Below are positions 1 to 64,000 of a stretch of DNA of 64,000 nucleotides, in pieces. Position 1 is the stretch's first letter, and every line of letters starts with the position of its first letter. The notes below the pieces were generated by a model. That model saw nothing but the letters and a program-made list of their open reading frames with translations, made no database searches and was not told the DNA's origin. Source of the DNA: Metabacillus litoralis (GTDB taxonomy: Bacteria; Bacillota; Bacilli; Bacillales; Bacillaceae); the NCBI RefSeq assembly GCF_007994985.1, contig NZ_VOQF01000001.1, positions 186,001 to 250,000 on the forward strand, written 5' to 3'. The translations under genes were made by a program, and so were the position numbers.

Positions 1-1
1 T

Positions 2-655
2 AGACAATTGTGGCAAAAAAAGGAGTTAATTATTATTTTAAATAAAGATAAAATGAATAAGCAAAAATGGGAGGAAAAAGCAAGCACCTTTGACAATGTT
101 TCAATTTATCAGCTTCCTGAAGAAAAGACGTTAGGAGATTGCTTAAATTTCGGTACCGAAAAAGCAAAGTATGAAATTGTCGCCAAACTCGATGATGATG
201 ATTATTACTCTGAATATTACTTAACTGAAGCGATGATGGCATTCGCATCAACAAATGCACAGCTAATTGGCAAAGGAAAATCATTTATGTATTTTGAAAA
301 ACAAAAGCTCCTTACAATAAGAAGACTAGGAAATGAAAACCAGCGTGTAAAAACGAATGTAAAAGGTGGGCTTAAAGGAGGAACCTTGATGTTTAAAAAA
401 GAAATCTACCCTGAAATTAAGTTTCCTTCTAAAGTAGGCTCTGGAACAGACAGTTCATTTGTTGGACTTTGTAAAAGGAAAAAGCTAAGAATTTATTCAA
501 CTAGTCGGTACAATTATGTATATATTAGAAAATCAAATAGTGATAGCCATACGTATAAAAGGTCAAATAAAGTATTGTTGCAAAAAAGTAGAAGGGTTGG
601 GAAGATTTCGAACTTTGTCCCTAAAGTGACAAAAGCGTTTGGATCTAAACAATAG
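2..655 (+). CDS. GT2-type glycosyltransferase, 5' end cut by window edge
   Basis: The reading frame is open to the left edge of the window, so the gene starts outside it. The visible part lines up with the GT2 protein at 1695-2390 from about that protein's residue 25 onward, so only the extreme N-terminus is missing. Shared features are the W-x-KKELII block, the acidic metal-binding motif LDDDDYY (nucleotide-sugar binding in GT2 enzymes), and a C-terminal KGGTLMFKK segment. Family knowledge: GT2 enzymes transfer sugars from NDP-sugars, usually in the cytoplasm, to build surface glycans. The acceptor is unknown. A hairpin at 680-713 follows the stop. It is a tandem paralogue of the gene at 1695, separated by a GT8 gene on the other strand. 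Confidence 0.85.
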   Translation, partial: RQLWQKKELIIILNKDKMNKQKWEEKASTFDNVSIYQLPEEKTLGDCLNFGTEKAKYEIVAKLDDDDYYSEYYLTEAMMAFASTNAQLIGKGKSFMYFEKQKLLTIRRLGNENQRVKTNVKGGLKGGTLMFKKEIYPEIKFPSKVGSGTDSSFVGLCKRKKLRIYSTSRYNYVYIRKSNSDSHTYKRSNKVLLQKSRRVGKISNFVPKVTKAFGSKQ

Positions 656-679
656 AATAAGAATTTTAAAAAAGATAAA

Positions 680-713
680 GGACTAGCCACTATCTAATAA
701 ATTCGGTTAGTCC
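680..713. terminator. hairpin between convergent glycosyltransferase genes
   Basis: Nine-base arms (680-688 and 705-713) pair with one G-T wobble and enclose a 16-nt loop, just after the stop of the first GT2 gene and before the end of the GT8 gene. The T-tract is weak on both strands, so termination strength is uncertain. Confidence 0.5.
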
Positions 714-733
714 ACAATTTATGTTCTTTTCAT

Positions 734-1507
734 TCATTCATTTATTAATAAAGAAGATCTGAGATATTTATAATATTCATTTTTAAATGGATGTTCTGAA
801 TTCCATGGTTTTTTTCGTGTAGTAAAGTGTATTATAACTGCATCTTTTTGTGGATAAATCTTTCTCCTATTCCAATGTCCAGTTGTATAATTCCACTTAT
901 AATGTAACTTAAGCCACTTGTCATATAAAACAGCGTTTAGTGCGTCTTGATCCATAAACCTCTTTTGATCAGGATGTTTCTCTTTATAACGAATGATTTT
1001 CTCAGACGTATTATCCTCTCTCCACTTTTCTAAATTTAATAATAATACACCCGAATTGAAGTAACCAGAACCTGTTGGTAATGAAATATACTTAATTAGC
1101 TTCTTAGAAATGGTACTTTCGACAGCAGCTAAATGATAGTCTTCAATATTAGTTTCCCATAAAGCAGTAAGATCCTTAGTTACTATTAAATCACAATCAA
1201 GATATAATGCCTTATTAATATCAGTACTTAAGAGATTAGGTATTAATATACGATAATATGCTTGCTTACTTATCCGTTTACGTTCATTAAATGAATGAAA
1301 AACTTCGTCGTCAATCTCTAGGAAATGAATGCTTGAATTAAATCTCTCAACGATGAGTTGTAGTTTGAGTTTGTTACTTTCTGATAGATTTCCATCAATT
1401 ATATAGATGTTGATGTGTTCCGTTTGATCTTGATTCATAAATAAGGATGTTAACATGACACCTAAATGTATGGCATATTTATCATCTGATGCTGATACGA
1501 TATGCAT
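734..1507 (-). CDS. GT8 family glycosyltransferase (GspA-like)
   Basis: 257-residue protein with the GT8 layout: an N-terminal ASDDKYA segment, a DCD metal/nucleotide-sugar motif at residues 104-106 within LYLDCDLIV, a DQDALN segment, and a C-terminal HFTTRKKPW motif that matches the H-x(n)-KPW signature. Retaining GT8 enzymes transfer glucose or galactose in glycan synthesis; B. subtilis GspA is of this type. The start has a strong AGGAGG site seven bases upstream. It is transcribed against its two GT2 neighbours, so it is its own unit. The specific sugar and acceptor cannot be read from sequence. Confidence 0.88.
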   Translation of the reverse strand: MHIVSASDDKYAIHLGVMLTSLFMNQDQTEHINIYIIDGNLSESNKLKLQLIVERFNSSIHFLEIDDEVFHSFNERKRISKQAYYRILIPNLLSTDINKALYLDCDLIVTKDLTALWETNIEDYHLAAVESTISKKLIKYISLPTGSGYFNSGVLLLNLEKWREDNTSEKIIRYKEKHPDQKRFMDQDALNAVLYDKWLKLHYKWNYTTGHWNRRKIYPQKDAVIIHFTTRKKPWNSEHPFKNEYYKYLRSSLLINE

Positions 1508-1694
1508 GAATAATCCTCCTTTTTTACATTTGTTATACCAAAATATGAATTCTTAAGAAATTTGATTGTACTCCCCTACTAGATAATGAGAATAAAGGTA
1601 CTTATCTATTATTTTAGGTATCGCAAGTCATAGAAATAGGTGAACCTAAAACTATGATTTTGCATAAAATTATAATAAGTGGGGGTGATCATCA

Positions 1695-2390
1695 ATGATT
1701 TCAGTCATTACTATCACAAATCGACCTGAATTCATAGATAATGTATTTCAAAATTACGAATCACAAGTTTGGAAAAAGAAAGAGTTAATTATTGTATTAA
1801 ATAGCGAAGATATGGATGTAGATAGTTGGAATGATCGAGCACAACAATATTCAAGGGTTTTTGTTTTTCAACAACCCGAGAAAGTATCTTTAGGTGAGTG
1901 CACAAACTTTGCAGTAAAACAAACCAGCCATAACTATATAGCAAAATTTGATGATGACGACTATTATGCACCTTATTATCTTAGCGACACGATGAATGCC
2001 TTTCAAAATACTGGTGCTGATATTGTTGGGAAAGCTACAACCTTTTGTTATTTTGAAAGTAAAAAGGCTTTAGTTATTCGAGACCCAGGTAAAGAAAATC
2101 AGTTTGTTAATGGAATTGTTAAGGGTGCCACCTTAGCATTTAAGAAGAAGGTTTTTAACAATATTAAATTCCCTGATCTTCCTACCAGAGAAGACACAGT
2201 GTTTATGAGGAAAGCAAAAAAGAAAGGTTACAAGATTTACTCTAATCATAAATATAACCACGTATATTGTAGAAGAAACTTCCATGATCATGCATCCATT
2301 GTTTCTGATGAAGATATTTTGAAGAAGAGTAAACTTGTATCATATACAGATGACTATAAAACCCTTGTTCAGAAAATCCCGAAGAATTAA
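1695..2390 (+). CDS. GT2-type glycosyltransferase
   Basis: 231-residue GT2 enzyme beginning with the family's SVITITNRPEF strand, with acidic motif DDDD at residues 86-89 followed by YYAPYYL, and KGATLAFKK near residue 150. It is short for GT2 (single domain, no membrane segment). GGGGGTGAT lies just upstream of the ATG. The polysaccharide pyruvyl transferase-like gene begins 18 bases after the stop, so the two are probably one operon that builds a pyruvylated or otherwise decorated surface glycan (inference). It is a paralogue of the truncated gene at the window start. Confidence 0.88.
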   Translation: MISVITITNRPEFIDNVFQNYESQVWKKKELIIVLNSEDMDVDSWNDRAQQYSRVFVFQQPEKVSLGECTNFAVKQTSHNYIAKFDDDDYYAPYYLSDTMNAFQNTGADIVGKATTFCYFESKKALVIRDPGKENQFVNGIVKGATLAFKKKVFNNIKFPDLPTREDTVFMRKAKKKGYKIYSNHKYNHVYCRRNFHDHASIVSDEDILKKSKLVSYTDDYKTLVQKIPKN

Positions 2391-2408
2391 CTGTAAGGAG
2401 GAATAAAC

Positions 2409-3494
2409 TTGAAAAAAATACTTTATGTAGGTTTTATTGGCAAGGGAAATTTAGGTGATGATATGATGTGGGATGTTTTTCATGATATGTGTCATTCACT
2501 TTTCCCAAATCATTTCCTTATTCACACATATACTCCAGGACAAAAAGTATTGGTAAATGATTATGATGCTATAGTGTTAGGTGGAGGCTCAATCATTGGA
2601 GGTAAATACCTTGATATTTTAACTAAAGCGATGAATCTTGAAATACCTATTTTTGTTTGGGGTAGTGGTGTTGATAAATTAAGCAAAAAGAAAATGAATA
2701 CATTTTTATATAACAAAGAAACAAAATTCAATAATATTTTACCAAAAGAGACAGAAGAAAAATTAAAAAAGATTATTCCGTATGCAAAAAAATTCGGTGT
2801 TCGAGGTCCCCTTACTCAAGCTTCTTTAGAACACTTACAAAAAGACAGTGAAAAGTATACTTTTATATCAGGAGACCCAGGATTATTACTTCCCACAAAA
2901 GAACAGTCCGCTACCATTAACAGAGTGGAGGAAAATACAATCCAGTCCCCAACAATTGCCGTTAATTGGGGTACAGATTTTAATAGAATTTATGGTAAAG
3001 ATGAAAAAGGATTAAAAAAACAATTAGTAAAGGCACTAAAAGACATTCATTTACAAGGTTATGAAATATTATTATATAGTGTATGGAAAAGAGATCACTC
3101 GATTTTACAAGAAATAAAAGATGAGTTAGAACCAGATGTAAAAGTAAATGTTATTTGGGAAGCAGATCAAAACGAAATGATGGATATACTTAGTAAATGT
3201 GTGTATTCAATCAATTTCAAGCTACATGCAAACTTATTATCACTAGCGGCTGGAACTCCATGTGTAGCGTTAGGATATCGATTTAAAGTATATGATTTCT
3301 TTCATTCTATTGACTTACCTTCATGGGTATTATCCGCAAATACCAAGACCTTATATCAAGATATTCTAACGCATCATGAAATGCAAAAAAAATACGGTTC
3401 AGATATGATTGCTAAATATCAACAACATCGAGAATTATATAAAAAACAACTACTATCCATTTTAAATGATCTCAAAGATTGTCTATATAACTAA
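2409..3494 (+). CDS. polysaccharide pyruvyl transferase family protein
   Basis: 361 residues. The N-terminus KILYVGFIGKGNLGDD (GNLGDD at 13-18) is the hallmark of the polysaccharide pyruvyl transferase family (CsaB, WcaK), followed by VLGGGS and VWGSGVD segments and a C-terminal KLHANLLSLAAGTPCVALGY block that matches the family's donor-site region. Members transfer a ketal pyruvate from phosphoenolpyruvate to a sugar in cell-wall or exopolysaccharide. The start is TTG behind AAGGAGG. It forms an operon with the GT2 gene 18 bases upstream. Function is by family; the substrate is unknown, and some members of the fold are glycosyltransferases instead. Confidence 0.85.
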   Translation: MKKILYVGFIGKGNLGDDMMWDVFHDMCHSLFPNHFLIHTYTPGQKVLVNDYDAIVLGGGSIIGGKYLDILTKAMNLEIPIFVWGSGVDKLSKKKMNTFLYNKETKFNNILPKETEEKLKKIIPYAKKFGVRGPLTQASLEHLQKDSEKYTFISGDPGLLLPTKEQSATINRVEENTIQSPTIAVNWGTDFNRIYGKDEKGLKKQLVKALKDIHLQGYEILLYSVWKRDHSILQEIKDELEPDVKVNVIWEADQNEMMDILSKCVYSINFKLHANLLSLAAGTPCVALGYRFKVYDFFHSIDLPSWVLSANTKTLYQDILTHHEMQKKYGSDMIAKYQQHRELYKKQLLSILNDLKDCLYN

Positions 3495-3640
3495 AACTTT
3501 TTGAACTTAAATCACAAATAAAAATAGAGGCTGGGACATATTAGAATTTGTATACAAAATCAAAAAATCTATTGATGACAGCAAAAAAAAAAACCGAACT
3601 ATTAGGCGAATGATTAATTGATATTATCACCTGAACTAGT

Positions 3641-3771
3641 GGAATGGAGCGGAAGACACACGACTCCTACGGGAATTGAGGAAAGGATGAGACCCCGCAG
3701 GCATGCCGAGGAGGCTCAGCTTCCTCCCCGTGGAAAGCGAGTGTCTGCAGCGCAATGGAACGAAACTTGTT
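3641..3771. repeat. dispersed GC-rich palindromic intergenic repeat
   Basis: A GC-rich stretch in otherwise AT-rich intergenic DNA. The outer arms around GGAAGACAC and GTGTCTGC pair imperfectly, and the centre carries GAGACCCCGCAGGC and GAGGAGGCTCAG. I recognise this from memory as a repeat found in many copies in Bacillus and Oceanobacillus intergenic regions. A degraded relative in inverse orientation lies at 8801-8900. It occupies most of the 335-base gap between convergent genes 2409-3494 and 3830-5161; no gene is visible there. Confidence 0.7.
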
Positions 3772-3829
3772 TCTTTCAGCTTAACTGAATATAGATTTTT
3801 TCGTCTTTTTTTATGACTTCCTTAATACT

Positions 3830-5161
3830 TCAACTTCCATCATTGAAACCGTTCATCGCCAAATACTTCGCATACAAAACCGGATTGGATTTCACTAAAT
3901 AATACATTTTTCGATCCTTAATCATAAGTGGAAAATCGTGATCATGTCTTTTGTTCATTTCAATCACCCAAATTTTTTCGTCTTCATCAATTCCAACATC
4001 GATTCCTAAATCTGCATAACCTCCACCTACTTGATCAACTCTTTTCGCCATTTTTGTGCAAATTCGAACAATTTCTTGGTACTTATTGAATGCGGTTAAC
4101 TCATCATAACCAAATTGAAGCTTCAAAGCAGAAATACCATCTCTTGCAAATCCATTTGCTTTAAAATTTGATGAAATTGCGTTTGTTTGCCCAAACCTTG
4201 CAATCATTCCTGTGCACTGCCAAAACCCTGTATGGTTTTTTTGAAGTATCACACGATAATCAACTTTTCGATTTTCATAGGTGTGTAGACGGATCGGTTC
4301 TTGCAATAAATAGTAATAATGCTTTCTTAAAAAGCTACGCATTTCTTCAGTTGTTATTTTTTTACTTTCATCTTCATAATTTTTCGAAATGATATAATGT
4401 TCATCTTCTTTTTCAATATAATGAATTCCCTTACCTCTTGAACCACTTTTTGGTTTTAAGTAAGCCCCTTTATAACGATCGATAAACTCATCTACTGCAT
4501 GTAAATTGATTTTTTTTGTTGTTTTCGGTAAATTTTCTACTAATTCATGACAAGGCTCTAACCACTTCCAGAATTGCCATTTATCAAAGTAATTGGAGTT
4601 AAAAAAACTCTTACCCATGCAGTTATTTAGTTTTTTCAACGTAGGACTTGCGAGTTCAACCCTTCGATAAATCGCGCCAGGAAAAGGTAAATCAGCTTTT
4701 CTCCAGTTATTTTCTTTACTTGGATCATAAATATATCCTGAAATCTTTTCTTCATCAAAATCAATTTGGTCTTCACTAAACACAAAAAGCACACCATTAA
4801 TTTGCTCATATAACATTGTATAAATTACATAATGATGCAAATTTTTTTCTAATCTTGTTTCTGTTTTACCTAATAATAATCCGATAACAGGTCCTATTAT
4901 TAACTCATTATTTTTAAGCGAGAACTCGTATTTTACATCCAAATCAATTAATAAAGAGGTTTTGATATTACTAGAAATGAACACTCGTTCCTCATCTAGA
5001 AGTGAATGAACTTTCACAACTACTTGTTGCTTCCGTTTTCCATAAGTTAAAGTTAATTCTTGATGTTTCTCTAAACCTAACTCATTTAGTATTTTTTCAT
5101 TAAACGTAATCACAAAATCCTTTGTTTCACATTCACTTTGATATAATAGGAAACGTTTCAT
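3830..5161 (-). CDS. YheC/YheD-type spore-coat-associated ATP-grasp protein
   Basis: 443 residues: an N-terminal beta-rich domain (about 1-95) ending in LIIGPVIGLLLG, a linker with FPGAIYRR, then an ATP-grasp domain. Visible catalytic features are the ATP loop KPKSGSRGKG (236-245), DYRV (301-304), GIDVG (386-390) and the metal-binding pair E401/N403 in VIEMNKR. The family (YheC/YheD) is annotated as endospore-coat associated in B. subtilis; the ATP-grasp fold implies carboxylate-amine ligation, but no substrate is known to me. It is the last gene of a three-gene operon; its ATG directly follows the upstream stop codon, with AGGAGTG upstream. Confidence 0.88.
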   Translation of the reverse strand: MKRFLLYQSECETKDFVITFNEKILNELGLEKHQELTLTYGKRKQQVVVKVHSLLDEERVFISSNIKTSLLIDLDVKYEFSLKNNELIIGPVIGLLLGKTETRLEKNLHHYVIYTMLYEQINGVLFVFSEDQIDFDEEKISGYIYDPSKENNWRKADLPFPGAIYRRVELASPTLKKLNNCMGKSFFNSNYFDKWQFWKWLEPCHELVENLPKTTKKINLHAVDEFIDRYKGAYLKPKSGSRGKGIHYIEKEDEHYIISKNYEDESKKITTEEMRSFLRKHYYYLLQEPIRLHTYENRKVDYRVILQKNHTGFWQCTGMIARFGQTNAISSNFKANGFARDGISALKLQFGYDELTAFNKYQEIVRICTKMAKRVDQVGGGYADLGIDVGIDEDEKIWVIEMNKRHDHDFPLMIKDRKMYYLVKSNPVLYAKYLAMNGFNDGS

Positions 5162-6493
5162 TTATACAACACTCCTAAATCCACTTAACCATTTCGCATA
5201 TTTTAAGGGTGCTGTTTTTATCTTATAATAAAGCTGTTCATCTTTAGCATCCAAAGCGATTGTCATGTCAGGGCTGCGATTATTAATTTCAATAACCCAT
5301 AAATTTTTATGTTCATCCATGCCTATATCAATCCCAATATAAGCAAGATGAAGACCTTTATTTTCTAAATACTTGCAACATTGTATGGCTAAATTCTCTA
5401 ATTCTATATATTTCCTAAAAGCATCTTTTGGGGAGTCTTTATAAATTCTTTGTAATGTTTCCCATACTTGTTCAGCAGATCCTCCACTTGAAATATTACT
5501 TACGATACTATTTTCTTCCCCTAATTTAGTGACAATCCCTGGAACTGACCACTTTCCATTATGATCTTTTGTTACAATCACTCTTAAATCCATTAATCTC
5601 CCATTTTCTTTTATCAGTGATATTCCTTGCTGAGCAATATATCTTTCTATCTTTAACTCAGTTTGTAAATACTCTTGAATAGAATACCAATCATCAAATA
5701 ACGTTGAAATATTTTCATTCTTAAACCGATATTTTAACGTGTACCCCTCTTCTGTTTTACTAAGGAGGTAAATGCCTGAGCCCTGCATGCCAGATGCTGG
5801 TTTAATATATATAGAAGAATGGTTGTTTACTAATTTCTCTAATGCAGGAAAATCGTTAGCTAAAACTGTTTCTGCAAAAAAGCCCTTTAAAGAATCATTG
5901 CTTGAAAACCATTCCCACATTTCCCACTTATTAAAAACATGTGAATTAAAATAATTTGAACCTATAAGTCGTTCTAATTGGTTTCTCATTGATGTTTTCA
6001 GTGTCTTTCTAATAAATACTGCAGCTGGAAAAGGGAAAGTCCCCTTTTCCCACACATTTTGAATTGGATCATAAGCGAAACCTGTAATGATTCGCTTTTC
6101 CTCATCGATACCATCTGATGTAAACAAAAGAATTAGGCCGTTTATTTGTTTGTAGCCATACATATAATTTTTATAAATTCTAATTCTTTCCATTGTCATC
6201 TCACTTGTTTTTCCACGAACAAGTAAACCGATCACAGGACCAATAATCAATTCATTTTGATTGACAGTAAGTTCATAGTCGAGGTTAGTAGGTATTGAAA
6301 AATGATTAAACACATCTTCTGATAAAATAATGACTGATTCTTCGTCATCATGAACATCAACTTTAACTATTTGTTTATTAGCACCAATCGTTAGATTCAT
6401 ATTGCATTCGTTAATAGCAAGGTTTGATAAAGTATTAGCATGAAGAAAGATCTCTTTATTAGAGGTAGGACTTATTTTGAGTGTATACTTCAT
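5162..6493 (-). CDS. YheC/YheD-type spore-coat-associated ATP-grasp protein
   Basis: 443 residues, a close paralogue in layout of the gene at 3830. N-terminal domain ends ELIIGPVIGLL (81-91). The ATP-grasp core shows KPASGMQGSG (231-240), DLRV (302-305), GIDIG (387-391) and E402/N404 in VIEINNR, so it looks catalytically complete. The ATG is preceded by GGAGGATTTAGGAA and lies 35 bases inside the end of the upstream 763-residue gene, which suggests translational coupling. Gene order and spacing (overlap, then zero gap) make these three an operon. Substrate unknown; role in spore coat is by family only. Confidence 0.88.
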   Translation of the reverse strand: MKYTLKISPTSNKEIFLHANTLSNLAINECNMNLTIGANKQIVKVDVHDDEESVIILSEDVFNHFSIPTNLDYELTVNQNELIIGPVIGLLVRGKTSEMTMERIRIYKNYMYGYKQINGLILLFTSDGIDEEKRIITGFAYDPIQNVWEKGTFPFPAAVFIRKTLKTSMRNQLERLIGSNYFNSHVFNKWEMWEWFSSNDSLKGFFAETVLANDFPALEKLVNNHSSIYIKPASGMQGSGIYLLSKTEEGYTLKYRFKNENISTLFDDWYSIQEYLQTELKIERYIAQQGISLIKENGRLMDLRVIVTKDHNGKWSVPGIVTKLGEENSIVSNISSGGSAEQVWETLQRIYKDSPKDAFRKYIELENLAIQCCKYLENKGLHLAYIGIDIGMDEHKNLWVIEINNRSPDMTIALDAKDEQLYYKIKTAPLKYAKWLSGFRSVV

Positions 6494-8750
6494 TTCCTAA
6501 ATCCTCCTTTACAATATCGAAACCTTGAAGATTCACAGCGTAAAAAAGTGGTTGATACCTTATTTTTAAGTACGTATCATAATCCATCTTTTTAAACCCT
6601 TTGAAACTCGGGAAAATATTTGCTTCTAATATCCATGGATATCCTTCTTCATCTAAAGCTATATCTATCCCAAATTCTGCATAATGTTGTGCATGTTTAG
6701 TCATCACAAGACAAAAGTTGTGACAAACTTCTATAACCTTCTGATGGATAGATGCATATGAAAGAGGTTTATTTGATTTCCTAATCACCTCTTCTAACGT
6801 CATAGCAAAGCCACCTCTAGCTATATTTGTAAGTTCCTCATTTTCACCGGCGACCCTACACTCAATCCCGGTGCAATCCCATTCCATTCTTTTATTTTTT
6901 TGCATAACTACTCTCACATCAAATGGTCTCTCATTTACCTTTAAAAGTGAGATATAGGTTTGGTATAAATATTGTTGCTTGCAAATTTCCAAGTTATCTA
7001 ACATTTCCATGAGAATTTTTTCATCCTGAATAAGATGGCGAATACGATATTTTTTTCGATAATCATACAACACATAGCCTTCACGGTTCTCATTTTCTTC
7101 AAGAATAAAGATTCCTCGGCCTCTAGACAGGTCAACAGGTTTTAGAATAATCTTTTTTTCCTCATGCAGAAAACGAATGAAATCTTGGTTATTACTAAAT
7201 ATATGAGTAGAAGGTAAATGTTTACTAATAGTGGGTTCATCCCGTAATAAATGCAAATCTGATTTCTTAAAATGATGAGAATTAAACAAATTATTATTCG
7301 TCAATTGAATAAGTTGATTTATACGATCTTCGTTTTGATGGAAATTCCTTCTATAAATCGCAGATGGAATGGGAGCACTCCCATATTCCCAGATTTGAAG
7401 TTTAGGATTATAAATTTGTCCATAAACCATCTTATTTTCCCAATCAATTGAACGAGTTGAAAAAGCAATGACTAGCCCGCCAAATCGTTCATACTGCCCA
7501 AATCTGTCACTATATTTCTCCATGTATTGTGTTGTGTAAAGTTGATTCTTTTCACCTAATAAAAAACCTATTGTTGGTCCTATAATTAATTTAGTTTCTA
7601 GAAGTTTGATCTGATAATGTAGCCCCATCTTTACATGTGTTTTTTTCGCTAATCCTGATGAAATAAAAACTTCTACAGGGCTAAAGTAAGAATTACCTTT
7701 TACAAACGTTGGTGTTTTCTCCGCTGGCTCAACAATACACATGGTTTCTACTATTCCAAATTCAAATGAGAGGTGTGATTTCAACTTATTCCCTAATAAT
7801 TCCTGAGGAAGTTTTATGACCAAATCATCTGAATTAAATTCAGTAAATTTAATCCAATAAGAACGTTCTACATCAGCTAGATGATCTTTTTCTTCTCTAA
7901 TCGTTGGTGTTATTGTTGTTTCGTCTGAATTAGAACTTATAAAACTTTTTGAGGTATTTTTTTTCAAATGAGAAGCAACTTCAATCGGCCTCATGGCTAC
8001 TGTTTTCCATAAGTTTTTTTTCCATTTTAAAAGATCATCAAGACCAGTGTTTATTGAACGAACTGATTGTAACTTCATATTCTCATCATCATATATTGAA
8101 AATTGAAGACTAGTCTCATGAATTCCTGGATAATAAAAATGAATCACTTCTAAAATCTTTTCCGAAACGGAGACTATTTTTTTCTCTATTTCCTCTATAT
8201 CTTCTAGGTGAAATAAAAAACCGCACTCATTTAGACTATAAATAACTTCATCTAGATCTTTTATATAAATAGTAGAAATGTTCCATTTTAAAAACTCATT
8301 TTTTTGGGCTAACACATGTAATGTAAAAGGAGTTCCAAAATATTTTTTTTCTTTAGGAAGGTAATCACTTAGTTCAGGCTTAGATTTTATTAATTCAAAC
8401 AAATGATTCATTTTTATCACATGATGCTCATTAATGACAGTAACAGTTGACATTTGAGAAAGCTGCCGTAATTTTTTTATATTTCTTTTTAGGTTTATTT
8501 TTGTGGAATTATAAATAACAGATGGTATTTTAATGGTTTCTTTTTTCATTCGTTCATTTTGGAGCATATAGGCCTCGACTGTATGCTCATTAATGGAAAC
8601 ATCTTTTATTGAAAAGAAGGCGATTTGACTTCCTAATTCTTTCCCCTTCTCTAAATATTCGTAAGGCATACCATCAACTTTATTAACTTGTTTTTTTAAC
8701 TTTTTTAATTCTTGTGTTGAAAGTAATACCCCAATAAGATGATCATGCAT
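6459..8750 (-). CDS. tandem YheC/YheD protein: degenerate N-module plus intact ATP-grasp module
   Basis: 763 residues, far longer than the usual 350-450. Residues about 295-750 form a full YheC/YheD protein: LIIGPTIGFLLG (388-399), IPSAIYRR, ATP loop KPVDLSRGRG (537-546), DVRV (611-614), GIDIA (694-698), E709/N711. Residues 1-265 follow the same outline (IGVLLS, PSVIYNS, a late FSIYDDENMKLQSVRSIN that aligns with GIDIGMDEHKNLWVIEIN) but lack the glycine-rich ATP loop and the D-x-RV strand, and have Ser232 where the metal-binding Glu should be. So the first half looks like a dead copy (inference). GAGGAGGGTGAG precedes the ATG. First gene of the operon. Confidence 0.85.
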   Translation of the reverse strand: MHDHLIGVLLSTQELKKLKKQVNKVDGMPYEYLEKGKELGSQIAFFSIKDVSINEHTVEAYMLQNERMKKETIKIPSVIYNSTKINLKRNIKKLRQLSQMSTVTVINEHHVIKMNHLFELIKSKPELSDYLPKEKKYFGTPFTLHVLAQKNEFLKWNISTIYIKDLDEVIYSLNECGFLFHLEDIEEIEKKIVSVSEKILEVIHFYYPGIHETSLQFSIYDDENMKLQSVRSINTGLDDLLKWKKNLWKTVAMRPIEVASHLKKNTSKSFISSNSDETTITPTIREEKDHLADVERSYWIKFTEFNSDDLVIKLPQELLGNKLKSHLSFEFGIVETMCIVEPAEKTPTFVKGNSYFSPVEVFISSGLAKKTHVKMGLHYQIKLLETKLIIGPTIGFLLGEKNQLYTTQYMEKYSDRFGQYERFGGLVIAFSTRSIDWENKMVYGQIYNPKLQIWEYGSAPIPSAIYRRNFHQNEDRINQLIQLTNNNLFNSHHFKKSDLHLLRDEPTISKHLPSTHIFSNNQDFIRFLHEEKKIILKPVDLSRGRGIFILEENENREGYVLYDYRKKYRIRHLIQDEKILMEMLDNLEICKQQYLYQTYISLLKVNERPFDVRVVMQKNKRMEWDCTGIECRVAGENEELTNIARGGFAMTLEEVIRKSNKPLSYASIHQKVIEVCHNFCLVMTKHAQHYAEFGIDIALDEEGYPWILEANIFPSFKGFKKMDYDTYLKIRYQPLFYAVNLQGFDIVKEDLGNEVYTQNKSYL

Positions 8751-8800
8751 ATCTCACCCTCCTCACAAACTATAAGTTAACCTCTTTAGGTGGTTGAATT

Positions 8801-8900
8801 CCGTTGCAGGCATTCCCTTTTTCGTGGGTGTCCCTTAGCCTTCGTAGCACCTGCACTTACAGGTTCCTTATTAAAACTCTTTTCCAGAACTCTTCTGTCA
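8801..8900. repeat. degraded, inverted copy of the 3641 repeat
   Basis: Plus-strand bases from CCGTTGCAGGCATTCCCTTT onward align by eye with the reverse complement of 3641-3771 (CGCTGCAGACACTCGCTTTC...CTCATCC), with many mismatches and a deletion. The two copies thus bracket the three-gene YheC/YheD operon. The right-hand end is unclear. The remainder of the gap 8751-9062 shows no gene. Confidence 0.45.
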
Positions 8901-9062
8901 TCCGCATAAAAATAGAAAACACAAAAAAATTTTAACCTCTCTAATTAAAGCTCAATAATAAAACCACGAACGATATACAGGACCTATATAATATATTCAT
9001 CAGTAGGTAAATGGTTATAGGCAGTCAATTGCCGGATTGGTAATTTTTGTTGATGAACATAT

Positions 9063-9102
9063 AAAAAAACGTGGATCACGAGCTAATGATTCACGTTTTT
9101 TT
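9063..9102. terminator. bidirectional terminator downstream of the coat gene
   Basis: AAAAAAACGTG pairs with CACGTTTTTTT around a short loop, giving a T-run on both strands. It lies 37 bases after the end of the CotY/CotZ gene, which it probably terminates. Confidence 0.8.
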
Positions 9103-9138
9103 ATATGTTCACTTTTGCAAGTAAATAATTATCCATGA

Positions 9139-9594
9139 TTACCACTTCGGCTCGATTACGATCTTTTTTAACAAATCAACATCTAAACATTGAATTGCAC
9201 AGAAGCAGGACAAATCAACTGTTACACAAATATTCGTTCGCTCTAATCGATCTACAGCACAAATGTCATCTACATAAGAGCTATAGATAGATATAGGACG
9301 TAAAAGTGATAGTGAAGCACAATTCTTCTCTTCGTCAAGATGTTCTATTCTAAAAAATTTTGTATGAAAATGATGATGGTCATGATCCTTTTCTCCATAC
9401 TGTAACCCTGCTAATTCAAATAACCCATCTTCATTGAATAATAAAAAAGGAATTGTATCCACCTTAAATAGCTTTTTAAATAAGCTGCTAAAACAGCTAG
9501 TTGGACTTCCCTCTAATTGATCTTGCTGTTCTTTTAACTCTTGGAGTGCTTTGTAAACACAGTTTGGGTTAGAATCATTGTATTCATCGATCAT
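9139..9594 (-). CDS. CotY/CotZ family spore outer coat/crust protein
   Basis: 151 residues if started at the ATG at 9594. An upstream in-frame ATG at 9615 is less likely because the ribosome site GGAGGGAGGGGGAG lies between them. Cys-rich: NPNCVYKAL near the start, PTSCFSSLF in the middle and the strongly diagnostic C-terminal segment NICVTVDLSCFCAIQCLD, which matches CotY/CotZ of B. subtilis. These proteins form disulfide-linked, self-assembling layers of the outer coat and crust in the mother cell. A central His-rich patch (EKDHDHHHFH) is notable. A sigma-K-like -10 lies at 9621-9629. Neighbouring ATP-grasp genes on both sides support a spore-surface locus. Confidence 0.88.
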   Translation of the reverse strand: MIDEYNDSNPNCVYKALQELKEQQDQLEGSPTSCFSSLFKKLFKVDTIPFLLFNEDGLFELAGLQYGEKDHDHHHFHTKFFRIEHLDEEKNCASLSLLRPISIYSSYVDDICAVDRLERTNICVTVDLSCFCAIQCLDVDLLKKIVIEPKW

Positions 9595-9620
9595 CTCCCC
9601 CTCCCTCCAATACATTCATT

Positions 9621-9629
9621 TACTATATG
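9621..9629 (-). promoter_or_regulatory. sigma-K-like -10 element for the CotY/CotZ gene
   Basis: The minus strand reads CATATAGTA, which fits the sigma-K -10 consensus CATANNNTA, placed about 27-35 bases upstream of the chosen start codon. A matching -35 AC at 16-17 bases was not found, so this rests on the -10 and the gene's known mother-cell expression class. Confidence 0.45.
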
Positions 9630-9674
9630 ATATTTAACTAGTTAAATTATGTGCAAATGTGGATATAATTGGGT

Positions 9675-10694
9675 TTAACTATTATTTTTTCTTATTAAAA
9701 ACAAACAGTAAGGAATCATTTTTTTCGCAACTTCAAATTCACGAAACTTTGCTCCTGGTCTCCAATTCACTTCATAAATCCATAGCTTTTTATTAGAATC
9801 AAGACCAACGTCAATTCCAAGTTCATCAAATTCTTTAGAATAAAGACTTTCGAAATGTTTTGTAAATGAAAGTGTAAATTGTTCAAGTAACCTTTTCATA
9901 TTAAAATAATCTTCATCAAATTCATCTTTTAAAAATGAATCTAGCTCCCCTCTATACCCGCCGCTACTCACATTGCTTACTAATCTACTGCTACCACTAA
10001 TACGAGGGTATATAAGGTTTATCTCCCATATTCCTTGACCATTTTTTTGAACGTGCAAACGAAAGTCATACGTTAAACCAGCTTTTGTTTTACACTCGAT
10101 AAATGGTTGGAGCATGTATTTTTTTTCTTTTATTAAATCATCTATATATAAGACAAGCTCATCTTCTGAATAAATTTTCACTTCTGATCCAACCACTACT
10201 TTAAATCGTTGTGTCTCTATACACTCAATAAATAAAACACCTTTTCCATGTTTACCAGATAATGATTTTAAAACAAGTTTTTCATTATTAGAAAAATGGG
10301 GAAGAGCTTCTTTACCACTTTTTATATAGTAAGAAGGGATAATAAAATCAGAAAACTGTTTAGCTTTCACAATTTTCTTGTGAACGCTCATTTTATTTCC
10401 AACAGAGTAACTTGTAAATAAGCACTGCTTTTTTAATTTCCTAGTAATTTGATATTCTCTCTTATTTCTTGGTGAACAACTATTGATCACAACATCTGGA
10501 AAACTCATATCCTTCCTTTTCCATTCGCGATCATCATAAACCCACCCACTGATTTTTCCTTCTTGAAAATTAACTGATTCAAATGAAAAATAAAAAAACT
10601 CTACATTTTCCATTTTGGATACAGCTGCGTAGGCATAGGCTCTTTTCAAGACGTAAGGACTTTTCCGACGATGAAGCATTCCAATTAGTGTCAT
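9675..10694 (-). CDS. short YheC/YheD-type ATP-grasp protein
   Basis: 339 residues. It begins directly at the second domain of the family (LIGMLHRRKSPY) and lacks the ~90-residue N-terminal beta domain found in its neighbours. Motifs: SGWVYDD, FPDVVINS, ATP loop KSLSGKHGKGV (143-153), a DFRLHV strand, ELGIDVGLD and YEVNWRPG, so E and N of the metal site are present. It starts 13 bases after the upstream ligase-like gene, with AAGGAAG as ribosome site, so the two are co-transcribed. The CotY/CotZ gene follows 80 bases downstream with its own promoter. Substrate unknown. Confidence 0.85.
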   Translation of the reverse strand: MTLIGMLHRRKSPYVLKRAYAYAAVSKMENVEFFYFSFESVNFQEGKISGWVYDDREWKRKDMSFPDVVINSCSPRNKREYQITRKLKKQCLFTSYSVGNKMSVHKKIVKAKQFSDFIIPSYYIKSGKEALPHFSNNEKLVLKSLSGKHGKGVLFIECIETQRFKVVVGSEVKIYSEDELVLYIDDLIKEKKYMLQPFIECKTKAGLTYDFRLHVQKNGQGIWEINLIYPRISGSSRLVSNVSSGGYRGELDSFLKDEFDEDYFNMKRLLEQFTLSFTKHFESLYSKEFDELGIDVGLDSNKKLWIYEVNWRPGAKFREFEVAKKMIPYCLFLIRKNNS

Positions 10695-10707
10695 AACATC
10701 AGCTTCC

Positions 10708-11931
10708 TTAAAAAGGTTCTAGAAAAAATTGAATTTCCTTTGATGCTCGTAACGCATTCTGCTTTGCTTCTTGGGGTGAATCTCCAGTAGCAATTACATA
10801 TGCATATCGATCACCCATGGACATTGGTGGTGTCAAGATGCTCCCTTTTCTTGGTTTTACATATACTTCTTTTACACCTTTAAATTGTTTCGCTCTATTT
10901 TTTCCTGTTACCTTTACTAATTTCCCTCTTCTCTCTACGATTAAATAATTTGCAAACACAAATTGATTCTTTTTCTTTTCTACTAAAGGCTTTTCACCTA
11001 AATATAACCTTAATGTTTCCTTAACGAGGTCGATACCTGTTGCATATTGAATGATTCGGTTCATTGCTCCCCCTGAGATTCTAGGATTAATTTCAATTAA
11101 CTTCCACTGCCCACGTACTAATCTCATTTCTAAGTGACATGAACCATTGATCAGACCTAATTTGTGGATGATTTCTGAAATGGTTTTTTCTAATTCTTCC
11201 ATTAAAGAACTAGATAGCTGGGCAGGCATGTGATAACCCGTTATGATAAATCTCTTTTTGCTTGTTATTTCTTGCTCAATAACAGCAACAATGGAGATCG
11301 TTTGTTTATAAACAATAATCTCAATAAGGAATTGTCTCCCTTGTAGATATTCTTCTATTAATATAGGTAAGGGCTTTTCTTTACTTTGCATGTTCTTCAT
11401 TCCTACTATTAATTCATCGGACGTTTGTACTAATACAACATCTTTAGATCCATTTGATTCAGGAGATTTAATCACAAGAGGTAAGTATTCTTTTGACCTA
11501 TCTAGGATATCTTTAATTAATTCATCCTTTTTAAAAATTGTATAATAAGGTGAAGACGATAAGTCTTTTAGCAATGAACGAAACCTAGTCTTATTTTCCA
11601 TATTGTATAAAGCATCCGTTGACATTTGACTCAATCCTAATTCTTTTGACAAATTTACTGAATATGATACAAATGGATCGATTAAGCTAACAATTGCCCG
11701 AATATCTTTTCCTTTATCTCTTAGTTCATTTATTTCGTTTAAAACATCTTCTTTATTTAACAAGTCCTTTTTAAAGATCATAAGATGTGTTTCTGTGAAC
11801 TCTTCTCTCTGTTCTATGAATTTTTTTCTGTCTGTAAATAATACTGTAAAATATCCCATTTTTTCTGCAATGTTCAATGCGTCTCTACTTGTACCAGACT
11901 TATTACTTCCAATAAATACAATTGTTTTCAT
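10708..11931 (-). CDS. ATP-grasp carboxylate-amine ligase (amino-acid ligase-like)
   Basis: 407 residues, of the biotin-carboxylase/L-amino-acid-ligase ATP-grasp type rather than YheC/YheD. There is an N-terminal Rossmann-like pre-ATP domain (KTIVFIGSNKSGTSRD), lid residues PLVIKSPESNGSKDV (151-165), the strand ILIEEYLQGRQFLIE, and the metal/phosphate site E280-I-N282-PRISGG (283-288). These match dipeptide-forming ligases such as BacD and carbamoyl-phosphate-synthase-like enzymes. It likely joins an amino acid or peptide to a carboxylate using ATP (inference). First gene of a two-gene unit with the short YheC/YheD gene; no obvious upstream operator. Confidence 0.8.
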   Translation of the reverse strand: MKTIVFIGSNKSGTSRDALNIAEKMGYFTVLFTDRKKFIEQREEFTETHLMIFKKDLLNKEDVLNEINELRDKGKDIRAIVSLIDPFVSYSVNLSKELGLSQMSTDALYNMENKTRFRSLLKDLSSSPYYTIFKKDELIKDILDRSKEYLPLVIKSPESNGSKDVVLVQTSDELIVGMKNMQSKEKPLPILIEEYLQGRQFLIEIIVYKQTISIVAVIEQEITSKKRFIITGYHMPAQLSSSLMEELEKTISEIIHKLGLINGSCHLEMRLVRGQWKLIEINPRISGGAMNRIIQYATGIDLVKETLRLYLGEKPLVEKKKNQFVFANYLIVERRGKLVKVTGKNRAKQFKGVKEVYVKPRKGSILTPPMSMGDRYAYVIATGDSPQEAKQNALRASKEIQFFLEPF

Positions 11932-12133
11932 AGGATCACATCTCCTAACCCGGCGTTTCTAGGCACTTTATCATATTATTATGTGTAAAAAAGGAATTAG
12001 GTTCCTTGCTCCTATAAGTTTCATTGCATTGCATAAATTAAAAAGTTAAAATTTAGTTATTTCTACGTTAATTTTTTTATCCCTTACGAAATGTTCTACT
12101 ACAACATTTTCGATTTAGTTGTATATTTGATGC

Positions 12134-12185
12134 TAAAAAAAGCACCTCAATTGTTAAGTATGTCTAACAGGTGGGGCGCTTTTTA
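12134..12185 (-). terminator. terminator downstream of threonine dehydratase
   Basis: AAAAAAGCACC on the plus strand pairs with GGTGGGGCGCTTTTTT, including internal mismatches. Reading on the minus strand the hairpin follows the ilvA stop at 12250 and ends in T-rich sequence. Confidence 0.6.
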
Positions 12186-12249
12186 ATTGTAGGGTGTTTT
12201 ATTTGTCTGTTTAGTTGAAATTTAACGCGCAATTTTGAGAAATTAAAAA

Positions 12250-13470
12250 TTATTGTTCATAAAGTCGCTCAACCAGTTGAATATTATATCCTTTGTTTTT
12301 CAATACTTTATGTAGCTCTTCAATATGGTCATTGTTTCTTGTTTCAACGGAAATCTCAAGCTGGGCAAATCCCGGGTATATATGTCTTCCAACGTGCTGA
12401 AGATTTACATCTTGAATATTAGCATTGAGATTCGTAACAGAGCTTAATACTTTCTCAAGCTCACCTGGTTTATCTTTTAATGTCATCGAAAAGTGAGCAA
12501 ACCTTCCAGCTTCAACCAAACCTCGTTCAATAATTCTTGAAATAAAGTGAACATCCACATTTCCACCGCTCAAAATAGCTGTTACTTTCTTTCCAGTCAA
12601 GTTTAGTTTTTTGTATAGAAGTGCTGCTAGTGAACTAGCTCCTGATCCTTCTACTAATAGCTTACTTCTCTCTAATACCATAAGCATCGTTCTGGCAATC
12701 TCCATTTCATCCACACAAACAATGTCATCAACATACTCTTTTATAATGTCAAAGTTTTTTTGTCCTGGCTTTTTGACAGCAATTCCATCCGCCATTGTTG
12801 GGGTTGCTTCGATCATCACTGGCTTTCTTTCCAGCAAAGATTGCTTCATACTTGGACATGCTGATGCTTGAACTCCGTAAACTGCTATGTTCGGGTTCAT
12901 TTGTTTTACTGCCATCGCTACTCCAGCAATCAGCCCGCCTCCTCCGACAGGACAAATAATAGCATCGATATCTGGCAGTTGTTCGACAATTTCAACTCCT
13001 ACTGTTCCTTGTCCTACAATCACATCATGATCATCAAAGGCATGAATAAACGTACCCCCAACTCGATCACAATATTCTAAAGCATATGCTAAGGCTTCAT
13101 CAAAAACAGTTCCTTCTAAAATAACTTCAGCACCATACTGCTTCGTAGCTAGCACTTTACTGAGTGGTGCTCCCTTTGGCATAACAATCGTACAAGGAAT
13201 TCCTAGCATTTTACTAGAATAAGCAACACCTTGAGCATGATTTCCTGCCGATGCTGCAACAACTCCCTTATTTAATTCTTCTTTGCTCAAAGAGCTTAAC
13301 TTATTATAAGATCCTCTAACTTTAAAGGAACCTGTTTTTTGAAGATTTTCTAATTTTAAATACACTTCATTTTGAGCAATTGTACTAAATGTGTGTGAAT
13401 AATCGAGTGGAGTTGTATGAACAATTCCTTTAAACTTTTTCCTAGCAGCTAGCACATCATCTAAGTTCAA
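12250..13470 (-). CDS. ilvA: threonine ammonia-lyase (threonine dehydratase)
   Basis: 406 residues, PLP-dependent. GSFKVRGSYNKL carries the Schiff-base lysine (Lys50), SAGNHAQGVA binds substrate/cofactor, and CPVGGGGLIAG is the phosphate-binding glycine loop. A C-terminal ACT-like domain (about 325-406: FSMTLKDKPGELEKVL) gives allosteric control. The reaction is L-threonine to 2-oxobutanoate plus ammonia, the first step to isoleucine. The TTG start sits behind GGAGGAGT. Length fits the short TdcB/IlvA class with a single ACT-like domain. It stands alone, without other ilv genes nearby, so a catabolic role is also possible. Confidence 0.92.
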   Translation of the reverse strand: MNLDDVLAARKKFKGIVHTTPLDYSHTFSTIAQNEVYLKLENLQKTGSFKVRGSYNKLSSLSKEELNKGVVAASAGNHAQGVAYSSKMLGIPCTIVMPKGAPLSKVLATKQYGAEVILEGTVFDEALAYALEYCDRVGGTFIHAFDDHDVIVGQGTVGVEIVEQLPDIDAIICPVGGGGLIAGVAMAVKQMNPNIAVYGVQASACPSMKQSLLERKPVMIEATPTMADGIAVKKPGQKNFDIIKEYVDDIVCVDEMEIARTMLMVLERSKLLVEGSGASSLAALLYKKLNLTGKKVTAILSGGNVDVHFISRIIERGLVEAGRFAHFSMTLKDKPGELEKVLSSVTNLNANIQDVNLQHVGRHIYPGFAQLEISVETRNNDHIEELHKVLKNKGYNIQLVERLYEQ

Positions 13471-13587
13471 CTAAATACTCCTCCAATCTCTAGACCTTTT
13501 CTTTAGGCTTCTCAATTGAAGGAGTAAGTATGAGTAATTTTATTAAATGTAAAAATCGCTTATAAATAAAGGTCGACCACTTATCAT

Positions 13588-14094
13588 TTAGTTTAAATCT
13601 CCAATAAACCAGATTTCTCCCTTGTAATGGTAATCTTCATCAGTAATTTCTTCTCTATATCCTACTATTGACATATTAGCTGGGACTGTTAATTTCCATT
13701 CCTTTTCAATATTCCTCATTTTAGAAAGTGGAAACCACGTTTGTTCATCATTCCTATTAAAAATTTTTTGATAATAGGATTTCCCTTTAAATACAATAAT
13801 TTCTGATCTCCATAAATCAGGTAAATGAATAGCAACCACTACACGATATATTTCTTCTTCTTTTGGTTTTATGTAACTCAGATGTTTAGCTCTATCTATC
13901 AAGGTTTGTATACATTTTCGTTTAACTTTCGTTGGTGTTTTATTCGAATTTATAAATTCTTGTGAAACAGGTAATGGAAAATTTCTATATTCATTTTCAT
14001 AAAATTTCAATGGAAATTCTATCGTGTTTTCTTCAATACGTTTTATTAGTTTATTGATTTTACGGTTAATTCCACGTACTTTTTTCTCTCTCAT
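13588..14094 (-). CDS. hypothetical protein, resembles DUF3916 family
   Basis: 168 residues, soluble, basic N-terminus (KKVRGINRKINKLIKRIEE). The segments FPLPVSQEFINSNKTP and VKRKCIQTLIDRAKHL, then LPDLWRSEIIVFKG, recall the DUF3916 family of Bacillus from memory. No catalytic motif is evident. The ribosome site is weak, and a different start cannot be excluded. It sits alone between ilvA and another small gene on the same strand. No function is assigned. Confidence 0.6.
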   Translation of the reverse strand: MREKKVRGINRKINKLIKRIEENTIEFPLKFYENEYRNFPLPVSQEFINSNKTPTKVKRKCIQTLIDRAKHLSYIKPKEEEIYRVVVAIHLPDLWRSEIIVFKGKSYYQKIFNRNDEQTWFPLSKMRNIEKEWKLTVPANMSIVGYREEITDEDYHYKGEIWFIGDLN

Positions 14095-14326
14095 GCTTTT
14101 TTCTCATTTCTTATCTAATTATGTTTTAAAAACAACCCTAGTCATGCGGCATATAGCCAATAACTTATTGCGTCATACTGTCAATAAGGATAACTGGAGT
14201 ACTTACAACAGTATTTTCCTAATTGTATCATTGTGATTTTGACCATTTTCATTCATAGAACAGCCCACCATTAAGAAATTGAGTAAAACGGAGTCATTTA
14301 CTTTTTAAAAATTTTTTAATATTATA

Positions 14327-14683
14327 TTACGTTATAACAAGAAAATACTGCTTCCTGTCAGTTAGTTCTCCCTTTATCTCTTGTACTCTTTTCGTACAAT
14401 CAATCATTTTGTATCTTGCCAATTTTTTATCTAGCTCATTATTTATTTCGTCTTCTATACTATGCATAAAATTTACTGTTTCTTCAATAGTCATATTAAA
14501 GTGCTTCGCAGCCTGATGATGGGGAGAATGCTCTTTAAGAAGTGTTAAAAACTGCTCTTTCGTATTTGATTGTTGAGCTAAACCATCTTCCAAATCTTCG
14601 ATGAATTGATATAATTTTCTTTTTTCAATAGAAAGAGAGTTAATGATTCTTCTTGCAAAGATCTCCATTAGTTTATCATTCAT
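14327..14683 (-). CDS. hypothetical helical protein
   Basis: 118 residues, predicted all-helical by composition. HHQAAKHFNMTIEETVNFMHSIE looks like the helix-turn-helix segment of small DNA-binding proteins (AAKHF-x-MT resembles a recognition-helix region), but no named family is recognised. GGAGG lies about 14 bases upstream of the ATG, a rather long spacing. It lies downstream of the Zur-regulated rpsN gene, separated by that gene's terminator, so it is probably a separate unit. Confidence 0.5.
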   Translation of the reverse strand: MNDKLMEIFARRIINSLSIEKRKLYQFIEDLEDGLAQQSNTKEQFLTLLKEHSPHHQAAKHFNMTIEETVNFMHSIEDEINNELDKKLARYKMIDCTKRVQEIKGELTDRKQYFLVIT

Positions 14684-14715
14684 ACACTCTCACTAGCCTC
14701 CTTTTTTCCTTATGC

Positions 14716-14752
14716 AAAAGAAGAAACGTGAAGTAATATGGTCACTTCACGT
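14716..14752 (-). terminator. terminator of the alternative S14 gene
   Basis: Perfect eight-base arms ACGTGAAG/CTTCACGT (14726-14752) around an 11-base loop. On the minus strand the hairpin is followed by TTTCTTCTTTT, 15 bases after the rpsN stop. Confidence 0.85.
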
Positions 14753-14766
14753 CCTCATTTGATCTT

Positions 14767-15036
14767 CTACCAGCTCGATTTTTTCACACCTGGAATTTGA
14801 CCTTTATGTGCCAATTCACGAAACGCAATTCGGGACATGGCGAATTTTCTTAAATAGCCTCTTGGTCGACCTGTTACTTGACACCTGTTATGAAGTCTTG
14901 AGGGTGCTGAATCCCTCGGAAGCTTACTCAATGCTGTGTAATCTCCCTTCTCCTTTAACTCTCTTCTTATTTCTGCATATTTCTCAACCATTTTTTGTCT
15001 TTGTAATTCCTTTACTACCTTTGATTTCTTTGCCAT
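14767..15036 (-). CDS. rpsN: zinc-independent 30S ribosomal protein S14 (C- form)
   Basis: 89 residues with the S14 core [14 protein letters not shown] and the end [21 protein letters not shown][13 protein letters not shown]. It is longer than the 61-residue zinc-binding form and has only one cysteine, so it lacks the two CxxC pairs that bind zinc. In B. subtilis the equivalent (RpsNB/YhzA) replaces the zinc form when Zur is derepressed. AGGAG lies ahead of the ATG, and a Zur box sits at 15055-15077. The L31 substitute gene is directly upstream, so zinc sparing is the clear theme. Confidence 0.95.
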
Positions 15037-15054
15037 ATGAGATAACTCCTTTTA

Positions 15055-15077
15055 CTAAACGTAATTATTACGATTTA
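15055..15077 (-). promoter_or_regulatory. Zur box upstream of rpsN
   Basis: A 23-base near-palindrome centred at 15066 with core CGTAATTATTACG, and flanks matching TAAATCGTAATNATTACGATTTA at nearly every position. It lies 19 bases before the S14 start codon, so Zur with zinc would block transcription. Confidence 0.92.
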
Positions 15078-15099
15078 AAGTGTATTTTTTACCCACTAA

Positions 15100-15354
15100 T
15101 TAATTATTTTCCTTCATTTTATACTTTTGTAGAAAACGATCTACTCTTCCACCTTTATCTGTAAACTTCTGTACTCCTGTATAAAATGGATGTGTGTCTG
15201 AGCTTATTTCCACTTTAATTAACGGATATGAGTTTCCATCTTCCCACTCTATTGTCTCATTTGTCACCTTTGTAGATCCTGTTAAAAACTTAAATCCGCT
15301 GTTTGTATCCATAAATACTACTTTTCGAAAATCAGGATGTATACCCTTTTTCAT
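15100..15354 (-). CDS. rpmE2: zinc-independent 50S ribosomal protein L31 type B
   Basis: 84 residues from the ATG at 15354; a longer open frame to 15459 runs through the operator and is not used. [19 protein letters not shown], then [10 protein letters not shown] and [10 protein letters not shown], are the L31 type B signature. No cysteine is present, unlike the zinc-binding type A form. AGGTGAT lies ahead of the start. In B. subtilis the equivalent gene (ytiA/rpmEB) is Zur-repressed and replaces L31A to release zinc. It has its own Zur box and lies directly upstream of the alternative S14 gene. Confidence 0.95.
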
Positions 15355-15388
15355 TTTATCACCTCTAAATTTATTTTCTTTTTTAATA

Positions 15389-15411
15389 ATAACCGTAATC
15401 ATTACGAATTG
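15389..15411 (-). promoter_or_regulatory. Zur box upstream of rpmE2
   Basis: The core CGTAATCATTACG (15394-15406) is a perfect palindrome around the central base, with AT-rich flanks that fit the Bacillus Zur consensus. It lies 35 bases before the L31 start. Confidence 0.9.
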
Positions 15412-15431
15412 CAAATAATAAATCTTCCTGA

Positions 15432-15477
15432 TAAAAACAGAGCCCTTAATCTGTAGCATTTAAAATAATAAGGACTC
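15432..15477 (-). terminator. terminator of the VOC-protein gene
   Basis: GAGCCCTTA (15440-15448) pairs with TAAGGACTC around a 20-base loop. On the minus strand it is followed by a short T-run, 15 bases after the stop of the gene at 15492. Confidence 0.7.
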
Positions 15478-15491
15478 TTCATCCTACTCTT

Positions 15492-15839
15492 TTACTTGCA
15501 CATCATCAATACATTTCCATCAGGATCCTTAAAATTAAACCAATGACCATTTTCGATATTTGTTATGATTTCTACATTTTTACGTTTCAGAAATTCATAT
15601 GCTTCATCAATATCTTCTGTATAAAGTTGAAAAGCAGCTACTTTATAGACGTTTTCTGGTGCATAAATTTTGCTATCTAATACAATGTTCGGACCATTTA
15701 ACGGCAAAACATAAATATGGTCAAAATAAATTTCACCCTCTGTTGATAAACCTAAAATGTCACAATACCAATCACGGGCACGTTCTATAGAACTAACAGG
15801 AACAAAAACACCACTAATTTTATTAGAAACAGATTCCAT
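15492..15839 (-). CDS. VOC superfamily (glyoxalase/bleomycin-resistance-like) protein
   Basis: 115 residues, a single VOC unit: VFVPVSSIERARDWYCDILGL at the start, AFQLYTEDIDEAYEFL in the middle, and the closing FNFKDPDGNVLMMCK, in which the DPDGN-x-L turn is typical. Members are metal-dependent lyases, isomerases or drug-binding proteins. The usual metal ligands cannot be assigned with certainty, so the substrate is unknown. The start has TTGGAGG upstream. It is a monocistronic unit with its own terminator. Confidence 0.85.
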   Translation of the reverse strand: MESVSNKISGVFVPVSSIERARDWYCDILGLSTEGEIYFDHIYVLPLNGPNIVLDSKIYAPENVYKVAAFQLYTEDIDEAYEFLKRKNVEIITNIENGHWFNFKDPDGNVLMMCK

Positions 15840-15946
15840 ACCATAACCTCCAATATATGAGATATACCTATCATTCTATGTATATTGCAAATTACCTCTT
15901 TATTTCCAGATTTTTTTGGTTAAATTAACCTGCTTACATTACTCAA

Positions 15947-16042
15947 GTTGAACGATTATTCGCCAGAGTTGAACGATTAATAGGGAAAGTTGAATGAATA
16001 TTCAATAAAGTTGAACGATTAATAGTAAAAGTTGATTAATTC
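15947..16042. repeat. 21-bp tandem repeat, five units (locus 1)
   Basis: GTTGAACGATTA-like units start at 15947, 15968, 15989, 16010 and 16031, exactly 21 bases apart. The unit is about 16 conserved plus 5 variable bases. The same unit occurs at 23251-23390. The rest of the gap 15840-16216 shows no gene. Confidence 0.85.
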
Positions 16043-16216
16043 TAGGTAGTTTCAGAGATTTATATCCTCTCAGCCCCTCAAACATACGTAAATGAATAAA
16101 TACGCCACTAAAACTGATATGATTATTGAAAAAAGTACATGCTTTTTTCCAATATACTTTTTTCAAGACACTCTTCTAACAATATCTATCCATTTAATTC
16201 AAAATCATTTCCTTTT

Positions 16217-16762
16217 TTAAGCTGTTATCTTCGGAACAATTTTGGGAGCAACATGATGACCTATAAAAACGACGAAAATGGTCGCTAAACCAAAAGGTAG
16301 CGAGTAAACTAAATCAATCATCGAAATTAGATTCTCTGTTAGTAATCGATAAAATAAATAGAATGAATACGGCAACGTAATACAAAGAGCTGTTCCTGCC
16401 CCAAGTGCATAAACACGCAAGAAAATACTCTGTCCTAAATGAATAAACACATGCAAAAACAGAATGAGATTAAACCCAACAAACATGTAGTAAAAATGTT
16501 GTTCAACCGCCAAATAGGTAGCAATGATATATAGAACTAATTGAAAAAAAACTGGTATTGAAAACTGTGCTGCAGTAGTTGTTGACATATCTTGAAATGT
16601 TTTTTGAAATGTTGCTGGAATTCTATGAGCAACTTTCTCCTTGTTTATCTTAAACCAAGCTTCGACAAAAATTATTTCTTCAAAATCATGAAGTAAAAAC
16701 GATAATGGAAATAACCACAAAAGTGATTCTAAACTAATATGAGCATCCAGCATGTTAAACAT
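16217..16762 (-). CDS. HXXEE-domain membrane protein
   Basis: 181 residues with about five to six hydrophobic segments. LLHDFEEIIFVEAWF near residue 24 holds the H-x-x-EE motif that names the HXXEE family; further conserved histidines sit in the membrane (FLHVFIHLGQ and FIGHHVAP near the C-terminus). Family function is unknown to me; the clustered His and Glu suggest metal-dependent membrane chemistry (inference). AGGAGAGG precedes the ATG. It lies 30 bases downstream of the GNAT gene on the same strand, so they are likely co-transcribed. Confidence 0.8.
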   Translation of the reverse strand: MFNMLDAHISLESLLWLFPLSFLLHDFEEIIFVEAWFKINKEKVAHRIPATFQKTFQDMSTTTAAQFSIPVFFQLVLYIIATYLAVEQHFYYMFVGFNLILFLHVFIHLGQSIFLRVYALGAGTALCITLPYSFYLFYRLLTENLISMIDLVYSLPFGLATIFVVFIGHHVAPKIVPKITA

Positions 16763-16792
16763 CTATCGACCTCTCCTCTAACAGATTTCTTG

Positions 16793-17671
16793 CTATGCCT
16801 TAGAAGTAAGAGGATGCTTAAACTGTAAAGGTAGTGATTTCTCCATTTTAGATAGTACAAACAATACATCATCACCTTCATAAGCATCAATCTGATAATC
16901 GGCTTCATTTAGCTCTGGGGTAAAATGAAAAATAATAGTACCCTCTTCTTTTCTAAGCAGTGCTCCTCCTACTTCATTAAGAGAACATTCCTCCTTACTA
17001 AGACAATCAAAAAGATGAAGCTGCTCCTCTTCGAACTTTGCAACAATGATTGCATCTAATTCTTTAATATAATAAAGATCATTAGTAAAAACATTGATAC
17101 AATAAAACATTAACAATGAATCAGCATTGAATGTAGCAAATCGAGTAGACAAGTTTTTTTTCTGCTTTGCATATGTATGGACAAACTCTCTATCCTGCTT
17201 CAGAGTTCCATCTAATTTTGTAATGGAATAGTTTGTGTTTCCAGATCTTATTGTCGTAGTAAAAATAGATTCATAGCACCTTCCAAATCCGAATTTCGGA
17301 TAAAAGTCTAAAACTGTGTTGTTTGCAAACAAATACATGAAATCATACTGTCCTTCGTATCTAGATAGCACCTCATTCATGAGCTTTGCTGAAAGTCCTT
17401 TATTGCGGAAATCTGGGTGAGTCATTACTGTGCCTAGTTGAATCGCTTTCACCTCTATTCCTTCAACAATAACATCAATTAGATTTACTGAAACATTAGC
17501 AACAACATTGTTATCTACCACGTATGAATGAGGAACATATCGGTGATCCCAATATCCCATTTGGTACCAATCCTCAAACTGAATGCCAAAAATACTAGTA
17601 GCTAACTCATTAAAGCTGAAACGAAGCTTATCATCATTTTGATAACCTATAACTAATTCAGGTGAATTCAT
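16793..17671 (-). CDS. GNAT family N-acetyltransferase
   Basis: 292 residues. The GNAT core is N-terminal: AIQLGTVMTHPDFRNKGLSAKLMNEVL carries strand beta-4 and the acetyl-CoA pyrophosphate loop (R/Q-x-x-G-x-A equivalent, RNKGLSA), followed by YLFANNTVLDFYPKFGFGR. The remaining ~150 residues form a C-terminal extension without a recognised motif, as in the Eis-like or two-domain GNATs. GGAGCAAG lies upstream of the ATG. It is first of a likely two-gene unit with the HXXEE protein. Substrate unknown. Confidence 0.85.
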   Translation of the reverse strand: MNSPELVIGYQNDDKLRFSFNELATSIFGIQFEDWYQMGYWDHRYVPHSYVVDNNVVANVSVNLIDVIVEGIEVKAIQLGTVMTHPDFRNKGLSAKLMNEVLSRYEGQYDFMYLFANNTVLDFYPKFGFGRCYESIFTTTIRSGNTNYSITKLDGTLKQDREFVHTYAKQKKNLSTRFATFNADSLLMFYCINVFTNDLYYIKELDAIIVAKFEEEQLHLFDCLSKEECSLNEVGGALLRKEEGTIIFHFTPELNEADYQIDAYEGDDVLFVLSKMEKSLPLQFKHPLTSKA

Positions 17672-17988
17672 TTTCTTGCTCCATTCTCTTTGTTTTTTCG
17701 ACAGCTACATGATGAAGTTTTCTTACTACTTCAGGAATTTACCTACTTCCTCTCAAGGCCATTATCTAAATATTGATTTAAAACAATGCCTTGTGATAAT
17801 TCTAAATATTTTTGCACTTAAAATATTTATAAGCTTGAATTAAATAATTGTCAATGACTTCCATTTGTGACAGTCACTTCCCGAATTTTCTTGTTTCACA
17901 GCTAAAATTGTTTTTTCTTATGGTGTAATGCTAACTATTAACTTTGGTTTTCGTTAATCTTTTAGATATCAGAAAATAAAATCATAGT
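17672..17988. other. intergenic stretch without recognisable gene
   Basis: AT-rich DNA between the GNAT start and the MATE terminator. Apart from upstream sequence of the GNAT gene, I see no open frame with a ribosome site and no clear repeat. Confidence 0.5.
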
Positions 17989-18038
17989 AAATAGCCAAGG
18001 TTTTTTGCATCATTTACATACAATAACCTTGGCTATTT
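17989..18038 (-). terminator. terminator downstream of the MATE gene
   Basis: Perfect 14-base arms, AAATAGCCAAGGTT (17989-18002) and AACCTTGGCTATTT (18025-18038), 48 bases after the MATE stop on the minus strand. Confidence 0.85.
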
Positions 18039-18085
18039 CAACCGATCCATTTTGACTCCAATTATTAAGCTTAAAAAACTATTTA

Positions 18086-19435
18086 TTAATACCCTCTTAC
18101 TTGCTTGAGTTCAAGTACACGTTTTCTTGTAAAAAGGACGAGCAGCAAGGCAACAAGCATTTCTGCAAGTGGTAATGCAAGCCAAACACCTGCGATACCA
18201 ATGAACTTTGGTAGCAACCATAAAAAGAATAAGATAAAAACAAAGCTTCTTAATAGAATAATAATAATGGAAGGACGAATATTCATGATGGATTGAAAAT
18301 AAGTCATATAAACAAAATTAAAACCTAGGAAAAGGTAGCCAATGAAAAATAACCGAATTCCATCAACAGCTAAATTACGCACATCATTTGATTCTAATCC
18401 AAAGAGTGATACAAGCAAAGGTGCAGCAGCCAGACCGATGAGAAGAAGAATTGCGCCAAGAATAAATGCTGCTTTTTCACCAATTAGTACACTCTCCTTG
18501 ATACGACCTTTTTCTTTTGCACCATGATAATAGCTGATCATTGGTTGTAATGCTGACTCAATGCCAAAAAACGTTAAAAACATAAAGCCGTGTAAGTAAT
18601 TAACGACTGAAAAAGCTGCTACTCCTTCTGTACCTAGTAAACCGACAATTGCCAAGTTATACCCTACAACAAAGACAAGGGTACCCGCTTCAGCAAGAAA
18701 GCTAGGAAATCCAATTGAGAAAATACCTCTGAGCATATTCCAGGACCACTGAAAGGAAAGCTTCCGTAAATTTGAATGCTTCTTTAAAAAGTGAAGCATA
18801 AGAACAAGTATGCCCCCAATACTTGCAAGCACAGTGGCAAGGGCTGCTCCATATACACCTAACTCCAATATAAAAATCATATAATAATTCAGACATATAT
18901 TAACGATAGCCGTTACACCAAGAGCTACCATTGACAAGGTAGGGCTACCATCGTTTCTAACAAAGATACTGAGAAGTTGTTGTAATGCCATTAGCCAACC
19001 AAACAGAAAAAGGACCGTCAAATATTCAACTGTATGAAAAAGAGTATCAGAATTTGCTCCAAGCAAATTCGCAATTGCCTCTACGTTTATATATCCGAAC
19101 ACTCCGATAACTAATAAAGGCACCAATGCACTGGCAAGCCCCAATGAAAATACACTTCGCGCTTTAACGACATTTTCCTCTCCACTATAAATTGAATATA
19201 ACGTTCCTCCACCGATGCCGATCCAAAGTGAAATCGAAAAAATTAAAGAGAAAACTGGCATGGCAAGGTTAACTCCTGCAAGCGCCTCAGCACCTACCCC
19301 ATTACCAACAAATACTCCATCAATTAGAATGTTTACTGACATTAACATCATTCCTAATAATGATGGGAAAAAATACTGATAAAATACCTTTTTTACTGAT
19401 TGATGTTTCAAGCTTTCATGTGCAGTTCCGCTCAT
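18086..19435 (-). CDS. MATE family multidrug/sodium efflux transporter
   Basis: 449 residues with about twelve membrane segments in two homologous halves. NILIDGVFVGNGVGAEALAGVNLAMP is the typical first MATE motif, and GFPSFLAEAG begins the second half. The MepA/NorM group exports cationic drugs in exchange for sodium or protons. AGGAGGAATAAC lies before the ATG. Directly upstream (60 bases) is a MerR-type regulator with an effector-binding domain, the usual partner of a drug pump, but that regulator gene carries a premature stop, so control of the pump may be altered. Confidence 0.9.
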   Translation of the reverse strand: MSGTAHESLKHQSVKKVFYQYFFPSLLGMMLMSVNILIDGVFVGNGVGAEALAGVNLAMPVFSLIFSISLWIGIGGGTLYSIYSGEENVVKARSVFSLGLASALVPLLVIGVFGYINVEAIANLLGANSDTLFHTVEYLTVLFLFGWLMALQQLLSIFVRNDGSPTLSMVALGVTAIVNICLNYYMIFILELGVYGAALATVLASIGGILVLMLHFLKKHSNLRKLSFQWSWNMLRGIFSIGFPSFLAEAGTLVFVVGYNLAIVGLLGTEGVAAFSVVNYLHGFMFLTFFGIESALQPMISYYHGAKEKGRIKESVLIGEKAAFILGAILLLIGLAAAPLLVSLFGLESNDVRNLAVDGIRLFFIGYLFLGFNFVYMTYFQSIMNIRPSIIIILLRSFVFILFFLWLLPKFIGIAGVWLALPLAEMLVALLLVLFTRKRVLELKQVRGY

Positions 19436-19494
19436 TTGTTATTCCTCCTGTACTTCTTACAAGAGAAAGTATAAACCTTCAAGTTACTTGAAGG

Positions 19495-20337
19495 TCAATC
19501 TTTTTCTACCGGAATTTGAAGTAAGGTGATATATGCTGCTTCATCTTGAATAACAGATTCATCAAGTATGGCTATTTCTAAAGGAGCTCCAATCACATGA
19601 TAGCCTGATTTTTTCAAATGATCTAGTACAGAAGAATAGCTAGATTTAATTGTTTTATAAGGTCCATAATGTGGGAAACAAGCAAATATACCTTCATCCA
19701 AATAAGATATTTTCAATCCTTGCTTTTTCCTATTATTATGTAATAATTCAAAGACACCTCTATATTTCACAGGTCCTTCTTGATAAAGACTATCGATCTC
19801 GACAATAGCTCCAAAATCACCAGTGAAAAAACCATCATAATCAACACCAGCTAAAGATAGGTTTTCTAGGTCTTTTAAATACAATGCTTCAGATTCTTTC
19901 ATCAAGTCAATTGGTACATCATTGTATATATAAGAAATTGCACGTTTTGGAAACCAGCGATATTCCAACGTTGGATTGGTACGAAGTGAAAGACCCTCAT
20001 CAATGGTAGCAATTTTACTTTCTATTTTCTCAGAAACTCTTCTCAATCTTTCCATTTCATCTTTCACTTCTTTAAGCTTTCGTTCCAAAAGTTCTTTCGT
20101 ATTTTCAGGTGTTCGCTTTTCTAACTGCTGTTGAATATCTTTTATCGAAAATCCATTTTTCTTTAGAAAAATAATTGTATCGAGTGAGATAAATTGCTCG
20201 ATTGTATAATAACGATAACTACTTTGCTGATCCGTATATTTAGGTTGGAAAATGCCAATCTAATCATAATAACGAAGTGTCGAGGTAGAAATTTGGAACA
20301 GTTTGGCCACTTCTCCGATACGGAATTGATGTTTCAT
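19495..20337 (-). pseudogene. MerR family regulator with GyrI-like effector domain, interrupted by amber codon
   Basis: The full frame runs from the ATG at 20337 to 19495 (280 codons). It encodes an N-terminal winged helix (FRIGEVAKLFQISTSTLRYYD, then IGIF and SYRYYTIEQF), a coiled linker, and a C-terminal effector-binding domain (from YRWFPKRAISYI) like BmrR. Codon 26 is TAG (20260-20262), where the family has Glu, Lys or another residue in RYYD-x-IG. The rest is intact with no frameshift. A shorter product from a TTG at 20088 would lack the DNA-binding part. It lies 60 bases upstream of the MATE gene, which it once probably regulated. Confidence 0.88.
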
Positions 20338-20405
20338 ATAAATAACTCCTTATTTTGAAATAATAAACTTTTTAATTATAGCTAATGATATCTTAACAAG
20401 TACTT

Positions 20406-20870
20406 CTACCAAACGGACAGTGTAGTTCTTGTATCATTTTCATTTGTAATATATTCAACACCTTTAAAACCATAATTCAGTACATTATTGTATAAAATTT
20501 CTAGTTTACTTATATCTCTACAGTAGATGCTCACATAGCAACTATCCACAACCAGCAAAACAAGCTCACAATCACTTCGCAAAAACTCATCATAATTGTT
20601 AATCTCTACAATTCTTCCTTTTGGGTGTGCCTGAAGTTCAACAAAAATAAGATAATATCTATTATTTTCTATTAATCTTTTGAAATCAATTCCTTCTATC
20701 ACCTTTTTATTATCAGGGAAAAGATCATTATTCAATTCATTATTCTTTATCTTGTAAGACTCTCCACTCCCGATTTTCCAACTATAAGTAGCAATGTCAA
20801 TTGGCTTTAAAACATCACCAAGAAATGTTCCATATTCATTTGGTAGCTCAAAACTAATTCCACGTTTCAT
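20406..20870 (-). CDS. DUF2691 family protein
   Basis: 154 residues from the ATG at 20870, chosen over the ATG at 20891 because CAGGGAG precedes it at proper distance. MKRGISFELPNEYGTFLGDVL, then YYLIFVELQAHP, FLRSDCELVLLVVDSCYVSIYC and the closing GVEYITNENDTRT recall the DUF2691 family of Bacillus from memory. It is soluble, with no known function. It is separated from the MerR pseudogene by about 70 bases on the same strand; the tRNA-like RNA is upstream on the other strand. Confidence 0.7.
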   Translation of the reverse strand: MKRGISFELPNEYGTFLGDVLKPIDIATYSWKIGSGESYKIKNNELNNDLFPDNKKVIEGIDFKRLIENNRYYLIFVELQAHPKGRIVEINNYDEFLRSDCELVLLVVDSCYVSIYCRDISKLEILYNNVLNYGFKGVEYITNENDTRTTLSVW

Positions 20871-21046
20871 ACAATGCACTCCCTGAATCACTAGTCTCTA
20901 TCATAAATAATAAATAACGCAAATTACTTTAGTCGTTTATGTTGATTTTTGTTTTTTGAGGATAATATAAAAGTAAGCAGTGTGTGAAGGTGTTACTTCA
21001 ACACTTCAAGGTTTAACAACTAAAATTAATAGTGTAGTTAATTTTT

Positions 21047-21074
21047 TTAACAAAGTATAATATATATATATAAT
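21047..21074 (+). promoter_or_regulatory. candidate promoter of the tRNA-like RNA
   Basis: TTAACA (21047-21052) and TATAAT (21069-21074) are separated by 16 bases, inside an alternating TA tract. A second TATAAT lies at 21056-21061 and would place the start a few bases ahead of the RNA, leaving a short leader. Which one is used cannot be decided by eye. Confidence 0.5.
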
Positions 21075-21076
21075 AC

Positions 21077-21271
21077 GCCTCTGTAGCTCTAGAAGGGAAG
21101 AGCGCCGTAAAACATTGTAGAGACGGGTCGCAAGGCAAGGGTTTCAGAAGCACCGAAAAGCAAATAAGCTGAGACAGGTGGAATTCCTGTCGGTGAAATT
21201 CCGTAGGGAAGCGTGTTCTCCCCCTAGCCTATGCTTACGAAAGGAGTGCGGGTTCGAATCCCGCCAGAGGC
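21077..21271 (+). ncRNA. tRNA-like structured RNA with a 124-nt insertion in place of the anticodon arm
   Basis: The ends fold as a tRNA: acceptor stem GCCTCTG/CAGAGGC (21077-21083 with 21265-21271), D stem GCTC/GAGC (21086-21089 with 21100-21103) with a GGG-containing loop, and a perfect T arm GCGGG-TTCGAAT-CCCGC (21248-21264). A short helix CGTAA/TTACG (21106-21110 with 21235-21239) sits where the anticodon stem should be, but it encloses 124 bases. That insert folds: GCAAGGCAAGGG (21130-21141) pairs with CCCTAGCCTATGC (21222-21234), and inside are CACC/GGTG and GACAGG/CCTGTC hairpins. No anticodon is evident. No CCA is encoded; TTTTCTTT follows. It is not recognisable to me as tmRNA or a group I intron. 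Confidence 0.75.
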
Positions 21272-21375
21272 TTTTCTTTCCCTGTTAATTATCTATTGGA
21301 ATGAACGTTTTCATTGAGAAATTGAATAATAGCTAACTTTAACGAACTACTTGTGTATCTACAAACCCCGGATTC

Positions 21376-21840
21376 TTAATATTTAACAATTGTTGTAACT
21401 CCGTATTCTGTTAAAAAGTTCTTATGACTTAATTCTTCTACCCAATTTTTAGAGTTCAACTGATATGTCCCATATTTATCTTGATATGTAAAACTTCCTA
21501 CATTAATGAAAATTGATTCAGGGTGTTCCGATAATCTGCTTATATAATATTCAACGTTATGTTGATTAGGAAAATGTAAAAGTTCTATAACATCTCCCAC
21601 CTCCATGTACTTTTCCAGGTAGAATAGAAATAACTGTGAATCAGCACCAGTGATTTCATATATATAAGGTAAAGTAAAAAGTCCTTCCACCGATTCTCCC
21701 CATCCATCGGATTCCACTTCTTCAACCCATAATCCCATCACATCTTCTATCCGTTCAAAAACAGTACGATTATTATACTCTTGAATTTCATCGGGAATGA
21801 TAAAAGACTTTGATGATGCTAAAAATGTAATTTCAGACAT
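21376..21840 (-). CDS. hypothetical soluble protein
   Basis: 154 residues, acidic, no membrane segment. I do not recognise the family. Visible pieces are a C-terminal SFTYQDKYGTYQLNSKNWVEEL and the EYGVTTIVKY end; composition resembles small Bacillus immunity or SMI1-like proteins, but no motif confirms that. AAGGGGGATCAG lies before the ATG. It is transcribed convergently to the tRNA-like RNA, whose 3' end is about 105 bases away. Confidence 0.55.
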   Translation of the reverse strand: MSEITFLASSKSFIIPDEIQEYNNRTVFERIEDVMGLWVEEVESDGWGESVEGLFTLPYIYEITGADSQLFLFYLEKYMEVGDVIELLHFPNQHNVEYYISRLSEHPESIFINVGSFTYQDKYGTYQLNSKNWVEELSHKNFLTEYGVTTIVKY

Positions 21841-22169
21841 AACTGATCCCCCTTTTCATACCAAACTAACCTTTCATATTCAATAGAGAATCTTGTAGAA
21901 GTTCAAAAAATCATTTATATCTCTATCTTTCTAATTTTAATAGATGAACAGTGAATAATGATTATTGTTTGAGATAATAGAAGAATCTCATGTTGTAAAT
22001 GATTTTGACTCAAAGGAAGTATTTCATCATACCCCCACTCACCTTTTTACATTTAAACACAATTTTATAAGGTTTATCTCCGTCAACATTACGTGTTATA
22101 TCAAAATCCATAGTCCATTTCCGTACTTTTGTCCATTTTATTTGATAAAGACTTCCATTTCTTCAAACT
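21841..22169. other. intergenic stretch without recognisable gene
   Basis: AT-rich. A 70-codon open frame on the plus strand at 21965-22177 lacks a ribosome site and has no protein-like pattern. Nothing else is supported. Confidence 0.4.
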
Positions 22170-23033
22170 TCATGTAGTTATGTTTTCTAAATCCAATTTC
22201 CCCTTAAAATCTCCCACATACTTTCGTATATTTGTCGGCTTTTTGCCTGTTACTTTTTCATAGTCATGCTTTATTCCTTTAGCAAGTCCTAGCTTTGTTG
22301 GCATATGCACACCAACCACTACATTCACAAATTCTTCATCTTCACCTAACTTCTTCTTTACAGATTTAAATTCTTTAACAGAAGGGTTTGTGTATTCAAT
22401 CTTTTTATTAAGTACATCTGTCATTATTTTTGCAACATCATAAAAGTCTAGTGCTTCATTTCCTGTGATCACATAGGTTTTGTTTTTATGAATCTCTGTA
22501 TTTATTAAGGATAAAACAGAGATTTCCGCAAGATCTCTTGTCTCAACAAAGCTTGTTTTCCCTTTACCTGCCGGTACGAAAATACGTTGCCTTTCTTTAA
22601 TTTCCTTACAAAGGAAGTCATTTAAATTTTGCATAAAATACCCTGCACGAACAAACGTATAAGGAATATTGCTGCTTTTGATTAGCTTTTCCATTTTGTA
22701 ATGGTGAATAAATGGCATAAATTGAACATCTTTTAGCGACAAATAGGAAATGTGCTTTATGTCTTTATCCTTTGCCATTTCTAGAAAGATATCAAACTGT
22801 AGATCAGCACCTGGTGTGTACATTAAAAAGATGCGATCAACCTGTTCAAGTGCTCCTTCAAATGTACTTGGTTCAGCAAAATCCAGTTCTACATACTCAT
22901 ATTCATCTCCTAACGAATCTCTCGCTTTTTCCACATTTCGAACTCCACATACCATCGGAATATCTTTCGAACGTAAAAATTTTGCAACCTGTGAACCAAC
23001 TTTCCCTGTAAATCCCGTAACGAGAACCTTCAT
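22170..23033 (-). CDS. NmrA-like NAD(P)-binding SDR (atypical short-chain reductase)
   Basis: 287 residues from the ATG at 23033, preceded by AAGGTGGG; the longer frame to 23066 includes this site and is rejected. KVLVTGFTGKVGSQVAKFL is the GxxGxxG dinucleotide-binding start, then CGVRNVEKARD, VDRIFLMYTPG and HISYLSLKDVQ. It lacks the classical YxxxK catalytic pair in the usual position, as in NmrA/azoreductase-type atypical SDRs that use or sense NADP(H). It is a single-gene unit. Substrate unknown. Confidence 0.87.
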   Translation of the reverse strand: MKVLVTGFTGKVGSQVAKFLRSKDIPMVCGVRNVEKARDSLGDEYEYVELDFAEPSTFEGALEQVDRIFLMYTPGADLQFDIFLEMAKDKDIKHISYLSLKDVQFMPFIHHYKMEKLIKSSNIPYTFVRAGYFMQNLNDFLCKEIKERQRIFVPAGKGKTSFVETRDLAEISVLSLINTEIHKNKTYVITGNEALDFYDVAKIMTDVLNKKIEYTNPSVKEFKSVKKKLGEDEEFVNVVVGVHMPTKLGLAKGIKHDYEKVTGKKPTNIRKYVGDFKGKLDLENITT

Positions 23034-23225
23034 TCTGTATTTCCCACCTTCCATAACAAGTGTCAATAAGTCTTCTTGTTGATTTTACTTTTTTACCATT
23101 ATTATAATATTAAACAAAATGTATTAAGACTAAATAATAATTAACATTCTTTGTTTTTTCATAGTATTCTTCCCTTTGTAAAAATTAATCTGTAAGGTCT
23201 AACAACAAATTTCTTGTCAATTAAT

Positions 23226-23390
23226 GTCGAATGAACGTTTATATATAAAAGTTGAATGATTATTGGCAAAAGTTGAATGATTATCATGAAAAGTTGAACG
23301 ATTATTGCCCAAAGTTGAATGATTATCATGAAAAGTTGAACGATTATTGCCCAAAGTTGAATGAATAATAAGTCAAGCTGAAGAATTATG
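23226..23390. repeat. 21-bp tandem repeat, about seven units (locus 2)
   Basis: GTTGAAYGATTAT units start at 23251, 23272, 23293, 23314, 23335, 23356 and (degenerate) 23377, exactly 21 bases apart. The five-base spacers alternate between forms containing TCATG and TGCCC. One frame on each strand stays open through the array (LNDY-type heptads forward, NNRST/NHST-type reverse). It is the same unit as at 15947-16042. The rest of 23067-23580 has no gene; a short hairpin of GGCGTGAAACTTTT (23541-) faces the HTH gene end. Confidence 0.88.
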
Positions 23391-23539
23391 TATTTACTGC
23401 AGTTGTTTGTTCACCACTTCCAACTAATTTCTCCTGAATAACCTGCATGGGAGCATGTAAACTTCATAAAAAGATAACATTTGTGTCCTAATCTACCTAT
23501 TTATTCTATTTAAGGTAGGTTATTTATGTTGATAGTAAA

Positions 23540-23578
23540 AGGCGTGAAACTTTTTATAAAAGTTTCACGCCTTTTAGC
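23540..23578 (-). terminator. terminator of the HTH/DUF2975 operon
   Basis: AAAAGGCGTGAAACTTTT and AAAAGTTTCACGCCTTTT form a near-perfect hairpin directly after the stop of the HTH gene at 23581, with T-rich sequence on the minus strand. Confidence 0.85.
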
Positions 23579-23580
23579 TC

Positions 23581-23802
23581 CTATTCTTGGATATCTTCAT
23601 CACTTTTGTATTCTAAAAGATCTCCTGGTTGACAGTCTAATGCCTTACAAATGGCTTCTAAGGTGGAAAGTCGTACCGCTTTTGCTTTTCCATTTTTTAA
23701 AATAGATAGGTTTGCCATTGTGATACCAACCTTTTCGGAAAGTTCTGTTACGCTCATTTTCCTTTTAGCCAGCATTACATCAATATTAATTATAATTGCC
23801 AT
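23581..23802 (-). CDS. XRE-family HTH regulator (YozG-like)
   Basis: 73 residues from the ATG at 23802, behind GAGGTGAT. It is a minimal Cro/CI helix-turn-helix: MLAKRKMSVTELSEKVGITMANLSILKNGKAKAVR with TLEAICKALDCQPGDLLEY, the classic ending of this class. It lies directly downstream of a DUF2975 membrane protein, the same pairing as B. subtilis yoaS-yozG. Likely it regulates its own operon; the membrane partner may modulate it (inference). Confidence 0.88.
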   Translation of the reverse strand: MAIIINIDVMLAKRKMSVTELSEKVGITMANLSILKNGKAKAVRLSTLEAICKALDCQPGDLLEYKSDEDIQE

Positions 23803-23812
23803 ATTTATCACC

Positions 23813-24304
23813 TCAGATTATTAGGTCGTTTTCTGTTTTTATTTCAATGGCTTCTTTTAATAGTCTTTGAAGAACAGCCGCAAAGACAGCAACAACCATC
23901 GGAGCAAAAATCATCACCATTCCAACAATGATAAGGCCTGGTGCGTCATCTACCTCTGCTAAAATATAGACAAAAGGTAATCCTACAACATATAAGCTAC
24001 TGATTATTAGCGCAGAATTTTTGATTTTCTTTAGTGCTTTTACAGATAGTTCCGAGAAAGCCTGGTTTTTATCAATATACGTTAAAAGATTAAAAGCTTG
24101 GTACAAAGCGAAGTAAAAAGGAACGGCTGAAACATACATAACCATTAAAATTGCATATACCGCATAAGCCAGATCTGATCCTTTTTCTGCTGCTTCATTT
24201 GCTTCTGATGCAATCTGTGGTAACAAAAATAAACATAAAGCAAGTACTGGAATTCCTATAAATATAACAGCTATCTTTAGAAAAAGTGTTGAACTTGGTT
24301 TCAT
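23813..24304 (-). CDS. DUF2975 membrane protein (YoaS-like)
   Basis: 163 residues from the ATG at 24304, preceded by GAGGTG. Four membrane segments (about residues 5-27, 45-70, 98-118, 123-147). The cytoplasmic loop NLLTYIDKNQAFSELSVKALKKIKNSA is the DUF2975 signature. The HTH gene starts 10 bases after its stop, so they are one operon. Function unknown; pairing with a small XRE regulator is conserved in Firmicutes. Confidence 0.87.
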   Translation of the reverse strand: MKPSSTLFLKIAVIFIGIPVLALCLFLLPQIASEANEAAEKGSDLAYAVYAILMVMYVSAVPFYFALYQAFNLLTYIDKNQAFSELSVKALKKIKNSALIISSLYVVGLPFVYILAEVDDAPGLIIVGMVMIFAPMVVAVFAAVLQRLLKEAIEIKTENDLII

Positions 24305-24429
24305 CTTATACACCTCATTTATTTGTTTTCTATTTGAATTTAACACATTATTTATCGTTTTACAATAAAATATTATTGAAATAAAAAATACTTTATTGTT
24401 TTTAATGGGAACTTTAAGAATAAATCAAA

Positions 24430-24475
24430 AATAAAAAAGCCTCCCACAACAAACGGGATATGCTTCTAGGTTAAA
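24430..24475 (-). terminator. terminator of the small membrane-protein gene
   Basis: On the minus strand AAGC-ATAT-CCC pairs with GGGAGGCTT, then TTTTTATTTTT. It lies downstream of the gene at 24519-24701. Confidence 0.6.
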
Positions 24476-24518
24476 AGATTATATTGTTAACTGATCTTCA
24501 ACAATCATATTTCATCAA

Positions 24519-24701
24519 TCACTTATCCTTTTTATTCCTTTTTACATGAAACTCAATAAAAAGGACTGGAGTGACAATCGCTGCAAAAAGTATACTCCAA
24601 ACTATATTAGATGTCTGTTTGTTTGGCGTTACTGTTTTGACGATTAAAAATAAAACTGCAAGCAAATAAATAATTTTGGCATACTTAGCGATAAACAGCA
24701 A
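24519..24701 (-). CDS. small two-segment membrane protein
   Basis: 60 residues. TTG start behind GAGGAATTAG. Two hydrophobic segments (about 6-24 and 32-48) joined by a short polar turn, with a Lys-rich C-terminal tail (KRNKKDK) that should be cytoplasmic. No family recognised. A terminator follows, so it is a stand-alone unit. Confidence 0.6.
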   Translation of the reverse strand: MLFIAKYAKIIYLLAVLFLIVKTVTPNKQTSNIVWSILFAAIVTPVLFIEFHVKRNKKDK

Positions 24702-24896
24702 GCTAATTCCTCATATTCTACTCATACCATACATTTTTCATCATCATTTTGAAAGATTTGTACAGTTACCATCACTAGTTTTTCTAAAAACCTACACCTT
24801 ATTTAGTACCGAGTCCATTCATGATATGGAATTATACGTATAAAAAAACAATGGATGTTTAGACTATTACAAAAAACAATTGGAAGGTGTAATTAC

Positions 24897-25355
24897 TTGA
24901 GGAGACATTTTTTTGCAGCACTTCTTTCATTTGTCATGCCTGGTCTCGGGCAAGTTCATAATCACCAGTTTACTAAAGGGATTATTTTACTCGTTCTTGA
25001 ACATATTCTAAACAAACTTTCCAATATAAATGCTTCACTCATGCTTTCTTTTAGTGGTCAACACACCGAGGCATTACATCTTATAAATTATGATTTCGCA
25101 CTATTCTATCCTGGGTTCTATGCACTTTGTGCTTATGATTCTGTAATAAATTCAGATTACAATAAGACTTCTATTGATCATACATTCGCACCCTTTTGGT
25201 TTTTCTTATCAGCATTATTGGGTTGTTTTGGTATTTTTTATGCACGATACATTCCTATGCCTATAATTACAGTTGGTTTGTTCATTATATGTATCATGTT
25301 AATAGGCACATACACGTATTCATTTAATCGAAAAATTAAATTTTTAGCTAGATAA
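24897..25355 (+). CDS. hypothetical multi-pass membrane protein
   Basis: 152 residues from a TTG at 24897 behind GGAAGGTG; a longer frame from 24855 has no ribosome site. Begins RRHFFAALLSFVMPGLGQVHNHQFTKGI, which recalls the start of many small Bacillus membrane proteins (PGLGQ-x-NxQ-x-KG). About four hydrophobic segments. It is followed 21 bases later by another membrane gene with its own ribosome site, so they form an operon. No function assigned. Confidence 0.65.
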   Translation: MRRHFFAALLSFVMPGLGQVHNHQFTKGIILLVLEHILNKLSNINASLMLSFSGQHTEALHLINYDFALFYPGFYALCAYDSVINSDYNKTSIDHTFAPFWFFLSALLGCFGIFYARYIPMPIITVGLFIICIMLIGTYTYSFNRKIKFLAR

Positions 25356-25376
25356 GCTCTAAAGGTGGAACTAATT

Positions 25377-25889
25377 ATGAAAAATAGATTAGAGAAAATG
25401 ATAGAACTTTCATCATGGATTGTTACTTCCGTGTTATTAATTAAATTGGTACCTCACAACAAAATCAAAGAAGCTCAAGTTTCGTTTTTATTCAAACAAG
25501 TTATCACATGGATTTTTGGGTTGATTGTAGTAGAAAAGAAGCTAATTAGATATCCGTATCGTTTATTTTTCAAAACAGCTAATAAAGCAAGTTTTACGTT
25601 TGAATACTTTGTTTACCCTGCATTATGCTCTATTTTCAATTTATACTATCCAGAAAAAAAGAATAATTTGCTTAAAATCTTATATTATTGCTTTCATACC
25701 TCAATTATCACTGGCTTTGAAGTGTTCGCTGAAAAGTATACTAACTTAATACACTACAAAAAATGGTCTTGGAAATGGAGTTTTATCACCATTTGGTTTA
25801 CATATTTTTTATCTAGAATATATTTTAAATGGTTTTTTTATGGTAGTGATAGCTCTCAAACTAATCAGCAACAAATTATTAGGAAATAA
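25377..25889 (+). CDS. CBO0543-like membrane protein
   Basis: 170 residues from the ATG at 25377, behind AAGGTGG. Three to four hydrophobic segments; the segments YPALCSIFNLYYPEK and FEVFAEKYTNLIHYKKWSWKWSF, then WFTYFLSRIYFKWFF, are typical of the CBO0543 family of uncharacterised Firmicute membrane proteins (recalled from memory). It is the second gene of an operon with 24897-25355. It converges with the phosphotransferase gene, only three bases between stops. Confidence 0.65.
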   Translation: MKNRLEKMIELSSWIVTSVLLIKLVPHNKIKEAQVSFLFKQVITWIFGLIVVEKKLIRYPYRLFFKTANKASFTFEYFVYPALCSIFNLYYPEKKNNLLKILYYCFHTSIITGFEVFAEKYTNLIHYKKWSWKWSFITIWFTYFLSRIYFKWFFYGSDSSQTNQQQIIRK

Positions 25890-25892
25890 GCA

Positions 25893-26753
25893 TTACAAAA
25901 TTACTTTCTTCCAGTAAAACCAAGCTTTAAGATATTTTTCAAAATCACATGGATGGTGTTTGATACATGCTGCTAGACGAAGATATAAACCAATCATTAC
26001 TTCTTTGTACAAAATGGATGGATACCTTTCTCCTTTATTCGTTAAATAACTAACTGCTAAATCGAGAGTTTCTTTCGATAAGTCATCTGGCGAGGAACAA
26101 AAAGCATAAATAACATCATAAAGTGGGTAACCAATAATTGGAGTCGGATCTATTACACCGACTAATTGTCTCTTATTAAAAATGAAATTATGCACACCAC
26201 AATCACCATGCAATAACATGGGTCTTCTTTCGGATTCCTGATTCTTTAGTTCTTCCAAGACATTCAGCACGAAATGATATTCTTCGATTGCAACATGTTG
26301 TTTTAGTACATTATTAGCTTCAATCAATTCATGGAGAAAAAAATCAGCCCAAGTAGTTTTTAAATCATCAGTATAGCCAAAGCCAGCATGATCTGTGGGA
26401 AACGTTTTATAGTGATTTATTACATTTTCCACAAGTGCTTTAAGCATGGTTCGTTTAGTTATTCCACCATTGTTACTAGAACCAGATATGTAGGAATACA
26501 CTATGTAAAGATAAGATTGCTCAACAAAGAAAAGATCCGGTATGAACTTCAATTCCTTGTAGCATTTAAGAAAATCAGACTCTACTTTAAGAATCTGTGA
26601 TTCATTAGATTTAACAACATAGTTTGTTTCTTCATTTATACAAAGGAGATACAATTCACTTGATGTACCTCCAGTTAGCTTCTTATAATTTCTGGGTTTT
26701 GTTTTAATGATATTATTTTGATTCAGTTCTTTAATGATTTCATCGATATTCAT
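25893..26753 (-). CDS. aminoglycoside phosphotransferase-family kinase
   Basis: 286 residues with the APH kinase fold: LTGGTSSELYLL glycine loop, NYVVKSN lysine, catalytic HGDCGVHNFIF (HGD-x-x-x-x-N) and the metal-binding VIDPTPIIGYPLYDV. Note that the usual I-D-W/F after the loop is IDPTP here. Such proteins phosphorylate aminoglycosides, homoserine, choline or sugars; the substrate is not evident, and most chromosomal members are not resistance genes. ATG preceded by a modest GGGGAT site. Confidence 0.85.
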   Translation of the reverse strand: MNIDEIIKELNQNNIIKTKPRNYKKLTGGTSSELYLLCINEETNYVVKSNESQILKVESDFLKCYKELKFIPDLFFVEQSYLYIVYSYISGSSNNGGITKRTMLKALVENVINHYKTFPTDHAGFGYTDDLKTTWADFFLHELIEANNVLKQHVAIEEYHFVLNVLEELKNQESERRPMLLHGDCGVHNFIFNKRQLVGVIDPTPIIGYPLYDVIYAFCSSPDDLSKETLDLAVSYLTNKGERYPSILYKEVMIGLYLRLAACIKHHPCDFEKYLKAWFYWKKVIL

Positions 26754-26964
26754 TTCTAAATCCCCACTTTCAAGTAGTTAAGAAAACTGACTAAGCTGTC
26801 GCTTATATGATCAAACAAATCGTGGGGTTTCCATTGTGATTCCTTCATTCATTTTTTGTCCTTTACGGCAAAGTATTTTGCTTTATGATCTGAAAACTAT
26901 TCTTTTCACTAGTAGATACTTCTATCAACCTAGAATTCAGCTAAAATCATTCATGCAAAAAAAT

Positions 26965-27137
26965 CTAGTTAGGTTTACCTTCAAAACAATCTTCACAAAT
27001 GAATTTCCGTTGTTTCTTAAATAAGCTTTAATTTCTGTAAATCCTTTTTGCTTTGGATAACGTATTTTTACAAATACATCTTCATCTTCCTTAATTTCTT
27101 TATTACAAATCGTACATTTCGGTTGATCCCACAACAC
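26965..27137 (-). pseudogene. small four-cysteine zinc-ribbon-like protein, frameshifted
   Basis: GTG start at 27137 behind AGGAGTG. The frame encodes DQPKCTICNKEIKEDEDVFV and RYPKQKGFTEIKAYLRNNG, then runs out into nonsense. If one A is restored in the A-run at about 27004-27006, the sequence continues KFICEDCFEGKPN and stops at 26965, which gives the second CxxC pair of a ~57-residue zinc-binding protein common in Bacillus. So a single-base deletion (or a sequencing error in a homopolymer) has broken it. Function unknown. Confidence 0.7.
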
Positions 27138-27622
27138 TTAATCACTCCTAAATAATATTTATCTCTTACTAGAAAGATAATTAATCCTAACTTGTAGATC
27201 AGCTTTGCAATTCTTCCATATTAACTTCTTCTACAATTTCTTTAATTCATTACTCTTCACTATCGTTACTTCTACATCTTTTTCAGGACTATTAACGTAC
27301 CAAAACCGCTTACAACAGATAGATTTTTCTTCTTCATAAAGACATATGAAATTGATGACATGTTATATCTAATCCACCTTAAAGGTAGATTCTATGTGCA
27401 TCATGTCTTTGAACATTTAATGATCGGTACTCATCAGATTCACTGCAAAAGGTCAATTAATATATAGCTGTTAAACTAAAGATAGCGTTATAGTTCAAAA
27501 ACAAACTATTATAATTTCTTCCTAATTCTAACATAATCTTCTTGTTTTTTATTCAACAATTTAGTGGTTTGCTGAATAAGTTGTACCAAGTTCATCTAGT
27601 CCTTATTCTGATTAAAAAGAAT
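27138..27622. other. gene-poor stretch
   Basis: About 480 bases without a convincing gene. On the minus strand a 30-codon open frame at about 27270-27365 has protein-like composition but weak start signals; it may be a remnant. Confidence 0.4.
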
Positions 27623-27667
27623 AAAAAAACGCCTCAAACTCTTTTAATATCAAGAATTGAGACGTTT
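27623..27667 (-). terminator. terminator of the rhamnogalacturonan lyase gene
   Basis: AAACGTCTCAA pairs with TTTGAGGCGTTT on the minus strand (one bulge), followed by a seven-T run, about 80 bases after the stop. Confidence 0.85.
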
Positions 27668-27748
27668 CAGATATAGAGGAAAATCTTAATGAAAATTACG
27701 CCAAACAGATTAATCACTTACAATCGTTATATAAAGATCCATTCATAT

Positions 27749-29656
27749 TTAAGGTGTATATATATTCGGCATAGCAGGTGTTTTCATGCCACTTCCTAGG
27801 TAGAAGCTTGTATGTGGTGGTTGGTTATACCCAGCATTTTGCCATGCAATACTAGTACGGTATAGAGAATCGTGCATAAGAGTGAAGATTCGCTGATTTG
27901 TTATATTAGTCGTTGTATAAATACGTAAAGCACTACTATCTTCTGACCTCCAAATTACTTCTTCTCTCCAGTCTCCAAATAAATCTGCTTGTAGACTTGG
28001 GTTACCTTTCGTCCAGTTATTTGAAAAAGTTCCTGTTGCCGTTAAAAGGGTATCCAGCTTGTTTTGTTGATAATTCCATTTATAGATTTTACCAACACCA
28101 GTTGAGCCACTCCAATGATGATCAAGAAGCTCACGACTGACATCTCCATCCCACCATATGGCAAAATTCATAGAGGAAGGTGCTGTACTACTGATTTTTG
28201 TTCCAGTAACAGAATATAATGATTGACCTGATGCCCATAATTCAGTACCTGCATAGCGTGGATCAATATCAGCAGCTACACCTCGACCAGTATCTTGACC
28301 TGTTCGAAGTCCCCATAAAAGCTGCCCAGAATCTCCATCACGAATTCCCATGCCTATAGGAGAACCTGAATTTTCATGAACCTGAAAAATCTCAATTCCG
28401 GGATAGTTAGGATTTAAATCACCTACATGGTGAGCATCACCATGCCCCCATCCTGTTGAATGAAGACCTCGACCATTATCATCAATTGCCATTGCACCAT
28501 AAACGATTTCATCTTTTCCGTCACCATCTAAATCAGCTGTAGCGAGACTATGGTTTCCTTGTCCTGCATAGCTTTGATTCCCAGAATCGTCACTGTCAAA
28601 TGTCCACAATTCGTTAAAGTCACCATTTCTGTAGTTATAGGCAGTGATCATCGTTTTCTCATAATAACCGCGGGACATAATTAAACTTGGTCTTTGTCCA
28701 TCAAGGTACGCAACACCGGCAAGGAATCGATCCACACGGTTGCCATAACAATCGCCCCAATCACATACGTTACCCCTTTCCGGTTTAAAGCGAATATTTT
28801 CTAATGCCCGACCAGATCCTCCGCTAAAAATCGTTAAATATTCTGGTCCAGATAAAATTCTCCCCTTAGCATCTCGATAATCAGCAGTTGCATTTCCTAT
28901 CACAGTACCTTGACCATCAATTGTACCGTCCGCAGTTTTCATCGCGACCTCTGCTCTTCCATTGCCATCTAAGTCATAAACAACAAATTGGGTATAGTGA
29001 GCTCCTGCTCGTACATTCTTACCTAGATTTATCCTCCAAAGTTGAGTTCCATCTTGGTCATATGCGTCAACAAAAACATTCCCTGTATAGCCATCCTTTG
29101 AATTGTCCTTAGAGTTTGACGGATCCCACTTTACGACAATTTCATAATCACCGTCTCCATCCAAATCACCAACACTGGCATCATTTGCACTATAAGAGTA
29201 ACTAACTCCATCTGGTGTTACACCACCATTAGGCTTTTTGATAGGAACATTTAGATAATTCTCTCCCCATACTTTAACAGTTTCAGATGCAGCTTGCTCA
29301 GTATTATTAAGAACAGCTTTCACATAATAAGTTGAACTTGATGTCCCATTTGTATCTAAAAAATTCGTACTTGATGTAATCGGTGAAGAATTTATTTTCT
29401 GACCATTTCTATAGAGGTTATATGAAACACTACTTGATTCTGTGGCTAGTAGTCGCCAGCTAACAAATACACCATTGGATGTTTTTACCGCTGTTAACCC
29501 TCGGTTTAACGATTCCATTTGTCTTGATGTAGCAGCATGTACTTGATTGAGGTTAGTATCTAAGAATGGAATTGTTGGTAAAAATACTGAAGAAAAGACA
29601 ACGCTACCTATTAAAACTACTTTTGCTATTTTTTGATATGGACGATTCTTTACCAC
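27749..29656 (-). CDS. secreted rhamnogalacturonan lyase, PL11 type (YesW/YesX-like)
   Basis: 635 residues. Signal peptide: KNRPYQKIAK, a hydrophobic core VVLIGSVVFSSVFLPTI, and probable cleavage after QVHA near residue 41. The mature part starts with a fibronectin-like domain, then repeated DLDGDGDYEIVVKW, DLDGNGRAEVAMKTADG and DLDGDGKDEIVYGAM calcium-binding blade motifs of the PL11 beta-propeller. PL11 enzymes cleave the rhamnogalacturonan I backbone of pectin by beta-elimination outside the cell. GTG start behind TAGGAG. Length agrees with YesW (about 620). It stands alone here; no yes-type transport or unsaturated-sugar hydrolase genes are near. Confidence 0.93.
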   Translation of the reverse strand: MVKNRPYQKIAKVVLIGSVVFSSVFLPTIPFLDTNLNQVHAATSRQMESLNRGLTAVKTSNGVFVSWRLLATESSSVSYNLYRNGQKINSSPITSSTNFLDTNGTSSSTYYVKAVLNNTEQAASETVKVWGENYLNVPIKKPNGGVTPDGVSYSYSANDASVGDLDGDGDYEIVVKWDPSNSKDNSKDGYTGNVFVDAYDQDGTQLWRINLGKNVRAGAHYTQFVVYDLDGNGRAEVAMKTADGTIDGQGTVIGNATADYRDAKGRILSGPEYLTIFSGGSGRALENIRFKPERGNVCDWGDCYGNRVDRFLAGVAYLDGQRPSLIMSRGYYEKTMITAYNYRNGDFNELWTFDSDDSGNQSYAGQGNHSLATADLDGDGKDEIVYGAMAIDDNGRGLHSTGWGHGDAHHVGDLNPNYPGIEIFQVHENSGSPIGMGIRDGDSGQLLWGLRTGQDTGRGVAADIDPRYAGTELWASGQSLYSVTGTKISSTAPSSMNFAIWWDGDVSRELLDHHWSGSTGVGKIYKWNYQQNKLDTLLTATGTFSNNWTKGNPSLQADLFGDWREEVIWRSEDSSALRIYTTTNITNQRIFTLMHDSLYRTSIAWQNAGYNQPPHTSFYLGSGMKTPAMPNIYTP

Positions 29657-29852
29657 GATAAATCAGCTCCTAATTTTATAAATTAAATATGCTGATACTT
29701 TGGTACATAGCTTCACAACACTCTGTTTAACATTAGATCTAGATATTCTCCCATCAATACTCGTTAAGATCGTTTTAATAAAACTTGAATTATCCTTTGG
29801 AGTATGAGAACACTCCCAACTAGACCTAATTTGTGGTTATAGAATATCCGAC

Positions 29853-29866
29853 TGCAAACGTATTAC
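29853..29866 (-). promoter_or_regulatory. weak cre-like site upstream of the lyase gene
   Basis: Plus-strand TGCAAACGTATTAC fits TGNAARCGNWWWCA at 12 of 14 positions. About 200 bases upstream of the lyase start. Confidence 0.3.
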
Positions 29867-29951
29867 TTACAACCTTACACAAATACTTTTTAAGTACTTT
29901 TTTAACTAAGTATCAACTAAATAACAAAAAATCACCTCCACGTACTATTTT

Positions 29952-29965
29952 AGAAAGCGTTTGCA
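29952..29965 (-). promoter_or_regulatory. cre-like catabolite repression site
   Basis: The minus strand reads TGCAAACGCTTTCT, 13 of 14 matches to TGNAARCGNWWWCA. It lies about 300 bases upstream of the rhamnogalacturonan lyase start, so CcpA control of the lyase is plausible if the promoter lies near it. Confidence 0.45.
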
Positions 29966-30981
29966 ATTTTATAATATCCTCTTCTCTTCTTAAATTAATA
30001 TATATAAAACAGTTATTGTTGTTTAAAAAACAGTCATTGAAAAAAATGAATCTATTATACCAGTATTAATAACCTATTTTTAAACATGCCACTTATGGAA
30101 GATTTCTACTCGATCATTACAATCGATGCTTCAAAATTTATGGTATTAAAGCAAGATTTACATCTTAAAAATAAATTAAGGTTTTATATGATCTTCCTGA
30201 TTTTCTTAACAAGTGGACAACATTGAAGATGCATAACATAATATTTACGTAATGTTATTCTTCCTAATTTTATTTCTATTGCTTTTGGTTTCTTATTTAC
30301 GATAAGAAACCAACACTTAGTCAGTTAAAGTAGCGTCAAGACCAATATCAAGTAATTAATGTAGGAAGAAGTTTTCTATGGAATAAGAATGTAAGGTAAT
30401 AAAGATAAGTGAAATCTAAGATAGGGAAAAATGGAAATAGTTGTAGCTGCAAAGGTTGAAGAAGAAAGCGGCGAAGAATTAGTACCATTAATATCAATTA
30501 TAAACAATATAAAATGCTCTAAATCAAATTTCATCAAGCCCACACACAAGAAACTTCTATGTCTTCTTTTACTCTCAAAATGAGCTACAGTGTAATAATT
30601 TACTAAGAAAAATATTACAATTTAGTTCACCCCCCCCCAAAAAAAACAACTATGAAAAACCCCAAACACTTAAACGTTTTAAAATTGAAAATTTCTATCC
30701 TAAATTAAATCCCGTGTGACCTCCCCCCTATCTTATATAATGTCACAAAAATTTTTACTAGAAAGGAATGACTACATCCATTAATGAGTAAAAAGATTAC
30801 ATATTACATATACTAAAATTAATAATTCTTGTAACAAAATGGCAGCCTAATGAGAAATTAAAACTAAAAATTGCATTGTTGAAAGCACATTCGATAGTGA
30901 ATATTGAATGAACTAATGAAGTCATACCTTTTTTACGTAATTACACAAACGATATCATTTGGATTAAGGGGTTTTAACAAG

Positions 30982-31626
30982 ATGGAAATTAATTGGTTTG
31001 AATGGTTAGGATACCTAGCTTCTCTTATAGTCCTAATTTCTTTATTAATGAGTTCAATTATTAAGCTAAGATGGGTTAATTTAATAGGATCTAGCTTGTT
31101 TTCACTTTATGGATTTTTAATAGGTGCTTTACCTGTTGGGACTGTGAACTTAGGGATCGTCATCATTAATATTTATTATCTAGTGAAAATATATAGTGCA
31201 AGTGCTAAGAAGGAATACTTTAAGATTCTCTCTATTGAAAAAGATTCAATGTATTTTAACCATTTCATTGATTTCTATAAAGAAGGACTAAATAAATTAA
31301 CAGATCCTGCTAAGCTCAAAACAAATCATTACGAAGTGAGTTTTTATATTTTACGAAACATGGTACCTGCTGGTGTGTTTTTAGGATCTAAGCACGATAA
31401 TAATACATTAAAGGTAGAACTTGATTTTGTTATTCCGGAATATCGAGATTTTAAAATTGGAAGTTTTATTTACGAAGATAGTAAAGATTACTTCTTAAAC
31501 TTAGGCTATAACAGACTAATTAGCTATACATCAAATGATGAACATATCGATTATTTAAGAAGAATGGGATTTAAAGAAAAGAATGAAAAAGGAATGGACT
31601 ACTTCGAGAAATTACTCACAAAATAG
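30982..31626 (+). CDS. YgjV-like membrane domain fused to GNAT acetyltransferase
   Basis: 214 residues from the ATG at 30982, with AAGGGG about eleven bases upstream; a longer frame from 30904 has no ribosome site. Residues 1-75 hold three hydrophobic segments (EWLGYLASLIVLISLLMSS, then VNLIGSSLFSLYGFLIGALP and GTVNLGIVIINIYYLVKIY), the pattern of YgjV-type membrane proteins. Residues about 90-210 look like a GNAT domain: FVIPEYRDFKIGSFIYED (pyrophosphate loop region) and LGYNRLISYTSNDEHIDYLRRMGF. So a membrane-tethered acetyltransferase (inference). A terminator follows at 31634. Confidence 0.72.
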   Translation: MEINWFEWLGYLASLIVLISLLMSSIIKLRWVNLIGSSLFSLYGFLIGALPVGTVNLGIVIINIYYLVKIYSASAKKEYFKILSIEKDSMYFNHFIDFYKEGLNKLTDPAKLKTNHYEVSFYILRNMVPAGVFLGSKHDNNTLKVELDFVIPEYRDFKIGSFIYEDSKDYFLNLGYNRLISYTSNDEHIDYLRRMGFKEKNEKGMDYFEKLLTK

Positions 31627-31633
31627 ACATAAA

Positions 31634-31672
31634 AACAACAAAGAGACAAATTTTTGCTCTTTTGTTGTTTTT
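31634..31672 (+). terminator. terminator of the YgjV-GNAT gene
   Basis: AAACAACAAAGAG pairs with CTCTTTTGTTGTTT and is followed by TTTTG, just after the stop. Confidence 0.9.
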
Positions 31673-31758
31673 TGTTTGATTACTTATTATTAGTGCAGAA
31701 TTGTTCTGAGACTAGTAATACCAATTTTATATTACGAAATCAATTTCTTTTTGGATAC

Positions 31759-32415
31759 TTACTGTATCCAGAGTTTAAAAAGTCCATCTGTTACCCCTAA
31801 GTTATACATGTAATATATCCCAAAAATAGTGCTTATTCCTCCAGTAATTAATATGAAGGTTTTATTAAGGTTTACCTTTTTCGAACTAAGTATAAATGGA
31901 ATACCCAGTAATGTTGTAAAGAAAAGCATACCAACGATTGTTCCAACACCAAATATAAGAATATAAATGGCACCTTCCCATACACTCTCAACTGTACTCA
32001 TAGTCAAAAGCACCATAGCCGCACTTCCGGCCAATCCATGTACAAATCCAATTAGCGATGATTTCATATAAGTGATTTCATCTTTTGGATGTTTCTCATG
32101 AAGATTGCCTTCCATTTTTTTGATGGAACGGATACTTGTGATCCCAAGGTAGACAAGCATAATTCCCACTAAAAACTCCAAAGACATAGCCCAAACAGTT
32201 GATATTTCACCTTTCATTAAAATGATAAAAATTCCAAATATAAAAAGTGTTATAGTATGACCAATTCCCCAGAATACACCTGATAAAGATGAACGCCACA
32301 ACTTTTTACTTCGACTAGCAATAGTGGATACAGCAATTACATGGTCTGGTTCTATAGCATGTTTAATTCCAAGAACAAATCCTAAAGCTAAGATAGATAA
32401 ATACCCTATTTCCAT
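31759..32415 (-). CDS. NiCoT/UreH-type nickel-cobalt or related transporter
   Basis: 218 residues, six membrane segments. The motif GFVLGIKHAIEPDHVIAVS in segment 1 is the H-x(4)-DH signature of NiCoT (HoxN/NixA) and UreH-like transporters; a second conserved GIGHTITLF and GLAGSAAMVLLTM follow. Family members import or export Ni2+ or Co2+. No urease or cobalamin genes are near, so the metal is not fixed by context. AAGGAGTAAT lies before the ATG. No metal riboswitch was seen upstream. Confidence 0.82.
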   Translation of the reverse strand: MEIGYLSILALGFVLGIKHAIEPDHVIAVSTIASRSKKLWRSSLSGVFWGIGHTITLFIFGIFIILMKGEISTVWAMSLEFLVGIMLVYLGITSIRSIKKMEGNLHEKHPKDEITYMKSSLIGFVHGLAGSAAMVLLTMSTVESVWEGAIYILIFGVGTIVGMLFFTTLLGIPFILSSKKVNLNKTFILITGGISTIFGIYYMYNLGVTDGLFKLWIQ

Positions 32416-33060
32416 TAATTATTACTCCTTCTTCATGTCACTGATATTTCAAACATTCTTTCTTGAAAATTATATCATTTTAAATTAAGATCATCGTGGA
32501 ATTTTTTATTTTTTCACAAATCAACCTTGATCGTAAAATTTACATTCATAAAGACAAAAAGCAGCATTTATATTGTACTTTCCACAATCAAAAAGCTAGT
32601 TTTTACTTATCTAAATTAATCTGATCTTTATAAATAACTTTTAAAATCGATTTCTGCTACACAATTTCTTTATTAAAGGCTCTTTTCTGAAGGATTGTTG
32701 CTAATTAACCTAATTTCCTGTTAGTAAACATATAAAAGGTACGATTCTAAGAAGAAAAGATGCCACTAGACCTTATACAGTGCTGTTTTCTTCTTAGAAC
32801 TAAAAGCAGCAAAGTTTACGAAAACAGCCTTAGGTAAAAAGGACTTCTAATTATGTAAAACCGATGATTACCACTTAAAAATACAATTATGATAAAATTT
32901 AAAAGCACATATCAAAACATGGTATTCTATTACAAATTATATGATTTAATTTTTAATAACAGTGTCTTTAAAAACAATAAATGTCCTGTTACACAACTGC
33001 TATTTTGATGATTTTTTACTCAACAGACAACAATAAATAGAAAATACTGGAGGTTTTAAA
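32416..33060. other. intergenic region with a long inverted repeat
   Basis: 645 bases between divergent genes. Apart from the inverted repeat at 32745-32799, I see only AT-rich sequence and no gene. Confidence 0.5.
32745..32799. repeat. perfect 14-bp inverted repeat
   Basis: Arms TTCTAAGAAGAAAA (32745-32758) and TTTTCTTCTTAGAA (32786-32799) match fully and enclose 27 bases in which CACT/AGTG can pair too. No gene stop is near, so it is not a simple terminator of a known gene. Confidence 0.75.
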
Positions 33061-33345
33061 ATGAATGATAATAGAGATTTAGTGGCACTAAGAGAAGTAT
33101 CGAGAGAAGAGTTTCTTGATTTGGCTCAAAATGGTGCAAGAGAATTATTTGAACTTGAAAAATATAAAGTGTTTGATGCGTTAAAAGGTGAAGAACAAAA
33201 TTACTTTGTCTACGAAATGGGAACACACAAATGTTTTTTAATTAATCAAGATACATGTTATCAATTGGTTACATCATTTTACTGTGGTGGAAATAAACCA
33301 TCCATTCTTGAAGGCTTAAACAATATTGCTTCCTCATTAACATAA
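33061..33345 (+). CDS. hypothetical small acidic protein
   Basis: 94 residues, strong GGAGG site seven bases before the ATG. Soluble, acidic N-terminal half (REVSREEFLDLAQNGARELFELEKY), and later HKCFLINQDTCYQL with two cysteines. No family recognised. It is a single-gene unit with a terminator at 33380. Confidence 0.7.
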   Translation: MNDNRDLVALREVSREEFLDLAQNGARELFELEKYKVFDALKGEEQNYFVYEMGTHKCFLINQDTCYQLVTSFYCGGNKPSILEGLNNIASSLT

Positions 33346-33379
33346 CAGGAATCGTCATACTTAGAGAATATTAGTAATT

Positions 33380-33411
33380 AAGAGAACTCTTATAAAGGGT
33401 TCTCTTTCTCT
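33380..33411 (+). terminator. terminator of the 94-residue protein gene
   Basis: AGAGAAC pairs with GTTCTCT around a short loop, then TTCTCTTT, about 35 bases after the stop. Confidence 0.75.
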
Positions 33412-33505
33412 TTATAAATCTCTTTTCCACCCCATTTGTCCATCCACTGAAAAATATGGTAATTACAGTAAAAATATAGGATAATACTTAAAAGGAGTGA
33501 TAATA

Positions 33506-33607
33506 ATGGATCTTCTTACTAGTGTATTATCTTTTGTTGGAAATATTGTATCTGCTTGGTCTATGGCAGCTTGTAGTTACTTTCAAGAAAAATTAGGAAA
33601 CGGTTAA
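33506..33607 (+). CDS. 33-residue hydrophobic peptide gene
   Basis: A 33-codon frame behind AAGGAGTGAT, followed eight bases after its stop by a strong terminator, so it is a complete tiny transcription unit. The peptide starts MDLLTSVLSFVGNIVSAW and ends with MAACSYFQEKLGNG: an amphipathic/hydrophobic helix of about 18 residues, small residues, one Cys, an aromatic pair and a polar tail. It could be a small membrane peptide, a toxin, or a secreted signal or bacteriocin precursor. AgrD-like layout is suggestive, but there is no AgrB-like gene nearby and no proline-rich AgrD tail. Function unknown. Confidence 0.7.
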   Translation: MDLLTSVLSFVGNIVSAWSMAACSYFQEKLGNG

Positions 33608-33615
33608 ACCTTTTT

Positions 33616-33648
33616 AAAAGGACTAATATACTTACGTTAGTCCTTTTT
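33616..33648 (+). terminator. terminator of the 33-residue peptide gene
   Basis: AAAAGGACTAA pairs with TTAGTCCTTTT around a ten-base loop, with a T-run. It can act on both strands. Confidence 0.9.
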
Positions 33649-33671
33649 CTTATAACCTAAAACAGCTGGAT

Positions 33672-34184
33672 TTAATTATTCATATTACGAAGCTCTCTTG
33701 CTAAAATAGAGCTCCTTAATCCTTTTTGATGAAGCAATTCTTTTAACTCTTGTGAAGTTAGATAAGATAGGCGAAGATGATAATAGTTTATGTATTCTAT
33801 TAAAGCAAAGCAATACAAAAACAAATAAAATCCATTGAAAGTAATTGGAGAGTATCCAATATTTTTTAGTAAGATAAAAAGACCTAAACATAATAAGAGC
33901 ACGTTGATTCTCCTAAACCAACGGAATACATGTAATTGTCTATGAGATAAATGATAGCTTTTGTTATGTTTGACTTTACTCCATTTTAAATACCAATAGA
34001 TACTGCCCTGTAAAAGAATAAATTCGAGCAAAAGAAAGGCATAGATGTTTTCTAAAGAAGTAAGATGAGCGTCGAATGTATCCAAAATATTAATATATAG
34101 TATCCAAAGAAATGCAAACATGACTAATGCAAAAAATTCACCAGACATTAAACTAAATAATTTCTTTTCAACGTTTTTCTTCAC
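33672..34184 (-). CDS. hypothetical four-segment membrane protein
   Basis: 170 residues from a GTG at 34184 that follows AAGAGGTGG; the longer frame includes that site. Four hydrophobic stretches (about 16-36, 45-66, 87-105, 112-130) and a soluble C-terminal tail with helical SQELKELLHQKGLRSSILARELR. No family recognised. It converges with the peptide gene and shares its terminator. Confidence 0.6.
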   Translation of the reverse strand: MKKNVEKKLFSLMSGEFFALVMFAFLWILYINILDTFDAHLTSLENIYAFLLLEFILLQGSIYWYLKWSKVKHNKSYHLSHRQLHVFRWFRRINVLLLCLGLFILLKNIGYSPITFNGFYLFLYCFALIEYINYYHLRLSYLTSQELKELLHQKGLRSSILARELRNMNN

Positions 34185-34338
34185 TTTAGTCCACCTCTTA
34201 AAGATCAAAAAAATTCTAATAAACTGTCAAAATACCATTTTCAAATATATTAAACTACACAATAACTTCTTCCCCTTTTAGACCCTTTATTGATACGAAA
34301 AAACCATACAATCATAAATGAGTTTATTTTTTACTAAT

Positions 34339-34686
34339 TTAGTGATAAAACAAAATATACAAATACAAGTGTGCTGTAAATCCACACATCACAAAAATAG
34401 TTTTAAATAGAGTAATTACACTCCAATTTATTATAAAGTTGTAAATTAGACCAACAGTTATGATGCCCAATGCAATTTTCCCCAGAAGTAAGAAATCAAA
34501 TAGTAAGAGACCAATTACATAAAGTAAACTTCCTATAATAAAAGACAATTCCAACATGATATGTAAAGGGTGTATTTGTTGTTCTTTTTTTAGCTTTTTC
34601 ATATCTTTTTTTAAAGCAATAAGAAATCCAATAATAATTCCACATATAAGCAATATTTTTAAAATTAATACAATAATAAAATTCAC
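34339..34686 (-). CDS. hypothetical membrane protein
   Basis: 115 residues, almost wholly hydrophobic with four segments separated by short loops, one basic (KKDMKKLKKEQQ). GTG start with AGAAGG close upstream. No motif recognised. It sits between another membrane gene on the same strand and a divergent one. Confidence 0.55.
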   Translation of the reverse strand: MNFIIVLILKILLICGIIIGFLIALKKDMKKLKKEQQIHPLHIMLELSFIIGSLLYVIGLLLFDFLLLGKIALGIITVGLIYNFIINWSVITLFKTIFVMCGFTAHLYLYILFYH

Positions 34687-34787
34687 ATCCTTCTCATTTC
34701 TTCAACTAAACGTTACTTGTATTAGAATATAGAAACATATGGCAAACTAATTTCATCAAATATTTCCATATAAGAAGGAGTTAATAA

Positions 34788-35063
34788 ATGAGTTTTTCAT
34801 TTTTAGGTTTCTTAAGTATTATTTGTGCTCTCTTAATAACGGTAAATAAAGAAAAGTATAAATGGCTAGTAGCTCCAGCTGGGTTTAAACAGAAACCAAA
34901 TATTGCGATAGCCTTTTATTCCATTCTTGGAGCTTTACTTATGTTAAGTTCCATTGTAAATAATCCTTACATAACTAACTTTATTTTACCTGTGTTTGTA
35001 ATCTGTTTATGCTTACTTACAATCTTAGTCATAAATGCAAAAGGATCGAAATCAGCAAGTTAA
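34788..35063 (+). CDS. small membrane protein
   Basis: 91 residues with three hydrophobic segments (about 1-18, 38-55, 62-82) and a basic loop NKEKYKWLVAPAGFKQKP. Start preceded by AAGGAG. No family recognised. Followed by a terminator, so a single-gene unit. Confidence 0.65.
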   Translation: MSFSFLGFLSIICALLITVNKEKYKWLVAPAGFKQKPNIAIAFYSILGALLMLSSIVNNPYITNFILPVFVICLCLLTILVINAKGSKSAS

Positions 35064-35083
35064 TTAGTTGGAATACCTTATAT

Positions 35084-35122
35084 AAAAGGAAGCGGTGTTC
35101 AAAAATATGATTCCGCTTTTTT
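35084..35122 (+). terminator. terminator of the 91-residue membrane gene
   Basis: GAAGCGG pairs with CCGCTTT around a 17-base loop and is followed by a T-run, shortly after the stop. Confidence 0.85.
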
Positions 35123-35159
35123 GCTTTTAATTCTAGTAAATTGGGCTATACCTTACTTC

Positions 35160-35405
35160 TTAGGTTTTCTTCATTCGTTTCACTATAAATATGATTAGGA
35201 CAAATAAATGAATCATTAGGATGACAGGAAAATATAAATTATTTATAGCTCGTAGAAATTTTGCATCATTACTCGTTGTCATATCACCTTCAAATAAAGC
35301 AAATTCTTCTGCCCCTATCGTAGCAATATCTAAAAAGACTCCTATCACAGAGAAAAAGATCAAACTATAAATCCATATAGCAGATTTAGATAGTAATATT
35401 TTCAT
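35160..35405 (-). CDS. small membrane protein, possibly YfzA-like
   Basis: 81 residues, two membrane segments (about 9-28 and 55-75) joined by an acidic extracellular loop EEFALFEGDMTTSND. This layout resembles the YfzA family of Bacillus as I remember it. GAAGGAG before the ATG. Function unknown. Confidence 0.55.
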   Translation of the reverse strand: MKILLSKSAIWIYSLIFFSVIGVFLDIATIGAEEFALFEGDMTTSNDAKFLRAINNLYFPVILMIHLFVLIIFIVKRMKKT

Positions 35406-35474
35406 GACTGCTCTCCTTCTGTGCCTTCCATTCGTGAAGAACCTAAAATTAGATTAAAGCAAACAGATGATCTA

Positions 35475-36044
35475 TTAACCATTAACTAATCTTTCAACCT
35501 GCAACAAATCTTGATTCTCAAATTCCATTCTATATATATCTGGTTTAGTTGTATTTAACAGAAAATCCAATCCATATTTTATGTCATAATAGCCCATCAT
35601 TAGTGTCATGATGACTGCATGAGTACTAATAACGACCTTATGTCCTTTGTGCGTTATTAGTAATTTCTGTAGAATTTCTATTGCACGCTTTCTGCATTCA
35701 GAATTTGACTCTGCACCAGTTAATGAAAAGCTATCATCATCAAAGGATTTTTTTATTAAAGGCATTAGCTCAGAGTCAGACATTCTGGTCTCTTTTACTG
35801 TAAAAACTCTTTCTCTAAGATCTTCATATATCATAACTTCTTGCCCTATTTCTTCAGCCAGCTGCTGCACCGTTAATGTCGCGCGAAGATATGGGCTTGA
35901 AACGATGAGGTCAATTTTCTCTTTCTTTAGAATCTCTGTGACACTCCGAACTCCCTTTTTTCCTAATTCGGTTAGACCTCTTGTCCTTTCCTCACCTTCT
36001 TTAGGCGAATCACAATGTCTTACCATATATATATACGTTTTCAT
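35475..36044 (-). CDS. histidine phosphatase family protein (phosphoglycerate-mutase-like)
   Basis: 189 residues. YMVRHCDSPKEG is the RHG-type motif with the catalytic His, with Cys in place of Gly; LTELGKKGVRSV follows, then SSPYLRATLTVQQLAEEI, EDLRER and the second catalytic His in VVISTHAVIMTLMMG. Members remove phosphate from small molecules or proteins through a phospho-His. Single-gene unit; GAGGTG precedes the ATG. Substrate unknown. Confidence 0.88.
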   Translation of the reverse strand: MKTYIYMVRHCDSPKEGEERTRGLTELGKKGVRSVTEILKKEKIDLIVSSPYLRATLTVQQLAEEIGQEVMIYEDLRERVFTVKETRMSDSELMPLIKKSFDDDSFSLTGAESNSECRKRAIEILQKLLITHKGHKVVISTHAVIMTLMMGYYDIKYGLDFLLNTTKPDIYRMEFENQDLLQVERLVNG

Positions 36045-36249
36045 AAAAGCACCTCAATGTTAAAAATCTATTTATCAACTAACATAAAGCTGTAATAACA
36101 GTTAAGTATCGGAAATCCTAGTAACCATTGGTAGTAATATCCAACCTCAAATTAAATATTAACATATTTTTACAGAATTATAGTGAAATTGTTGAATTAA
36201 TTATGAATCTTAGATTTTCTATAGTAGTGACAAATTAAGTTACGATCAA

Positions 36250-37515
36250 CTAGCTTACACTAGGAATAGAAATCTTTTCTTCTTTGCGATTCTGTTGTAT
36301 TCGATAAATAATAATTAATGATATAAAACCAAATACACCATAAATTATTGATATTTTAAAAGGCTGTATATATTGCATGAGTGGTACAAATAAAAATGCA
36401 CATAAACCACCTATATGTCCAATTACATCTAGAATACTCAAGTATGTACTTCTATGTTCATCTGGAATTACATCAGCTGAGATTGTTTGTATTACTGGAG
36501 AATATATGATTTGCCCAATTGACATTATAGCCATAGCCATATATAAAATTGATGGTATTTCGCCCATACTAAGAGCTATATATCCTATAAAAAACAACAA
36601 TACACCAAATAATAGAGATTTAATTTCATAGACTTTCTTCAATAGATTAGTGATAACAAAAGTTAAAAAGAAAATCATAAGTGTATTTTCACTTCTTAAA
36701 AATCCTAAAATTGTATATCCCTCTGTTTCAAATATATTTACATAATGTACACTTAAATAATATGGTAATTGATTATTCATCAATGAAAGAATCAAAGTTA
36801 GCATAACTAAGAATTGAAAGATAGGAGCTTTTAGCATATGCTGATAAACTTTAAGTTTATTACTATTAGCTTTTATCTGATTTTTCACACGGAGATTATT
36901 TGATTCCACTTTTCGCTTAATAAAATGATCCTGGACTAAAATTGCTATACAGATACATGATAAAATAGAACTACAACCTACTAAGAAAAATAATAAAGAA
37001 GAATACTGTTTAAATAGAAAACCTCCTAATATACTTCCAAGTGCAAAAGACAAATTTGACACCCATAGCATTACAACATATACAGATTTACGATTTTTAT
37101 TTGTTGTTTCATCAATGATAAAAGCACTATAAGCTGGACCTGATAAGCCAGAAAAAAAGTAAATCAAGAGAAAACTAATAAAAATAATAGTGATTAGCAT
37201 TTCAGTAAATACACTTGAGAAACAGGCTAAGAAAAAACCAATTCCATTTCCTATTTCTCCGAATATAATCATTTTTTTCCTTCCATATTTGTCTCCTAAC
37301 TTTCCTCCTAGTAAACTTCCTAGTATTCCAGCTATCCCTACACCTAAAACCATCAATGAAGCTATGTTGATTCCAACACGTTCTACAAAATATACAACAA
37401 CATAAGGCATAACCATTGCGTTAAATAAGACAGATATAAATAGAAGAACAATTCTTACCTTAATCATTTTACTAAAGGAATGATAGTCTTTAAGAAATCC
37501 AAATTTATTCAACAT
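36250..37515 (-). CDS. MFS transporter
   Basis: 421 residues, about twelve membrane segments. LLGGKLGDKYGRKKMIIFG is the MFS loop 2-3 motif, and ADVIPDEHRSTYLSIL is a loop signature of drug-efflux members. It starts one base after the stop of a TetR gene, with AGGATAAG as ribosome site, so the two are co-transcribed and the regulator likely controls the transporter. Substrate unknown; efflux is more likely than uptake from the regulator type. Confidence 0.88.
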   Translation of the reverse strand: MLNKFGFLKDYHSFSKMIKVRIVLLFISVLFNAMVMPYVVVYFVERVGINIASLMVLGVGIAGILGSLLGGKLGDKYGRKKMIIFGEIGNGIGFFLACFSSVFTEMLITIIFISFLLIYFFSGLSGPAYSAFIIDETTNKNRKSVYVVMLWVSNLSFALGSILGGFLFKQYSSLLFFLVGCSSILSCICIAILVQDHFIKRKVESNNLRVKNQIKANSNKLKVYQHMLKAPIFQFLVMLTLILSLMNNQLPYYLSVHYVNIFETEGYTILGFLRSENTLMIFFLTFVITNLLKKVYEIKSLLFGVLLFFIGYIALSMGEIPSILYMAMAIMSIGQIIYSPVIQTISADVIPDEHRSTYLSILDVIGHIGGLCAFLFVPLMQYIQPFKISIIYGVFGFISLIIIYRIQQNRKEEKISIPSVS

Positions 37516-37516
37516 C

Positions 37517-38113
37517 TTATCCTATTGGTCCGAACATTCTTATCGCAATTGAAATGAATTCGTTCTGTTCCTCTTCACTAGGATTAATGGCATATGAAAG
37601 GATTGTACCGAAAAGAAAATTAACATAAGCTACAGATAACATCTTTGCATCCCCTTCTTTAAGCTGACCTAGCTCTTGACCGTATTGAATAAATTTTGCT
37701 ATAGCATTCTGAATGATTTCAGTGTGTTGAAAAATTATATTAATTTCATTTGGAAATCTTTTATGCTGAGCAATAACTTGAACGATTAATCTCAGGTAAA
37801 CCTTCATGCTAGAAAATAATATGAAATGCTGCTTAATCATTACTCTTAGTTCATCAACAATTGAAGTTGTATGTTTATTAAAATTCAAAAAGATTTCTAC
37901 AAACTCTTCTAAAGGCTGTTCAATACAGATAGCAAATAATGCCTCCTTATTACCGTAATATGATGCAACACTTCCAAAACTCACATTTGCTTTTTTAGAT
38001 ATATCAGACATTGTCGTTGCTTCATAACTTTTCATACTAAACAATTCAGTTGCTGCATGAAGTACGTCTCTTTTTTTCATTTCTAATGTTCTTTTATTTT
38101 CACTATTCTCCAT
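37517..38113 (-). CDS. TetR/AcrR family regulator
   Basis: 198 residues. N-terminal TetR helix-turn-helix: RDVLHAATELFSMKSYEATTMSDISKKANVSFGSVASYYGNKEALF (residues about 14-60); the C-terminal ligand domain is helical. AAGGAGTG precedes the ATG. First gene of a two-gene operon with the MFS transporter. A palindrome at 38146-38171, 33 bases upstream of the start, is the likely operator for autorepression. Confidence 0.92.
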   Translation of the reverse strand: MENSENKRTLEMKKRDVLHAATELFSMKSYEATTMSDISKKANVSFGSVASYYGNKEALFAICIEQPLEEFVEIFLNFNKHTTSIVDELRVMIKQHFILFSSMKVYLRLIVQVIAQHKRFPNEINIIFQHTEIIQNAIAKFIQYGQELGQLKEGDAKMLSVAYVNFLFGTILSYAINPSEEEQNEFISIAIRMFGPIG

Positions 38114-38145
38114 AAATCTTCACTCCTTATTCTATAAACAAAACT

Positions 38146-38171
38146 ATAATGATTGATTGATCAATCATTAT
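38146..38171 (-). promoter_or_regulatory. candidate TetR operator
   Basis: ATAATGATTGA and TCAATCATTAT are perfect 11-base inverted arms separated by four bases, directly upstream of the TetR gene, a typical operator size and place. Confidence 0.8.
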
Positions 38172-38212
38172 ATAATTAGTATAATTAAACCGGAAAAATT
38201 TGTAAACAACTT

Positions 38213-38416
38213 TTGTTAATCCACTTAGCAAATTCTTTAATTGATTGGATACAGTTCTTAAATTATGGTAACCAACAAAGTGATCATACAACTATACATG
38301 GGTCGATTACAGTTTGTGATCGTCTAACACTTTATGAAACATATGAATCACTTCAGACGTATAAATATCAAGGTTCGATCATTAAATTAACAGAGCAATT
38401 CACAAAAAGGTGGTAA
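38213..38416 (+). CDS. possible short ORF or gene remnant
   Basis: 67-codon frame beginning with TTG without a clear ribosome site. The last 40 codons (from GSITVCDRLTLYETYESL to LTEQFTKRW) look protein-like, and the frame ends just inside the ribosome site of the next gene. It may be the tail of a lost gene. No family recognised. Confidence 0.35.
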   Translation: MLIHLANSLIDWIQFLNYGNQQSDHTTIHGSITVCDRLTLYETYESLQTYKYQGSIIKLTEQFTKRW

Positions 38417-38421
38417 TTAGT

Positions 38422-38745
38422 GTGACTGGAGCGCTTGTAAATCTTATTATCCTTATTCCGTTTTTAATTTTCGCTATAATCCTATCAAAAGGTAAAGGAG
38501 CATTCTTACTTGCAGGGTATAATACTATGTCTGAAAGTGAAAAGGCTCAATATGATGAAGTAGCATTATGCAAATTTATGGGGAAAATTATGTATGGTGT
38601 TAGCTTTTGCATACTATTATTTGCATTTAGCGATATAGTGGAAAACCAGGTTTTATTTATGATTGCTCTTATCTTACTAATCACTCTTATTGTATTTGCG
38701 CTAATATACAGTAATACAAACAACAGATTTAAAAAGAAAAGTTGA
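38422..38745 (+). CDS. DUF3784 membrane protein
   Basis: 107 residues from a GTG at 38422, behind AAGGTGG. Three membrane segments (about 4-20, 55-72, 77-97); the loop GKGAFLLAGYNTMSESEKAQYDEVALCKFMGK is the DUF3784 signature. Function unknown. A strong terminator follows. Confidence 0.85.
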   Translation: MTGALVNLIILIPFLIFAIILSKGKGAFLLAGYNTMSESEKAQYDEVALCKFMGKIMYGVSFCILLFAFSDIVENQVLFMIALILLITLIVFALIYSNTNNRFKKKS

Positions 38746-38754
38746 AAAATAAAT

Positions 38755-38806
38755 AAAAAGGACTTCGGGGTTCAGCACAGGTGCACATCATCCCGAAGTC
38801 CTTTTT
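38755..38806. terminator. bidirectional terminator
   Basis: AAAAAGGACTTCGGG and CCCGAAGTCCTTTTT, 15-base perfect arms around a 22-base loop. Confidence 0.95.
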
Positions 38807-38820
38807 ATCATTAAAGTTTT

Positions 38821-38877
38821 TTATAATGAATTTTTATCATAGTGTGTTGTTGGTGGTTCAAATGGTAAACGTTTCAT
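38821..38877 (-). CDS. possible 18-codon ORF
   Basis: ATG at 38877 behind GAGGAC, six bases away, encodes MKRLPFEPPTTHYDKNSL. The FEPPT-x-HYD segment resembles the beginnings of longer Bacillus proteins, so this may be a remnant or a micro-ORF. Confidence 0.25.
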   Translation of the reverse strand: MKRLPFEPPTTHYDKNSL

Positions 38878-38963
38878 GATAAGTCCTCAAAAGTTAAAGC
38901 ATTTACATAATTTAATATAAATTGGAAGATGTTCATTGTTATTGAAGCACTAACTACTATAGT

Positions 38964-38999
38964 AGAAAAAGCATTCCTAATCTAACAGAAATGCTACTC
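38964..38999 (-). terminator. terminator of tyrZ
   Basis: AGCATT pairs with AATGCT around a 14-base loop, followed on the minus strand by TTTTTCT, about 80 bases after the tyrZ stop. Confidence 0.7.
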
Positions 39000-39075
39000 T
39001 TTTGTCGAGGTTAGTTATTGTTGCTTCATTAAACCAAAGTTTCTAGCTCCTGGTTCATTACACTAAATTCGCTCA

Positions 39076-40320
39076 TTATCTTGTTATCTTTATAAACTTC
39101 CGTTTACCAACTTGTAGTATTAATCCATCGGTAACAGCTATTTCTAATTTCGTATCCTCAATTCTTTCTCCATCTATTTTAACTCCTTTATTTTCAATCA
39201 TTCTTCGAGCTTCACTTTTTGAGCTTAATAATTGTAAATCAACTAGTAAATCAAGAATTAAAATTTGATCATTTCCGCTCCATTTGACCTCAGGCATTTC
39301 ATCAGGAATTGACCCTTTTTGGAAAACTGAGACAAAATGCTGCTCTGCTCTGTTCGCTTCTTCCACACCATGGTACATTTCAACAATCGTTTTTCCTAAT
39401 AGCATTTTCGCATCTCTTGGATGAAGTTCACCAAAATGTAACTGATTCTTAATGATCTCAACTTGTTCAGGTGTAAAAGCTGTCACCAACTCAAAGTATT
39501 TAACCATTAACTCATCAGGAATTGACATTGCTTTTCCGTACATTTCCTGGGGGCTTTCATCAATGCCGATGTAGTTTTTCTTAGATTTAGACATTTTCTC
39601 AACACCATCAAGTCCTTCTAGTAATGGCATTAGTATCGCAACTTGTTTTTCCTTGCCAAACTTTTCTTGGAAATGTCGTCCCATTAAAATATTAAAATGC
39701 TGATCAGTTCCACCAAGCTCAATATCAGATTCTAAAACTACAGAATCGTAGCCTTGCATTAAAGGGTAGAAAAATTCGTGTAGCGATATTGGCTTTCCTA
39801 AAGCAATACGTTCCTCAAAATCATCTCTTTCTAAAAGTCTTGCTACCGTAATCTTGCCAGCAAGCTGTATTACATCCTCAAAGTTTAGATCAGATAACCA
39901 CTTTGAATTATAATGAAGCTCAACCTTTTCCATATCGATTACCTTTGCAAATTGTTCGAAATATGTTTTCGCATTATGCTTCACTTCATCCTCTGTTAAT
40001 TGCTTTCTCGCCACTGACTTACCTGTGGGATCACCAATTTTCCCAGTGAAATCACCAATAATAAGTTGAATGATGTGACCATTATCCTGAAACTGCTTCA
40101 TCTTGTTAAGAACCACAGTATGTCCAAGGTGTACATCTGGAGCTGAAGGATCTAACCCTAATTTGATTTTCAGTGGTTTATTTTCAAGTATTGATTTTGC
40201 AATTTTCTTCTCTAACTCTTCTGTTGGAATAATATCTTGAACTCCTTGACTGTAAATGATCATTTGCCTTTTTACTTCTTTTAATTGTTCCTCTTTTAAC
40301 TCTTCTATGAAATTACTCAT
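39076..40320 (-). CDS. tyrZ: tyrosyl-tRNA synthetase, TyrZ type
   Basis: 414 residues, class I. HLGH (64-67) is the HIGH motif, [14 protein letters not shown] marks the TyrZ subgroup rather than TyrS (GGATGLIGDPSG), and KMSKSKKN (near 238) is the KMSKS loop. A C-terminal S4-like RNA-binding domain follows (about 345-414). It charges tRNA-Tyr. AGGAGGAAC lies before the ATG. The 250-base leader holds a tyrosine T-box, so expression rises when tRNA-Tyr is uncharged. A MarR gene lies directly upstream, the same order as ywaE-tyrZ in B. subtilis. Confidence 0.95.
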
Positions 40321-40342
40321 TATTGTTCCTCCTAAAAAATCA

Positions 40343-40590
40343 ATAAAAAAGCCACATCCCCAAGAAAAGGGACGTGGTTAACTTTGTGCACGCGGTACCA
40401 CCCTAATTGAAGGAACAATTCCTCCCACTTTACGATTAACGGCTCGTCCGTTCTTTGCTACTATCTTTTTCTTCACAAAGAAAGCTCAAAAACTGTAATT
40501 CGTCATTATCTTTGCGTCGATTTTCACCACCCATCGACTCTCTGTAAGCAGAGAGATAATGACTACTGATTGTCCTGTCATCACTTTTTT
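40343..40590 (-). promoter_or_regulatory. T-box riboswitch, tyrosine specific
   Basis: On the minus strand: AGTAG of the specifier loop, a long stem I with GGTGGTGAA-type distal loop, then GAATTACAG, in which TAC (40495-40497) is the tyrosine specifier codon. The T-box AGGGTGGTACCGCG lies at 40391-40404, and a terminator hairpin CCACGTCCC/GGGATGTGG plus T-run at 40345-40377. All canonical parts are present. Confidence 0.95.
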
Positions 40591-40606
40591 AGTATTTTAT
40601 TGTCTA

Positions 40607-41146
40607 TTAAAAGTTATTTTCTCGTATTACCCTTCTAAGTAGCTTAGAGATATCTTTTTTTTCATCGGTAGCTAAACTTGAAGCAATTTCTACTTCACCT
40701 TTATGAAAGTTTGGATATACCTTTTCCATTACGTCTTTACCTTTTTCGGTTATCGTAACGTAAGTGATTCGCCTATCTCTGTTATCCACCTTTCGATAAC
40801 ACAGCTCTTTTCGCTCCAAGGTTTTTGTAATATTGCTTATTGTTGCTTTTGAAACACCAGCCGATTGTGCTAATTTTTTCGTTTCCACTGATTTCCATAT
40901 CCACAAATCATAAAGCAAAGAAAATGAAGTCCATGATAACCCAAACTCTGATAGCACTTCTCGTTCCATTTTGTTTCTTAGCCCTTGAGCAACTCTATAA
41001 ATATTCGTTACAACAGAAATAGCATCTAAATCAAGTGAATCCAAAGGTAGCTTCGCTAATAGATTTATTGTATCTTTCTCATCAGATAACAATTCCCCAT
41101 CATCATCAAAAGCATGAATAATAATCACCTCCGTTTGAATTTTCAT
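40607..41146 (-). CDS. MarR family regulator (YwaE-like)
   Basis: 179 residues as given, with a MarR winged helix: LRNKMEREVLSEFGLSWTSFSLLYDLW, KKLAQSAGVSKATISNITKTLERKELCYRK, and wing DNRDRRITYVTITEKG. B. subtilis places a MarR gene (ywaE) beside tyrZ as well. The start is uncertain: the ATG at 41146 has no ribosome site, but a strong GGAGGTG lies 17 bases inside the frame with only ATT codons at proper distance. Its position between T-box and upstream promoter suggests its own transcript. Confidence 0.88.
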   Translation of the reverse strand: MKIQTEVIIIHAFDDDGELLSDEKDTINLLAKLPLDSLDLDAISVVTNIYRVAQGLRNKMEREVLSEFGLSWTSFSLLYDLWIWKSVETKKLAQSAGVSKATISNITKTLERKELCYRKVDNRDRRITYVTITEKGKDVMEKVYPNFHKGEVEIASSLATDEKKDISKLLRRVIRENNF

Positions 41147-41403
41147 AATCGTTAGCTATGAAACGATAATAACAAAAAATTTTTTTCTTTGCAAGAGCAT
41201 GTTAAGAATCTCTTGTCAGATCAATAATTAGGACTAGGATATTCTAAATAACTATTTCGTTCTGCAACTTGAACTAAGTTCACTTCACATATCGAACGAA
41301 TTTACTTTAATTTAAAAAAACAGTTCCTTTTGAAAAGTATTAGGACAAATCAATATATAGTATATTGAAAAAATCAATCTGATCATCCTAACACCACCAA
41401 AAA

Positions 41404-41949
41404 TTATTTTAAGATAATTTCTATATCTTCAGCTGTAGGATTCTCTTCAGTATAGGCAATCCAATACATATATTGCATAGAAAAATCTTCTGTGTATTCT
41501 TCTATATATGTTACTGCTTTTACCATCTCTCCAAGTACTTTAACGCCTTTTACATTCGAATTCTGTGGTTGTTTAACTGATAAAAGTAGAGTTACAGATG
41601 GACCATCATTTCTTCCAAATATCATTCCATTTACCTCTTGATCTAACAGCGATAACGTAACATCATCAGGTCCAGCAACCCATTCTAATATTTTATTTTT
41701 ATTCTTTAAAATCACTAGATCTGGATTATGATTATTGCTATTTATATGGTTATTTTTAAAAATGACATAAATAAAATTACCTTTTATGTCATAATCGATA
41801 ATTTCTTTTTCTTCTAATTTATTATCTGCCATAATACTGGTGATTTGTTGTTCTAAAGACAGGTTTTCTGAGCTAGTAGGTTTCACATCACTATTGGAAC
41901 AACCAATCAAAATTATCAGGATGAAAAAAGATACAAATAAACTTTTCAC
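41404..41949 (-). CDS. putative lipoprotein
   Basis: 181 residues. GTG start behind GGAGAAGTG. Signal peptide KSLFVSFFILIILIGC with lipobox LIGC, then a Ser/Asn-rich linker; so it is lipid-anchored outside the membrane. The mature part has alternating strands (NFIYVIFKNNH, DLVILKNKNKILEWV). No family recognised. Single-gene unit. Confidence 0.75.
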   Translation of the reverse strand: MKSLFVSFFILIILIGCSNSDVKPTSSENLSLEQQITSIMADNKLEEKEIIDYDIKGNFIYVIFKNNHINSNNHNPDLVILKNKNKILEWVAGPDDVTLSLLDQEVNGMIFGRNDGPSVTLLLSVKQPQNSNVKGVKVLGEMVKAVTYIEEYTEDFSMQYMYWIAYTEENPTAEDIEIILK

Positions 41950-42193
41950 AACATCACTTCTCCTTTATTAGAGATCTACTGCTTTTACAATATTTAAATA
42001 CTTTTCCTAATTTTAACACAATTACTTATACCACAAACCTTTTTAAAATAGTGTCTAATTTTTCGTATGTCACAGAGTTTCTCTAACTCTATTTCATTTC
42101 ATTAAATTTTAAAAATTAAAATGTATAAATTTTTAAAGCATGTTACATTCGAAAGGTAAACAAACCAATATAGACTTGAAAGGTAGGAAGATT

Positions 42194-42646
42194 ATGAACT
42201 TCAAAATCGAAACAATATCAAACGATCGAATTGCTTATATGCGAAGAGTTGGTCCTTATGGTCCTGCTAACACGGAAGTAATGGAAAAGTTAAAAAATTG
42301 GGCTAAGGAGAAAAATCTTCTTCTTGATACTGAGATATTATTTGCAATAGCTCAAGATAATCCAGTAACAACATTTCCTGAAAACTGTAGATTTGACGCT
42401 TGTATAGTTATTCCTGAAAATTTTCATTGTGATGATTCAGTTTCTGAAGGAGAACTTACAGGTGGAAAGTATATGATTTGTGAAGTAAAACATACAGCAG
42501 ATGCTATTCAAAAAGCATATTCTGAGATTTTTCAATTACTTCAAATGCATGGGTATCAAATGGAAAACAAACCAATGATGGAAAAATACATTGGTGATCC
42601 AGTTAGCAATCCTTATTGTGAAATATGTATTCCTATTAAACCATAA
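42194..42646 (+). CDS. GyrI-like effector-binding domain protein
   Basis: 150 residues from the ATG at 42194 behind AGGTAGGAAG; a longer frame to 42140 is rejected. FKIETISNDRIAYMRRVGPYGPA is the start of the GyrI/SbmC-like small-molecule-binding domain of AraC and BmrR proteins; YMICEVKHTADAIQKAYSEIFQLLQMHGY and YCEICIPIK are its later strands and helix. It is a stand-alone ligand-binding domain without DNA-binding part; such proteins can be gyrase inhibitors, drug binders or hydrolases. Substrate unknown. Confidence 0.85.
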   Translation: MNFKIETISNDRIAYMRRVGPYGPANTEVMEKLKNWAKEKNLLLDTEILFAIAQDNPVTTFPENCRFDACIVIPENFHCDDSVSEGELTGGKYMICEVKHTADAIQKAYSEIFQLLQMHGYQMENKPMMEKYIGDPVSNPYCEICIPIKP

Positions 42647-42665
42647 AAATATTGCTTTTTCCTAA

Positions 42666-42710
42666 GAAGAACAAGTTGCTATGAACAACGACGATAGCTT
42701 CTTGTTCTTC
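42666..42710. terminator. inverted repeat after the GyrI-like gene
   Basis: GAAGAACAAG and CTTGTTCTTC are perfect ten-base arms, 20 bases after the stop, but the plus strand lacks a T-run. May be a weak terminator. Confidence 0.5.
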
Positions 42711-42757
42711 AGGAACATAGATGGTAAGAAAAATTCTTATACAAGAAAATGTTAAAA

Positions 42758-43444
42758 TCATTCAGCATCTTCTATTTTCATTTTTTTAAGACAGTTATTT
42801 AAGATATTTTTATCAATTTTATTAACTAGAAAATACTTTTCTTCATAAATCGTTTTAATCGCTTCTTTTATACCATGCTTAGTAAGAATCATTTTATCTA
42901 TATTTTTAACAAAAAGGTTTAATGGAACAGCTTCCTCATCTTCATATAATGGTGGCTGAAGATAAGATATTTCTTCGTATTTTTCATAGTGATTTCTAGA
43001 AAAAAATCTATTTCTTTTCATACAAGCTTTCTTTTCTTCTTCAGTGTGAGCCATTTCATGTGTTTCCGTTTCTAAGAATATGGCTCTAATTGTTGAATTA
43101 CCTGTTTGGATAGCATCATGATTTAACAATTCTTCCATTTTTGCTAATGTTTTTGAACCTACACCAACATTTTGCAGTTTTGGATTTGTGACAATATAAA
43201 CTACAAACCCAGAATTTATTTCAGCAAAATAATGAGCCGTTGCAAATGAAACCAGCTCTTCTTCAATTAACCCTACTAAGAAGTGATAGTTATTGTTCTT
43301 TCTTGTCTTAGCTATGTGTACACTTTCTAGAAAAATATTATGTGGTTCTCTCACTTCAATAGGAAAAGCTTGATCGTATAATTTCATTACAGGTTCAACG
43401 TATGATAGATTTTCATTATTAACTTCTACCCATTTTATTGCCAT
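42758..43444 (-). CDS. GNAT family N-acetyltransferase
   Basis: 228 residues from the ATG at 43444 behind AGGTGG. GNAT core: VVYIVTNPKLQNVGVGSKTLAKMEELL holds the acetyl-CoA loop (QNVGVGS), then RAIFLETET and MKRNRFFSRNHYEKY, the C-terminal part of the fold. The extra C-terminal 50 residues are basic and unassigned. It is on the same strand as the XRE gene upstream but 80 bases away. Substrate unknown. Confidence 0.82.
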   Translation of the reverse strand: MAIKWVEVNNENLSYVEPVMKLYDQAFPIEVREPHNIFLESVHIAKTRKNNNYHFLVGLIEEELVSFATAHYFAEINSGFVVYIVTNPKLQNVGVGSKTLAKMEELLNHDAIQTGNSTIRAIFLETETHEMAHTEEEKKACMKRNRFFSRNHYEKYEEISYLQPPLYEDEEAVPLNLFVKNIDKMILTKHGIKEAIKTIYEEKYFLVNKIDKNILNNCLKKMKIEDAE

Positions 43445-43526
43445 AATATAACCACCTACTTCCAATTTTCTCATCTTAAACCTCTAATAAAAAACCATTT
43501 TATTTTGGAACAATTCAATTCTTCAT

Positions 43527-44072
43527 TTAAAAAGAAGGTGGAGTTACTGAAAAAAGGATAGCTGCATTTTCGGTAAAGTCATTTTCCCATTTATGCTTCA
43601 TAAATGCTGGAATTTTCACACTATCACCTGTTTGTAGAATGTACTCTTTATCATCTAAAAACACTTTAATTTTTCCTTCTAACACAAAAGCAACTTCTTC
43701 ACCTTTATGTTCTAAAAGTTTCTCAGACGAAGATGTATTTGGAGGAACATTCATAATTGCTGTTGCCAGTGTTCCAGTAAAATGAGGAGACAACAACTCA
43801 TAAGATAGGTTTTCAACAACCATTTTCTTACGTTCATTTGATCTTACAACTAAGTCCTCCGTGTTTGATTCTTCAAGTAAAAAACTAAATGTTGGTACAT
43901 CAAGGGATTTAGCTAAAACCTTTAATGTTTGGATCGATGGATTCGCCAACCCACGTTCAATCTGACTTAACATGGAAGGAGTAATTTCTGCTATTTTTGC
44001 TAATTGCCTACTACTCCACCCTTTAGCTTTTCTGAATCTCTCTACTTTTTTCCCAATATCAATATTATCCAT
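43527..44072 (-). CDS. XRE-family regulator with cupin domain
   Basis: 181 residues. N-terminal HTH (KVERFRKAKGWSSRQLAKIAEITPSMLSQIERGLANPSIQTL) and C-terminal cupin (about 105-178: EKLLEHKGEEVAFVLEGKIKVFLDDKEYILQTGDSVKIPAFMKHKW). Such regulators often sense small metabolites through the cupin. It is divergent from the LysE-type exporter; the 145-base spacer holds five TTTAACA motifs and is the likely operator region. AAGGAGT precedes the ATG. Confidence 0.9.
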   Translation of the reverse strand: MDNIDIGKKVERFRKAKGWSSRQLAKIAEITPSMLSQIERGLANPSIQTLKVLAKSLDVPTFSFLLEESNTEDLVVRSNERKKMVVENLSYELLSPHFTGTLATAIMNVPPNTSSSEKLLEHKGEEVAFVLEGKIKVFLDDKEYILQTGDSVKIPAFMKHKWENDFTENAAILFSVTPPSF

Positions 44073-44119
44073 TTATATACTCCTTTATATTAAATATAAA
44101 TTAATTTTTTAAAATTCAA

Positions 44120-44196
44120 TTTAACAATTTATTTACGTATGTGTTAAACTACATTTAACATTTATTAATTATAATTTTAACAGAACACATTTAACA
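44120..44196. promoter_or_regulatory. intergenic operator region with five TTTAACA motifs
   Basis: TTTAACA occurs at 44120-44126, 44154-44160, 44176-44182 and 44190-44196, and inverted (TGTTAAA) at 44142-44148, between the divergent XRE-cupin and LysE genes. The pair at 44142/44154 forms an inverted repeat. Likely binding sites of the XRE protein (inference). Confidence 0.6.
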
Positions 44197-44216
44197 AGTC
44201 ATTGGGAGTGGATAAA

Positions 44217-44840
44217 ATGAATGAACTATTTACGTTTCTTGTTCTTTCGTTATTTGTTGTGATGAGCCCAGGAATTGATACCGCTCTTATCACGAAAAGA
44301 ACAATTTCAGACGGAAGAAATGCTGGGTATAAAATGGCTTTAGGTATTACAACTGGATCTTTAGTGCACACATTTGCTGCGGCTTTTGGACTTTCAGCTA
44401 TTTTAATGCAATCTGCTGTTGCTTTTGAAATTGTTAAATATGCTGGATCAATCTACTTGATATACCTTGGATTGTCTTCTTTCATCTCAAAGAAAAAGAA
44501 CGATACTACTATTGATGAAAGACAACACCAGGTTGAAGAGAAAAAGTCAGCTTTTAATCAAGGCTTATTCTCGAATGTACTTAATCCAAAGGTAGCAATG
44601 TTCTTCATAACATTTTTACCCCAATTTATTAAAACTGGAGAAAACGCCACACAGCAACTTATCTTAATGGGCGTTATCTACACTCTTTTGTCGATTTCTT
44701 GGTTTTTTATTTATGTCTTTTTTATAAACTATTTACGCGAGTGGTTAATGTCCCCCAAGGTTCAAAAGGTAATGGATCAAGCAACAGGTCTTGTTTTAAT
44801 CGGATTTGGGTTAAAGCTTGCTTTCGATAAACAACAATAA
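44217..44840 (+). CDS. LysE/RhtB family amino-acid exporter
   Basis: 207 residues from the ATG at 44217, preceded by GGGAGTGG. Six membrane segments. VVMSPGIDTALITKRTISDGRNAGYKMALGI is the LysE/RhtB N-terminal signature, and FNQGLFSNVLNPKVAMFFITFLPQF the central one. Family members export amino acids or homoserine derivatives. The divergent XRE-cupin regulator probably controls it. A perfect terminator follows. Confidence 0.9.
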   Translation: MNELFTFLVLSLFVVMSPGIDTALITKRTISDGRNAGYKMALGITTGSLVHTFAAAFGLSAILMQSAVAFEIVKYAGSIYLIYLGLSSFISKKKNDTTIDERQHQVEEKKSAFNQGLFSNVLNPKVAMFFITFLPQFIKTGENATQQLILMGVIYTLLSISWFFIYVFFINYLREWLMSPKVQKVMDQATGLVLIGFGLKLAFDKQQ

Positions 44841-44892
44841 AAATAAACGATAAAGACATTGAGGGTCACTCAATGCTTTTTATCGTTTATTT
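44841..44892 (+). terminator. terminator of the LysE-type gene
   Basis: AAATAAACGATAAA and TTTATCGTTTATTT are perfect outer arms, with CATTGAG/CTCAATG inside. It can act in both directions. Confidence 0.95.
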
Positions 44893-44959
44893 ACCATCTT
44901 TTAAGTTACTTCTATTATTATTTTTTACTAGATTATTTAAGTGCATTTTTCAAAAAAAA

Positions 44960-45892
44960 CTACTTTGCTCTTAACGTAATTAACCCAATACTCGGTGTAT
45001 TAAATAGTCTAAATTGAGCAAACCAAGGGCCACTTACACCTAAGCCGTTGTTGACATACTGTGTATGGTTTTCAACAGTATGAACACCTGTAACATTTAC
45101 TTTACCAGGTAGAAAACCATGATTTGGTGCATATAAAGGGCCGATAATTGGTAATTGAAATTGACCTCCACGTGTATGGCCATTAAGACTAATATCCCAA
45201 TGTCTCCATTCTTCTCCTTTATCATTTAACTCTGATGTTCGATATTCACGTATTGAAGAATCTTCTTTGTCAATTTCTGTGGGACGATGTGCTATTTCAA
45301 TTGTAAATGGATGCTCCTGCTGGTTATAGCGAGCTTCAAACTGATCACTTGCCTCGATTAATTGCTCTGGAATTTCATTTGCACCCACTTCATTTATTAC
45401 CACATATGGATTCGTTTTTAGCCAGATTGACTGCTTTTCCTTCTTTATTTCCTGACCTGGGTACAGTGGCTTAACATCATATTTTATAAACAAATCATAA
45501 AAGCGATTTCCTTCCTTAAGTGCAGCTGTACTGTTATCAGCATCTTTATCACCTAAAATAAAATACATTTCTTTATTTTTCGGCATGCCCTTCAGTATGT
45601 TTTCTAAAGGCTGTAGATCTTCTTCGTCATCAGAAGCATAATCTCCAGTGAAAACAGCCAAATCATATTTCTGTTTAGTAATCAAATCTACTAGCTTTTC
45701 TTGATTTCTACCAAACTCTTTTCCATGTAAATCAGAAATCTGTAAAATTTTATAATTGTCAAATTGTGTTGGTAAACGATCATGGTCAATTGTCACAGTA
45801 TCAACTACTACAGAATTATTTCTCCATATTGTACCTAGTATAAGTAAGATAACGGACGCAACCACAATCATAACAGGATTTATTTTTTTCAT
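44960..45892 (-). CDS. membrane-anchored metallophosphoesterase
   Basis: 310 residues. An N-terminal membrane anchor (about 8-24) is followed by a calcineurin-like domain: LQISDLHGKEFG (D-x-H), VFTGDYASDDE (GD), ILGDKDADN (GDxD in place of the usual GNH), ETA IAHRP and the closing LNGHTRGGQF (GHTRGG). The last two histidines bind the second metal. Catalysis is likely outside the membrane. It lies 12 bases after the ABC permease, so in the same operon, an unusual partner for a Bce-type transporter. Substrate unknown. Confidence 0.87.
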   Translation of the reverse strand: MKKINPVMIVVASVILLILGTIWRNNSVVVDTVTIDHDRLPTQFDNYKILQISDLHGKEFGRNQEKLVDLITKQKYDLAVFTGDYASDDEEDLQPLENILKGMPKNKEMYFILGDKDADNSTAALKEGNRFYDLFIKYDVKPLYPGQEIKKEKQSIWLKTNPYVVINEVGANEIPEQLIEASDQFEARYNQQEHPFTIEIAHRPTEIDKEDSSIREYRTSELNDKGEEWRHWDISLNGHTRGGQFQLPIIGPLYAPNHGFLPGKVNVTGVHTVENHTQYVNNGLGVSGPWFAQFRLFNTPSIGLITLRAK

Positions 45893-45904
45893 TGTTATTC
45901 TCCT

Positions 45905-47830
45905 CTATTGCCCCACAATTTTTTTATAGCTTTTTTCTGTAAATATAAATGTTACACCATATATGACGGTATAAATGATAGCTGCAAAAAGAGAACTACC
46001 TAGTACAATTAGCCCCATATCTTCAATAGCAATTCCTATGATATTCGTCACAAGCTGTAGACTAACTACTAAATGCATAAGCGCCACTGCAAGCGGTGCA
46101 AAAAACATAATAAGCGTTTGTTTTCTAATTGTTTTCCGTATTTCCTTATCACTCATACCTACTTTTTTCATAATCGAAAATCGTTTTCGATCATCATAAC
46201 CTTCTGTTATCTGCTTATAAAAAATCATTAGCGCTGTTTCAGCAAATAATATGATGCTGATAAACATTCCTAAAAACAATAAGCTACCATAACGCACTAA
46301 TAAAGTTTCTCTGTAAATTGATTTTGATGAGACATCTACATTTCCTATAGATTCAGCTTTTTTTGCAATCTCATGAGAAAATTCATTTACTGCATTTGTA
46401 CTGCCCTGCATATTAAAATCTTGGAACATAGTAAAGACAACGGGATTTTCTAAGCCAACTTTAAGCGCCAAATCTCCAGTTAACGGTGCGATCACAAACA
46501 TCCAATTAGCATCTACACTATTTCCTAATGAAGTATCGATTGGAAAATCTTTTACTGTATCTATTACATCAAACGAAGTATCCTCTACTGTGATACTTTT
46601 TAATTTTGCTGTTACTTCATCTTCTAGGAGTAGCACTTCATTTGCAGCTAAAGAGAGATTTCTTTTTGTTAGCTTATTAAAATCCTCAAGAGGTAAAAGC
46701 AGAAAAAATTCTTCCTTTCCATCTCCTGTCAAATCTGCTGCATACTTTCCCCCACGATACGATGTCGCGGACTTAATTTCGATACCAAAACGCTCCTTAT
46801 TACTGTCAATAAATTCTTGAAGCTTTTTTTGCTCCGTTTGATTTTCTACTGTATTTTCAATAGATACATCATACTGAAATGCATTGTTTAGCTCTTTATC
46901 AACACCAAAATATAATGAAACTGTTGTTGTCATGACAATCAAGGTAGCCGTACTTAAAACAGCAATATTTGATAAACCAACCGCATTGAGTTTCATGCGA
47001 TAAAGCAGCGTTGAAATCAATGTGAAATACTTTTTGTTATAATAAAAGTTCTCATTTTTCCGAAGAATTTTTAAGACGACGATACTGATTGCAATAAAAA
47101 GTAGATATGATGCAATAATGACAAAAATAATGACCATTAACATCACATTTAAATCATCTTTCGGATTATTGACTTTAAAAGATAAACTATATCCAGTTAT
47201 TAAACTAATAACGCCAAGCAAAGCCCAAATAAACTTTGCCTTTGGCTCGACCTCTCCTACTTGAGCACCCTTCATTAATTCAATCACACGAATCGAATGA
47301 ATTTGCTTTAAGTTACTTAAATAAATGATTAAAAAGAAGATCATATAAGTAGCAATTGTTTTGATCATTGCCGATAAAGAAATTGCGTTTACTGATAACG
47401 ACACATTCATCAAGCTTGACATAGCTTTACCAACAATTTGATTGAACATTGTACCCATTAAAATTCCGATAAACATTGTGATGAATGCAAGTATCCAGTT
47501 TTCAATCAGCAATATTTTTTTTATATGCTTTTTCTCTAAGCCTAATAAATTGTAAAGACCAATTTCCTTTTGACGTCTTTTAAAAATAAAGCTATTTGTG
47601 TACATTAAGAAAAGCAGGGAAAGAACAGTAAACAATATGCTTCCAAATTTCATCACGTCGATTGTGAAGTTTCCACCAGATATTGATTTTAGTGCTTCAG
47701 CATTTACTAAGTTGTTAATCGTATAGAATAAAGCAATAATGACAATGCAGGTTACGATATAAGGAAGAAACATTCGTAGATTATTTTTTAAGTTTGTAGC
47801 TGCTAATTTAAAATATAGTTTGTTATTCAT
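45905..47830 (-). CDS. Bce-type ABC transporter permease
   Basis: 641 residues from the ATG at 47830, behind GAGGATC. Ten membrane segments in the BceB/YxdM/YvcS pattern: KLAATNLKNNLRMFLPYIV at the start, FtsX-like domains near residues 55-180 and 520-640, and a large extracellular loop of about 200 residues (about 310-515) used for peptide sensing. It overlaps the ATPase gene by eight bases. Such pairs detect and detoxify bacitracin, cationic peptides or lantibiotics together with a two-component system. Confidence 0.92.
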   Translation of the reverse strand: MNNKLYFKLAATNLKNNLRMFLPYIVTCIVIIALFYTINNLVNAEALKSISGGNFTIDVMKFGSILFTVLSLLFLMYTNSFIFKRRQKEIGLYNLLGLEKKHIKKILLIENWILAFITMFIGILMGTMFNQIVGKAMSSLMNVSLSVNAISLSAMIKTIATYMIFFLIIYLSNLKQIHSIRVIELMKGAQVGEVEPKAKFIWALLGVISLITGYSLSFKVNNPKDDLNVMLMVIIFVIIASYLLFIAISIVVLKILRKNENFYYNKKYFTLISTLLYRMKLNAVGLSNIAVLSTATLIVMTTTVSLYFGVDKELNNAFQYDVSIENTVENQTEQKKLQEFIDSNKERFGIEIKSATSYRGGKYAADLTGDGKEEFFLLLPLEDFNKLTKRNLSLAANEVLLLEDEVTAKLKSITVEDTSFDVIDTVKDFPIDTSLGNSVDANWMFVIAPLTGDLALKVGLENPVVFTMFQDFNMQGSTNAVNEFSHEIAKKAESIGNVDVSSKSIYRETLLVRYGSLLFLGMFISIILFAETALMIFYKQITEGYDDRKRFSIMKKVGMSDKEIRKTIRKQTLIMFFAPLAVALMHLVVSLQLVTNIIGIAIEDMGLIVLGSSLFAAIIYTVIYGVTFIFTEKSYKKIVGQ

Positions 47831-48584
47831 TGTGGATCCTCTTCGCAACTGCAGACGATTGCATGTCGAAAATCTTCTGTGTTAAATCTTCTCCTTTATA
47901 TGATTTACGAATTTCACTGATTATTTTTCCATCTTTAATGAATAGCACACGACTCGCTTTACTTGCTGCACACACACTATGTGTTACCATAATGATTGTC
48001 TGCCCACTTTGGTGAAATTTTCCTAATAAATCTAATAGCTCATTTGCTGAACGAGAATCTAGTGCACCAGTAGGTTCATCTGCTAAAATCAAGCTCGGTG
48101 AAGTAATTAAAGCTCGTGCAACCGCGGCCCTTTGCTGCTGTCCTCCCGAAACCTCGTAAGGATATTTATCCAACACATGATCTATTCCTAACGTTACAGC
48201 TATTTGTTTTACTTTTTCATTCATTTCTTTTACTGATTTATTAGCCAGTACTAATGGAAGAAAAATATTATCCTTTAAGTTAAATTGATCCAGCAAATTA
48301 AAATCCTGAAAAACAAATCCTAAATGTTTTCGACGAAATGCAGCCAGTTCTTCATTTTTTATAGATTGATAATTCACTCCCTCTAGCATCACTTCTCCTT
48401 CTGTGACATCATCCAAGGAAGCTAAAATATTTAGCAAAGTAGTCTTGCCAGATCCTGATTCTCCCATAATCGCAATATATTCACCTTTTTTGACGGTGAA
48501 ATTTATATCTACTAATGCCTCAACCTTAGCACCTAACCTAGGTTTATATACCTTTTTCACATTTTGAACGTTTAAAATTTCCAT
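47823..48584 (-). CDS. Bce-type ABC transporter ATP-binding protein
   Basis: 253 residues from the ATG at 48584, behind GGAGGG; the longer frame to 48635 is rejected. Walker A GESGSGKTT (41-49), Q-loop FVFQDFNLL, signature VSGGQQQR, Walker B LILADEPTG, and switch VTHS. It belongs to the LolD/BceA/YxdL group. It is followed by its permease with an eight-base overlap. A direct repeat CGTAAG-N5-CGTAAG lies about 120 bases upstream and may be bound by the neighbouring response regulator. Confidence 0.94.
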   Translation of the reverse strand: MEILNVQNVKKVYKPRLGAKVEALVDINFTVKKGEYIAIMGESGSGKTTLLNILASLDDVTEGEVMLEGVNYQSIKNEELAAFRRKHLGFVFQDFNLLDQFNLKDNIFLPLVLANKSVKEMNEKVKQIAVTLGIDHVLDKYPYEVSGGQQQRAAVARALITSPSLILADEPTGALDSRSANELLDLLGKFHQSGQTIIMVTHSVCAASKASRVLFIKDGKIISEIRKSYKGEDLTQKIFDMQSSAVAKRIHNE

Positions 48585-48604
48585 CTTTAGCCCTCCAATA
48601 AAAT

Positions 48605-48656
48605 AAAAACACCTTTGTTCCAGTACATTTATCATACTGAAAACAAAGGTGTTGTT
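48605..48656 (-). terminator. hairpin between kinase and ABC genes
   Basis: AACACCTTTGTT pairs with AACAAAGGTGTT, and inside TTCAGTA pairs with TACTGGAA. It is followed on the minus strand by TTTTATTTTATT, just upstream of the ATPase ribosome site. It could end the kinase transcript or act as an attenuator ahead of the ABC genes. Confidence 0.75.
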
Positions 48657-48701
48657 TATTTGGGTTTTATAACAATAATCTTCTCTTTTTCTTCTAAAAT
48701 T

Positions 48702-48718
48702 CTTACGAAAACCTTACG
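48702..48718 (-). promoter_or_regulatory. direct repeat, candidate response-regulator site for the ABC genes
   Basis: The minus strand carries CGTAAG, five bases, CGTAAG (11-base period), spanning the end of the kinase gene. An 11-base direct repeat upstream of a TTATAA-type -10 is the usual binding pattern of OmpR/PhoB-class regulators. Confidence 0.5.
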
Positions 48719-49796
48719 ATCGTGGTAGAACCACTGTAAATGTGATTTTTTGATCCTCGCTTGCAGCTGTAATAGTACCCTTATGCTGCTCAACAATTTG
48801 CTTTGCAATTGCTAAACCTAAACCAGTCCCTCCATCTCTAATAGATCTTGATGTATCTAACCGATAAAATTGTTCAAAAATACGACTTAGCTTTTCTTGA
48901 TCAACTGGGTAACATTCATTACTAAATTGAATCACCACATTATCAGCATCTTCTTTGATAGAAATAGACATTTCGCTATTTTCAAAGCTGTAGTGAACAG
49001 CATTACTAATCAGATTATCAAATACACGTTGAATTTTATTGGCATCGCAAACGATCTCTAAATCTTTATTTCCTTCTAATTGATACGTTATGTTTTTAAT
49101 TTGAAATGTTGGCTGAAACTCAAAACACAATTGTTCAAGCATGAAGCCAATATTTACTTTGCTGTAATTTAATGAAACATTAGATAAATTAAAGCGTGTA
49201 ATCTCAAAAAATTCATCTATTAAATCATCTAAGCGCTCTGCATTTGTTATCGCAACATTAGTAAATTTTTGATACATCTCTTCTGAAATATTTTTCTCAT
49301 CTCGAAGCAGGATCAAATATCCAATAATCGATGAAATAGGTGTTTTCAAATCATGTGCTAAATAAACAATTAAATCATTCTTCCGTTGCTCTGCTTCTCT
49401 TGCTATTCGTTCTTTTTCCATAAGCTCTGTTTGTAATCTTTGAATACCTTCTTCAACGTTCTTAAATATCGCAGGTAGTCGTAAATCCTGCTTTTTCTCT
49501 AAATTTATTGTTTCGATAGTTGCTGATAATGTAGCTGTATACCTGATCAGCTGACTGTATTGAAGGATAAAAATAAGAAAGATACTAACAATAAACAAAA
49601 ATAGAGCAATAACAAATATTCGATCACTAATCCGTTTTATACCATTTCCGAAATCACCTGTAAAAACCTGGTGATCTTCTAACATTAGGATACTAATAGA
49701 CAAAATAGAGATAAGGGTAAAGGAAGAAAGAGTATATATAATAAACCTTGAGATCATATAAATAGCAATTTGTTTTTTCTTTGCTTTTTTATTCAA
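48714..49796 (-). CDS. sensor histidine kinase
   Basis: 360 residues. Two membrane segments (about 17-38 and 60-80) with a short 20-residue external loop, so it senses in or near the membrane or through a partner. HAMP-like linker, H-box YLAHDLKTPISS (His148), N-box NLISNAVHYS, G-box DGGTGLGLAIAKQIVEQHKG. Its short sensor fits kinases that work with Bce-type ABC transporters, which lie directly downstream. It overlaps the response regulator gene by eight bases at its start. Confidence 0.92.
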   Translation of the reverse strand: MNKKAKKKQIAIYMISRFIIYTLSSFTLISILSISILMLEDHQVFTGDFGNGIKRISDRIFVIALFLFIVSIFLIFILQYSQLIRYTATLSATIETINLEKKQDLRLPAIFKNVEEGIQRLQTELMEKERIAREAEQRKNDLIVYLAHDLKTPISSIIGYLILLRDEKNISEEMYQKFTNVAITNAERLDDLIDEFFEITRFNLSNVSLNYSKVNIGFMLEQLCFEFQPTFQIKNITYQLEGNKDLEIVCDANKIQRVFDNLISNAVHYSFENSEMSISIKEDADNVVIQFSNECYPVDQEKLSRIFEQFYRLDTSRSIRDGGTGLGLAIAKQIVEQHKGTITAASEDQKITFTVVLPRS

Positions 49797-50487
49797 TCTT
49801 ATACCCTACTCCCCACACTGTTTTAATAAACTTTGGCTTTTTAACAGGTTCCTTTAATTTCTCACGTAATCTTGCAATATGAGCCATAACAGTATTATTG
49901 TTTTCTATAAATTTTTCTCCCCATACATTTTCAAAAAGCTCTTCAGAAGGTATTACTCTACCTTGATTTTCTGATAAATACCATAAAATCGAGAATTCTA
50001 TTGGTGTTAAGTCGACTGTCTCACCGAATAAGGAGCAGGTGTGAGTAGCTTTATTGATTTTAAGGCCCCTAATATCATACTCATTCACCTGTTCTTTAAC
50101 TGAATGTTCGTTATAGCGCTTATATCTACGCAATTGTGTCTTCACTCTAGCCATTACTTCAAGCGGATTGAACGGCTTTGTTATGTAGTCATCCGCACCT
50201 AGCGTCAAGCCTGTTATTTTATCAATATCCTCTATTTTTGCGGTTAACATAATGATCGGATAAAAATACTTCTCACGTATTTTTCGGCATAAATCAAAAC
50301 CGTTTATCCCAGGTACCATAACATCCAGTATCGCTAAATCATATTCTTGATTATGTGTTTCAATATGATTCAAGGCATCCAGCCCATTATGAAAGAAATC
50401 CACTATGTATCCCCCATCATATAGATAGATTTTTAATAGATTGGAAATATCCTCTTCATCTTCCACTAGTAATATTCTTTGTTCCAT
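49789..50487 (-). CDS. OmpR/PhoB-class response regulator
   Basis: 232 residues from the ATG at 50487, behind AAGGGG. Receiver domain with acidic pocket VEDEED and phospho-acceptor Asp55 in LAILDVMVPG, then T and K residues in MLTAK and ADDYITKPF; C-terminal winged helix (about 135-232) ending KTVWGVGYKIE. It is first in an operon with the kinase, overlapping by eight bases. Probably activates the ABC transporter genes downstream. Confidence 0.94.
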   Translation of the reverse strand: MEQRILLVEDEEDISNLLKIYLYDGGYIVDFFHNGLDALNHIETHNQEYDLAILDVMVPGINGFDLCRKIREKYFYPIIMLTAKIEDIDKITGLTLGADDYITKPFNPLEVMARVKTQLRRYKRYNEHSVKEQVNEYDIRGLKINKATHTCSLFGETVDLTPIEFSILWYLSENQGRVIPSEELFENVWGEKFIENNNTVMAHIARLREKLKEPVKKPKFIKTVWGVGYKIE

Positions 50488-50508
50488 ATCAGTTCCCCTT
50501 AGTATCAT

Positions 50509-50781
50509 TAGAGTTTAGTTCAAAAGTAAAAGCAATCATTGGTTGTAAATATCTATTTTATTATAATGTCATAAGCTTCATTGTGCGAATGTAATTTATT
50601 CAATGATTTAGCATTATTGCAGAATAAATCAAGATGAAATAATGACATAGGGCTATATTACACTAATTACACAGAAAGGATAACGTCTCTAACTTGGAAT
50701 GTTCATTACTATTCACAACAAAGTCAACAAACGCATCACCTTCAGGATTACCCTTCAACATTTAATCTCCATTTTATAACC
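50509..50781. other. intergenic stretch without recognisable gene
   Basis: Upstream region of the two-component operon and downstream region of the toxin gene; AT-rich, no open frame with ribosome site. Confidence 0.4.
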
Positions 50782-50808
50782 AAAAAGGACTGCTATCGCA
50801 GTCCTTTT
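50782..50808 (-). terminator. terminator of the toxin-antitoxin operon
   Basis: AAAAAGGACTGC pairs with GCAGTCCTTTT around a TATC loop, followed by T-rich sequence; it lies 17 bases after the toxin stop. Confidence 0.9.
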
Positions 50809-50824
50809 ATACAAGCATTAAATT

Positions 50825-51160
50825 CTATTTTATTAAGTGTTCTATTTTAGTTCGTATACTATTTAATACTTCTGCGTTCACCTTGCCAAATCTTTTTCTG
50901 ATAATTCCTTTTGAAAGTGTATATACTTTGTCTGCTCTCACTGCTGATGTAACTTTAAGAGCACCTTCTTCTAAGTCTTTTTGTTCAATCACAACAGAAT
51001 AATCAAGATCTTTTAATTGTGATGTAATAGCAACAACAAGAATATCGCCTGGCATCTGATTATATTCATCATTTGATATTATGAGAACAGGACGTTGTTT
51101 TCTATTTGATAGGTCACTGAACGGAACTGGAATTAAAACAATATCACCTTGTTTATACAT
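50825..51160 (-). CDS. MazF/PemK-type toxin
   Basis: 111 residues from the ATG at 51160, which overlaps the antitoxin end by eight bases; GAGG lies nine bases upstream. YKQGDIVLIPVPFSDLSNRKQRPVLIIS is the MazF/PemK start with the R-P-x-L-I core, and DILVVAITSQ follows; the C-terminus EHLIK is helical. Family members cut mRNA at short sequence motifs. The antitoxin directly upstream and the shared terminator support a toxin-antitoxin pair. Confidence 0.9.
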   Translation of the reverse strand: MYKQGDIVLIPVPFSDLSNRKQRPVLIISNDEYNQMPGDILVVAITSQLKDLDYSVVIEQKDLEEGALKVTSAVRADKVYTLSKGIIRKRFGKVNAEVLNSIRTKIEHLIK

Positions 51161-51350
51161 CCTTCCAAACCTCATCATCTATATCATTATTCCAAAAATC
51201 AATGCTACTTTCGCTCGCTTTAGTTAAATCTTCTGACAAGCTTTTTGCTTTTTTAGCCTTTAAATATTCAGCAAAGTCTAAGATTTTATTGACTTCTTGC
51301 TCTGGAATTTCTTCAATAATCTTTAGTAATCGTTCCTTAGCAGTATTCAT
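51153..51350 (-). CDS. antitoxin partner of the MazF-like toxin
   Basis: 65 residues from the ATG at 51350, behind GAGGTGAT. Helical, KERLLKIIEEIPEQEVNKILDFAEYLKAKKAKS is the DUF2281-like start common in antitoxins, followed by an acidic, probably disordered C-terminus (NNDIDDEVWKDV) that would bind the toxin. It overlaps the toxin gene. No ribbon-helix-helix or AbrB motif is clear, so how it binds DNA is unknown. Confidence 0.82.
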   Translation of the reverse strand: MNTAKERLLKIIEEIPEQEVNKILDFAEYLKAKKAKSLSEDLTKASESSIDFWNNDIDDEVWKDV

Positions 51351-51618
51351 GATGTCCATCACCTCTTTCATGAATATTTTATCTAATTATATCATTTTAG
51401 ATTACTACAAACCATTGATGTTTTAGTAAATCTCTCGTTACTTCAATAAGATGATAGGTATTTTCTGTCTGTATCTATGTCAATTTCTTTCAGCTACCTT
51501 TAAAGAGGTACTAGATGTCATATCCGATATCGCGAGCAAGTTGGTTTCTTTAATGGATAAGGGTTGTGTATAAATTTTCATTTTCTCTTTTATACTCTTT
51601 TAGATCCACAAAAAAAGA

Positions 51619-52200
51619 TTAGACCTTTAGTAAACCTCGAAACCCTCTAGCTCCATAATAGGAGTCAGCACCATTATGATAAACAAATACATGTCCATAA
51701 CGATAATCACAAAAAAGTGCACCACCACGTTCTCTGATATCCGAGGGTGTTTGCACCCAGCTAGACGTTTTCAAGTCGAAAGCTTCAAGCTTCTGCAACT
51801 CTCGATATTGATCTTCGTTTAACAGTTCAATTCCCATGGCAGAAGCCATATCCATAGCGCTATTTTCTGGTTTATGTTTTTTCCTAGAGTCTAACGCTTT
51901 GCGGTCGTAACAAACACTTCTACGGCCTTTAGGACTTTCCGTTGAACAATCATAAAAAATGTATTCATCCATTTTTTTGTCATAACCAACAACATCTGGC
52001 TCACCGCCTGTGCTTTCCATTTCATTTAATGACCACAGTTTGTCAGTATTTGCTTCTAATTTTGATTGAATTTTAGTCCATTCAAGTTCTTTATGTCGGT
52101 GCATATTTTTCTCAAAGCGTGCTTTTAATGCACTTAGTAATTCTTCACGTTGTTGAAGTGATATCTCTTTGTTAGCAATGCTTTTTTCATTTCCTGTCAT
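51619..52200 (-). CDS. DUF4256 family protein
   Basis: 193 residues, soluble. LEWTKIQSKLEANTDKLWSLNEME, EPDVVGYDKKMDEYIFYDCS and the end YYGARGFRGLLKV are typical of DUF4256, common in Firmicutes and Bacteroidetes. Function unknown. AAGGAG precedes the ATG. Single-gene unit. Confidence 0.88.
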   Translation of the reverse strand: MTGNEKSIANKEISLQQREELLSALKARFEKNMHRHKELEWTKIQSKLEANTDKLWSLNEMESTGGEPDVVGYDKKMDEYIFYDCSTESPKGRRSVCYDRKALDSRKKHKPENSAMDMASAMGIELLNEDQYRELQKLEAFDLKTSSWVQTPSDIRERGGALFCDYRYGHVFVYHNGADSYYGARGFRGLLKV

Positions 52201-52304
52201 GTTAAAATCTCCTTTTACTAATGATGGTTTATGTAAAAATAATTTTTGTTTGCCTATGTATGTCGTTTCGATAGCTGTTTGAAGTTGAGCGTGTAGGCAA
52301 AATT

Positions 52305-52517
52305 TTAATTCTTCCTACTTTTTTTATTGTGCGAATATTGTAAAAATCCTAAAAGTCCACCTATAAAACCCGTAATGACAAGCGAGATCCCCATTAAGAT
52401 ATCATATAATCCTTGACCATTAATTATGTAATGAACACCGCTTATCCCTAATAATATCCCCACAATACTAAAGATTACCGTTACTGTTGGATTTACTTTT
52501 ATAGCTTTCTTCCTCAC
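52305..52517 (-). CDS. small membrane protein
   Basis: 70 residues, GTG start behind GAGGGAA. Two hydrophobic segments (about 10-30 and 37-60), with basic ends. No family recognised. Confidence 0.55.
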   Translation of the reverse strand: MRKKAIKVNPTVTVIFSIVGILLGISGVHYIINGQGLYDILMGISLVITGFIGGLLGFLQYSHNKKSRKN

Positions 52518-52720
52518 TTACTTTCGTTCCCTCTCTCCATATATTTAATGCTTATACCATAAATATACTGTTTTAATAAAATCTCCTTAATTATCTAGAA
52601 TAAACAAGTAGAAGCACTTGTTATTAAGTTGTACATTTTCTTTCAATTTCTTCAATAAACTGTATGTTGGTTAACTAGATTTAGAGATTGATAGTAACAG
52701 GAAAAGCTAATGATTCATTT

Positions 52721-53182
52721 CTATTTTTCTTCCTGTATATTGTTCTTTTTATCTATACTTGTAAAAACAACATAGCCTGCAAGTATTCCGTTTATCGTTT
52801 CAAATGTGATTGATGCTCCATTTCCAAAATACCCACCCATTATATAAGATAAAAAAAGAAAATCAACACTTATCATTTCAGTTAAATACAATACTGGTAT
52901 AACAGAAGCATATAAAAATGGTAAACCCAAAACAATTAACTTAATCCAATTAATATCCCATTTTCCAGCTTTTAAGGAAGCTTTTATCAAATGAGGTATT
53001 GCTAAATAAACACCTAGAACTAATGGAAAAATGGCTTTAAATTGAAGGTAAGGTAAGATCTCATAACTGTCTTTACTATAAGAATAGAGTACAGCTTGAT
53101 ATTTTAACCCTAGAAAAATGATTAAAAGTAATACAATAGTATAAATTAGATAACTTAAAAGACTTTTCCATTTATTATCCAT
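52721..53182 (-). CDS. hypothetical membrane protein
   Basis: 153 residues from the ATG at 53182, behind GGAGATG. Four to five hydrophobic segments. No recognised motif. Neighbours are a small lipoprotein and small membrane proteins, so this is accessory content of unknown role. Confidence 0.65.
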   Translation of the reverse strand: MDNKWKSLLSYLIYTIVLLLIIFLGLKYQAVLYSYSKDSYEILPYLQFKAIFPLVLGVYLAIPHLIKASLKAGKWDINWIKLIVLGLPFLYASVIPVLYLTEMISVDFLFLSYIMGGYFGNGASITFETINGILAGYVVFTSIDKKNNIQEEK

Positions 53183-53272
53183 CTTACATCTCCATTGATA
53201 GTGCAACAAAAGAAAACTTCATGTTTTAAGAAATAGTTAAACACTTAACTGACAAAACTTCTATAATAGGAA

Positions 53273-53677
53273 TTATGTTTCATACCTTATAATTTCTATT
53301 AAATCATTAGAAGGAGAAAGTTCTTTTACAGAAAAATCAGATCGTTGACGTTGTATTTCAGCGTATTGAACAACGGTATTTTCATAAAGAAAAACCAATA
53401 AATAGATATCATCTCTACTACCTATACCACTTTGGTCTTTATAATCAACACCTAACTTTTCTTTAATTGTTTCATGTGTCGTATAAGGTGGAAAGACTAT
53501 TGCTTTATCCCAGTTAAAGCTTGTCAAAGAATCTATTCTAATTTCACTATTATTTTCGTCCTCTACTATTTCATAAATTGATTTCTCTAATTCAATATTT
53601 TCTTGAACACCACTACTTTGATTACAGCCTACTAATATGAGTAAAGAAAATAAAAGAACTGTAAATTGTTTCATCAT
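53273..53677 (-). CDS. putative lipoprotein
   Basis: 134 residues. Signal peptide with lipobox LVGC near residue 18 (LLFSLLILVGCNQSS). The mature part includes FNWDKAIVFPPYTTHE, a segment seen in several small Bacillus lipoproteins. No family assigned. AGGTGT lies close to the start. Confidence 0.72.
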   Translation of the reverse strand: MMKQFTVLLFSLLILVGCNQSSGVQENIELEKSIYEIVEDENNSEIRIDSLTSFNWDKAIVFPPYTTHETIKEKLGVDYKDQSGIGSRDDIYLLVFLYENTVVQYAEIQRQRSDFSVKELSPSNDLIEIIRYET

Positions 53678-53778
53678 ACACCTCGATTCTACTCATTTTC
53701 ATCATATGTAAATTCTGCTAAAGTGAAAGAAGTGTTATCTTCCTTATTGTGCAAGCGCATCTTTTACTTGAAGTCATT

Positions 53779-53997
53779 TTAATGTTTTGGCTTCATAAAA
53801 CCTTTGATCAACATTCCTACTCCTACAACAAAAATAATAGGAAACAGTATAACCATTAACCCTCCAGCAGCAAAACCACTTCCAACACTTACCCCGTAAA
53901 TAATTCCGATTAGCCAAGATAAAAGTGGTGCTATTAACAACATGGTGATAAGTCCCCATGTAATAAGTCGTTTTCTTTGAGATTTGTTATTCATCAT
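53779..53997 (-). CDS. small glycine-rich membrane protein
   Basis: 72 residues from the ATG at 53997, behind AGGAG. One cytoplasmic basic N-terminus (NNKSQRKRLITW), then two hydrophobic segments with Gly-rich SVGSGFAAGGLMV between. No family recognised. Confidence 0.6.
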   Translation of the reverse strand: MMNNKSQRKRLITWGLITMLLIAPLLSWLIGIIYGVSVGSGFAAGGLMVILFPIIFVVGVGMLIKGFMKPKH

Positions 53998-54462
53998 ACT
54001 CACTCCTATAGCTTTTCAATAGTATTGTTTCTACGATCATCACGATTTCTTCTTATCATATAATTCTTGAAAAATACTTGATTGTTGTAAGCTGATACAC
54101 CTCTGTTCTCTATAACAATTCCTCCTACGCATCCTTCATATATATTAACATAATTATCCATTACTATTATCTAAATTCGCTTTAAATTAAATATGAGCGC
54201 TTATCTTTATTCTAAGATAGCACTCAATTAATCATAAATTATTTATAAAGTTCTCATTTAAACTAGACTCTTTGAAAACACACTACTTTTACTTTTTATA
54301 ACCCATATATGGATAGAATTGATGTGCGCTCCTTGCATCTATTGTCGGAGATCATTAAAGCATTTCTTTCTTAATCCCTTTTACAAGATCTCTAATAAAC
54401 TTCATCTTATTCCTAGGAGTTGATTCATATCATCTTTAACTCTCTTCCACTACTTATTTGGA
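53998..54462. other. gene-poor stretch
   Basis: About 460 AT-rich bases. A 16-codon minus frame at about 54361-54411 encodes a cationic amphipathic peptide (MKFIRDLVKGIKKEML) behind AGGAATAAG, but there is no further support. Nothing else seen. Confidence 0.4.
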
Positions 54463-54927
54463 TTAAACATAACACTTTAACTTTCTTCCTTCACCATCTA
54501 TGAAACCATTATTTTTATAAAAAATAAAAGATTTACTAAACTGAGGTAACGGAGGTGTCGCTACTTCTATACGCTTCCATTCCATTGTTTTTCCATATTG
54601 TATGGCTTTAGCTAATAATTTCGAACCTATCCCATTAGAACGATACTCTGGCAAAACATAGAATTCTTGAATGATCCCAAATTCACCACCTGCATAAAGA
54701 GAATGGCTTATACATAGTGATATAAAGCCAATAAAATGATTTTTCTCTTCTGCAAGAAAAACTATATACGTGTCCTTCTCTAAATAATTTTTACAAATTT
54801 CTAATGAATAGTAATGGTCAGGAATGCTAAGTTTCCTATTGGTTTTTTCACAAATTTCCTTCATTAACTCTTCGAATAATTCTGTAATAACTTGGTAATC
54901 ATCTACCAGAGCTCTTTTAATTTTCAT
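54463..54927 (-). CDS. GNAT family N-acetyltransferase
   Basis: 154 residues, complete GNAT: FGIIQEFYVLPEYRSNGIGSKLLAKAIQYG holds beta-4 and the acetyl-CoA loop (RSNGIGS), followed by VATPPLPQFSKSFIFYKNNGF. AGGAGG before the ATG. Divergent from the next GNAT gene. Substrate unknown. Confidence 0.88.
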   Translation of the reverse strand: MKIKRALVDDYQVITELFEELMKEICEKTNRKLSIPDHYYSLEICKNYLEKDTYIVFLAEEKNHFIGFISLCISHSLYAGGEFGIIQEFYVLPEYRSNGIGSKLLAKAIQYGKTMEWKRIEVATPPLPQFSKSFIFYKNNGFIDGEGRKLKCYV

Positions 54928-55071
54928 CTATGTATCCTCCTACAAAATTAACATAATAAAACTTTATTAAAGAAATTAAGTTTAAGAGAATTCCTTTAAA
55001 ATTTTATTGTATAAATATTTATTTGTACCCATAATTATACATTATATTCATTTTGAAAAGGAGAAATAATT

Positions 55072-55515
55072 ATGACACTAATCGTTCGTACAGTAGATCC
55101 AAAAGATCTAAAATCTCTAACAGTATTAATGTATCAATATATTGTAGATTTCTACAAACGACCAAAACCTCCAATAGAGGATGTACATAATTTAATTAAT
55201 ATCTTATTAGAAAAAAACAAAGGTATCCAATATATTGCTGAGCAAGAGGGTGATCTTGTCGGATTTGCCACTTTGTTTTTTAGCTTTAGTACAACCAAGG
55301 CAGATAAGATTACAATAATGAACGACATCTATGTAATCCAAAACGTAAGAAGTAAAGGTGTAGCACAAGAACTTTTTAAAGCATGCGTGAAATACACAAA
55401 AGAAAATGGTTATGCACATATGTCATGGATTACTGCAACAGATAACAAACGCGCACAACGATTTTATGAAAAAATGGGTGGTTCACTTGGTGACTGGATG
55501 AGCTACTCCATTTAA
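55072..55515 (+). CDS. GNAT family N-acetyltransferase
   Basis: 147 residues. IMNDIYVIQNVRSKGVAQELFKACVKY carries the acetyl-CoA loop (RSKGVAQ), and ATDNKRAQRFYEKMGG the C-terminal helix and strand. AAAGGAG before the ATG. It has a terminator of its own. Substrate unknown. Confidence 0.88.
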   Translation: MTLIVRTVDPKDLKSLTVLMYQYIVDFYKRPKPPIEDVHNLINILLEKNKGIQYIAEQEGDLVGFATLFFSFSTTKADKITIMNDIYVIQNVRSKGVAQELFKACVKYTKENGYAHMSWITATDNKRAQRFYEKMGGSLGDWMSYSI

Positions 55516-55518
55516 CCA

Positions 55519-55552
55519 AAAAAACCTCTTTTTTGAGGTCTTGTTTTACTCT
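55519..55552 (+). terminator. terminator of the GNAT gene at 55072
   Basis: ACCTC pairs with GAGGT around a T-rich loop, followed by CTTGTTTT, directly after the stop. Confidence 0.75.
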
Positions 55553-55758
55553 GCTTATAATTTATGATCCTCAAAGATTTTAACCTATACAAAAAGAAAC
55601 CAATTAAAACAACTATGTTATTAACAGGTCATCACTTTTGTTGTTACTATTAGACTTACTATATGTATATAAAGAAATTTATTATATTAAAGACGTTAAG
55701 TGACTTTATATATTAAAACCATTATCCTTTTCTCAAAGTAACGTACGTTCCATACAAC

Positions 55759-55799
55759 AAAAAGAGCGTAAATCCATATAAGGATAACACCCTTTTTTG
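55759..55799 (-). terminator. terminator of the AlkD-like gene
   Basis: AAAAAG-G-GT-ATCC pairs with GGAT-AC-C-CTTTTT with several mismatches, 12 bases from the stop at 55811. Confidence 0.6.
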
Positions 55800-55810
55800 A
55801 AATATAATTT

Positions 55811-56518
55811 TTAACATCTAACATACTTGCGCTTGAAACCTAGTCTTCCTTTATCCAAATCTTTTTGAATACTTTCGTAAGCATTTAGTAAGCTGCTTTT
55901 TTTATTTTCCCGCTTTATTTCTACTGTACCTACTTCTTTTGCAGTCTCAATCGCTTTTTCATTCAGTGGTAAATAGGATATCCCTACAGTAAATAGAAAA
56001 TTATTCATAGCTGATTTCGTTCGTTCTGGAGAATTATGAATTTCTTTTTTAACAGTATCGAGCATTTGGGAAATCTTGCTTTCAGAAAATTCATTGTCTG
56101 GTCGATTTCCTAATAACCAGCAGTAGCAACTCCACCCCGCTGACATTTTCAGCTCCTGATCACTTGCAATCCAATTATCGGCAATGCTTTGTGCAAGCTC
56201 TGACTCAGCTAATGTTACAGCTACCACATAATCAGACAGCATATAAAAATATGCTGCTTCAATCCAACGTTCAAAATCTGACTCAGTCATTGCGTTTGGG
56301 TCTGCAATTATACCTGCAAAATACATAGCATCATAGTTACCTGTAGCATAAAGCTCTTCAGCTAAGGGTTGATTTATTTTTATTTTCTTTGCGATTGGTT
56401 TCATAGCACCTGTTGCTACACCAAAAAGAGGGTCATGTGCTCCATTGGATATGTATATTTTTTTCGTTCGTTCCTTACCTAATGCCTCAAGCTCCTGCAT
56501 AACTGTTTCGAAATCCAT
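55811..56518 (-). CDS. DNA alkylation repair protein (AlkD-like)
   Basis: 235 residues, built of short helical repeats. FGVATGAMKPIAKKIK, YDAMYFAGIIADP, DNWIASDQELKMSAGWSCYCW and the end LGFKRKYVRC match the AlkC/AlkD-like HEAT-repeat family. AlkD removes bulky or charged alkylated purines from DNA; this shorter group is less studied, and the Asp/Trp/Arg catalytic set was not verified. AGGGACG before the ATG. Confidence 0.8.
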   Translation of the reverse strand: MDFETVMQELEALGKERTKKIYISNGAHDPLFGVATGAMKPIAKKIKINQPLAEELYATGNYDAMYFAGIIADPNAMTESDFERWIEAAYFYMLSDYVVAVTLAESELAQSIADNWIASDQELKMSAGWSCYCWLLGNRPDNEFSESKISQMLDTVKKEIHNSPERTKSAMNNFLFTVGISYLPLNEKAIETAKEVGTVEIKRENKKSSLLNAYESIQKDLDKGRLGFKRKYVRC

Positions 56519-56703
56519 GGGTTTTGTACGTCCCTTCTAGGTATCAATACTAATTCATTGTAGGGGAAGAATGTTAAATAAACTATAAACTATTCTTACC
56601 ATAATTAGCTTAAAAAGTTCAGATGGAATATTTTAACTTATTTTCATTTGATATCTAAATTTTTTTTAAATTCTTACCCTTTACTACAATAATTCTTTAA
56701 CAG

Positions 56704-56859
56704 TTACATTATAAATTCAAACACTACATTTATAGTAATTATTGTTATGATCAAACCAAATGCCAACTTCTTAAAAGTGGTTTTCATACTGTCTCTTTTT
56801 CTCTTTTTTGAGATTAACAATAATATGATTAATAAAACAATTAGTATTGAAGTTTGCAT
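56704..56859 (-). CDS. 51-residue two-segment membrane peptide
   Basis: ATG behind GAGGTGAAATA. The peptide starts with MQTSILIVLLIILLLIS, then a KKRKRD basic stretch, then a second hydrophobic helix (AFGLIITIITINVVFEFIM). Its size and pattern suggest a small integral membrane protein or a Bacillus small toxin-like peptide. No family recognised. Confidence 0.6.
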   Translation of the reverse strand: MQTSILIVLLIILLLISKKRKRDSMKTTFKKLAFGLIITIITINVVFEFIM

Positions 56860-56972
56860 TATTTCACCTCATCTTCTAAAGCTATACTAGAACAATCCTA
56901 ATAGAAACATCACACACATCATTTTTATTTCGTTGATACGCTTGAATGCTAATGCTGTTAGTCAAACCGTTT

Positions 56973-57434
56973 TTAGTTGAAGAGTTGCTTTACCTTATCT
57001 TGATCTTTCAAATGATCTTGAATGAGATCTTCCAATTCTTCTTTGTTAGTAAATTCATTTAAATCTCTTCCATACCATTTCTCTAGATTTCCCTTCGTCA
57101 TTTCATATTCCATACCTTCAAAATCAAACTTTATCAGTTCAACATTTTGAATTAATGAAAATAAATATGTACTGTTGTATAGAACAGTTTGTTCGTAACC
57201 TTCTTCTATTTCTAAATGATAATGTATGATTATTCCATAAGGTTTTTCTTTCGTTTCAAGTTCAAATCCTTTTAGATGATTATTACTTGGCAAAGAATTT
57301 AAAATATGTGAAACTGCATTGTTATCACCAACATAAGAGTTTTTATATTGAAAGATATCTACCTTACTGGTGTTACATCCACTTAAGAGAAATAATACGA
57401 ATAAAAATGATAACATTCCTTTTACTATTCTCAA
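56973..57434 (-). CDS. DUF4825 family lipoprotein
   Basis: 153 residues from a TTG at 57434, eight bases after AGGAG. Signal peptide with lipobox LSGC (FLFVLFLLSGC). YKNSYVGDNNAVSHILNSLP and KGFELETKEKPYGI, then KGNLEKWYGRDLNEF, are the DUF4825 signature. Lipid-anchored, function unknown. Confidence 0.85.
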   Translation of the reverse strand: MRIVKGMLSFLFVLFLLSGCNTSKVDIFQYKNSYVGDNNAVSHILNSLPSNNHLKGFELETKEKPYGIIIHYHLEIEEGYEQTVLYNSTYLFSLIQNVELIKFDFEGMEYEMTKGNLEKWYGRDLNEFTNKEELEDLIQDHLKDQDKVKQLFN

Positions 57435-57501
57435 TATTTCCACTCCTATAAGACGTTTTCATGATTCTATCTGAACAATTGCTAGCAAATTCTCGAAACT
57501 T

Positions 57502-57798
57502 CTAATTGCTTTTAAATCTAACTAAAAATGGAGTTAGTATTGAACCAAAAAACGCTAATAAGATTCCATTAAAAATTGTTGTAAAAAAGTTTTCAAAAGG
57601 AGTTAGAAAATTCATAAAAAGTGACATCGGTAGGACAATTAGAAACGTTGCTATTAACCTTCCGGAAAAAGTAATACGATGCTCCGTACCACATTTTTCA
57701 CATATAATAGATTTGTACCCCCAGCCCCAAAAAGACAGATAAACTTTTTTCCAACTAAAATGCTTATTACAATTTTTACATTGTTGTATATTACTCAT
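57502..57798 (-). CDS. TIGR04104-type zinc-finger membrane protein
   Basis: 98 residues from the ATG at 57798. QQCKNCNKHFSWKKVYLSFW and IICEKCGTEHRITF form two CxxC pairs (zinc ribbon), followed by two hydrophobic segments. This layout fits the TIGR04104 putative zinc-finger family, recalled from memory. Function unknown. Confidence 0.72.
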   Translation of the reverse strand: MSNIQQCKNCNKHFSWKKVYLSFWGWGYKSIICEKCGTEHRITFSGRLIATFLIVLPMSLFMNFLTPFENFFTTIFNGILLAFFGSILTPFLVRFKSN

Positions 57799-57883
57799 CA
57801 CCTTTACCACAATCTTTCCCTAATATTAGCATAATCTCCTATCTTATTATTCTACAATCTATCTTGATTGATATAAGCACCTT

Positions 57884-58378
57884 TTAGAAATAATTAGGAA
57901 TCTCAAATGAAATTGAATCAACATCATAAGATTGTGAATAATACACACAAACACTATCTTTGTATTTTTGCTTTTCATACGGAATTTCAATAAAACCTAA
58001 TTTGCTATAAAAATCTGCTCCAATATCACTATAAAGAAAAAAATGGTTGCAGCTTTCTTTCTGTTCAAGCTCATTAATTACTTCTTTTATTAATAAAGAA
58101 GCATGCCCCTTTTTTCTAGATTGCAAATGGGTCGAAATTGAACCAATCCCTTTTACGATGATATCTTCTGAGGGACTTAGCTCATAAACAATAAGAGAAC
58201 TTAATAGTTCCTTTGTGTTTAGATCTTCAAGTGTGTACCAGGTTCCCTTTTGATACTTACTTGATTCTTGACAAATAGCTATATATTTTTCGGAAGACAT
58301 ATTACCTCCCCAAACGTCAAAGCCCATCATATAGATACTGTCCATATCTTCTTTTGTTGCTTTTCTAATTTTCTTCAA
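57884..58378 (-). CDS. GNAT family N-acetyltransferase
   Basis: 164 residues, TTG start behind GAGGTG. IVKGIGSISTHLQSRKKGHASLLIKEVINEL is the GNAT core with loop SRKKGHA, then HFFLYSDIGADFYSKLGFIEIP. Substrate unknown. Confidence 0.87.
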   Translation of the reverse strand: MKKIRKATKEDMDSIYMMGFDVWGGNMSSEKYIAICQESSKYQKGTWYTLEDLNTKELLSSLIVYELSPSEDIIVKGIGSISTHLQSRKKGHASLLIKEVINELEQKESCNHFFLYSDIGADFYSKLGFIEIPYEKQKYKDSVCVYYSQSYDVDSISFEIPNYF

Positions 58379-58522
58379 TAAGTCACACCTCAGTTTAATT
58401 TAAAAATTAAAAATAATATCTATTATCCTTGTAAGATACTTGCCTACAATGTTATCTATTTACAATCATTTAGCTAGCATAAAACATATTTTTGTATGAA
58501 CTTGTTTAAAGAGATGTCTACA

Positions 58523-58709
58523 TTATCGAAAGAAAACTGAATAAATAATAAAAGCTGAAATTAATAGTAAGATAAATATGCCAAGCCCCCTCCAACCTAG
58601 AGCTCAAAACTAAATCGGTCAATCCTCCACCATAAAGAGGATTTCTTTTTAATTCTTCCTGTCTCATTCTTTCTCTTCTTCTTTCTGGTGTTTCTCTATA
58701 GTTACTCAT
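58523..58709 (-). pseudogene. DUF6366-like small protein, frameshifted
   Basis: ATG at 58709 behind AGGAG. The frame begins SNYRETPERRRERMRQEELKRNP and LYGGGLTDLV, then departs from the family pattern. A one-base shift near 58597-58603 restores GWRGLGIFILLLISAFIIYSVFFR and a stop at 58523, the single membrane anchor typical of this family (DUF6366, from memory). A single-base insertion, or a sequencing error, has broken it. Confidence 0.68.
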
Positions 58710-58886
58710 ATAATTTTCTCCTCACCGATGCATATGGCTTGAAAAACATGACATGTAGAAAAAAACCTTTGATAGTGCTTTGTGAATTTACTTTTTCAAA
58801 ATACATCAATATATATAGAATATTTTACCATAACTTGCATTTCTTTATTTTAGGCTATTTTCGTAAAGATTGTTGTTTTTATTCAT

Positions 58887-58920
58887 AAAAATAAAGGGGT
58901 TTCATCTTCCCCTTTATTTA
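58887..58920 (-). terminator. terminator of the lipoprotein gene at 58943
   Basis: AAATAAAGGGG and CCCCTTTATTT, 11-base perfect arms around a nine-base loop; bidirectional in form. Confidence 0.92.
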
Positions 58921-58942
58921 CCAATTTTAGATTATAAGAATT

Positions 58943-59347
58943 TTAATCAACAAGACCATTACCAATGTAGTCAAAAGTATTAACATCAGCATATACAATC
59001 ATATTATTAGGAAAGGATTTACTTGTGGTAGGGAAATCGATTAAATAGACTTCTTTCCCTTTATATGACTTATCGTCAACTTGAGTCATCATATTTTCAT
59101 TCAAAGTAATTTCAGTAACCTTCCCATTCTTCCATGTACTACCATCAATCCATTCTTGTTGTTCTGAAGATAACTGCTCCCAAACAACTTGTCTAACATC
59201 ATTCTCATTTTTTTCCTCATTGATTTGCTCATTAATATTAACAATGTTTTGGTCATTGTTAGTATTTGCTTCCTTATTCTGATTAGAACAAGCGAATAAA
59301 CCTAATAAAAGACAAGAGGAAAGCATAAACAGAATGGTCTTCTTTAT
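58943..59347 (-). CDS. putative lipoprotein, possible ATA start
   Basis: About 134 residues. Signal peptide KKTILFMLSSCLLLGLFAC with lipobox LFAC, followed by a charged, Asn-rich linker. The strong ribosome site AGGAGG sits eight bases before an ATA codon at 59347, at the natural start of the signal peptide; the only in-frame GTG (59356) overlaps that site. So either ATA is used, or the gene has a start-codon mutation, or the GTG works poorly. The mature part (EQLSSEQQEWIDGSTWKNGK) is not recognised. Confidence 0.68.
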   Translation of the reverse strand: MKKTILFMLSSCLLLGLFACSNQNKEANTNNDQNIVNINEQINEEKNENDVRQVVWEQLSSEQQEWIDGSTWKNGKVTEITLNENMMTQVDDKSYKGKEVYLIDFPTTSKSFPNNMIVYADVNTFDYIGNGLVD

Positions 59348-59434
59348 AACAAACACCTCCTCATTTAATTAGACGACATATCTTACTTATACGTTTCAAC
59401 AAAGAACAGATTCTCCTTTGTAATTATGCACTTC

Positions 59435-59641
59435 TCAACATTTCAACTGTTCTTGACACGCTGAAATAAGTATTTGCTCTACTCGTTTATCAAATGCTAA
59501 ATCCTTTCCTATTTCAAGCCTTCGCACAAATTGAGGTATTTGTCCAAATAATACGTTCCACACCTTAAAATGCACCAAACACCCATTCAAGCGATTGGAA
59601 GTTATTAACGTGTTGTATATGAAATATCCCTTTCTTTTCAC
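59435..59641 (-). CDS. possible short gene or remnant
   Basis: 68-codon frame from a GTG that directly touches AGGA, so initiation is doubtful. The end, RLEIGKDLAFDKRVEQILISACQEQLKC, has a protein-like pattern, but no family is recognised. May be a remnant downstream of the MFS gene. Confidence 0.35.
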   Translation of the reverse strand: MKRKGYFIYNTLITSNRLNGCLVHFKVWNVLFGQIPQFVRRLEIGKDLAFDKRVEQILISACQEQLKC

Positions 59642-59665
59642 TCCTCATTATATTCTATTCTCTTT

Positions 59666-60925
59666 TTAAAGACTCATAGTTTCATTACCATAAGCTTTCA
59701 CTTCATAAAATTGTTTTTTTGAAGGCAATAAGCTACATATACACAATATTATGGATAAAATCATCATTACAAGTACACCTATAATCACAACTACCTGAAT
59801 AGAAGTACCATTTGCTGCAATACCCATAATACTCGTTGTCGTTATAACGAAAACTGCTTGAATTAAGCTGTAGGCACTGCCAATGCGGCCCATCATTTCT
59901 ACTGGTATATTATTTTGATAAAATGTTAAAAAGCCTGTATTCGCATAAGAAATAAAAAACGCTAGAATAAAAAAGCCAATTCCCGCAATGATGAACGAGC
60001 TTGAAAAAGCATAAATCACATAACCAACTGAGACTAATACTGAACCCAAACCAATTGTAAACGAAGTTTTTAGATTTTTAACGAATATAGAGTTAATTAT
60101 AGCGCCAGTTACAATACCTGCCCCAGCAATAGTAACCAAAAAACCATACTGACTTTCTGACAAAAATAGTACCTCTTTGGCAAAAGCTGCTTCAAGCGAG
60201 TCTACAGCACTTGCCATAATGACCATAACACAGCTAAACAACATATTAATCATCATTATATATTGTGATTGGCGACTAAATTTAATTACCGCAATCAAAT
60301 CATTTCTTATTATTTTAATAGAAAGCTCACTATTTATTGCTGAAACAATATTTTTCTTTTCTATATCAGGCATTAGTAACGTAATCATTCCTGAGATCAA
60401 TAATGCTAGTGCATTTATATAGATAGCAAAAATCGGGGTACCAATCATAAATAAAAACCCTGCAATTGCTGGACCTATCAAAAATGCCCCTGATGTAATT
60501 AGGCTATGAAGGGAATTGAATTGTTTTCGTTGTTCATGAGGTATTAATTTTGTTATATACGTCATTGATGATGGACCAAAAATAGAACTTGCCATATTTA
60601 TGATAAAAACAACGAAATAAATGAGTGAAAGAGATGACATAATGGGTAATAAAGCAATAAATACAGCTCGGAAAATATCAAGAAAAACCATTAAGTTTCT
60701 TTTATTTAATCGATCAATAATGCTCCCAGCCCAAAAATTAGTCAATAAAGTAGCCATAGGTTTGATGATATAAAGTCCAGATACTGCAAGTGGAGAACTA
60801 GTCATTTCTAAAACGATTAAATTAAGAGCGATGAAATATATCCACTCACCCACATTTGAAACTCCTATTCCAAATAATAAAATGGAGGGATATTTCCATG
60901 AAACACATCTTTTACTTAAAGTCAC
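59666..60925 (-). CDS. MFS transporter under T-box control
   Basis: 419 residues from a GTG at 60925, behind AAAGGAGGG; the longer frame to 60991 reads through the terminator hairpin and is rejected. About twelve membrane segments. VLEMTSSPLAVSGLYIIKP and WAGSIIDRLNKRNLMVFLDI (loop 2-3) place it in the MefA/EntS-like efflux group. It is directly preceded by a T-box leader, which would turn it on when a specific tRNA is uncharged. T-box genes are usually synthetases or amino-acid uptake genes, so the pump may move an amino acid or a synthetase inhibitor (inference). Confidence 0.87.
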   Translation of the reverse strand: MTLSKRCVSWKYPSILLFGIGVSNVGEWIYFIALNLIVLEMTSSPLAVSGLYIIKPMATLLTNFWAGSIIDRLNKRNLMVFLDIFRAVFIALLPIMSSLSLIYFVVFIINMASSIFGPSSMTYITKLIPHEQRKQFNSLHSLITSGAFLIGPAIAGFLFMIGTPIFAIYINALALLISGMITLLMPDIEKKNIVSAINSELSIKIIRNDLIAVIKFSRQSQYIMMINMLFSCVMVIMASAVDSLEAAFAKEVLFLSESQYGFLVTIAGAGIVTGAIINSIFVKNLKTSFTIGLGSVLVSVGYVIYAFSSSFIIAGIGFFILAFFISYANTGFLTFYQNNIPVEMMGRIGSAYSLIQAVFVITTTSIMGIAANGTSIQVVVIIGVLVMMILSIILCICSLLPSKKQFYEVKAYGNETMSL

Positions 60926-60971
60926 TCTTAACACCCTCCTTTCATAACAGGTAAAGAAACACCAGAAACAA

Positions 60972-61250
60972 CAAAAAAATCCCACCCCCAAGACATCATG
61001 TCTTGGGGACGAGATTTTATAATCGTGGTACCACCCCAGTTTATTAATATGTCACCATATTAATCTTATCAAGTACAAAAATACTATACTTTAGCTCTAT
61101 AACGGGAGCTCCCGTCATACCATCCCCTAAAAGGTTCCGATATGATACTCAGAGGCTTGATTCAATAAATCATCCTTACTCCTTCCCACCAAACGGAGCT
61201 CTCTAGAAAGAATTCAATTTATCTACTCTTCTCTTCAACGTTTTTGATAT
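60972..61250 (-). promoter_or_regulatory. T-box riboswitch upstream of MFS gene
   Basis: On the minus strand: AGTAG, a stem ATAAAT/ATTTAT, then GAATCAAGCC as the specifier-loop 3' side, T-box GGGGTGGTACCACG (61024-61037), and terminator CCCCAAGACAT/ATGTCTTGGGG plus T-run (60972-61018). By the register of the Tyr T-box in this window the specifier is CAA (Gln, 61157-61159); a one-base shift gives TCA (Ser). The T-box itself is certain, the specificity is not. Confidence 0.9.
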
Positions 61251-61367
61251 TTATTCTATATTACATACTTTAACATATTATGTAAATATGAAATTTGGAG
61301 GTTTACTCAATAAATTAAAGAAACATCTTGTTAAAGTATATATAGTTAAGAATTCTTAAAATGCCTA

Positions 61368-62045
61368 TTATGTAATATAACGCAATATTTCATCCAAAGA
61401 ACTGATCTCAGCATATGGCTTTATGTCCGTTTCATTTTTTTTATTATGAGGGTTGTACCAAATACCCCTTACATTCCCATTTTGACAGCCGCTAATATCT
61501 TTTTCTAAGTCATCTCCAACAAAAAATGCGTCTTCTGATTTCACATTAAGTTCACTTAATGCTAATTCGAATATTCGTTTGTCAGGTTTACTTAATCCCA
61601 CTTCTTCAGATATTATAATAATATCAAAATAATTATTTAAACCTGTGTTTACTATTTTTGCTTTTTGTCTCTCTGTTGAGCCGTTTGTGATAATCGCAAC
61701 TTTAACATACTTTTTTATCGAGTTTACGAGACTTATCGTATTTTCGTGAATAGAAAAACAATAAGGAAAATGATTATTCCAGAAGTCTTGAATCTCATGA
61801 CTTGGTAATCTATATTTTGGTGGAAATTCATCAAATAATGATTCAAAAGCTTTTGTTTTATCATTACAGCCATAGGCTGCTTTGTCATAACCCTTGAATG
61901 ATTGCAACATTTGCTTTTTGATTGTATCATCCACAACATTTCCATAACACTTTTTTAATATAATGAAAAATATTTCATTTACTGCGCTATCCCTATTAAG
62001 TAAGGTATCATCCAAATCAAATAATATGGCTTTATCATCCTTCAT
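61368..62045 (-). CDS. HAD family hydrolase (YjjG/YfnB-like)
   Basis: 225 residues. LFDLDDTLLNRD is motif I (DxDxT), VAIITNGSTERQKAKI motif II, KPDKRIFELAL motif III, and FFVGDDLEKDISGCQNGNVRGIWYN motif IV. The alpha-helical cap of this length suggests a nucleotidase or small-phosphate phosphatase. GAGG before the ATG. Substrate unknown. Confidence 0.9.
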   Translation of the reverse strand: MKDDKAILFDLDDTLLNRDSAVNEIFFIILKKCYGNVVDDTIKKQMLQSFKGYDKAAYGCNDKTKAFESLFDEFPPKYRLPSHEIQDFWNNHFPYCFSIHENTISLVNSIKKYVKVAIITNGSTERQKAKIVNTGLNNYFDIIIISEEVGLSKPDKRIFELALSELNVKSEDAFFVGDDLEKDISGCQNGNVRGIWYNPHNKKNETDIKPYAEISSLDEILRYIT

Positions 62046-62122
62046 AAAAATTCAAACCTCTTCTCACTAAGAATAATCTCAAGCTTGCAACTTCCTTAAA
62101 CAACTGAGCCTAACCCAGAAAT

Positions 62123-62359
62123 TTATCTGCTTGTCATACCGATAATTAACTTAAATTTCCTTCGTTTTTTCTTCATTCTTTTAAAACACTCTTTTGAATC
62201 AAATATAAAAATCGTTTTATCAATCCATATTCTTATATATAAAGAGTGAAATTTTAAAGGCCCAACAATTCCTTTTTGCTCATATTCAGTACCATCCTCT
62301 AGCTCTGTTTCTGTCCTAACCAACCAAATGTTACCTATTCCGAATTCAATAAACTTCAA
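62123..62359 (-). CDS. DUF3977 family protein
   Basis: 78 residues, TTG start behind GGGGAGAG. KFIEFGIGNIWLVRTETELEDGTE and GPLKFHSLYIRIWI are the DUF3977 pattern; a basic C-terminus (KRMKKKRRKFK) follows. Small, single-domain, function unknown. Confidence 0.83.
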   Translation of the reverse strand: MKFIEFGIGNIWLVRTETELEDGTEYEQKGIVGPLKFHSLYIRIWIDKTIFIFDSKECFKRMKKKRRKFKLIIGMTSR

Positions 62360-62439
62360 GAAAAACTCTCCCCTAAAAATTAAAGCTCAATACATTTTCT
62401 ATCTCTTGTCTACGAAACGTCAATGTAAATAAACAACAC

Positions 62440-63240
62440 TTAGCCGGATTGTGAAACTACTTCTTCTATGACAATAGCTAAACCTTCCTCATCATTGCTC
62501 TTGGTAACAAAAGAGGCGACTTGTTTCAACTCAGGAATGGCATTTCCCATCGCTACAGAAAAGCCACTTTCTTTAAATAAATTAAAATCATTCCAGTCAT
62601 CACCAAAAGACATTACATGATCCATTTCTATTCCTTTTTGCATACATAAATCCATTACTGCATTTTCTTTTGAGACATTTTTGTCCATGATTTGAATTAA
62701 GCTTCCAGAATCTGTTTGTATGATATTTACCTTTTCGCCGAATTGATCGATTATGGACTTATACTCATTACAATGAGAAATTAATATTTTCGAAGTGTTT
62801 ACTTTCTTAAATTCTTCTAAAGGTAATATAATTGGATTAGCGAGCACTCTCAGGGTTTGGATGTAATTCAATGCTTTGTAACTGTACCAATTATCTTCTG
62901 CCTCTATAGATATATTTGTCTCTGGTTGTGTACTAAGAAGGTAATCTACTATTTCACTCATAATAGTTTGTTGAATAGGGAAATGTTTTCGTGTTCCGCT
63001 AAGATTATCAACAATAAAAGCTCCGTTATAATAAATAATAGATGATATCTCTTGAAGTTCTTTTGTCAAAAAGATATCAATTGATCTAGGAGGTCTTGCA
63101 GTAGCGAAGATAATCCTGATTCCCTTTTCATAAGCTGACAAGATAGCATCCTTACTTCTTTCAGATACCTCTTTTTTATTATTCAATAAAGTTCCGTCGA
63201 GGTCCATGACTATAGCTTTTACTTGATTTATAATTTCCAT
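62440..63240 (-). CDS. Cof-type HAD-IIB phosphatase
   Basis: 266 residues. VMDLDGTLLNNKKEVSERS is motif I, FATARPPRSI motif II, then a C2 cap, and MSFGDDWNDFNLFKESGFSVAMGNAIPELKQVA motif IV with the typical GNA tail. Members hydrolyse sugar phosphates, FMN or pyridoxal phosphate. AGGGGG before the ATG. Substrate unknown. Confidence 0.92.
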   Translation of the reverse strand: MEIINQVKAIVMDLDGTLLNNKKEVSERSKDAILSAYEKGIRIIFATARPPRSIDIFLTKELQEISSIIYYNGAFIVDNLSGTRKHFPIQQTIMSEIVDYLLSTQPETNISIEAEDNWYSYKALNYIQTLRVLANPIILPLEEFKKVNTSKILISHCNEYKSIIDQFGEKVNIIQTDSGSLIQIMDKNVSKENAVMDLCMQKGIEMDHVMSFGDDWNDFNLFKESGFSVAMGNAIPELKQVASFVTKSNDEEGLAIVIEEVVSQSG

Positions 63241-63396
63241 TTTTACCCCCTAACTAGTAAGATTAAAAATTAAATAACCTTATTAAGGTCATATTAGTTG
63301 AAAATTAAATTAAGCCTCTTTTTTGTTACAGGAAGACGCTCAATTGTTTCACGTTTCACATCAAATATATCGAATTCAATTATAGAACGATAAACT

Positions 63397-63969
63397 TTAA
63401 AAATCGCTATTTCCCAAGTCAATAGCGTACTCTTTTGGGATATACTGTATCAATTTTGTTGTACTATTAATTCTTTCATCCTTTGTAATTACCGTAAATC
63501 CCACTTCATCGATTTCTATTATGGTTTTTACATTCATCCAGTCAAAATTAGGTAATCTGCCTGAATCACTCAATGAAAAAACGGCCAATAAATGTTCAAA
63601 TTGAAGATTGTCACCTTGCAGCAATATAGAACCTAAACCTATACAAGCAAACCACTCACAATATTCTGATACTAGTTTTACTTGAGATCTATTCATTATT
63701 TTTACTACTATCCAATTTTTGTTTTCATTGCTAGTTAGATAATCAATTTGAAGATGTTTGATCTTATTCATTTCCTCATCATCTAACATCAAAGTATGTA
63801 AAACAAAGAATATTGGATAACTAAAACTATTTGCTATGAATTTATATGTAAAATCATCTTCATCTCTTAGCATTAATCCAATATCCATCATTGTAAAATT
63901 TGCATTTTTTAGAATTACCGGAACTGAATTCACTATACTTATATGACTGTATTGAATAAAGACAGACAT
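63397..63969 (-). CDS. hypothetical protein
   Basis: 190 residues from the ATG at 63969, behind AGGAAG. No family recognised. Mixed alpha/beta composition, with ILKNANFTMMDIGLMLRDEDDF near the start and VKTIIEIDEVGFTVITKDERI near the end; no signal peptide or membrane helix. It lies at the right edge, apparently complete. Confidence 0.6.
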   Translation of the reverse strand: MSVFIQYSHISIVNSVPVILKNANFTMMDIGLMLRDEDDFTYKFIANSFSYPIFFVLHTLMLDDEEMNKIKHLQIDYLTSNENKNWIVVKIMNRSQVKLVSEYCEWFACIGLGSILLQGDNLQFEHLLAVFSLSDSGRLPNFDWMNVKTIIEIDEVGFTVITKDERINSTTKLIQYIPKEYAIDLGNSDF

Positions 63970-64000
63970 TATCATCACTTCCTGCTATTCTTTTAAATTC

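What the first reader, a model, noticed from the sequence alone, without database searches (positions are those of the whole stretch)
21077..21271. tRNA-like RNA in which a 124-nt structured insert replaces the anticodon arm
Seen: complete acceptor, D and T arms, a perfect GCGGG-TTCGAAT-CCCGC T arm, and a folded insert with long-range pairing (21130-21141 with 21222-21234) and two inner hairpins, all with promoter-like and T-rich flanks and no protein gene overlapping. Known: tRNA mimics include tmRNA and bacterial Y RNAs (Ro60/Rsr partners), and some tRNAs carry group I introns. The size is too small for tmRNA, I see no tag reading frame, no group I core, and no Rsr gene nearby. So it could be a new tRNA mimic, a divergent Y-like RNA, or a tRNA with a small insert. 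No CCA is encoded.
Basis: partly seen in the sequence, partly recalled or inferred. Interest (0 to 1): 0.88.

Follow-up and report, generated by a model that had tools for sequence, protein, structure and literature searches.

The report
tRNA mimic with giant variable arm
This stretch encodes a real, unannotated RNA that copies the shape of a transfer RNA but carries a large extra folded domain; relatives occur in distant bacteria, plasmids and phages, in some groups beside RNA-repair genes, so it may belong to the machinery by which cells and viruses protect or police their tRNAs.

Summary
The finding is real. Window 21077-21271 (+) is a conserved noncoding RNA with tRNA acceptor, D and T arms. 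One correction: a helix stands in the anticodon-stem position (21105-21126, 14-nt loop); the ~120-nt structured domain sits where the variable arm belongs. A covariance model built from Bacteroidota copies alone finds the window copy at exactly these coordinates (53.9 bits, E 7e-14, one copy in the genome). Covariation is strong (32 of 49 pairs with two-sided changes in Bacteroidota); the tertiary Levitt pair covaries (A-U 134, G-C 5 of 143). Copies occur in Bacillales chromosomes and plasmids (including Listeria), Bacteroidota, two Clostridia records, one deltaproteobacterium and phage tRNA arrays. In Bacteroidota, 49 of 52 loci carry at least one RNA-repair-island gene; the 17 Streptomyces phage records found by the RNA in one blastn search all encode a Ro60-like protein. 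Bacilli-type copies stand alone: Ro60 in 0 of 100 genomes (own and 99 relatives), RtcB not in this one. The window copy matches no Rfam family and is neither tmRNA nor YrlA by the tests made. Best reading: a new, mobile class of tRNA mimic acting as decoy or scaffold for tRNA-handling enzymes; the function is inferred and no transcript was shown.

The parts
21077..21271 (+). whole tRNA-mimic RNA (195 nt)
   Evidence: R1 covariance model built only from Bacteroidota copies hits exactly 21077-21271, 53.9 bits
21056..21061 (+). TATAAT, -10-like box, ending 15 nt before the RNA
   Evidence: sequence; TATAAT enriched upstream of Bacilli-type copies, mostly starting at -24 to -14
21047..21074 (+). 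TTAACA-16-TATAAT promoter-like site; its -10 lies so near that transcription from it would start inside the acceptor, so which box is used is open
   Evidence: 3 promoter-like sites found in the region, 1.5 expected
21077..21083 (+). acceptor stem, 5' strand
   Evidence: pairs with 21265-21271; covaries in A2 and A4
21086..21103 (+). D arm (GCTC / GAGC), loop with GGG; A21091 = position 15
21105..21126 (+). helix H1 in the anticodon-stem position (CCGT/ACGG) with 14-nt loop AAAACATTGTAGAG; no canonical 7-nt anticodon loop
   Evidence: covariation (four pairs; a fifth pair fails in 15 of 28 copies of A4); loop 7-21 nt in relatives
21127..21246 (+). structured domain in the variable-arm position
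   Evidence: Rfam's tRNA model leaves 97 nt unaligned between the D and T arms of a phage copy
21130..21136 (+). H2 5' strand (GCAAGGC)
   Evidence: pairs with 21227-21234 (GCCT-A-TGC); H2 covaries
21227..21234 (+). H2 3' strand
21145..21157 (+). core strand 1, CAGAAGCACCGAA
   Evidence: GCAC[CT]GAA in 10 of 10 loci L172-L181 that the R1 genome draws reported
21203..21213 (+). core strand 2, GTAGGGAAGCG; with strand 1 it can form CC-GAA/GUA-GG (loop-E-like; motif recalled, not tested)
   Evidence: AGGGAAGCG in 8 of 10 loci L172-L181; CC/GG pairs invariant
21158..21202 (+). Bacilli-type subdomain between the core strands (possible hairpins 21159-21170, 21173-21191)
   Evidence: replaced by shorter variable hairpins in Bacteroidota and phages
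21248..21264 (+). T arm GCGGG-TTCGAAT-CCCGC; U21247 = position 48
21265..21271 (+). acceptor stem, 3' strand; next base U21272, CCA not encoded

Best explanation
The locus makes a small noncoding RNA of a class for which I found no earlier description: an L-shaped tRNA mimic (acceptor, D and T arms, Levitt pair 15-48, anticodon-position helix with a non-canonical loop) whose variable arm has become a domain of about 85-160 nt around a strongly conserved internal loop (GCACCGAA ... GUAGGGAAGCG). Shown here: the structure, its conservation across phyla, its spread on chromosomes, plasmids and phages, and its residence in tRNA arrays and RNA-repair islands in Bacteroidota and phages. Inferred: it is transcribed from its own promoter (Bacillales) or with the array (Bacteroidota, phages), trimmed like a tRNA, and then works as a decoy or scaffold. 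The tRNA body is bound by a tRNA-handling protein (a tRNA-attacking nuclease, a repair or decay enzyme, or Ro60 where present), while the core domain binds a second partner. Its benefit would be protection or policing of the tRNA pool during RNA damage, phage infection or plasmid conflict. In Bacillales, where Ro60 was not found and RtcB is rare, the partner must be a housekeeping tRNA-binding protein or an incoming tRNA-targeting toxin.
For: Structure: A2 (32 Bacteroidota copies) 97.4% of cells paired, 32 of 49 pairs with two-sided change, 251 such cells against 65.3 shuffled, slid structures at most 47.1%; mixed alignment A4 94.2% (fitted to the model). Cross-phylum homology: R1 finds Bacillales, phage, Ruminococcus, Acetivibrio and deltaproteobacterial copies at 43-83 bits, with three lower: L116 32.8, L156 19.1, L086 13.2. 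Levitt pair. Rfam's tRNA model accepts one phage copy, 37.9 bits, threshold 29. Context: 49 of 52 Bacteroidota loci with at least one member of the Band_7, RtcB, TROVE, RlaP, KptA or RF-1/PrfH-like clusters, against 0 of 71 Bacilli-type loci (one to three members per cluster checked with Pfam). In a draw of 247 Bacteroidia genomes all 5 RNA carriers are among the 14 TROVE carriers, the TROVE match 0.7-2.7 kb away on the same strand (p 2.7e-7, or 9e-5 without the two genomes already known). The 17 Streptomyces phage records all appear in the Ro-like protein lists. Phage copies lie mostly among tRNA genes (11 of 12 new contigs), in Karp with tmRNA, RNA ligase and kinase. Mobility: a copy in another family is 96% identical while same-genus copies fall to 88%; plasmids.
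Against: No expression, processing, binding or phenotype data were available here. No partner is known in Bacillales: TROVE 0 of 100, RtcB 5 of 100 with 2 of those 5 carrying the RNA. Of 34 Bacteroidota carriers searched only 6 have TROVE; of 10 IMG/VR phage contigs there 3 do, one below the cut-off (several are fragments). Many Ro-bearing phages show no copy: R1 finds a full-length copy in 2 of 17 (stricter filters; a third hit is tRNA-sized), and a core pattern finds none with the tRNA frame in all of BRock and Atuin or in the parts read of five others. Decoy, scaffold and sensor cannot be told apart by sequence. Sharing an island is not sharing a pathway.
Confidence: 0.5

Rival explanations
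1. It is a new structural class of Y RNA: the RNA partner of Ro60/Rsr. The core domain binds Ro60 and the tRNA body recruits clients or nucleases, as has been proposed for YrlA. Bacillales copies would be orphans or would use another protein.
For: 5 of 5 RNA carriers in an evenly drawn set of 247 Bacteroidia genomes are TROVE carriers, with TROVE close by on the same strand; 17 of 17 Streptomyces phage records; TROVE 2.3 kb from the RNA in Acetivibrio.
Against: TROVE is absent from 100 genomes (own and 99 relatives) of which 26 carry the RNA or a piece of it and from 28 of 34 Bacteroidota carriers. No YrlA match overlaps the RNA in the window, in the 9 loci or in the 4 of 8 regions that contain it. 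Separate YrlA-like sub-threshold hits lie in all 8 TROVE regions, so a Y RNA candidate may already be present there; but such hits also occur beside copies in TROVE-less genomes (L046, L063) and some overlap tRNAs. The ends form a tRNA acceptor.
Confidence: 0.2
2. It acts on the ribosome or on EF-Tu: a charged or uncharged tRNA mimic that enters the ribosome and regulates or rescues translation, a tmRNA analogue without a tag.
For: Canonical elbow, acceptor and T arm; CCA is encoded in a few copies (L039, L185); tmRNA genes in some of the same phage arrays; RF-1-domain (PrfH-like, name recalled) genes in 4 of 52 Bacteroidota loci.
Against: No conserved ATG frame. Acceptor pairs and discriminator vary (A 111, T 28, G 7 of 146), so no acceptor identity for a single synthetase is visible. 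CCA is not encoded in the window copy, although 198 of 249 tRNAs in the Bacteroidota loci and 92 of 117 in the phage loci examined also lack it (rough test).
Confidence: 0.13
3. It is a precursor of a working tRNA: the extra domain is an intron or insert excised and the halves joined by RtcB or a phage RNA ligase.
For: RtcB in 20 of 52 Bacteroidota loci; RNA ligase and kinase near the phage Karp copy.
Against: The host genome has no RtcB match. The core of the insert is strongly conserved. The H1 loop varies from 7 to 21 nt. No group I match at the RNA.
Confidence: 0.07
4. It is a decaying tRNA pseudogene or integration scar with no function.
For: Patchy occurrence, and fragments in several genomes (6 of 26 genomes with partial matches only).
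Against: Compensatory changes across phyla, a nearly unchanging core, promoter-like boxes.
Confidence: 0.03

Closest known systems
YrlA / bacterial Y RNA (RF02553)
   Same: tRNA-mimicking noncoding RNA found in Ro60/RtcB RNA-repair neighbourhoods (Hughes et al. 2020, PMC7790460, passages read)
   Different: Complete tRNA frame with a true acceptor stem; extra domain in the variable-arm position; no YrlA match on the RNA where tested; occurs without Ro60 in Bacillales and in most Bacteroidota carriers
tmRNA (RF00023, RF04321)
   Same: tRNA-like acceptor and T arm, large insertion, present in some of the same phage arrays
   Different: Has a covarying D stem and an anticodon-position helix, no conserved ATG frame; only the 17-nt T arm matches the tmRNA models
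tRNA (RF00005), class II with long variable arm
   Same: Acceptor, D and T arms, Levitt pair; the Rfam model accepts one phage copy at 37.9 bits
   Different: Variable-arm domain of about 85-160 nt, non-canonical H1 loop; ARAGORN does not see the window copy
GOLLD and ROOL RNAs
   Same: Structured noncoding RNAs of unknown function near phage tRNA islands (PMC12286853, PMC9569102, passages read)
   Different: Much longer (many GOLLD members over 800 nt in the passage; ROOL length recalled); the passages read do not call them tRNA-like; no GOLLD or ROOL match in the 6 phage loci
tRNAOther pseudo-tRNA of Bacillus cereus
   Same: Non-translating tRNA-like RNA in Bacillus (PMC3399842, start of abstract seen)
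   Different: Described there as a predicted pseudo-tRNA flanking a genomic island; no large domain mentioned in what was seen

Membership tests
Y RNA / YrlA | match to RF02553 covariance model | tested here: not met
   no YrlA match overlapping the RNA in the window (E up to 10), in 9 further loci (E up to 1) or in the 4 TROVE regions that contain the RNA, L200-L203 (E up to 0.05)
Y RNA / YrlA | encoded next to a Ro60/Rsr (TROVE) gene | tested here: inconclusive
   met in 5 of 5 Bacteroidia carriers of an even draw; Ro-like gene on the same genome in 17 of 17 phage records; not met in this genome nor, genome-wide, in 28 of 34 Bacteroidota carriers
Y RNA / YrlA | 5' and 3' ends form the Ro60-binding stem (recalled) | tested here: not met
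   ends form a 7-bp tRNA acceptor leading into the D and T arms; whether Ro60 could bind it was not tested
Y RNA / YrlA | binds Ro60 | not testable with these tools
   needs protein and RNA
tmRNA | match to RF00023 over the whole model | tested here: not met
   only model positions 347-363 (T arm), 15.8 bits, threshold 47
tmRNA | tag reading frame | tested here: not met
   no ATG-to-stop frame in the window copy, none conserved (other starts not counted)
tRNA (decoding) | acceptor, D and T arms with tertiary core | tested here: met
tRNA (decoding) | 7-nt anticodon loop with U33 | tested here: not met
   window loop 14 nt; in relatives 7-21 nt beginning A-rich; L039 and L068 have 7-nt loops AAACGGA and AAACGAA without U33
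tRNA with group I intron | group I intron match | tested here: not met
   no such match at the RNA
any Rfam 15 family | gathering-threshold match at the RNA | tested here: not met
   window: none at the RNA. Exception among relatives: the phage copy in L193 matches RF00005 tRNA

The most novel reading that the evidence does not exclude
An undescribed, phylum-spanning and mobile class of noncoding RNA: a tRNA mimic whose variable arm has become an active-site-like domain. Phages, plasmids and bacterial RNA-repair islands would carry it as an RNA factor that shields, senses or redirects tRNA-attacking or tRNA-repairing enzymes, a third kind of bacterial tRNA mimic beside tmRNA and Y RNA.
Probability: 0.6. 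Interest if true: 0.92.

Novelty: new variant of a known kind. Interest (0 to 1): 0.85.

Why it matters
Two natural kinds of bacterial tRNA mimic with studied roles come to mind, tmRNA and Y RNA (recalled). A third, spread over several phyla and mobile, tied to RNA-repair genes and phage tRNA arrays yet able to stand alone in Bacillales, would give a handle on a live question: how cells and phages defend the tRNA pool against anticodon nucleases and other RNA damage. It also gives the tRNA arrays of phages a non-decoding component that can be deleted and tested, and the solo Bacillales copies offer a simple system without Ro60 or RtcB.

Tried and rejected
16S rRNA mimicry: the core word AGAAGCACCG occurs in E. 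coli 16S, but local alignments of a Bacteroidota, a phage and a Ruminococcus copy score at or near chance (191, 88 and 187 of 300 shuffles as high). The window copy aligns to the 16S 690 region with 1 of 300 shuffles as high and Acetivibrio with 16 of 300; this part lies mostly in the Bacilli-type subdomain. Not pursued.

Weak Rfam hits at E up to 10 (PYLIS_4, CRISPR-DR24, plastid UTR, tmRNA models) are chance or the bare T arm. Published Listeria plasmid ncRNAs (Rli28, RatA, NiCo and fluoride riboswitches) are not this RNA as far as the passages read tell. A common neighbour gene on plasmids was not seen (one record had no annotation); among Bacilli-type loci the clusters show only local synteny (e.g. 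the pumilus group). The first MAFFT alignment (A1) mixed strands and was discarded. The blastn printed nothing and was not used.

Limits of the counts: the 125 copies were picked by a core regex, and their acceptor and H1 were located by best pairing, so those counts lean to pairing; the helix counts come from MAFFT columns and the draws from the model. The Bacteroidota group was assigned by record titles and exclusion, its loci are at most 8 kb and related to each other, and gene clusters were made by blastp, so unlinked members are missed. Dropped before counting: L047, L055, L130 (long inserts), L143, L156 (incomplete), L086, L116 (no T arm found by the regex). In one search, 3 of 146 copies could not be parsed. 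R1 also cross-hits ordinary tRNA genes or pairs of them, up to 29.5 bits. The core check covers L172-L181; G100, G107 and G109 were left out as already known, and some of the 10 (e.g. L176, L177) repeat copies already seen. From three 28-nt matches (AbbeyMikolon twice, Nesbitt) were left out of the phage count, which rests on the 17 records; 11 of these match over 42-55% of the query only.

A claim of no earlier description rests on searches in an open-access library only; Chen 2014, Sim 2020 and Burroughs & Aravind 2016 are not held.

Full report
What is there. The 195-nt stretch 21077-21271 (+) has a 7-bp acceptor stem, U8 and A9, a D arm, a helix in the anticodon-stem position (CCGT/ACGG, 14-nt loop), a ~120-nt structured domain and a perfect T arm joined to the acceptor. 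ARAGORN and Rfam at gathering thresholds do not see it; at E up to 10 only the bare T arm and chance-level hits appear. Folding energy alone is unimpressive (z -1.65). No ORF of 60 aa or more overlaps it.

Homologues. blastn finds it in 26 of 100 genomes (own and 99 relatives), 20 of these over positions 1-195 or more and 6 in part; in 11 of 398 genomes drawn from the class, own included, 3 of them by partial matches; and on plasmids (17 records with at least 80% cover; the rows listed with such cover are Listeria, Cytobacillus, Peribacillus, Priestia and Bacillus). The Spirochaetaceae one had no T arm by regex and 13.2 bits with R1. Relaxed patterns added 12 phage contigs, most with the tRNA frame.

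Structure and covariation. In 32 Bacteroidota copies (MAFFT alignment A2, structure written by me) 97.4% of cells pair, 32 of 49 pairs have two-sided changes, and sliding the partners drops pairing to 47.1% or less. A covariance model from these 32 alone (R1) finds the window copy at exactly 21077-21271 with 53.9 bits, one hit in the genome at E 6.9e-14, and phage, Ruminococcus, Acetivibrio and deltaproteobacterial copies at 43-83 bits. The mixed alignment A4 gives 94.2% paired and 41 of 49 pairs with two-sided change, though it was fitted to the model; the fifth H1 pair fails in 15 of 28 copies there. Position 15 and position 48 (Levitt pair) are A-U in 134, G-C in 5, G-U in 2 and unpaired in 2 of 143 parsed copies. 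Rfam's own tRNA model accepts the LuckySocke-type phage copy (37.9 bits, threshold 29) with 97 nt unaligned between the D and T arms. So the RNA is a tRNA mimic whose variable arm, not its anticodon arm, has become the large domain. The H1 loop is A-rich (AAAAC..., AAAAG..., in several phages AAAACGGA or AAAACGAA) and 7-21 nt long. CCA is encoded in a few copies only (e.g. L039, L185).

Core. The domain differs between lineages: a hairpin-rich subdomain in Bacilli-type copies, an extra 10-bp hairpin in Bacteroidota, shorter in Streptomyces phages, an added subdomain in L174, L184 and L185. It is built around two strands, GCACCGAA and GUAGGGAAGCG. In the 10 loci L172-L181 reported by the model-based genome draws GCAC[CT]GAA is present in 10 and AGGGAAGCG in 8. 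Phages Gilson and Forrest keep GCACC and AGGGAAGCG but lose the GAA/GUA pair. The CC-GAA/GUA-GG arrangement resembles a loop-E motif (recalled, not tested).

Context. In Bacteroidota 49 of 52 loci carry at least one of SPFH/Band_7 (38), RtcB (20), RlaP (8), RF-1-domain PrfH-like (4), TROVE (3) or KptA (3); in Bacilli-type loci 0 of 71 do (cluster members checked with Pfam). Several Bacteroidota copies lie in large tRNA arrays (e.g. 19 tRNAs in L091). In an even draw of 247 Bacteroidia genomes 5 carry the RNA and 14 carry TROVE; all 5 are among the 14, with the TROVE match 0.7-2.7 kb away on the same strand (p 2.7e-7, or 9e-5 without the two genomes already known). But of 34 Bacteroidota carriers searched only 6 have TROVE, and a family draw gives 9 carriers of 299. 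The 17 Streptomyces phage records found by the RNA all encode a Ro-like protein; by protein identity I group them into about three lineages. Among 10 IMG/VR phage contigs with the RNA, 3 have a TROVE match, one below the cut-off. The converse fails: R1 with strict filters finds a full-length copy in 2 of 17 Ro-bearing phages, and the core pattern found no tRNA-framed copy in all of BRock and Atuin or in the parts read of five others. In 100 genomes (own and 99 relatives) TROVE is absent and RtcB present in 5, not in the own genome.

Mobility. Same-genus full-length copies are 88-98% identical while a copy in another family is 96%. No shared neighbour gene was seen on the plasmids read.

Mechanism. 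Shown: a tRNA-shaped RNA with a conserved internal-loop domain, kept by selection and present in distant hosts, plasmids and phages. Inferred: processing by tRNA enzymes, and action as decoy or scaffold towards proteins that attack, repair or degrade tRNA. The Ro60 association makes a Y RNA role possible in phages and some Bacteroidota, but the RNA persists where Ro60 was not found, and separate YrlA-like sub-threshold hits lie in all 8 TROVE regions scanned (such hits also occur beside copies in TROVE-less genomes). Hughes et al. [quoted passage not shown] a similar role is the reading favoured here.

Literature. Ten searches of the open-access library, passages of six papers and a term search of one more (PMC2864571) gave no description of this RNA. 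Three directly relevant papers could not be read, so an earlier mention is not excluded.

Noticed in passing
L189 4777-4942 (-), L191 13962-14127 (+): Phage tRNA arrays hold a second ~166-nt tRNA-like gene with an insertion of roughly 75 nt in the anticodon-loop region, similar in the two contigs; possibly a mini-intron or another tRNA mimic.
   Followed up: partly
L186 3877-4000 (-), L196 4292-4410 (-): Further over-long tRNA-model hits in phage arrays (124 and 119 nt; the first read).
   Followed up: partly
L200-L207, L046, L053, L063: Sub-threshold YrlA-like hits (29-45 bits, threshold 69) in TROVE regions and near other copies; possible divergent Y RNAs not caught by Rfam, some overlapping tRNAs.
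   Followed up: partly
L206 2358-2590 (-): manA RNA hit just below threshold (47.8 bits, threshold 55.2) in the LuckySocke-type phage contig.
   Followed up: no
window 40365-40590 (-), 61002-61247 (-): Two T-box leaders (145.7 and 132.1 bits).
   Followed up: no
window 20406-20891 (-): DUF2691 protein upstream of the RNA; the downstream 154-aa ORF (21376-21840) has no Pfam match.
   Followed up: no
L047 1168-1398, L130 152-372: Two Bacteroidota copies carry extra insertions (in the H1 loop, and after the core) that the structure tolerates.
   Followed up: no
L027 with L005 (G020 contig 36), L021, L023-L026: Partial copies beside or without full ones, suggesting repeated gain and loss.
   Followed up: no
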